DNA from: a virus
DNA length: 21,755 nucleotides
IMG/VR virus record: IMGVR_UViG_3300042882_000065
Span: 1 to 21,755 of that record
Direction: 5' to 3' (one strand)
In this document: positions 1 through 21,755 of the stretch, in pieces
Numbering within the stretch: the first letter of the stretch is position 1
Layout of the letters: every line of letters starts with the position of its first letter
The notes under the pieces: model-generated
Database searches by the model: none
Told to the model about the DNA's origin: nothing
Seen by the model: the letters and a program-made list of their open reading frames with translations, nothing else
Program-made: the position numbers and the translations under genes

Positions 1-731
1 ATATCAGTCACAGCAGACTGATACGGGCTCATGTACTCTTCAACAGACTTCAAAGAACCCAGACCAGTGTTAAACGTGGTCGGCGTGAATGACATGCCAG
101 AGGCTTTGTCAAACACTTGCTTTGCATAGTCTGTTGCAGTCTGGTACTGCCCCGGCAGTGTTAGAGACTTCAGCCCTTCAAATGCCTGCTTCTGAAGATC
201 AGATGGCCCTGCGAACCTTGTTCCTGTGAATGCTTGGAACGGCAAGTTTGCCGCCGCCTGCCCCTTGGCAAGCATGTCGTATACGAACGGCGCAAAATTA
301 GGACTCAGCGTTGACTGAGATGCAGGAATGGTTGTGGTTGTTGCAGATACAGATGTGGGCGCAACACCTGTATACCCCTGTCCCTTCATCCAATCGATAT
401 CAGACTGAGCAACTCCTGCCGCCTTTAATTCATTTGGGTCAAGACCTTGTGCATTGAAAAATTGGATCTTCTGAGCGGGCGTATACGACTCCCATCCGGC
501 AGGCAGAGTTACGCCTGCACTTGATGCCATCTGTTGTGGAGTGGGCGCAGGAGCGGGCGTTGGAGTGGGAGCATTGCCTGTGTATCCTTGGGATTGCATC
601 CAATTGATATCACTTTGCCCAACTCCAGCCGCCAGAAGTTGATTCGGCGTAACATTGTTAGCGTTGAACCACGAAATTTTTTGCTGCGGAGTGTAAGACT
701 CCCATCCAGCCGGAGTATTAGGCAAAGCCAT
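1..731 (-). CDS. Partial virion structural protein with two 70-residue N-terminal repeats
   Basis: This reading frame stays open on the minus strand from an ATG at 731 to the left edge, about 243 codons, so the 3' end is outside the window. I read it directly from the sequence. Residues 7-56 and 77-126 are two copies of one module at an exact spacing of 70 residues, each with the core PAGWESYTP and later AAGV(G/A)QSDI(N/D)WM. A Pro/Thr-rich linker separates them. The following part contains the string YDMLAKGQAAANLP, which I recall from large conserved structural proteins of uncultured phages. A GGAGG ribosome-binding site lies 5 bases before the ATG at 731; an ATG at 734 overlaps the upstream stop as ATGA. 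A virion or tail-associated role is inferred from position. The function is unknown. Confidence 0.8.
   Translation of the reverse strand, partial: MALPNTPAGWESYTPQQKISWFNANNVTPNQLLAAGVGQSDINWMQSQGYTGNAPTPTPAPAPTPQQMASSAGVTLPAGWESYTPAQKIQFFNAQGLDPNELKAAGVAQSDIDWMKGQGYTGVAPTSVSATTTTIPASQSTLSPNFAPFVYDMLAKGQAAANLPFQAFTGTRFAGPSDLQKQAFEGLKSLTLPGQYQTATDYAKQVFDKASGMSFTPTTFNTGLGSLKSVEEYMSPYQSAVTD
357..656 (-). repeat. 210-bp-period coding repeat (two divergent copies)
   Basis: The segments near 369-445 and 579-651 are related at a 210-base spacing and encode the repeated WESYTP...QSDI.WM module of the partial structural gene. The copies differ at many third positions, so the duplication is old. Confidence 0.75.
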
Positions 732-1483
732 CATGCCCTCCCTTGCAACTTGTTCATAATGGCGTACATCCTATCTGGACCGCCATGTTGGTCAACTACA
801 TGCTTGGGCACGTAGGCTTCTCCGCTTGATACTTTGGCCGGCGTTACACCTTTCGGCCCGTGAATTACAGCGGGGGTGAGATCACGCCTGCCAGTAGGAT
901 CAGGCGGTCCACCAATCATCCTTGCGCCCGGTACAAGCTGCTGAATGCCTCGCGGCCCACCCGCTCCATCAACGGCTTTCTTGGTCATCACAAAACCACC
1001 GTCTTCCATCTGCACCTTGCCGCCATTTGCGTAAGCCTGCATCAGCCCGCCATTGGCAGCATAGCGGACGATAGGCCCGTACTTGCCTTGTTCAGTAGTA
1101 GCCGTTAGTGGGCGAGATGGGCCAGCATACGCCTGCGTTGTGCCGCCGCCGTACTGTTGCCCTTTGTCCCTATCAAGATACGACAAGAGCGCCATCAGGC
1201 CAGCAAGACCTGCTTTGGATGACATTACATCTGCGGCACCACCAAACAAATCTTTTACCCAGCTTGGTAGGGTTTTTGCCCAGTTTGAATTTTGCCAGTT
1301 CATTGAAGCATTAACTGGGCTACCACCGGGGCCTTGAGTAGACTCTACCGTGGGATAGTTTCTTCCCTCATTACTGTAGTCTACTTCCAAAACATCAGGC
1401 AAATTTTCATAGTCAATGGGATCAGACTCCCACCCAAAAGATGGAAGATTTTCGTAATCAATAGGATCTGTTTCCCAACTCAT
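731..1483 (-). CDS. Conserved phage structural-region protein with a YANGG motif
   Basis: This 250-residue protein starts at an ATG with AGAGG 5 bases upstream and one base after the stop of the preceding gene. Its N-terminus holds two near-identical 12-residue units, W-E-(T/S)-DPIDYENLP, at residues 3-14 and 18-29. Residues 141-165 are Gly/Asn-rich with NGGL, YANGGKV and MEDGGFV, followed by a conserved-looking block around PGARMIGGPPDPTG and by SSGEAYVPK. I recognise this block from neighbours of tail genes in uncultured phages but know no assigned function. There are no catalytic motifs, signal peptide or clear membrane segment. The stop overlaps the start of the next structural gene by 4 bases (ATGA), so translation is probably coupled. 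A virion role is inferred from context. Confidence 0.75.
   Translation of the reverse strand: MSWETDPIDYENLPSFGWESDPIDYENLPDVLEVDYSNEGRNYPTVESTQGPGGSPVNASMNWQNSNWAKTLPSWVKDLFGGAADVMSSKAGLAGLMALLSYLDRDKGQQYGGGTTQAYAGPSRPLTATTEQGKYGPIVRYAANGGLMQAYANGGKVQMEDGGFVMTKKAVDGAGGPRGIQQLVPGARMIGGPPDPTGRRDLTPAVIHGPKGVTPAKVSSGEAYVPKHVVDQHGGPDRMYAIMNKLQGRA
1397..1477 (-). repeat. 45-bp-period tandem duplication inside the 250-aa gene
   Basis: Two copies of a 36-base unit at 1397-1432 and 1442-1477 encode W-E-(T/S)-DPIDYENLP twice. The copies differ by one residue, so this looks like a fairly recent in-frame duplication. Confidence 0.8.
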
Positions 1484-1484
1484 A

Positions 1485-3050
1485 TCAACCTCTCAATTTG
1501 TACATCAGACCAAACGGCGATTCTGGTGTGCCGCGTGCCAAGCTCGTTCCTGTTGCCGTCCTAGTAGGCTGCTGTTGATTCGCCATTGCGCCCATCATTG
1601 CAAATAGTGCTGACAAGTCCAGTCCCGACCCTGCACTCGAAGGGGCCGGCGATCTAGGCGCAGGCGCTGGTGCTCTAGGCGCAGGCGCGGGTGCTCTAGG
1701 TGCTGGTGTGGGTGCAACGGCTACTGGCAATCCAACGGACAAATCTGGTTCTTGAATAGTCGTTCCTTCCAGCTTTTCATCTGGACTAATAGTCGTCACC
1801 GTGCCAATGTCTCGGATGCTACGCGGAGCGGTAATGTCCCCTTGATTTGGAATAGTTCCCGTCACGTTAATAGACTGCATATATAGATCCGGGAAGTACT
1901 CCTGCATCACGCTATCAATGATTACTGGGTCGTCAATGTTTGCCTCAAGAAAACGCGACATTTCCTGCGGAGACATGGAAGTCTTGGGATCTATGATTGA
2001 AGCCGGCGCTGGATATTTACCCAACAATCTATCTTCTTCAGCGTACTTTTCTTGAGTTGGATCAGAATCATAATAGGCGTCTGACGTTGTTCCGTAAGGA
2101 TCAAGCGCCCATGATGGCAGATCGCCGTAGTCATCACCACTGCCGCCTTCATTGGTATCAAACATTCCAGAAGGAATCTCACCAGCAACTTGACCCAGCA
2201 CTCTTCCCGTGTCTTGAGGCGTTCCAAAAATATCCAGAAGTTGCTGCGTTGTGGCGTCCGTTGTTTTAACTCCTGGCTCTTTGGGCAACGACATATTCCC
2301 GCGGGCAGCACCAGTAGCTAACCCCAAAATTGCACTTGGGTCTCCCTTGATTGCTCTGCTTACTTGCCCTGCTTTACCAATATAGCCACCAATTGTTTTA
2401 AGGTCCTTTGGAATTTCTCCGCCAAATTCTTTTGTTTGTGACAAAGCATTTAGCAACTGCATTGGATCTTTGGACTTTGCCGCAGAAGCAACGGCTGCAT
2501 ATTTGCCTGCACTTTGTAGTGCAGACACAGTTGCTTTATCAAGACCAGGAATCTTATCTGCAAGTGGCAACCCAGAAGCAAGGGCCCCAAGAATGTTACC
2601 TTGCTCTGCTGCACTTAACGCATTTATTGCGCGAACAAACGGGGCAAGAGGAGTGAACTGAAGAATAGGCCCAAGATCAGCGGCTGCTTTTTTGAGGCTT
2701 CCAGTAAAACCACCCCAAAAACTTGTATTTGGGTTTTCTTTTAGTACACCTTTGCCAATCACCTTGCCTGTTATTGGATCAAGCTGTTCATACGAATCTC
2801 CAAACGTACTTCCTTCTTTGTATCGTCTTACACCATACACTGGTGTCTTTGAATACATTTGTCCTTCTTCCCCATGACCAGATTGATCCGTGCCATAAAT
2901 TGGGTCTAAGATGAATCCATCTTTTTTTACTACCCCATAGTTTGATGGTTCCCAAAAAGGCGCATTGGTGTCCGTGGTCATGCGCACGATGTCATCCATC
3001 GTGGTGCCTTGTCCACTAGCCATTAACTGGTCAATGTAATCTTCACCCAT
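1485..3050 (-). CDS. Large uncharacterised virion-type protein with Pro/Ala-rich hinge
   Basis: The frame is open from 3329, but its first 93 codons overlap the well-supported gene to the right and look like shadow sequence. I therefore start it at the ATG at 3050, 11 bases after the upstream stop, with a weak GGTGA site; this gives 521 residues. The N-terminal third is polar and aromatic. Residues around 130-260 are Ala/Leu/Gly-rich, with stretches such as AALTALS-like helices (for example NALSAAEQGNILGALA) that could insert in or cross membranes. Residues near 440-470 form a Pro/Ala/Arg-rich hinge of 7-residue units. The C-terminus ends FGLMYKLRG. I recognise no domain. Position among tail genes suggests a tail or ejected internal virion protein, which is inference only. 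Confidence 0.7.
   Translation of the reverse strand: MGEDYIDQLMASGQGTTMDDIVRMTTDTNAPFWEPSNYGVVKKDGFILDPIYGTDQSGHGEEGQMYSKTPVYGVRRYKEGSTFGDSYEQLDPITGKVIGKGVLKENPNTSFWGGFTGSLKKAAADLGPILQFTPLAPFVRAINALSAAEQGNILGALASGLPLADKIPGLDKATVSALQSAGKYAAVASAAKSKDPMQLLNALSQTKEFGGEIPKDLKTIGGYIGKAGQVSRAIKGDPSAILGLATGAARGNMSLPKEPGVKTTDATTQQLLDIFGTPQDTGRVLGQVAGEIPSGMFDTNEGGSGDDYGDLPSWALDPYGTTSDAYYDSDPTQEKYAEEDRLLGKYPAPASIIDPKTSMSPQEMSRFLEANIDDPVIIDSVMQEYFPDLYMQSINVTGTIPNQGDITAPRSIRDIGTVTTISPDEKLEGTTIQEPDLSVGLPVAVAPTPAPRAPAPAPRAPAPAPRSPAPSSAGSGLDLSALFAMMGAMANQQQPTRTATGTSLARGTPESPFGLMYKLRG
1654..1716 (-). repeat. Three 21-bp tandem repeats encoding a Pro/Ala-rich hinge
   Basis: Units at 1654-1674, 1675-1695 and 1696-1716 share the plus-strand pattern ctaggYgcNggYg. 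They encode RAPAPAP-type heptads, likely a flexible or stiff linker in the large structural protein. Confidence 0.75.
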
Positions 3051-3061
3051 GTCTTCACCAG

Positions 3062-4432
3062 TTATTGAGTCAAATCGTAGAAGGTTAAAGACCCGATGGC
3101 CGCACCGGAGGAGCCCGACAGCACCCGGATGCCCAGCGTATAGATATCGCTCGTCCCCGTCAAGGAGGAACCCAACTGAAGATCCCAGTTGTACGCCGCA
3201 GGCTGGTTGATCGTCCCGCTGGACTGGTTTGTGGCTTTCACGTACTGGATATCTACGATGGTGCCTACCGTCATGGCCGTGGCAGAGGTGTCCATTTCCA
3301 CGTTGGCATCGCTTGCTACCGCAGCCCAAGAAGCCCCAGTCAGCCCTGTGCTGTTCTTTGCCAGGATAACCTCAAAGTCATCCCCCGTCGAGGTCGGCAT
3401 CACGTTAAATTTTACGGGCAGCACCACTGCGTTCAGCGCGGTGGAAGCCAGCCGGATGGACACCAGAGGGAGAAATGTCGTGCTGATCGAAGTTCTGGTC
3501 GTTGTCCTGCGGGCAACGTGCTCGATGGAGGTCTGCTCGTACCCGCCTTCTGAAACCACCGAGGAGCAAATTTGCTTCATGGACGAAGCGCTTGCCGTCG
3601 CTGCGGTGTTGGTGATCTCATACCTGACCGGCAAAATTGCCGTGGTCATGTAGACAGAAGTAATGTCGTTTGCATTCTCAAACGTGTGGCAGACGATGTA
3701 CTGCCCGTCAATGATGAACCCACAACGAACAGATCCAACCCCAAGCCACTCAAAGTCCATCCACAAAATTTGTGCTTTGGTCAGGTCAAGGGTAAACCCT
3801 GAGTCTCCTGTTCCATCAAGTTTGTCGCCGTTCCAATCCGCTTGGTTGACCGCCCGCGCATCACTGACAGATCCTGAGATGTAAGACCGCAGAACAAAGG
3901 AGACGGTGCTGTCTGCTTGCTGGATAAACACGCCGTTCTGGGTTCCAAAGTACCCCACCCGTTGACGGAGCCCGGTCTTAGGGGAGTTCATAACGAACGT
4001 AGCCAAGCACAACAAACCTTTACCCGGCTGATACGGCATGCACCTGTAAGTCTGCCTTACAACTTCAGACCCACTAGAGGTGGTGACATCCATCCGCACC
4101 GATGATTCGTTGGGCAGGTACGTTGTTGAGCCTGCAGTGGCGGTGCTGGTGTCAAACTGATTGTCAATAGCGTAGCGGTTTTGAGAGTCAAACAGCGTGT
4201 AAGGAGCGCTGGTTCTTAGCCGCCCGAACGCATCTGTGTTTGTTCCACCAATACTTACTGGAATTGCTGTTCCTGACGTTGCCACTATTTGCTCCAGCAG
4301 GCTATCTAATTGGTTAAAGTACAACCTAAGTATGTTGACTAGGTTGTCAAAATATGTGACGTCATACTGAAGTGTAGGCTTTGGCAGAGCCGGCGCCTTG
4401 AATATCTTTTGGATGTAGGAAATGATGCCCAT
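3062..4432 (-). CDS. Conserved virion structural protein, probably tail-associated
   Basis: I choose the ATG at 4432, which gives 456 residues and has AGGA 6 bases upstream. Earlier in-frame ATGs at 4447 and 4492 lie inside the preceding gene and lack such a site. The N-terminus (MGIISYIQKIFKAP) is amphipathic. Residues 60-150 carry the pattern DAFGRLRTS, then LFDSQNRYA, and later MPYQPGKGLL, which I recall as recurring in a family of virion proteins of marine and freshwater phages, though I cannot name a Pfam family. The rest is Thr/Ser/Val-rich and looks all-beta. It follows the stabilisation-type protein with a 1-base gap after that gene's TGA, so the two are probably co-translated. A tail fibre or tail-shaft accessory role is the likely function. 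Confidence 0.75.
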   Translation of the reverse strand: MGIISYIQKIFKAPALPKPTLQYDVTYFDNLVNILRLYFNQLDSLLEQIVATSGTAIPVSIGGTNTDAFGRLRTSAPYTLFDSQNRYAIDNQFDTSTATAGSTTYLPNESSVRMDVTTSSGSEVVRQTYRCMPYQPGKGLLCLATFVMNSPKTGLRQRVGYFGTQNGVFIQQADSTVSFVLRSYISGSVSDARAVNQADWNGDKLDGTGDSGFTLDLTKAQILWMDFEWLGVGSVRCGFIIDGQYIVCHTFENANDITSVYMTTAILPVRYEITNTAATASASSMKQICSSVVSEGGYEQTSIEHVARRTTTRTSISTTFLPLVSIRLASTALNAVVLPVKFNVMPTSTGDDFEVILAKNSTGLTGASWAAVASDANVEMDTSATAMTVGTIVDIQYVKATNQSSGTINQPAAYNWDLQLGSSLTGTSDIYTLGIRVLSGSSGAAIGSLTFYDLTQ

Positions 4433-4433
4433 G

Positions 4434-6323
4434 TCATTTCCTGCCATCAGGGCGAATATCGATTCTGAAAGCACCCATCTGCCACTGCACACCTATGGCG
4501 CTAGACTCCAATTTAATGGACATCTGCCGGCCTCTTACGCGCACGTTGACTTGGCCCGTGAACTTTTCAATCGGCACCGTGGCAGTTCTTGTCACTGTCC
4601 CGCTGTCTGATCCTCCAAAAGTCTGAGGGTCGTAGCCTGAGCCTGAGTTCTGCAACGCCAGCAGCGTCATTAAAATTGACGGGTTCTCAACCGTTGACCC
4701 TCTGAACGTCAAGTCAGGCAAAACTCGCCAGACAAATCCAAATCTGTCCCCATCATCCAAGTCAAATTCTGACGATGTGATGTAAGAGTTAATTGGCTGC
4801 GTCACAGCAGTTGAGTTGTCATCACAGCCAACTTCATGCTGTACCAGATTGTTTACATACGTGGCCGCGATGGGATAGTTTGAGAACAAGCCAACGTCAA
4901 TCCAAGCGGTTCTGCCAAGAGTGCCGTAGTACCACGCCTTTTCCACGTAGTTGTAGATTACATACCTGTCAACTACCGTACTGTTAAGAGACGGATAGAA
5001 CCACCAAACTTCATTGAACTGCTCATTCGTTCCGCTGAAAACTTGCTGGTATTGATTGATGTTGATATCACGGAAGACATATTCTCTAAGGTCGCATTCC
5101 AAAGAGTTGGTTCGACCATCAAAGACATAGAACTTGTCTTCACCCATCCAGTAGGTAACGCCAGATGCGGTGACTACTGATCGATCACTGATGATGGAGA
5201 TGTTATCTGTCAGAAGCTGAGATCCCCAGACCCCATTGCCAGCGCCTAAGTATTGCAAGCCGTACAGCGTTGTGTCTGTGAAGACCAAGATTTCCTGGCG
5301 CACCTGCTGGATTGCCTCGATCTTTGACCCGTGAGACAACCTAAGACTGCCGGCCTGGTTCGTGGCAGATGGCGTCCAGTTCACCGCGCTTTCCTGTGCG
5401 GTCCACCGAATCAGCATCGGGTCTAGTTCTGTTGCCCCATAGTCATTGCAACCGAACGCAAGAACGAATCTTGACGCATCAGACACGATGAACAAATTTT
5501 GTGCAGTTGGAACATCTGTTGCACCTGGCATGGAAGACAGCGCCACGCCTCTAGTAGTAAACCCAGCAGATGTATCCCAATAGTACATTGGCCCACCCTT
5601 GGGGCCATAGATCAAATCTTCACCAAAGTTTTGATGGTTCCAGATTCTGATTGGGGTTATCCCGCCAGAGCCTACGCCCCATGCTCCAAGACCCCACCCG
5701 CCAGTTCCCCACGCCGCCGCAACAGGCGTTTCAATATCATTGCCAGCGTTGACCTGATACGCCCCTACTACAGCCGCCCCACCATTCCCAGTGTCAGAAG
5801 CATTGGACAAGACTGGCGAAGTGATGGTGTAAGAATTAACATCAATCACGGACGTAATCTGAAACTCAGACTGCAAAACCGCCTGAGTAATAGCGCCACC
5901 CAGCCCGGAAGCACTAACTCCAGAATACGTGACAGATGTTCCTACCGTAGCGCCATGTCCTGTGTGGTTGACAGTGATGGTTGTGCTAAACGGAGACACC
6001 GTTACCGCAGAAAATGTGACCGCCCCGGCAGCAGTTGTGCTAACCACAGGCGTGATGTCGTAATACGTTCCACCGTAGTAGACGTAATACTTCTGGTGTG
6101 TGCCTACGCCAATGTAGGGTACACCGCCATTGGTTGCCCACTGCCACAGAGAGCGGCATGTGCCAAGATAACTGGTGGACGATACCCGCTGCCAGCCACC
6201 AATTTTTTCAGGCGTGCCCTGGCGAAAGCGGATCTTGTCGCAGGAATACCAACGGTTCTCGTTGAAGTAGCGAGTGTTTTCCCTCGAAACCCCTGTATTA
6301 AGTTTCAGTTTTTTTAGGGGCAT
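4434..6323 (-). CDS. Phage stabilisation protein (P22 gp10-like tail/DNA-stabilisation family), with FCCH-like module
   Basis: The 629-residue product begins at an ATG with AGGAG 6 bases upstream. Its N-terminus, with NTGVSRENTRYFNENRW followed by CDKIRFRQGTPEKIGGW, is the hallmark I associate with gp10-type packaged-DNA stabilisation proteins of short-tailed phages, which close the portal channel and join it to the tail. A region at residues about 103-170 (STTITVNHTGHGATVGTSV, then FQITSVI..NSYTIT) looks like the small beta module often annotated as the ubiquitin-activating E1 FCCH domain in phages. Residues 200-560 read as repeating beta-propeller-like strands (for example YWMGEDKFYVFDGRT). 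It heads the left-hand tail module and is only 14 bases from the start of the opposite-strand endonuclease. The family assignment is from memory of the motif and was not searched. Confidence 0.8.
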   Translation of the reverse strand: MPLKKLKLNTGVSRENTRYFNENRWYSCDKIRFRQGTPEKIGGWQRVSSTSYLGTCRSLWQWATNGGVPYIGVGTHQKYYVYYGGTYYDITPVVSTTAAGAVTFSAVTVSPFSTTITVNHTGHGATVGTSVTYSGVSASGLGGAITQAVLQSEFQITSVIDVNSYTITSPVLSNASDTGNGGAAVVGAYQVNAGNDIETPVAAAWGTGGWGLGAWGVGSGGITPIRIWNHQNFGEDLIYGPKGGPMYYWDTSAGFTTRGVALSSMPGATDVPTAQNLFIVSDASRFVLAFGCNDYGATELDPMLIRWTAQESAVNWTPSATNQAGSLRLSHGSKIEAIQQVRQEILVFTDTTLYGLQYLGAGNGVWGSQLLTDNISIISDRSVVTASGVTYWMGEDKFYVFDGRTNSLECDLREYVFRDININQYQQVFSGTNEQFNEVWWFYPSLNSTVVDRYVIYNYVEKAWYYGTLGRTAWIDVGLFSNYPIAATYVNNLVQHEVGCDDNSTAVTQPINSYITSSEFDLDDGDRFGFVWRVLPDLTFRGSTVENPSILMTLLALQNSGSGYDPQTFGGSDSGTVTRTATVPIEKFTGQVNVRVRGRQMSIKLESSAIGVQWQMGAFRIDIRPDGRK

Positions 6324-6331
6324 GTTATGCT
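6323..6331 (+). promoter_or_regulatory. Candidate extended -10 promoter for the plus-strand endonuclease
   Basis: TGTTATGCT matches an extended -10 box (TGn plus TATGCT, 4 of 6 matches). The spacing puts the predicted transcription start at or next to the ATG at 6338, so the mRNA would be nearly leaderless. No good -35 box is present (TTCAGT at 6304-6309 is weak). Confidence 0.3.
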
Positions 6332-6337
6332 CCTCTC

Positions 6338-6964
6338 ATGAAAACACTCGATGCTTCTGCGTACGTGTACATTTGGTTTAGCCCTGACTGGATTCCGTTT
6401 TATGTCGGAATTGGCAAGACTTCTACGCGTTGGAAGCCGACATGCATCAAGACAAAAGATCGCAACACTTTGTGCTTCCGGATGGTGCAGAAGTATGGAC
6501 CGGAGAACATAAAAGTACAACGCTTTGTTCGGGTTTCTTGGGAAGATGCTTGCTCACTAGAAAAATCTTTAATTGCGCACTTTAAGCGCATTTCTGACGG
6601 AGGCACGCTTGCAAACTTTACAGACGGCGGAGAAGGCGTAACTCGACCAAGACAAGAAGTGTTGGAGGCAAAACGCCAGCGCTTACTTGACCCAACTAAT
6701 CCAATGCGTGAGTACCACAAAATACTCAACACTGACACTGAGATTAAAAAACGCCGCATACAGGGCATACAAAAAGCCCAAGATCGAAGGCGCGAAAAAA
6801 TGTCAACACCAGAGGCGCTCGCCCAACGCAAGGAGCGACTTAAGGTAACCATGAATTCACCAGAATTCAAGGCTCGTCGTGCCGAGTGGGACACGCCGGA
6901 ATACCGCGCCAAACTATCCGCTGCCAGAAAAGCATATTGGGACAACAAACGTAAAGTTTCTTGA
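6338..6964 (+). CDS. GIY-YIG (Seg-like) freestanding homing endonuclease
   Basis: This is the only plus-strand gene. The 208-residue protein has the GIY-YIG fold signature at the N-terminus: Y11-I12 in VYIW, Y22-V23-G24 in FYVGIG, Arg31 as the expected catalytic arginine, Glu75 in SLEKSLIAHF as the metal-binding glutamate, and a NFTDGGEG motif at residues 93-100 typical of T4 Seg-type enzymes. The C-terminal 90 residues are very basic (for example KKRRIQGIQKAQDRRREK) and probably bind DNA as helices. Such enzymes cut cognate sites in related phages and spread their own gene by repair. No ribosome-binding site is seen: the CTCCTCTC before the ATG is the complement of the minus-strand neighbour's site. 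The leftward late transcript would be antisense to it, so expression is likely early or independent. Confidence 0.88.
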   Translation: MKTLDASAYVYIWFSPDWIPFYVGIGKTSTRWKPTCIKTKDRNTLCFRMVQKYGPENIKVQRFVRVSWEDACSLEKSLIAHFKRISDGGTLANFTDGGEGVTRPRQEVLEAKRQRLLDPTNPMREYHKILNTDTEIKKRRIQGIQKAQDRRREKMSTPEALAQRKERLKVTMNSPEFKARRAEWDTPEYRAKLSAARKAYWDNKRKVS

Positions 6965-6973
6965 GTAACATAT

Positions 6974-7519
6974 CTACCTCGGCAATTTTGCTTCTGCCTC
7001 TTGGCTTTTTAACAATCCAAGGAAAGCGCGTTCGCAGGCTACGCCAGCGGTGCCCCGGTCATCCGCTATTTTAGCAAGCTCTCTACCAGTCTCTTCCACC
7101 CGTCTGAGCACGTCGGCAAGCACAGCGGCGGGGTTGGTGGTTGTTGGGCCGCTGGAGGCAACGGCGGGATTTGGGGCGGCGGCGGAACAGGTGGCGGCAA
7201 GTTGCTCGGCGCGCTGGCGCAAGCTGTCACCAGCAAGGCGAGCATCAGCAGCAGCAGCGGCAGTACGGCGGGTTTGGTCTTGGGCTTCACGGGCAATCTC
7301 CTGGTGCTTGTGGATCCATGCTTGCTCGATGTTGCGGTACGCGGCCACGGCCTGGGCTCGGTCTTCGGCGGCTTGGCGGCGCTGGGCCTGGAGTTCTGTG
7401 CGTAGCTCGGCGGCGGTAAGCTGGGCGCGCTGCAGACGCCAGGTCTGCACGCCGGCCAGGGCCAGTGCCACCAGGATGCCCGCCAGCATGGGGCGGCTGA
7501 TTAGGCTTCCCAAAATCAC
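6974..7519 (-). CDS. Rz: Rz-like inner-membrane spanin (DUF2514 type)
   Basis: The frame is open upstream to 7690, but the convincing start is the GTG at 7519. It overlaps the endolysin stop as GTGA and has GAGGG 6 bases upstream, giving 181 residues. Residues about 9-24 (RPMLAGILVALALAGVQ) form one N-terminal membrane anchor. This is followed by a long Gln/Ala/Glu/Arg-rich periplasmic coiled coil, then the conserved-looking part RAEQLAATC, PAAVLADVLRRVEETGRELA and a second Cys before RAFLG, as I recall from DUF2514 spanins. It would bridge the envelope with the Rz1 lipoprotein and fuse the inner and outer membranes in the last step of lysis. Rz1 is encoded entirely within it in another frame, as in lambda. 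GC content is much higher than in the tail genes. Confidence 0.88.
   Translation of the reverse strand: MILGSLISRPMLAGILVALALAGVQTWRLQRAQLTAAELRTELQAQRRQAAEDRAQAVAAYRNIEQAWIHKHQEIAREAQDQTRRTAAAAADARLAGDSLRQRAEQLAATCSAAAPNPAVASSGPTTTNPAAVLADVLRRVEETGRELAKIADDRGTAGVACERAFLGLLKSQEAEAKLPR
7066..7290 (-). CDS. Rz1: Rz1-like outer-membrane spanin lipoprotein, embedded in Rz
   Basis: This frame lies wholly inside the Rz gene, out of phase. I choose the GTG at 7290 because AGGAGA sits exactly 6 bases upstream; a TTG at 7296 would be only about 1 base from that site. The 74-residue product has a Lys-rich start, a Leu-rich hydrophobic stretch and a lipobox LVTAC, with Cys24 as the lipidated residue. 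The mature part is about 51 residues and very Pro-rich (NLPPPVPPPPQIPPLPP), which is diagnostic of Rz1 proteins. The lipoprotein would sit in the inner leaflet of the outer membrane and pair with Rz. Presence of the pair implies a Gram-negative host. Confidence 0.9.
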   Translation of the reverse strand: MKPKTKPAVLPLLLLMLALLVTACASAPSNLPPPVPPPPQIPPLPPAAQQPPTPPLCLPTCSDGWKRLVESLLK

Positions 7520-8013
7520 GAGCGACCCTCGCACTTGGCGCGTTCGCTCTCGCGGCGCTTGACCAATCCGCCGCAGCGGTGGGCGGGGTCGCGGCAGTCT
7601 CGGCCCTGGAAAAACGTCCAGCGGTCGAACTCGGCGCAGGCTTGGGCGTGCTGGCCGGCGTTGTGCAGGCGTACCATGGTGCTGCGGCACACGGCATCCG
7701 CCCCCACGTTGTAGGCCAGGCTCACCAGGCTATCGTACTCACCCTGTGTGAGCGGGGCGGTGACGCAGCGCTGCAAGGCGCTCTCAAACTGCCGCACTTC
7801 GCGCAGGGCCAAGGCTAGGGCTTGGGGTGGGCGGGTGGTGTCGCCCATCTGCACGGGGCTGCCGTCAGGGCGGCGGGTGGAGCCGAAGCCGACGGTGGGC
7901 ACGTCAGTGGGCAGCGGGCGCACGGCTTTTTCCGTGTAGCCTTCGTCCATGACCAGGGCCACCAGGCCGGCGGCGCTGAGGCTGAGGGCGGCGGCAATTA
8001 TGCGGGCTTTCAT
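7516..8013 (-). CDS. SAR endolysin, phage lysozyme (GH24)
   Basis: The open frame begins at 8178, but the first 55 codons are shadow of the neighbouring gene. The ATG at 8013 gives 165 residues. Residues 5-21 (IIAAALSLSAAGLVALV) form a weakly hydrophobic Ala/Ser/Gly-rich segment, as in signal-arrest-release endolysins, which are secreted tethered and activated when the membrane depolarises. The lysozyme catalytic triad is visible as Glu24 (DEGY), Asp37 and Thr40 in TDVPTVGFG. Downstream are the usual LTQGEYDSLVSLAYNVG motif and the C-terminal GLVKRRESERAKCEG. The enzyme cleaves the muramic acid-GlcNAc bond of peptidoglycan. It overlaps the Rz start by 4 bases. Cysteines in the catalytic domain could take part in disulfide control. 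Confidence 0.92.
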   Translation of the reverse strand: MKARIIAAALSLSAAGLVALVMDEGYTEKAVRPLPTDVPTVGFGSTRRPDGSPVQMGDTTRPPQALALALREVRQFESALQRCVTAPLTQGEYDSLVSLAYNVGADAVCRSTMVRLHNAGQHAQACAEFDRWTFFQGRDCRDPAHRCGGLVKRRESERAKCEGRS

Positions 8014-8017
8014 GTTT

Positions 8018-8461
8018 TTACAGGGCGGCTGCGGCAATGAACAGCGCGTCAAGATCGGCAGCGGACATGCCCAACACGGGCGCCAGGGTCTGCACCAGGG
8101 GCCAGTCGCGCCGAATCTCGGTGGCGTACTCCCACTCGATCTGCGCGGCCTCTTTGGTGGGGCTGGGCAGGGCAGCAATGGCCGCAGCCACCGCTTCCAG
8201 CTTGCCGGCCTGCAGCAGGGCCAGGCGGGCCTGGCGGGCGGTCACCACGCTGGGCGGCGGCCTCAATTGCACTTGCCAGGCCATCTTCCATGCGCCGGCC
8301 ACCTGCACGGGCGGCAGTTGCACGGCGCGGTGCGAAGCGTCTACCGAAGGCGGATCCACCCACTCCACCAAGGCGTAATCGGCCATGCCAAGGGGATCGG
8401 TCTGAATGTCGCCAATGTGGCGCGGGTATTCAAGGGTGGAGAGTTTGATGTAGGTGCTCAT
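8018..8461 (-). CDS. Tail fibre/adhesin assembly chaperone-like protein
   Basis: The 147-residue product overlaps the end of the propeller gene as ATGA, so it is translationally coupled to it. The N-terminus (YIKLSTLEYPRHIGDI) followed by a Pro/Val-rich middle, and a C-terminus with ARQARLALLQAGKLEAV, IEWEYATEIRRDWPLVQ and LGMSAADLDALF, match my memory of small proteins encoded just after tail fibres in beta- and gammaproteobacterial phages and annotated as tail or tail-assembly proteins. A chaperone or fibre-cap role is inferred from that pattern and the tight coupling. It shares the high GC content of the lysis genes rather than the lower GC of the propeller it follows. Confidence 0.7.
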   Translation of the reverse strand: MSTYIKLSTLEYPRHIGDIQTDPLGMADYALVEWVDPPSVDASHRAVQLPPVQVAGAWKMAWQVQLRPPPSVVTARQARLALLQAGKLEAVAAAIAALPSPTKEAAQIEWEYATEIRRDWPLVQTLAPVLGMSAADLDALFIAAAAL

Positions 8462-9777
8462 ATCTGAGTGACCGTGGAGGTGAGAGAAGATGCAGAATCT
8501 GTCAAGCTAGATGCAGAATCTGTCAGGCTTGAGGCAGCATCAGTCAAGGAGGACGCCGCAGATGTAAGACTTGACGCGGAGTCTGTAAGGCTCGTATTGG
8601 CATACGTAACAGATAATCCAGACAATGAAAACGTCCCTGTTCTAGAACCATCTCCAGGAAGTTTTGCAAACAAAAATCCGTCCCTAACTGGCCCTGTATC
8701 CCAACCAATACCGCAGACGTAAAAGTTTCCTATAGAATCTAGAGCGATACCAAAACCTTCTGCCGCGTAACTAGCATAACCTAAAATACGTTGCCATTGA
8801 ATGTTGCCGTTTGTATCGTATTTTGCAAGTTGACAGCCAAAAGCAGCGCTTGAGTATCCGCAAAGATAAACATTTCCAGAAGCGTCTATTGCAACCGAGT
8901 TACCACGGTTGTTCCCGCTGGACCCTAGAGTTCTTTGCCATTGGATTGTTCCAGAGGTGTTGTACTTGGCAATCTGAATGTTGGTACTTCCAGTTGGCCC
9001 AGAGTAACCGCATAGATAAACATTACCAGAAGCATCAACCGCAAGTCCATTGGTTTGCTCATCATTGACAGCATCACTTAATGTTCTTTGCCATTGAATG
9101 ACGCCACTGGTATTGTATTTGGACACTTGTAATGCATTATTTCCTCCCGCTATTGAGGCACCTCCTACATAGAGATTAGCAGACGAATCTACTGCAATAC
9201 AAAAGCCTCGTGATTGGCCGCCTAAACTTCTTTGCCACTGAATTGCGCCACTTGTATCGTATTTAGCAATTTGTATATCTCCGCTTGGAGATCCTGCGGC
9301 CGAAAACCCGCAAATGTAAACATTAGAAGAAGAATCTACGGCTATTGCTCGGCCCTCTTCCAAATTAGAACTGCTGTTTAGACTTCTTTGCCATTGTATA
9401 ACTCCACTGGTGTTATATTTTGCTATCTGAATGTTGTATGTACCACTAACATTTGATGTTCCGCATACATAAACATTACCAGAAGAGTCTAATGCAACAG
9501 AATATCCAAACTCTAAACTAGAAGAGTCGCCCAAATTTCTTTGCCATTGAATGACGCCGCTGCTGGAATACTTGGCAAGTTGGAATTCATAGTTGCCGCT
9601 TGGATTTGTATGCCCTATTACATACATATTTCCAGAAGAATCTACTGCAACAGATCGTCCTTTTGTATCTCCAACTGCACTTGGTGCCAACAATCCAATC
9701 CACCCAACGGCCCCGACAACCGACAGCATCCCAAACCCCCGCGCAGAGGCAGCCCCCCTCGTTCCAAGCAACGGCAT
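8458..9777 (-). CDS. Seven-bladed beta-propeller tail adhesin with heptad-repeat C-terminus
   Basis: The frame is open to 9900, but the ATG at 9777 overlaps the upstream stop as TAATG and gives 439 residues. The N-terminal part (MPLLGTRGAASARGFG, then a hydrophobic patch) resembles short virion-anchoring leaders of phage tail proteins. Residues about 38-375 are SBBP-type propeller repeats: six copies of (I/L)Q(I/V/L)(A/S)KY(N/D)TSG.IQWQR followed by VA(V/I)DSSGNVY(V/L)CG. An N-terminal half-blade and a C-terminal FLFAKLPGDG would close a seventh blade. Residues 391-439 are seven heptads of the type SLTDSAS with Leu and Ala spaced as coiled-coil core positions, suggesting trimerisation or a stalk. 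A receptor-binding role is inferred. The repeats have lower GC than the neighbours, which suggests acquired host-range cargo. Confidence 0.82.
   Translation of the reverse strand: MPLLGTRGAASARGFGMLSVVGAVGWIGLLAPSAVGDTKGRSVAVDSSGNMYVIGHTNPSGNYEFQLAKYSSSGVIQWQRNLGDSSSLEFGYSVALDSSGNVYVCGTSNVSGTYNIQIAKYNTSGVIQWQRSLNSSSNLEEGRAIAVDSSSNVYICGFSAAGSPSGDIQIAKYDTSGAIQWQRSLGGQSRGFCIAVDSSANLYVGGASIAGGNNALQVSKYNTSGVIQWQRTLSDAVNDEQTNGLAVDASGNVYLCGYSGPTGSTNIQIAKYNTSGTIQWQRTLGSSGNNRGNSVAIDASGNVYLCGYSSAAFGCQLAKYDTNGNIQWQRILGYASYAAEGFGIALDSIGNFYVCGIGWDTGPVRDGFLFAKLPGDGSRTGTFSLSGLSVTYANTSLTDSASSLTSAASSLTDAASSLTDSASSLTDSASSLTSTVTQI
8489..8614 (-). repeat. 21-bp tandem repeats encoding SLTDSAS heptads
   Basis: Six consecutive 21-base units start at 8489, 8510, 8531, 8552, 8573 and 8594, with plus-strand core GatGcaGaatctGt. 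The first two are nearly identical and the last is degenerate. The copy number could vary by slippage. Confidence 0.85.
8785..9600 (-). repeat. About 150-bp periodic repeats encoding propeller blades
   Basis: The plus-strand string ttgccaYtg recurs near 8790, 8936, 9086, 9233, 9387 and 9541, each followed by a segment encoding KYNTSG. The period is about 147-154 bases, one propeller blade per unit. Confidence 0.8.
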
Positions 9778-10664
9778 TACGCAAACCTCGTCTGGGAAGC
9801 CAACACGGTGAACGTAGCCGCAGCGGTTTTGATGATCGTGTAGGAGTACACATCCACGCCCGAGGGATTGCCCGCCGTGGGCGCTGCGCCGCCTTGCCAC
9901 CGGGTGGTGACCCCTGATGTGGTTCCGTCTACCTGCACGGTGGTGTTGTAGTACGCAGTAGTTCCGTTCGTAACAAGGAACACTACGGTAGCCGCTTGGC
10001 CCACTGCCAAGGCTGTGTCCAGCGTAGTTCCAGCAGATGCCCGCAAATTTACCGTGAAGTTTCCGCTTGCGTTCGTGGTGTAGAACAGAACAGACTGTGT
10101 AGTGATGTCGTAGTTAATCGTGCCTGTTGCCGCCGTGGCAGAAACAGTAGCCACTTCTGCGGCATCATTGAGCACCACGCCAAATTTAGCGCTCGTGCCA
10201 CTGAAAGTTTGAGTTCCCGTCCAAGTGTTATCAGCACTCAATGAAACACCAGCAGAAGGAAGAGTAATCCCTTCCAGCACGTTGGTTCCGTTGCAACGTA
10301 GAACCATGCTGTTTCCGTTAGGTACGGAAATTCCACTCCCCGCTGATGTCTTGACTGTCTGTGCAAACCCACCAGTTGTGTTGTTGGTGACAAAGTACAG
10401 TTTGCTTACCGCAGGAACGATGACGTTTCTTGCCGCCCCAGGCGTTCCGCCCAGCACAAGGAACATCGCCCGCGCTTCGTCGGCGGCTCCGTTGGCAGAT
10501 GTCAGTGTGTAATCAGCAGCGGCCATCGTGATACTGGTCGTGCCAGATATCGCCGTGTCAATCAAATTTGTAGCCCCGGCGTTGAACACCGTGCCCCAAG
10601 TATTTGACAACTCCCCCGTTGCAGGGAGAACAAGTCTTAGACTACTGGTAAAGGTTGATGGCAT
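9777..10664 (-). CDS. Fibre-like virion structural protein
   Basis: This gene encodes 295 residues, with GAGG 5 bases before the ATG. The N-terminal part (TGELSNTWGTVFNAG..NLIDTAISG, then ITMAAADYTLTSANG) resembles a pattern I recall at the start of many uncharacterised tail or fibre proteins of uncultured phages, where GT(G)E.S.TWG is followed by a short helix and beta strands. The remainder is Thr/Ala/Gly/Val-rich without Cys clusters and looks all-beta (VIVPAVSKLYFVTNNTTGG; WTGTQTFSG). Its C-terminus continues directly into the adhesin start (TAATG), so the two are coupled and could be assembled together. A tail fibre or baseplate-decoration role is inferred from sequence texture and position. 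Confidence 0.72.
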   Translation of the reverse strand: MPSTFTSSLRLVLPATGELSNTWGTVFNAGATNLIDTAISGTTSITMAAADYTLTSANGAADEARAMFLVLGGTPGAARNVIVPAVSKLYFVTNNTTGGFAQTVKTSAGSGISVPNGNSMVLRCNGTNVLEGITLPSAGVSLSADNTWTGTQTFSGTSAKFGVVLNDAAEVATVSATAATGTINYDITTQSVLFYTTNASGNFTVNLRASAGTTLDTALAVGQAATVVFLVTNGTTAYYNTTVQVDGTTSGVTTRWQGGAAPTAGNPSGVDVYSYTIIKTAAATFTVLASQTRFA

Positions 10665-10671
10665 GTGAACC

Positions 10672-11082
10672 TCAAACTATTCGGATCAGGGCAGATGTAG
10701 CCGAAGGCGCAGGCAACTGCACCACAAAAGGATTGGCAGTCTTATCAGCGCCAAAATCCAGCACCGCAATAGCACGGTTCGCTTTTGATGCGTTGTAGAT
10801 CAAAGCGCCCCGCGCAGTCAAAGATCCAGCCCACGATGGATTTGCAAACGTCAAGTAAGCAACCGTGCCAGACAACACCCACTGAACACTGGTTAGAGCA
10901 ATACCACCAGCGGTGTACCCTGTTCCTACCACTTCATTGGTAGACGAGTACACCGTTGTAGTCGGTCCAAGCGATGCGGCGCTTACATACAGCGCCATTC
11001 TCAAGGTATCAACAGGCAAGTTGTGGATTGCCTGCCCCAACTCTTGCTTGAACGATGAGCACAGAGTTTGTGCAATCGGCAT
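10672..11082 (-). CDS. Conserved small virion protein (tail-region)
   Basis: The 136-residue product starts at an ATG immediately after the preceding stop; AGGTGA upstream serves as ribosome-binding site. It begins MPIAQTLCSSFKQELGQAIH and contains TLRMALYVSAASLGPTTTVY, TGYTAGGIALT and RGALIYNASKANRAIAVLDFG. I recognise this combination as a very widespread conserved hypothetical of phage structural clusters. It usually sits between the adaptor and fibre genes, as here. The sequence looks all-beta after an N-terminal helix. I cannot assign a function; a tail or neck accessory role is the most likely reading. Confidence 0.75.
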   Translation of the reverse strand: MPIAQTLCSSFKQELGQAIHNLPVDTLRMALYVSAASLGPTTTVYSSTNEVVGTGYTAGGIALTSVQWVLSGTVAYLTFANPSWAGSLTARGALIYNASKANRAIAVLDFGADKTANPFVVQLPAPSATSALIRIV

Positions 11083-11730
11083 TTACATCACCTGTGTTCT
11101 AAGCTGCCCTGATCGATAACTGTCTTGTCGGTTCTTGCCATCACCCAGATTCTTGAGCGAGATCATGGATTGATTGAGTTCCTTATCCATCATCGCCACA
11201 ATATCCGGCTCCTGCTTCATCCACCTTGCCGCTTCAACCATCGCAGCGTTGAACAACACGCTGTCAAAATTGTCGCTAAGCCAAGTTGTAGAAGCAGTAA
11301 CAATGCTCTCCGGGTAGTAAAAGTAGTTCAGTTCTGCATTGAACGCCGCGCTGGGCGACGGCCCAAGCAGGAAAGACTGCACCTTTGGAGTGCCAGTCTG
11401 CGTTCCATACAAGGCATAGTACTTCGGCGTGCCCGTTACATTCGGGTTAGGAAACGACTCCCGAATAAAATTTACATCCTTGTTCAGCAAAAAACTGTAC
11501 TCATTCGCAGAGATAACAGCCAGCGAGAACGGCGTCAAAAAATCCACCGGCACTGGAATCAGCGGGTTGCTGACGCTAAGAACCAGTGTCGTAGTCTTGC
11601 GAAGGATCGGAAGCTGAACGGCGTTGTAGATCCTTTGCTCTGCCAATTTTGTGATAGTGGCAAAGTCAACAGTAGTGAATGCGTTTTCCGTCGCATCCTC
11701 TACAGCCGTTTTCAGTTCCGAGTAGTTCAC
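11083..11730 (-). CDS. Head-tail adaptor / head-completion protein (SU10-type adaptor-like)
   Basis: The gene starts with GTG at 11730, overlapping the upstream stop as GTGA. The 215-residue product has the N-terminal helix pattern YSELKTAVEDATEN, then LAEQRIYNAVQLPILRK, PVDFL.PFSLAVI, LLNKDVNFIRESFPNP and TGTPKYYALYG. I associate this pattern with phage adaptor proteins that form the ring between portal and tail. The C-terminal third is helical (FNAAMVEAARWMKQEPDIVAMMDKEL). It lies three genes downstream of a second adaptor-like gene, and small conserved proteins separate them. The family name is from memory. The adaptor role agrees with the neighbourhood. Confidence 0.78.
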   Translation of the reverse strand: MNYSELKTAVEDATENAFTTVDFATITKLAEQRIYNAVQLPILRKTTTLVLSVSNPLIPVPVDFLTPFSLAVISANEYSFLLNKDVNFIRESFPNPNVTGTPKYYALYGTQTGTPKVQSFLLGPSPSAAFNAELNYFYYPESIVTASTTWLSDNFDSVLFNAAMVEAARWMKQEPDIVAMMDKELNQSMISLKNLGDGKNRQDSYRSGQLRTQVM

Positions 11731-11918
11731 GCTATCGGCCCTCTAGACATGAAGCCCCGAGTAGCAGCACCCACACCGCGCATCTTGATGCCCGAAGTTT
11801 TGGTGGGCGGCGCAGGGTTCGCAGCAGTCTGCCCAACAACCATGCAACTTGTGTTTCTCAAGTTGTCAATTTCTTGAGGCAAGGTCTTTGGATTAGCAAC
11901 TTTGGTAACTTTTCCCAT
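11727..11918 (-). CDS. Small conserved protein ending in an RGVGAATRG tail
   Basis: This 63-residue protein follows the 49-residue gene by 3 bases and overlaps the adaptor start by 4 bases. The C-terminal KMRGVGAATRGFMSRGPIA is Gly/Arg-rich and resembles the ends of small proteins found in connector modules of uncultured phages. No fold, membrane segment or catalytic motif is visible. A packaged or connector-associated role is inferred only from position and basic, disordered-looking composition. Confidence 0.7.
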   Translation of the reverse strand: MGKVTKVANPKTLPQEIDNLRNTSCMVVGQTAANPAPPTKTSGIKMRGVGAATRGFMSRGPIA

Positions 11919-11921
11919 GTC

Positions 11922-12071
11922 TCACCCCTTCTGGTTCATCACACGGGCCATGTTCTTCCCGTACTTCAGTCGGTCTTCAGTGGTAGGGCCACCCTTCTTA
12001 AAGGATGGCTTCTTGCCAGGGTGCATGCGCTTTTCATGCTTCGCCACGGCCTTTTCAGGTGTCATCTTCAT
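11922..12071 (-). CDS. Small basic KKGG-motif protein (49 aa)
   Basis: I found this short gene by reading the gap between its neighbours. AAGGAG lies 5 bases before the ATG at 12071, and the TGA is at 11922. The product is strongly basic (MKMTPEKAVAKHEKRMHPGK, then FKKGGPTTEDRLKYGKNMAR). The pattern KKGG..(T/S)ED..KYG(K/R)N.AR.MNQ is one I recall repeatedly in connector modules of uncultured phages, so I am confident that it is a real gene. Its function is unknown. The KKGG element links it to the other (Y/F)AKGG proteins in this window. Confidence 0.82.
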   Translation of the reverse strand: MKMTPEKAVAKHEKRMHPGKKPSFKKGGPTTEDRLKYGKNMARVMNQKG

Positions 12072-12080
12072 GTGTGCTCC

Positions 12081-12464
12081 TTAAACTGTTACTGTAGCAA
12101 CATATCCATTGGCAACCAAGGAATTTGGTGTCACTCCACTCATCACGCCACTAGCACCCCCAACTGGTGCCCACCCCCACTCAATTACCCGACTACCTTC
12201 TCCGATTGTCCCACTAGAAGTTACTCCAGATGCGTACCAAGTATTCGTGTCAGGCCGAGGATCGCGGATAGCCTGCGGGTCAGCAACAGGGTACATGCCC
12301 AACTGAAGCTGCGGATGGTCCGGGCTCCAGCAATCCGGGCAAGAACGAATCTGAGTCTGCTTTGTTTTGACTACCTCGTTCTTCAACTTCTTCAAGTCAA
12401 AGCGGAAGCCACAACGATCGCAAAACCCAAAGGATTTTTTGCCGTTGGCAAAACGGTTGCTCAT
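12081..12464 (-). CDS. Zinc-ribbon protein of the phage connector module
   Basis: The 127-residue protein carries two CxxC knuckles, Cys15-Cys18 (CDRCGFRF) and Cys42-Cys45 (CPDCWSPDHPQ), which should bind one zinc ion. After this comes DPQAIRDPRPD, a motif I recall from a widespread conserved family in phage structural clusters. The last 55 residues are Gly/Ser/Val-rich and beta-like (EWGWAPVGGASG). It starts 1 base after the stop of the adaptor-like gene with little ribosome-binding sequence, so it depends on coupling. Zinc-ribbon proteins next to adaptors could be structural virion parts or transcription regulators; position favours the former. Confidence 0.75.
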   Translation of the reverse strand: MSNRFANGKKSFGFCDRCGFRFDLKKLKNEVVKTKQTQIRSCPDCWSPDHPQLQLGMYPVADPQAIRDPRPDTNTWYASGVTSSGTIGEGSRVIEWGWAPVGGASGVMSGVTPNSLVANGYVATVTV

Positions 12465-12465
12465 A

Positions 12466-13161
12466 CTAACTCACAAACATCTGTCTTGGAATTAACCGAA
12501 TAGCTGCCTTTTCGCGGTCCTCGGAACTAGCCAACTCCCAGTCTTGCTCGTACTGAGCCTTCAAAATTTGCATCCGATCCATCGCATTCGGGATCTTCAT
12601 GGACAGTTGATAAGCCAGCCCAGATATCAGCGCCGGCAGAAAACGGAACGGTATGTCTTGCGTATAAGTACCACCAGCCCCAGCGTCTTGAATCCTGCGA
12701 AGCCGCCAGTAGACAAACGTGTATGTCTGAGAATCATCAGGCGTAGGCCACACCGTAAACTCTGGCGCATCAGCTTGCCGATTGATCCACACCTGAATCG
12801 GCCTTGCTTGTTGCAACTTGTTGGGAATGGACGAGTAGGTAGAAACACTGATACGCGTGATGGTCAGATCAGTCTGAGTAGAGACATTGCCCGCGCCCGT
12901 GCGGATCACATGCTCAATCAAATCTACCGTGTCAGCCGGCAAGGTGTAAGTGTTTGTGCCAGGAGTCAAGACTTGTTGGCCTTGCTCCACGCACCATAAA
13001 TTCAAACCCCTGTTCGCCCAATCTGCCAGCAACAAATTTAACGACCTACGGGCTGTGCGCAGATCATAGCCAGTACGCAACTCCGTGCCGCAACGCTCGA
13101 ACGCTTCCTCGACGCATTCATTGAGGTCAAGATTGAACGTAGCTGCGCCGGATGTGGTCAT
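12466..13161 (-). CDS. Head-completion/adaptor protein (P22 gp4 / T7 gp11-like)
   Basis: The 231-residue protein contains DLNECVEEAFERCG, RRSLNLLLADWANRGLNLW and LTPGTNTYTLPADTVDLIEHV. This is the helix-turn-helix bundle and TYTLP.D pattern typical of gp4/gp11-type adaptors that attach below the portal. The middle has WPTPDD..TYTFVYWRLRRIQD, and the C-terminus is helical (AYQLSMKIPNAMDRMQILKAQYEQDWELA). The ATG at 13161 has no clear ribosome-binding site, and the 26 bases before it carry an imperfect duplication of the end of the upstream gene. The assignment comes from motif memory and gene order, with the second adaptor-type gene 0.7 kb downstream. Confidence 0.78.
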   Translation of the reverse strand: MTTSGAATFNLDLNECVEEAFERCGTELRTGYDLRTARRSLNLLLADWANRGLNLWCVEQGQQVLTPGTNTYTLPADTVDLIEHVIRTGAGNVSTQTDLTITRISVSTYSSIPNKLQQARPIQVWINRQADAPEFTVWPTPDDSQTYTFVYWRLRRIQDAGAGGTYTQDIPFRFLPALISGLAYQLSMKIPNAMDRMQILKAQYEQDWELASSEDREKAAIRLIPRQMFVS

Positions 13162-13162
13162 G

Positions 13163-13201
13163 ATTTACTTTGCTATCAACGCAACATTTACTTTGCTGTC
13201 A
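13163..13201 (-). repeat. 23-bp-offset direct repeat at a gene junction
   Basis: Sixteen bases (plus strand atttactttgctRtca) occur at 13163-13178 and again at 13186-13201 with one difference. The second copy includes the end of the KGG gene, so the intergenic part looks like a duplicated gene end. Confidence 0.7.
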
Positions 13202-13418
13202 TCGCAGAACGCTTGAAGGCTTTGGCAGTAGGAGCGCCGGGAGAACCCGGCTTGCGCATTTTTTCACCCGATCCAGCGGCAATCCGCTTGCGCTTGGCGT
13301 TGATGCGGTCATAAAGCCCAACTTCTCCACCTTTTGCATACTCGGTAAAGTCTGTGTTGTCACGGCGCTGCTTTGTCAAACCTTTACGGATAGCGCCCAT
13401 GCCCCTACTGGCGCGCAT
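13188..13418 (-). CDS. Small basic YAKGG-motif protein (76 aa)
   Basis: The start at 13418 overlaps the preceding stop as TGATG. The protein is very basic and contains DFTEYAKGGEV, LYDRINAKRKRIAAGSGEKM and APTAKAFKRSA. I recall AKRKRI..GSGEKMRKPG as a strongly conserved block in uncultured phages, always among structural genes. It has no membrane segment and looks largely helical/disordered. Possible roles are DNA binding inside the capsid or assembly of the connector. These are speculative. Confidence 0.8.
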   Translation of the reverse strand: MRASRGMGAIRKGLTKQRRDNTDFTEYAKGGEVGLYDRINAKRKRIAAGSGEKMRKPGSPGAPTAKAFKRSAMTAK

Positions 13419-13813
13419 CAGATGTACTTCCCCTTGGTCTTACCACGCTGGGCACAGCCGTCAATCCCCTTGGACTTGACAACACCACCTTTTGCAAAAG
13501 ACGGCTCACCGTAGGGGGTCATTGGCAGGCGACGGCGCGGGTTTACCATGCCACTGTTTGACTGCATAGGAAGTTGCGGAGGAGCCTCTTCTACAAAATT
13601 AGCAGGGAGCATTTCTTCAACACGCGGAGGCATTATTGGAGAATCATCCGGGTTAAGCCCGCTATCAAAGCGGCGCGTCGAACGCGGTGCCGTCGGTGCC
13701 GATGGAGACTTCATTTGTGCAATAGCCATTTGCATTTCTTGTGGTGTCAAGTTTCTTGATGGCGCTCTATTTTGCAACTTTGTAGACAAAGACTTTGGAT
13801 CAATAGCAGGCAT
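13418..13813 (-). CDS. FAKGG-motif protein with C-terminal DGCAQRGKTKG tag (131 aa)
   Basis: A GGAG site lies 7 bases before the ATG at 13813. The first 90 residues are Pro/Ser/Arg-rich and probably disordered, with one helix near LTPQEMQMAIAQMK. The last 25 residues carry FAKGGVVKSKGIDGCAQRG followed by KTKG. This C-terminal tag recurs, with small changes, at the ends of unrelated proteins in phage structural modules. It is also shared in reduced form by the gene immediately upstream (YAKGGGVESKG..KTKG). Its function is unknown. The tag could direct packaging, processing or interaction with a common virion partner. Confidence 0.78.
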   Translation of the reverse strand: MPAIDPKSLSTKLQNRAPSRNLTPQEMQMAIAQMKSPSAPTAPRSTRRFDSGLNPDDSPIMPPRVEEMLPANFVEEAPPQLPMQSNSGMVNPRRRLPMTPYGEPSFAKGGVVKSKGIDGCAQRGKTKGKYI

Positions 13814-13823
13814 TTTTATCTCC

Positions 13824-14162
13824 TTAGCACTTGCCCCCGCGCATCATCTTGACCATCTTGCCCTTGGTCTTGCCCTTGGACTCGACGCCGCCGCCCTTGG
13901 CATAAGCCATGCCGCCGCCCATCATCTTCTTGCCCTTGGCTTCGGCCATCTCGTGCTTGAGCATGGACTTCGGAGCGCCCTTCTTCTTCATGAAGGCCAC
14001 TTCCTTCTTCATCATTTCCTTGGACTCTTTCACATCGCCTCCTTCAGCATGGGCTTTCGGCCCAACAAACTTCTCGGCAACACTACGGGGGATGCCAACG
14101 CCCTTGGGATCTTTCAACGCCGCGTACATCAGCCTACGCTGAGCTTCAGACTTGACCGGCAT
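13824..14162 (-). CDS. Lys-rich YAKGG-motif protein (112 aa)
   Basis: The ATG at 14162 overlaps the holin-candidate stop as TAATG. The N-terminus MPVKSEAQRRLMYAALKDP, followed by GIPRSVAEKFVG, is typical of a small phage family I recall as DUF3008-like. The middle is a charged helix rich in Lys, Met and Glu (ESKEMMKKEVAFMKKKGAPK). The C-terminus is Gly/Lys-rich with YAKGGGVESKGKTKGKMV and ends MMRGGKC. The net charge is strongly positive. It would suit DNA binding, such as a minor head-internal protein, but there is no direct evidence for that. Confidence 0.78.
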   Translation of the reverse strand: MPVKSEAQRRLMYAALKDPKGVGIPRSVAEKFVGPKAHAEGGDVKESKEMMKKEVAFMKKKGAPKSMLKHEMAEAKGKKMMGGGMAYAKGGGVESKGKTKGKMVKMMRGGKC

Positions 14163-14539
14163 TACTCTTTGTCTTCCGTCTTGCTTTTCTCATTGTGCAA
14201 ACGTATCCACTTGTACAACAAAAACCCAATCTGAAGGATCAAGTAGACAAGCGTTGCCCACATGATGACTTCATTGATCTGCATCCCCGCTGCTGCCGCG
14301 CCGCTTACCGCAACAGGCGGTAACCCTTTCATGGTGGCATCAACAACATCAGCCTTGTGTTGAAAATTCATAGCTGACTGCGAATTTGATTGAACTACTT
14401 CTTTCACTGCAGACGCTCCCGCTAAAGGCAAAGCAACCAGCAATGCTGTTAATTTTGTAACACGAACAACAAGTCGAGTCCAGTATGTTGACTGCTTTAA
14501 CTTTTCAACTTCAACAGTCTTATCGCAGAGTTTTTCCAT
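14162..14539 (-). CDS. Holin candidate (T7 gp17.5-like C-terminus)
   Basis: I take the ATG at 14539 (125 residues); an ATG at 14545 is possible, and both lie in the last codons of the upstream membrane gene. There are two hydrophobic segments. The first is at about residues 29-46 (KLTALLVALPLAGASAV); the second is at about 88-110 (INEVIMWATLVYLILQIGF), followed by LLYKWIR and a highly charged end. The second segment plus basic tail closely resembles T7-family holins, which carry NE..YVAAIAYTVVQIG before a charged terminus. Such proteins form holes that release or depolarise for endolysin action. The endolysin lies 6 kb away, so this is a split lysis arrangement. It could instead be an accessory membrane protein. 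Confidence 0.6.
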   Translation of the reverse strand: MEKLCDKTVEVEKLKQSTYWTRLVVRVTKLTALLVALPLAGASAVKEVVQSNSQSAMNFQHKADVVDATMKGLPPVAVSGAAAAGMQINEVIMWATLVYLILQIGFLLYKWIRLHNEKSKTEDKE

Positions 14540-14954
14540 GTTCATCTTTCACATGAAGAAGGCAAGCCAATGTTGAAGCAACCAAAATTGGCGGTATCAC
14601 AAGCCAGTAGTTAGCCATGCCTGTTTGCTCACAGATGCCTTCCCACGGGTTTGCGGTTTTTGACACCGGATTTTCAATTCCTATGGCTAACCTGCATCCA
14701 ACAACTAGCGCATCTTCATACATGGCCCACGCCACCGCGAACCACACTGGAACCATGAACTTGTTCTTTGGAAGCAACCACAAGATCACTCCATACAAAA
14801 CAAGTCCTTTGACACCTTGCATTACATAGAACAGTGCTCTTTCAATACGCACAGGTTCTGTGTACTGTTGCGACAAAATTGTTGGCATGTAGTGAACTGC
14901 TGCCGTTAGTAGCAGTACAACTAAAGTTATACCAACAATTTTGTTGAACTTCAC
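14520..14954 (-). CDS. Four-helix membrane protein of unknown function
   Basis: It starts with GTG at 14954, overlapping the 39-residue gene's stop (GTGA), so the two are translationally coupled. The 144 residues contain about four hydrophobic helices, near 6-25 (IVGITLVVLLLTAAVHY), 40-62 (LFYVMQGVKGLVLYGVILWLL), 67-85 (FMVPVWFAVAWAMYEDALV) and 116-137 (NYWLVIPPILVASTLACLL). Cys90 and Cys109 flank a loop after helix 3. I recognise no family. Being immediately before a holin candidate, it could modulate lysis (antiholin-like) or act at the membrane during infection, for example in exclusion. These are inferences from adjacency only. Confidence 0.72.
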   Translation of the reverse strand: MKFNKIVGITLVVLLLTAAVHYMPTILSQQYTEPVRIERALFYVMQGVKGLVLYGVILWLLPKNKFMVPVWFAVAWAMYEDALVVGCRLAIGIENPVSKTANPWEGICEQTGMANYWLVIPPILVASTLACLLHVKDEHGKTLR

Positions 14955-15070
14955 TGCTCTTCGCCTTTGCCGCCGCGAGACATCGGGCGAACCATCTTCG
15001 GCAATGGATCAAGTTTGTTAGCGGCAGATCGAAACAATTTAGCCAGCCACAGTTTAAAACCTTGAAACAT
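14951..15070 (-). CDS. 39-residue basic amphipathic small protein
   Basis: I read this short gene from the gap before the membrane protein. AAAGGA lies 6 bases upstream of the ATG at 15070, and the TGA at 14951 overlaps the next GTG start by 4 bases. The product begins MFQGFKLWLAKLFRSAANKL, an amphipathic basic helix that would bind membranes peripherally, and ends with KMVRPMSRGGKGEEQ. Good ribosome-binding and stop-start coupling support a genuine gene, but no homologue is known to me. Confidence 0.7.
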   Translation of the reverse strand: MFQGFKLWLAKLFRSAANKLDPLPKMVRPMSRGGKGEEQ

Positions 15071-15084
15071 ACATCATCCTTTCT

Positions 15085-15336
15085 TTAGCAGTTCCACGCT
15101 TTCAATGATAGCGCTTTACGAGTTGGCCTACCCTTGTCATCCTTCATCGGCCCAGGCATACCGCCCATGCGAGCGCAAAATGACTTGCGCCGCTTGGCGT
15201 CCTTCTCCGTTTTTGGATGCGGAGCAGGAGGCTTCAGGTTCATGCCCTGTGCTTTGGCCGAAGCACGCCCTTTGGCGTTCAATCCGCCCGTCTTACTTTG
15301 ACCCTCTTTCCGGGTCCAAGCGGGAGACTTGGGCAT
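15085..15336 (-). CDS. DUF6321-type small conserved protein
   Basis: The 83-residue protein starts 1 base after the preceding stop (TGACATG). It has the block SPAWTRKEGQSKTGGLNAKGRAS, then KAQGMNLKPPAP, RRKSFCARMGGMPGPMKDD and GRPTRKALSLKAWNC. This matches the DUF6321 family of phages as I remember it; the family has no known function. Two Cys residues, one in SFCARM and one at the C-terminus, are spaced like the family's conserved ones. It is basic and probably a structural-module accessory protein, since homologues are found among head/neck genes. Confidence 0.85.
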   Translation of the reverse strand: MPKSPAWTRKEGQSKTGGLNAKGRASAKAQGMNLKPPAPHPKTEKDAKRRKSFCARMGGMPGPMKDDKGRPTRKALSLKAWNC

Positions 15337-15337
15337 G

Positions 15338-15502
15338 TCACACCAGCGTCAGCAGTTGGTCGAGAGTTGCTTGCGTATTGGTGGTGTCTTTGTCAAGGTT
15401 TTCCACCATCGCAGCATCGCCACGCGACAAAGCTGCGGCACGCTGGATGGAGTTGAACGTCAGCCTGTTTTGCAGCAGCGTGATAAGTTCTTGAATGCTC
15501 AT
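15338..15502 (-). CDS. Small conserved helical protein (54 aa)
   Basis: The ATG at 15502 has AAAGGAA 4-5 bases upstream; an in-frame ATG at 15532 has no such site and overlaps the large upstream gene. The product is MSIQELITLLQNRLTFNSIQ followed by a second helix ending LDQLLTL. This two-helix hairpin pattern is one I recall as a frequent short hypothetical beside structural genes in uncultured phages. It could act as an assembly scaffold or a coiled-coil accessory of the preceding large protein. Function is unknown. Confidence 0.8.
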   Translation of the reverse strand: MSIQELITLLQNRLTFNSIQRAAALSRGDAAMVENLDKDTTNTQATLDQLLTLV

Positions 15503-15512
15503 GATATTTCCT

Positions 15513-18047
15513 TTACGCGTAGAACAATTCACCCACGAGGTCGTTGGCAGTGACTGCCGTGGCGTCCGCGTCAGCAGCGCCCGTAACCATCGTCAGGCCG
15601 ATACCCGTGGTAAAAGTGATGCCGCCTTCGGAGAAGAATGACGCAACGCCGTTTGGCGGGACACCGATGGTACGAACGACACCAGAGCCTGCTGTCGGGG
15701 TAGTGGTCTGATTGTGCAGTTTGACGTAGCGCCACGTTGCCGTGGTGTTTGCGAAGAACCACCCAAAGACCTTGCCCGCAGCGTTCTTGACCAGCGTTGC
15801 GTTGGTCGAGCCGGCTGCGACAAAGTGCGTTGCAGTCGTCGCAAGGCCGGCGGCCGACGTGCGGTACTGGACGCCAACATTACCGATCAGGTCCGAGCCG
15901 CTGCTCACGGTGACCGAGGGCGAGTTTTGGACTGTAACCGGCGCGGCGGCCGAAACGTCGCCGGAAGGACGCGCCAGCAGTTCCACGCGCTCTCGTGCAA
16001 AGTCAAAAATTCGGATGAACGACAGTCGCAGGTCGGTGCGCCGCATTGCCGCGCCGCCGCAGTTGGTAGGTGCTGCGATGGTCCCAAAGTCCGCAGGCAG
16101 CGTGCGTTGACCGCTATACGGCAGCACCAGCGTCAGCGTGGTTGTGGCGATGTTGGCGACCTTCCACGGGCCGTCCACGTTTAGCGTGGCCCCCGTGGCG
16201 TTGTCCCGCACGCCTATCAGCTCCACCAGATCACCGATCACCGCCGCGCCGACCCAGGTGGCGGAGGCCACCACCGTGAGTTGGCGCGTGCCGTCCACAA
16301 GTGTGGTCAGCGCGGCCGAAGCCAGCGCGAGGTTGGGCCCACCAAGCCCGCCAAACCCGATGCCGCCGTTCACTCGCACAACGACGCCACCGTAGCTGGT
16401 GATCGTGCCTGCCGTGCCGATGGCGACGGTGAACTGCGTGGCGCTGGGGGTGGAAAGTACCGGGCCGGGGGTTACCAAGTTGGGGAACTCGGTTGCACCC
16501 TGCGCTTGGATGCCAAAGACTTGAACGATATCGCCTGTGAACAAGCCGTGCGGCCTGTCCGTGTTGATCGTTGCCGTGGTGGAGCCACTCTTGACCGCGC
16601 TTACAATCTGCGCGAGTGGGGTCGGCATCGACTTGTTGTTGGTGGCGCGGATGCGCAGCTTGTAGGTCTCGTTCGGGTCGGGGCAAACCTGAGACCTCAT
16701 CAGTCGGTTGTTTGAGGCCGTCGTGGCCGAGTCAACCGTACCGTCCGACCACTGCGTGCGGTCGGCCTGAACGACCATCCGAAACTCGTTGGTCGGTGAA
16801 AACGAGAAGGTGTAGGGCTGCGCACCCGCAATCTGGATGGAAGCCGTCGTTCCAATGGTGACTGAGTGGTTGCCCCCAACGGTGCCGCTGGGCAGCGCGT
16901 CACCAGACTCCGAGCGGATGTAGAGCGAAGCGTTGGTGACCGTCGAGTTTTCAAAGATTATTGAGGCGCCGTTGTTGGCCCGACCCAGGCGCTCACGGAA
17001 AAACACGAAACCTAGCGGGCCAACTCTGCCAGAGTCCACCCAGGTCACATCCGTTGTACCCACCGTTGTGACGGTGGCGGACAAGTAGAACGTCTTTTGA
17101 GAGTTAGTTGCGCCGCCCTCCACGAACACCGACACCGCGAACAGCGCGCCGGCTACCACCGTCAACTCAGCCGCCGTGTCGTAGTCGGTGGCTCGGGTCA
17201 GAATCCAGGGAGTGCCCGCAGAGCCCACCTGCGTCAGGACATAAACGCCGTTGTTGGCGCCCGTCGCCTCGTTGCGCACCAGCAGACGCCCGTTCAGCGG
17301 GATGGTCACGCCGTCTTGCGCCGGGAATGCCCCGTTGGCTGAGGCTGTGAGCGTGGCCCCAACACCTGCCGTGCCGTTTGCGTAAACGTTGGCAGGCAGC
17401 GCGGCGGTCGTGGACGCGAGAACCGAAGCGGTATATGCCGTCAGGGACGCAATCGTGCCGCCAGGGCCTGCGGTCACGGTAAACTGGTTCGGCGCGGGCA
17501 CAGACGCCACAACCAAGGACGGGTAGCTCACCCGGCTGTCCAGCACGCCTCGAATGCCGATGCTCTTGCCCACCGACAGGTTGTGCGGCAGCTCGGTAGT
17601 GACCGTTAGCGTGGTTGTGGCCTGCTGGATCGCCGTGATAGCCAACTCCGGCACGTCTTCCAACGGTGTGCCAGTGTCCACGATCTCGACCGCGAACGCC
17701 TGGCTCAGCGTGCGCTGGCTCATATGCCCGCCGAAGCCCAGTTCGATGGGCATACTGAGTTTAAGGATCGACTCAATTGCCGTCTCGGTGCCAGCAACTA
17801 GGGGGTTTTTGCTGACCACAAGATAGCTGGCGGCGGCGGCGTTGCCGTCCACGTACACCAAGTCACCCGTGCCGAGGGATTCAATCCACTTGCCGCCATT
17901 GACGGGGTCGTAGGTCTCGAATGCGTCGCGGAACTTGGTGGTGATGTTCTGGGTGCCCGTAGACACTACATGCGCAGCGTCATCCGTAGCCTTCCAAGCA
18001 GAAGATCGCCCTGTTGCGCTGTCATATAACGGTGCAAACCCGCTCAT
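15513..18047 (-). CDS. Large modular virion protein with FCCH-like repeats and fibre-type domain
   Basis: The 844-residue protein begins with AGGA 7 bases before the ATG at 18047, only 18 bases after a terminator hairpin. Residues 1-115 are unassigned. Three related small beta modules lie at about 142-200 (TTLTVTTELPHNLSVG..I), 487-555 (STTATINTDRPHGLFTGDIV) and, more diverged, 588-645 (VIGDLVELIGVRDNATGATL). They resemble the phage FCCH-type repeat. Between the first two, residues 205-338 match the fibre motif GRLLVRNEATGANNGVYVL..TRATDYDTAAELT. A C-terminal beta domain covers about 705-844. A head fibre, capsid decoration or tail spike role is likely. It follows head genes rather than tail genes, which favours a capsid-attached fibre. 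Confidence 0.78.
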   Translation of the reverse strand: MSGFAPLYDSATGRSSAWKATDDAAHVVSTGTQNITTKFRDAFETYDPVNGGKWIESLGTGDLVYVDGNAAAASYLVVSKNPLVAGTETAIESILKLSMPIELGFGGHMSQRTLSQAFAVEIVDTGTPLEDVPELAITAIQQATTTLTVTTELPHNLSVGKSIGIRGVLDSRVSYPSLVVASVPAPNQFTVTAGPGGTIASLTAYTASVLASTTAALPANVYANGTAGVGATLTASANGAFPAQDGVTIPLNGRLLVRNEATGANNGVYVLTQVGSAGTPWILTRATDYDTAAELTVVAGALFAVSVFVEGGATNSQKTFYLSATVTTVGTTDVTWVDSGRVGPLGFVFFRERLGRANNGASIIFENSTVTNASLYIRSESGDALPSGTVGGNHSVTIGTTASIQIAGAQPYTFSFSPTNEFRMVVQADRTQWSDGTVDSATTASNNRLMRSQVCPDPNETYKLRIRATNNKSMPTPLAQIVSAVKSGSTTATINTDRPHGLFTGDIVQVFGIQAQGATEFPNLVTPGPVLSTPSATQFTVAIGTAGTITSYGGVVVRVNGGIGFGGLGGPNLALASAALTTLVDGTRQLTVVASATWVGAAVIGDLVELIGVRDNATGATLNVDGPWKVANIATTTLTLVLPYSGQRTLPADFGTIAAPTNCGGAAMRRTDLRLSFIRIFDFARERVELLARPSGDVSAAAPVTVQNSPSVTVSSGSDLIGNVGVQYRTSAAGLATTATHFVAAGSTNATLVKNAAGKVFGWFFANTTATWRYVKLHNQTTTPTAGSGVVRTIGVPPNGVASFFSEGGITFTTGIGLTMVTGAADADATAVTANDLVGELFYA

Positions 18048-18064
18048 ACTTTTTTCCTATTTAG

Positions 18065-18084
18065 AAAAAGGGGCCGAAGCCCCC
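18065..18084 (-). terminator. Rho-independent terminator after the 159-aa gene
   Basis: On the minus strand a perfect GGGGC stem closes on a TTCG tetraloop (GGGGC-TTCG-GCCCC) followed by five T. It sits 4 bases after the stop of the 159-residue gene and just upstream of the 844-residue gene. Late transcription must read through or restart. Confidence 0.85.
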
Positions 18085-18088
18085 GTCA

Positions 18089-18568
18089 TCAGTTCTGGAA
18101 CGTGGTCGGGTTCTGAGCACCGCTAGGATCGCGCTGGACGTACACAACCGTCACAATGAACCGGCCTTGCGTGGTAGCCAACGTGCCAATGGCATTGCGA
18201 ATAAAGATTGTCGTATCTGCCGCGGTGGAAGTCTGCCATGCCAACTGTGTAGCAGCAGTAGCCGTACCACGGAAACGCCCGCCAGCAGTCGTTGCCACAC
18301 CCGCCATCAACTCCGAACCACCAGAAGTGGTGCCCACAGAAATCGTGAACGTAGACGTAGCGGTGGGGATAACAATCTGATCCACCACGATGTCATAGAT
18401 CTGCGAGCCCGCAGGGATGATGAGCGCCGACACATCCACGTTACCAATAGCGGCAGACACATTGCCCGAGTCATACGACTGAGCCAGAGTCACCAAGCCC
18501 GTGTTACGCCCCGGAGGGTAGCGGTTCGTGCCTACACGAACCGGACCAGACATAGTAGACCAACCCAT
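18089..18568 (-). CDS. Small virion-type beta protein (159 aa)
   Basis: GAGG lies 7 bases before the ATG at 18568; a second ATG follows after five codons. The protein starts MGWSTMSGPVRVGTNRYPPG and is rich in Thr, Ala, Gly and Val, with repeating beta strands (SQIYDIVVDQIVIPTATSTF; FIVTVVYVQRDP) and no Cys. The composition is like small head-decoration or fibre-base proteins, and the neighbours (capsid protein to one side, 844-residue fibre-like protein to the other) agree with that. It has its own candidate promoter and structured leader, and a terminator follows, so it may be expressed separately and strongly. The exact role is not known. Confidence 0.72.
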   Translation of the reverse strand: MGWSTMSGPVRVGTNRYPPGRNTGLVTLAQSYDSGNVSAAIGNVDVSALIIPAGSQIYDIVVDQIVIPTATSTFTISVGTTSGGSELMAGVATTAGGRFRGTATAATQLAWQTSTAADTTIFIRNAIGTLATTQGRFIVTVVYVQRDPSGAQNPTTFQN

Positions 18569-18587
18569 GATGTTTCCTCAAATCTGC

Positions 18588-18631
18588 ACCCGCCGTCTCT
18601 GAGGAGAAGTCTGCCGAGCCAGTCGGCGGGT
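18588..18631 (-). promoter_or_regulatory. Structured leader of the 159-aa gene
   Basis: A perfect 8-bp inverted repeat (ACCCGCCG at 18588-18595 and CGGCGGGT at 18624-18631) brackets an inner hairpin, GCCGA-CTGGC-TCGGC at 18613-18627. The two share bases at 18624-18627, so only one can form at a time. The structure lies in the predicted 5' leader, about 20 bases before the start codon. Confidence 0.55.
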
Positions 18632-18654
18632 TGTTGTGAATCTCGGTTTACATG

Positions 18655-18683
18655 AGGGTAGCACAGGGGAATGGGGGAGTCAA
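18655..18683 (-). promoter_or_regulatory. Candidate sigma70 promoter for the 159-aa gene
   Basis: TTGACT (18678-18683) is followed at 17 bp by TACCCT (18655-18660), with TGC directly before the -10 as an extended -10. The -35 overlaps the endonuclease stop codon. The -10 has only 3 of 6 consensus bases, so this is moderate support. Confidence 0.45.
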
Positions 18684-19516
18684 GCGTAAACAAACACCAA
18701 ACCAGCAAACTTGCCCTTGGTAATAGGCTTGCCCGCAACAAGCGCCCGCCGCAGGGTAGGCATGGTCATCTGATAGTGCGCAAGCACAGCAGTCAAGCTG
18801 TCAAACACTTGACCCGATGTCCGCTCTACCACGCTCTTTCGCATCTTCTGCTTGGACTCTTCGGTGTGTTTCTTGCCAAGGAAGTTTTGGTTGCCTAATG
18901 TGCGCTGGCGAATAGCCTCACGCTCGGCATCAGTGCGCTTGTAGCCAAGAGCGTTCTGGTTGCCTTTCAGTGCTTCCGACATTTTCTGCCGCGTCTCCTC
19001 TGACGGTATGAAAGCACCGCCTCGACCTTCGGCTATGGCTTGATTGACCTTGGCACTAATTTTTGCTTTGGTTTCTTCTGTGTGCTGCTTGCCTACACGG
19101 GGGTGGTTATTGGGGTCTTCAGCGTAAAACGCTTTGAGCGTGGCGGAGATTGCGGCTTTTTGTTCTTCAGCTATTGGAACTTTGTACTTTGGGTTGCTTG
19201 CACCAAAACGTCCTCGCATAGGCGCGTCTGGTGAACTGCCAGCGTTATAGCAATAAGCTTTACCGTAGTGCTCAGCCAACCAACGTGCCTCAGCCTCCCA
19301 AAGTTTGGTTGCATTCTCAACCACTTCTTGAACTTCAAACTTAAAACAGTCCTCTCCATACTTGTTCCAAGAGGCCTGGAGGTGGCGACAGTGATGCACG
19401 CCCTTGCGCAAACGAGAGCGGTGTGTGCGAAACCGTTCGCGTGTGTCAGTGGTGCTTCCGACGTAAAACTTGCCGTTTACGACATTGCGGATCTTGTAGA
19501 TGACTGGCTCTTTCAT
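18680..19516 (-). CDS. GIY-YIG endonuclease with NUMOD3 repeats (homing endonuclease)
   Basis: I choose the ATG at 19516 over 19537 because GGAG sits 5-8 bases upstream and the predicted transcript starts near 19541; this gives 278 residues. The nuclease domain is at 4-100: VIYKIRNVVNGKFYVGS holds the two GIY-YIG strands (Y7, Y18-V19-G20), Arg28 and His32 follow in RERFRTH, and Glu76 lies in EARWLAEHY. Three NUMOD3-type DNA-binding motifs follow near 145-157 (QHTEETKAKISA), 171-188 (SEETRQKMSEALKGN) and 216-230 (KHTEESKQKMRKSV). A NUMOD1/IENR1-like helix-turn-helix occupies about 235-276. It sits next to the capsid gene, without an intron that I can see, so it is probably a freestanding homing enzyme. 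It is unrelated in its C-terminus to the other endonuclease in this window. Confidence 0.92.
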   Translation of the reverse strand: MKEPVIYKIRNVVNGKFYVGSTTDTRERFRTHRSRLRKGVHHCRHLQASWNKYGEDCFKFEVQEVVENATKLWEAEARWLAEHYGKAYCYNAGSSPDAPMRGRFGASNPKYKVPIAEEQKAAISATLKAFYAEDPNNHPRVGKQHTEETKAKISAKVNQAIAEGRGGAFIPSEETRQKMSEALKGNQNALGYKRTDAEREAIRQRTLGNQNFLGKKHTEESKQKMRKSVVERTSGQVFDSLTAVLAHYQMTMPTLRRALVAGKPITKGKFAGLVFVYA

Positions 19517-19547
19517 GGGATCTCCGTTACACAACATAGGAGCCGTA

Positions 19548-19577
19548 ATAATACGCCATTCACACGACGTGTGTCAA
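19548..19577 (-). promoter_or_regulatory. Strong sigma70-type promoter with palindrome in the spacer
   Basis: TTGACA (19572-19577) and TATTAT (19548-19553) are spaced 18 bp, an 11 of 12 match to consensus. The spacer and the end of the -35 carry a perfect palindrome, CACACG-A-CGTGTG (19561-19573 on the plus strand), a likely repressor operator. Transcription would start near 19541, 25 bases before the endonuclease ATG. Confidence 0.75.
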
Positions 19578-19586
19578 CAGGCAAAT

Positions 19587-19608
19587 AAAAAGGCCCCCGA
19601 AGGAGCCT
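19587..19608 (-). terminator. Rho-independent terminator after the major capsid gene
   Basis: On the minus strand AGGCTCC-TTCG-GGGGCCT forms a 7-bp stem (one G-T pair) with a TTCG loop and a run of T. It lies about 35 bases after the capsid stop. An imperfect hairpin at 19620-19642, starting just inside the end of the capsid gene, precedes it. Confidence 0.85.
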
Positions 19609-19643
19609 CAATCAAACGTAAGTGCTTGATTTACAAGTACTTT

Positions 19644-20555
19644 TTAGGAGCTTCCGGGGGAGCCGAACATTCCCAAAGGATCAGAACACCCGAAAGAATA
19701 CCTCTCACGCGCCTTGTACCTGTTGTTACCGGTATCAAAGTCAGCGTCCATGCTAGTGGCAAGCGGCATACGGACAAAGTGCTTCAAGCCGTTGGGAACG
19801 TCGGTCTTGATGAACCAGGCGTTCGGATCGGTCAGGAAGTTATTGATGGTATAGCCTTCCGGGATGGAGCCGTTGTTAACAATGGCGTTGATGTCATTGT
19901 CGGTGGTTCCAACTCGGAGTTGGGTGCCAAGCAGGCGGGTTGCAACGAAGCTGAGGTTTTGGGGAACGATCAACTTGCGCGGCTTTGCGGCGACCAGCAG
20001 GCCCCGTTCGTCGGTCCAGGCAGCGATCTGGATCACAGCCGCTTCGAGGGACGTTTCGTTCAGGTCTGCCGCCGTAGCGGGCCGGTTAGAGTTGAAGCCG
20101 CCAGACACCAGCGGGTGTTGCGTCGAGAACAGAGGCTGACCGTCGCCATACAGAGCAAGCGAAGAGAAGCCGTTGTTCAGGACTGCCGCCGCCTTGATCT
20201 GCTTGGTGTACGCCATAGCCCGGGCGAGGGCCTTGGTATACCGCTGAGACAGGCTGTCGTACAGGTTGTCTTCCATCGCCTCTTCGGTGATAGAAAAACC
20301 CAGCGCAATGGTCTCGTGGTTATAACGAGCGGTCCAGGCTTCTTGCGCATTGTCATACGCAATAGCTGCACCTTCGTTCTTCACCGGAGCGGCGGAGAAG
20401 CCAGCAAGTTTGGTTTCCTCTTCAAACGAGCGCTCAGAGGTCTCCGTATCGTAGATCTCCTTGTGCTGTTCGCCGTAGCGCGCATACTCCAAGCCAAACA
20501 AAGCATTCAAGCCTGGCAGAAGTTCTTTGAGTAGTTGAGCACGTCCAATAGCCAT
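19644..20555 (-). CDS. Major capsid protein
   Basis: GGAG lies 6 bases before the ATG at 20555. The 303-residue product contains EETKLAGFSAAPVKNEGAAI, FSITEEAMEDNLYDSL, ARAMAYTKQIKAAAVLNNGF and DGQPLFSTQHPLVSGG, followed by AAVIQIAAWTDERG, KPRKLIVPQNLSF and NAWFIKTDVPNGLKHF. This is the HK97-fold capsid pattern that I associate with the Mu gpT-like major head subunit group, including the characteristic G.PLFS..HP loop. It forms the icosahedral shell. It follows the decoration-like gene directly and is closed by a hairpin terminator, as expected for a highly expressed gene. No scaffolding protein or protease is in this window; those would lie upstream. Confidence 0.92.
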   Translation of the reverse strand: MAIGRAQLLKELLPGLNALFGLEYARYGEQHKEIYDTETSERSFEEETKLAGFSAAPVKNEGAAIAYDNAQEAWTARYNHETIALGFSITEEAMEDNLYDSLSQRYTKALARAMAYTKQIKAAAVLNNGFSSLALYGDGQPLFSTQHPLVSGGFNSNRPATAADLNETSLEAAVIQIAAWTDERGLLVAAKPRKLIVPQNLSFVATRLLGTQLRVGTTDNDINAIVNNGSIPEGYTINNFLTDPNAWFIKTDVPNGLKHFVRMPLATSMDADFDTGNNRYKARERYSFGCSDPLGMFGSPGSS

Positions 20556-20565
20556 GATTTACTCC

Positions 20566-21390
20566 TTAAGCGATGTTGTAGCGATGGACATTGAAGTTGA
20601 TCTTAGCCAAAACTTCTTGGCTTTGAACCAACACCAACGCGCCAGTAACCGTCACCGTCGAAGCAGTCACCGTCAACGCTTGCGAAGTGGCAGATGCTAC
20701 CGTTGCAGCAGCAGTCAGGGACGAGCCCGTAAACTGCAACTGACCAGTGGCCGCGACCAACTGGTACACATCCGTCCCGATGGGAAGAACTTGACCAACC
20801 GTCAGACCAGAAACGGTCAGCGTGGTCGTGCCAGTACCGGACACATACGTTGCCGGTGAGCTGACTTGCGATTCCGGCACAAGGCTCAGAATACGCCAGC
20901 CTGCGTTAGCAACCGTTGCCGTGGTGCCCACTACGCCCTGAGAACTGTTGCCAGTAGCAACCGAACCAGTGGTCGTGGAACCGGCAGCGTTCACGCCAAC
21001 CGCCAACTGAGACATGGAACCGATAGTTTGAACACCAGCGGCAGTCACAACACCCAGACGGAAAACCGTATCGGGGTCATCAACCACCACTGCGCGGATG
21101 TCACCAGCCAGCGTGTTCGCAGGATAGAACTGCGAGAACCGCTTTTGCTTGGTCACAGGATCAGTGAACGAACAGCCCAAGAACACACCAACAGTAGTGT
21201 TGGTAGTGTTGATAGGAGCCGTTGCAATCACCAGAAAACCGGCAGACAAAGTTACGGCGTCACCCGTAAAAATGCTCGTGCCGTAGTTGTAGGCAATCGG
21301 GTACTCACGGGTAGAACCCGAGAACACCTGACCACCCAACAGATTTACGGGTTTTGCCCCGTAAGGTGCATCAACAAACGGATATGGCAT
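20566..21390 (-). CDS. Capsid decoration/head structural protein
   Basis: AAGGAGG lies 7 bases before the ATG at 21390. The 274-residue protein begins MPYPFVDAPYGAKPVNLLGG and has GSTREYPIAYNYGTSIFTGDAV, a pattern I recall from proteins immediately preceding capsid genes in uncultured phages. It continues GVFLGCSFTDPVTKQKRFSQF, then a Thr/Val/Ser-rich beta-sandwich-like section (TTTLTVSGLTVGQVLPIGTD) and ends INFNVHRYNIA. Decoration or cement proteins next to the capsid gene are common, and that is the probable role. Its stop is 10 bases before the capsid ATG, so the two are in the same transcript. Confidence 0.75.
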   Translation of the reverse strand: MPYPFVDAPYGAKPVNLLGGQVFSGSTREYPIAYNYGTSIFTGDAVTLSAGFLVIATAPINTTNTTVGVFLGCSFTDPVTKQKRFSQFYPANTLAGDIRAVVVDDPDTVFRLGVVTAAGVQTIGSMSQLAVGVNAAGSTTTGSVATGNSSQGVVGTTATVANAGWRILSLVPESQVSSPATYVSGTGTTTLTVSGLTVGQVLPIGTDVYQLVAATGQLQFTGSSLTAAATVASATSQALTVTASTVTVTGALVLVQSQEVLAKINFNVHRYNIA

Positions 21391-21404
21391 TTAAGCCTCC
21401 TTGA

Positions 21405-21755
21405 TTAAGCCTCGCGTCCGAACTTTGATACCTTCGTTTGATGATGCTTGAACATCGTTGGCATACGAGGGTCGTTCTCGCGCATGAAATTGTTGTCAAC
21501 CGCACGCATCTCCGCCTCTGCGCGTTCACGCGCTTTGGCATCGTGCATCTCAGTCAACTCCTTTGGTGTTTTGCAAAGCATCAGGCCACCGATTTGAATC
21601 GTGTCTGCAAACTTGCCGCTGCCAGCTTCAAACAAGAATACTTCTGGATGGTCACTAGCTTTTACGGGCTCCCAGCCCTGCTGAAGTTTCTGAGAAACAT
21701 TGGGGGCATCAGAAACCCCAATCGTGCTGAGCCGAATCCATCGCATGGAATAGCC
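21405..21755 (-). CDS. Conserved phage head-region protein, possibly 5'-truncated by window edge
   Basis: The frame is open from the right edge; an ATG exists at 21746 (113 residues), but three in-frame codons precede it and no ribosome-binding site is visible in the window, so the real start may lie beyond the edge. The product reads RWIRLSTIGVSDAPNVSQKL, then GWEPVKASDHPE, FADTIQIGGLMLCKTPKELT, and a charged helix rich in Glu, Ala and Arg. The combination of RW.R.S, GWEPV...HPE and GGL.LCK.P is familiar from conserved proteins upstream of capsid genes in many marine and freshwater phages. The function is unknown. Confidence 0.72.
   Translation of the reverse strand, partial: GYSMRWIRLSTIGVSDAPNVSQKLQQGWEPVKASDHPEVFLFEAGSGKFADTIQIGGLMLCKTPKELTEMHDAKARERAEAEMRAVDNNFMRENDPRMPTMFKHHQTKVSKFGREA

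Follow-up and report, generated by a model that had tools for sequence, protein, structure and literature searches.

A conserved C-terminal tag on hypervariable small proteins of a phage capsid-adaptor locus: a candidate address for particle cargo

Encapsulin cargo-loading peptides are short C-terminal sequences that direct unrelated proteins into a shell of the HK97 fold. In phage T4, the capsid targeting sequence is N-terminal and is removed by the head protease. The T4 internal proteins are described as a highly diverse set with a conserved targeting sequence as their sole common feature (PMC3012670), and Alt is described as an ADP-ribosyltransferase that is packaged in the T4 head and injected (PMC5512222). 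The polyvalent proteins of phages and conjugative elements, as presented in the latter source, possess 2 to 15 domains per chain, include ADP-ribosyltransferase domains and are predicted to be packaged or transferred (PMC5512222).

The locus described here encodes 1-6 small basic proteins between the major capsid and the first head-tail adaptor genes, and it was followed up from a window of 21,755 nucleotides, the whole stretch of DNA that was analysed (positions 1 to 21,755 of the IMG/VR virus record IMGVR_UViG_3300042882_000065). An earlier note on this window had pointed to a (Y/F)A(K/N)GG motif, or a close form of it, in five proteins, and the five motifs are indeed located where it placed them, all on the minus strand. 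Among the 31 ORFs of the window taken as genes, the pattern [YF][AK][KN]GG was seen 5 times, compared with a mean of 0.057 and a maximum of 2 in 1000 per-protein shuffles. The tail GG.V.SKG ... KTKG, which the note had described as common to two of the proteins, was likewise confirmed, with GKTKGK occurring twice in the window and in 0 of 1000 shuffles. The short motif is, however, not the conserved unit that the note took it for. It forms the front of a longer element, (Y/F/M)(A/K)xGGxV-SASxRADG(C/I)AxRGKTKGR(M/F)V-COOH, the best conserved part of which, DGxAxRGKTKGR together with the chain end, sits behind it.

Two window proteins possess this element as a C-terminal tag. The 131-aa protein (13418..13813, minus strand) carries FAKGG at residue 106 of 131 and ends in the standard form, FAKGGVVKSKGIDGCAQRGKTKGKYI-COOH (13421..13498, minus strand), and it was found by sequence in 4 viral loci, in one of them (L084) through the tag alone. 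The 112-aa protein (13824..14162, minus strand) carries YAKGG at residue 87 of 112 and ends in a variant with a Cys-terminal extension, YAKGGGVESKGKTKGKMVKMMRGGKC-COOH (13827..13904, minus strand). Its relatives comprise 348 viral-contig stretches, part of them perhaps found via the tag alone, and its model, which is of low confidence throughout, places helices between residues 6 and 75 and leaves the tag unstructured.

The tag core was detected in 392 ORFs at 207 loci, which are not independent genomes, as the window and L002 are exactly alike in their tagged proteins; L086 and L211 represent the same gene and are both among the counted loci. As duplicates, L001 and L082 were not counted, and L138, where the core lies mid-protein in a record without a profile match, is regarded as a chance occurrence and is still counted. 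The chain end follows the core closely: 264 of the 391 complete ORFs stop exactly 2 residues past it, and a further 105 end 9-14 residues past it, with cysteine as the last residue in 94 of these. Positions -16, -12, -9 and -1 of the tag lie outside the fixed search pattern. In 214 distinct standard tags, counted without the six loci L086 and L207-L211, position -16 is R in 174, position -12 is C or I in 208, position -9 is R or K in 195 and position -1 is V, I, L or C in 199. An alignment of 61 rows (A2) combines the window tag with 60 of the 70 tags listed. A search of 257 Gb of prokaryotic genome sequence with a stricter tag pattern gave 4 matching stretches.

The very basic tag contains many K, R and G residues, and all tagged proteins of more than 40 residues have a pI above 9, which would suit a nucleic-acid-binding tail by which the proteins coat or condense the phage DNA during packaging or once inside the cell, without binding a particular protein. 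We consider this unlikely, since the strict non-basic positions (D-G-C/I-A, T and the hydrophobic last residues, with D, G, A and T fixed by the pattern) and the mostly constant spacing from the chain end exceed the needs of charge, and since 5.6% of the bodies in front of the tag have a pI below 6. The basic character that the note had attributed to the motif proteins applies to four of the five (pI 10.1-11.3) and not to the protein at 731-1483, which is acidic (pI 5.4).

The tagged proteins are short (median 116 residues), and their gene starts were set by rule, so that the fronts of the bodies are uncertain. At E 1e-3, 356 bodies fell into 110 clusters, of which 81 are singletons; the cluster of L209, a likely chimeric contig, was kept out of alignment A1. 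Across 99 cluster representatives, the body ends are 14% identical and the tags 67%, the latter value being inflated because the core is the search pattern. In 22 of the 24 clusters with at least two standard members the tags are more alike than the bodies, and in the other two, DUF6321 among them, the bodies are more alike than the tags. The tag is thus common to bodies without detectable likeness. Nearly all bodies lack a family match in PHROG and Pfam, and no solved structure was matched by sequence (one row, E 1.4). At E 0.01, the 110 tagged representatives matched 11 PHROG families with one member each, 8 of which are DUF6321-like families that are also matched by the DUF6321 protein of the window (15085..15336, minus strand). 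At E 0.05, 12 Pfam families were matched, again with one member each, and only DUF6321 is trusted. The window protein itself scores 86.6 bits against DUF6321 (PF19846; gathering cut-off 28.5), and relatives elsewhere possess the tag behind the DUF6321 domain. Two matches are treated as hints: phrog_7348, a named endolysin family of 2564 positions, matches L043:2946-3593 with its positions 2390-2504 (E 6.6e-5), and in L193:2661-3227 the initial 25 residues are matched by phrog_33179. Counts from iterative profiles (DUF6321 571, 49-aa protein 548, p3 480, p4 477 and p2 397 genes) were set aside, since the small-protein profiles had drifted together via the shared tail.

The gene order was followed with landmarks that in the window are all on the minus strand: the major capsid protein (19644..20555), the conserved capsid-side protein p159 (18089..18568), whose Pag-Yong1 counterpart is annotated as a minor capsid protein, the first head-tail adaptor (12466..13161; SU10_adaptor, PF24175), a zinc-ribbon-like protein (12081..12464; weak Pfam match, E 0.13) and a second adaptor-like virion protein (11083..11730; phrog_2941, virion structural protein). 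Tagged genes are downstream of the capsid gene in 160 of 160 cases, upstream of the first adaptor in 305 of 321 and of the second in 230 of 230, and 110 of 116 lie between the capsid and first adaptor genes. The earlier note had proposed as a check whether such proteins recur beside capsid and adaptor genes in different genomes, and this was found. The copies are at most 4.7 kb apart in 25 of 25 multi-copy records; the records considered include 26 of the longer ones, and the records of L034, L039, L098, L104, L176 and L208, which are of similar size, were left out. Of the 80 tagged loci from the searches for relatives of the 112-aa and 131-aa proteins, 62 also encode another tagged protein, one that does not belong to the 112-aa family (sorted by a regular expression). 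In one record search the tag was absent from 4 of 12 records (G026, G029, G031 and G037); the first three are also without capsid and adaptor genes and are therefore fragments in that respect, and the fourth, G037 (7.9 kb), is the record that contains L315. In the window, the stretch between the capsid and adaptor genes also includes a holin gene (14162-14545), and position alone is therefore no proof of a virion role. From its gene content, the phage lineage is inferred to be short-tailed. The phages carrying the tag are aquatic.

The tight position between the capsid and adaptor genes, together with the wide distribution of one 112-aa family, could also be understood if the tag docks assembly factors that help to build the capsid-adaptor junction and then depart or remain as minor components of the structure. 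This appears improbable, as the bodies and the copy number turn over to a large extent between genomes, which is unusual for assembly parts, and as the tag core is found around the related capsid gene in 0 of 7 other named phages inspected. This capsid type can therefore do without the tag, a point that also counts against the address-tag reading given below. In tblastn searches of named phages, the 131-aa protein and a 29-aa tag matched only MinM2, Pag-Yong1 and Pra-JY27, weakly (E 0.03, 0.1), the 112-aa protein matched only 201phi2-1 (two records, E 0.2), and no match was obtained for a 38-aa tag peptide or, at the limits used, for L207:4798-5214, L043:2946-3593, an 825-aa protein of L315 and the protein at 731-1483. 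Three deposited cyanophage records, perhaps of one phage, contain one tag copy each; the protein concerned in the Planktothrix phage Pag-Yong1 is UMO75986.1. The literature searched (for motif strings, Pag-Yong1, DUF6321 and C-terminal signals, mostly outside subscription papers) contains no description of the tag, and no paper on DUF6321 by name was found in it.

One body family without a member in the window, that of L316, was searched by its body domain without the tag, and the tag is present in 24 of the 25 loci found, several of which are near-identical, and in 18 of the 19 on contigs from which no query sequence had been taken. The residues R, E, Y, K, R and V are invariant in 14 sequences, and the core blocks of the structural model mostly have a pLDDT of 68-84. 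All 22 model matches listed are CC0527, KptA/Tpt1, TreTu, DarT, AvrPphF or RhsP2, which we take to be members of the ADP-ribosyltransferase superfamily. The best of them has a Z of 4.9 with an rmsd of 3.5 over 82 residues, where a Z of 7 to 8 is usual for models that lack a clear match, and the best Foldseek match in the PDB has an E of 0.7. No match at E ≤0.001 was obtained in the PDB and viral structure libraries; the five top-ranking viral matches (E 1.5e-3 to 1.5e-2) are phage proteins of 569-1096 aa, four named ParB-like and one uncharacterised. The modelled body appears to resemble ADP-ribosyltransferase folds weakly. An untagged relative of this body lies inside the 825-aa L315 protein, which adjoins a terminase-like ORF, is long and looks multidomain; Pfam families were not found in either of two L315 proteins.

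The FKKGG and YAKGG motifs of two further window proteins are hinges before other modules. The common tag that the note had raised as one possibility is partly supported, as it fits well for the 131-aa and 112-aa proteins, where the C-terminal element is joined to many unrelated bodies at one locus among virion genes. In the 49-aa basic protein (11922..12071, minus strand), FKKGG is at residue 24 of 49, and the hinge (11988-12002) is followed by the module TTEDRLKYGKNMARVMNQKG (11925-11987); the gene has a conserved place with the zinc-ribbon-like gene on one side and the next small gene on the other. In the 76-aa basic protein (13188..13418, minus strand), YAKGG is at residue 27 of 76 (hinge 13326-13340), and the C-terminal module (13191-13319) matches the phrog_16028 profile over residues 34-76 (E 3.9e-22); a phrog_16028-like module recurs in 112 named phage records when matches up to E 1 are admitted. 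The YANGG (1019..1033, minus strand; residue 151 of 250) of the acidic 250-aa protein at 731-1483 is also outside the tag family. This protein belongs to another family, in which YAxGG occurs in 20 of the 20 relatives listed (34 were found) within a longer conserved tail that lacks the tag core. PHROG and Pfam gave no match up to E 1 for 11922-12071, 13418-13813, 731-1483 and 11727-11918. Segments of the 825-aa L315 protein are parted by GGxAHMA(D/E)GG linkers related to the hinge motif, and the hinge might accordingly be a protease site that releases the tag or the body in capsid maturation, a role compatible with an address tag; we regard it as doubtful at best, given that GG and the core are separated by anything between 2 and 19 residues. 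The small proteins themselves gave no sign of a processing site at the motif, a role that the note had listed among its possibilities, and processing may occur at the linkers of the large protein.

Although loci often hold several copies, bodies vary freely before the hinge and tags are slightly more alike within a locus (72% identity, reached in 0 of 1000 permutations) than between loci (67%), a DNA recombination seam or tandem-duplication remnant that is functionless as a peptide is very improbable and was rejected on codon use, as the codons of identical tag residues differ in 521 of 1017 within-locus comparisons, indicating that the protein sequence and not the DNA is kept, and as translation mostly ends at the same point. 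The analysis shows a C-terminal tag that is confined to one locus and conserved at the level of the peptide, not of the DNA.

The best explanation, to which we give an even chance, is a C-terminal address tag through which the particle receives hypervariable cargo. A conserved virion partner on the capsid, portal or connector side would bind the tag and thereby take the bodies into the particle, the injected bodies would target the host or its defence systems, with one of them possibly working as an ADP-ribosyltransferase, and new cargo could be gained when a new body is placed before hinge and tag. More tentatively, and at somewhat less than even chances, this may amount to plug-in cargo, in which a C-terminal code and one virion partner suffice for any body to be packaged and injected, with related aquatic phages using different codes at this locus, one example being the YSRGGGAAVRGMGFKGVF end of HTVC023P. 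Should the tag indeed sort proteins into particles, it would provide a sequence handle for injected, early-acting proteins of uncultured phages, and roughly a hundred body types that lack annotation could be catalogued together.

Encapsulins are cellular compartments without injection. DUF6321 (PF19846) and phrog_16028 are small basic modules of the same locus, but their own sequences are unlike the tag, and DUF6321 occurs in front of it. One likeness to polyvalent proteins is the tagged body domain that is also found in a large protein beside a terminase-like ORF; polyvalent proteins are multidomain, whereas the tagged bodies are separate small proteins with a common tag. The T4 targeting sequence is alike by description, as hypervariable bodies are combined with a single conserved element in both systems, but the tag is C-terminal and the T4 sequence N-terminal, and the tag phages have another capsid family. 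If the proposed role is true, the tag would be a separate solution to the task for which T4 uses its capsid targeting sequence.

The five motifs of the (Y/F)A(K/N)GG type described in the earlier note are present in the window, at 11922-12071, 13188-13418, 13418-13813, 13824-14162 and 731-1483, and exceed chance (5 observed against 0.057 expected from 1000 per-protein shuffles of the 31 window ORFs). The minus strand of this 21,755-base virus record carries nearly all likely genes; judged by eye, the ORFs 18680-19537 (-) and, on the opposite strand, 6338-6964 (+) encode putative GIY-YIG homing endonucleases. The motif proteins had been called basic, which applies to four of them, the protein of 731-1483 being acidic. 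The conserved unit is a C-terminal tag, SASxRADG(C/I)AxRGKTKGR(M/F)V-COOH, that is longer than the reported motif, and the motif itself is a hinge ahead of the tag core DGxAxxG(K/R)TKG(K/R). Relatives of the 112-residue protein (13824-14162; 348 stretches of viral contigs, 80 kept) and of the 131-residue protein (13418-13813; 4 loci) have a common part that extends beyond the GG. A DNA-level scan of viral contigs for D-G-x-A-x-x-G-(K/R)-T-K-G-(K/R), which did not require (Y/F)AxGG, gave at least 120 stretches, and a scan with one whole tagged protein gave at least 477 confirmed stretches, the match being confined to the tagged end in most of the 80 matches listed.

In a slightly relaxed form the core was found in 392 ORFs of 207 loci. 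By core-to-stop distance, 264 of the 391 complete ORFs end exactly two residues past the core, as does 13418-13813 with its standard tag, and 105 end 9-14 residues past it (94 with Cys last), the variant found at the C-terminus of 13824-14162; the other 22 end at other distances. Conservation extends to positions that the search pattern did not fix: 214 different standard tags, from a set without six of the loci, have Arg at -16 (174 tags), Cys or Ile at -12 (208), Arg or Lys at -9 (195) and Val, Ile, Leu or Cys at -1 (199). In 134 of 309 distinct stretches the hinge [YF][AK]xGG precedes the core by no more than 25 residues (200 shuffles: mean 2.4, maximum 7), and the number rises to 209 if M or W is also allowed first (mean 6.8, maximum 15). 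The tag is kept as a peptide, as codons differ in 521 of 1017 within-locus comparisons of identical tag residues (73 loci; M and W excluded). Tag identity is 0.721 within a locus versus 0.667 between loci, a within-locus value reached in 0 of 1000 permutations; this slightly greater likeness fits a genome-specific partner, and also common descent.

The bodies, the protein parts before hinge and tag, are diverse. At E 1e-3, 356 bodies of at least 30 residues fell into 110 clusters, 81 of them singletons, which is a rough family count that misses remote or low-complexity likeness and includes a largest cluster (127 members) visibly chained from several. Among 99 cluster representatives the last 60 body residues share 14% identity and the tags 67%, a value inflated because the core served as search pattern. 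Tags were more alike than bodies in 22 of the 24 clusters with at least two standard members, and bodies more alike than tags in two, including DUF6321. Two checks reduce the bias from the search pattern. A search with the body domain A3, built from tagged proteins with the tag removed, found 25 loci, several near-identical, 24 of them with the tag at the C-terminal end (18 of the 19 whose contigs did not supply A3; six were source contigs). Moreover, 62 of 80 loci with tagged ORFs from the 112- and 131-residue protein searches have a tagged protein outside the 112-residue family, as sorted by regular expression. Secondary common pieces also occur in tagged bodies (e.g. L168, L146, L150 and L166), such as a basic N-terminal start that includes an aromatic residue and GG (23 bodies, 11 clusters; a raw count with no control) and a (V/G/A/S)(Y/N)PEx(Y/F) stretch (6 bodies from 4 clusters, where shuffling predicts 0.05).

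Of the five motif proteins, those of 13418-13813 and 13824-14162 bear the tag, and the other three do not. In the 76-residue protein (13188-13418) the YAxGG hinge is followed by a phrog_16028 module, for which 112 named phage records, including cyanophages and pelagiphages, gave matches (E up to 1). In Synechococcus phage S-B28 a 49-residue protein with a phrog_16028-like module (L085:3989-4138) carries the annotation ribonucleotide reductase A subunit, likely a misannotation; such matches in other records bear similar names. In the 49-residue protein (11922-12071) FKKGG is followed by TTEDRLKYGKNMARVMNQKG, an ending of a type kept in 43 of 45 proteins viewed by eye while the fronts vary (123 distinct proteins at this place); relatives of its front half in L112 and L145 have, by eye, the tag instead. 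DUF6321, at 15085-15336 in the window, stands ahead of the tag in L110, L124, L141, L153, L160, L191 and L207, assignments that rest on a Pfam match in one case (110 representatives scanned) and otherwise on inspection by eye. As the same hinge or front precedes phrog_16028, the TTEDRLKYGKNMARVMNQKG-type ending or the tag, the hinge looks like a junction for swapping C-terminal modules; it is also possible that the chain is cleaved there. The YAxGG of the 731-1483 family, kept in the 20 relatives printed of 34 found, lies within a longer conserved tail and is separate from the tag.

The tag has one place, among virion genes. Searches located the adaptor gene 12466-13161 (-) in 175 and the capsid gene 19644-20555 (-) in 85 of 207 loci, and 374 tagged genes of 201 loci entered the position count. 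Clustering near these genes, proposed earlier as a check, was borne out, with 110 of 116 tagged genes lying between capsid and adaptor genes (59 loci with both landmarks). Against the capsid gene alone, 160 of 160 lie downstream; 305 of 321 lie upstream of this adaptor gene and 230 of 230 upstream of the second one (11083-11730, -). The tag profile matched in 25 of 26 of the longer records, with several matches in 18, all at most 4.7 kb apart in records of 29-87 kb. It also matched in 8 of 12 further records picked via the 731-1483 family, a body domain or a whole tagged protein, several times in seven, all within 2.8 kb. In three records without the tag, the capsid and adaptor genes were likewise not found.

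As far as seen, the tag appears viral and lineage-bound. A stricter pattern (stop-like codon at the end, last two codons constrained) matched 4 stretches across 257 Gb of prokaryotic genomes, a number not strictly comparable with the viral scans because their pattern was looser. Two of these loci, L207 and L208, have the same phage gene order, and at least one landmark gene is present in L210. In L209 a Patulibacter metagenome contig ends with the tag, in frame behind an ORF that by eye is acyltransferase-like; this is probably a chimeric assembly. The named phages MinM2, Pag-Yong1 and Pra-JY27 have one matching place each, in Pag-Yong1 and MinM2 between capsid and adaptor genes. Since their records (OQ594354, OL906435 and PP438419) are equal in length (65,014 bases) and match scores, they may represent a single phage submitted three times with different names and hosts. 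A related capsid gene occurs in 21 named phage records, of which these three and seven others were checked for the core. It was not found at the examined regions of DSL-LC04, HTVC023P, HTVC027P, CRP-901, 023Pt_psg01, vB_Af_QDWS535 and ct7L0027, so the capsid type does not in itself entail the tag. Two of these seven have other glycine-rich tails at the corresponding locus, YKMGGSACK in DSL-LC04 (L377:8016-8243) and YSRGGGAAVRGMGFKGVF in HTVC023P gp51 (L378:16698-17081). A further C-terminal element, THAHHL(E/D)(I/V)EERPL, is common to proteins of 316-825 residues in 10 of 15 loci (L359-L370, e.g. L359:3354-5828), mostly behind GG, as though different phages had C-terminal end codes of their own.

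Most tagged bodies had no family match in PHROG or Pfam (110 representatives scanned). One body family (24 sequences; L207, L212-L218, L302-L324 and others) was modelled with a mean pLDDT of 60.7, its core blocks mostly at 68-84. VIA-align gave 28 chains reaching Z 2, and all 22 matches listed (Z 2.7-4.9) are KptA/Tpt1 phosphotransferases, DarT, TreTu and RhsP2 toxins, AvrPphF or CC0527, which we take to be members of the ADP-ribosyltransferase superfamily. The likeness of the model to this superfamily is a lead, because the scores are low and Foldseek gave no match that reached E 0.001. In L315, a 7.9-kb record, a relative of this domain lies within an 825-residue protein whose segments are separated by GGxAHMA(D/E)GG linkers, and which adjoins an ORF that by eye is terminase-like.

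Being basic, the tag could possibly bind DNA, or it may be a docking element for assembly. Read from sequence, the tag is built like a sorting signal, because it mostly stands at a constant position at the C-terminus, behind a flexible-looking hinge and unrelated bodies, and because there are several clients per genome at one locus among virion genes. Such a sorting signal would recruit the bodies to the virus particle. No description of the tag was found in the literature searched for the tag, Pag-Yong1 and DUF6321, a coverage outside of which most subscription papers lie.
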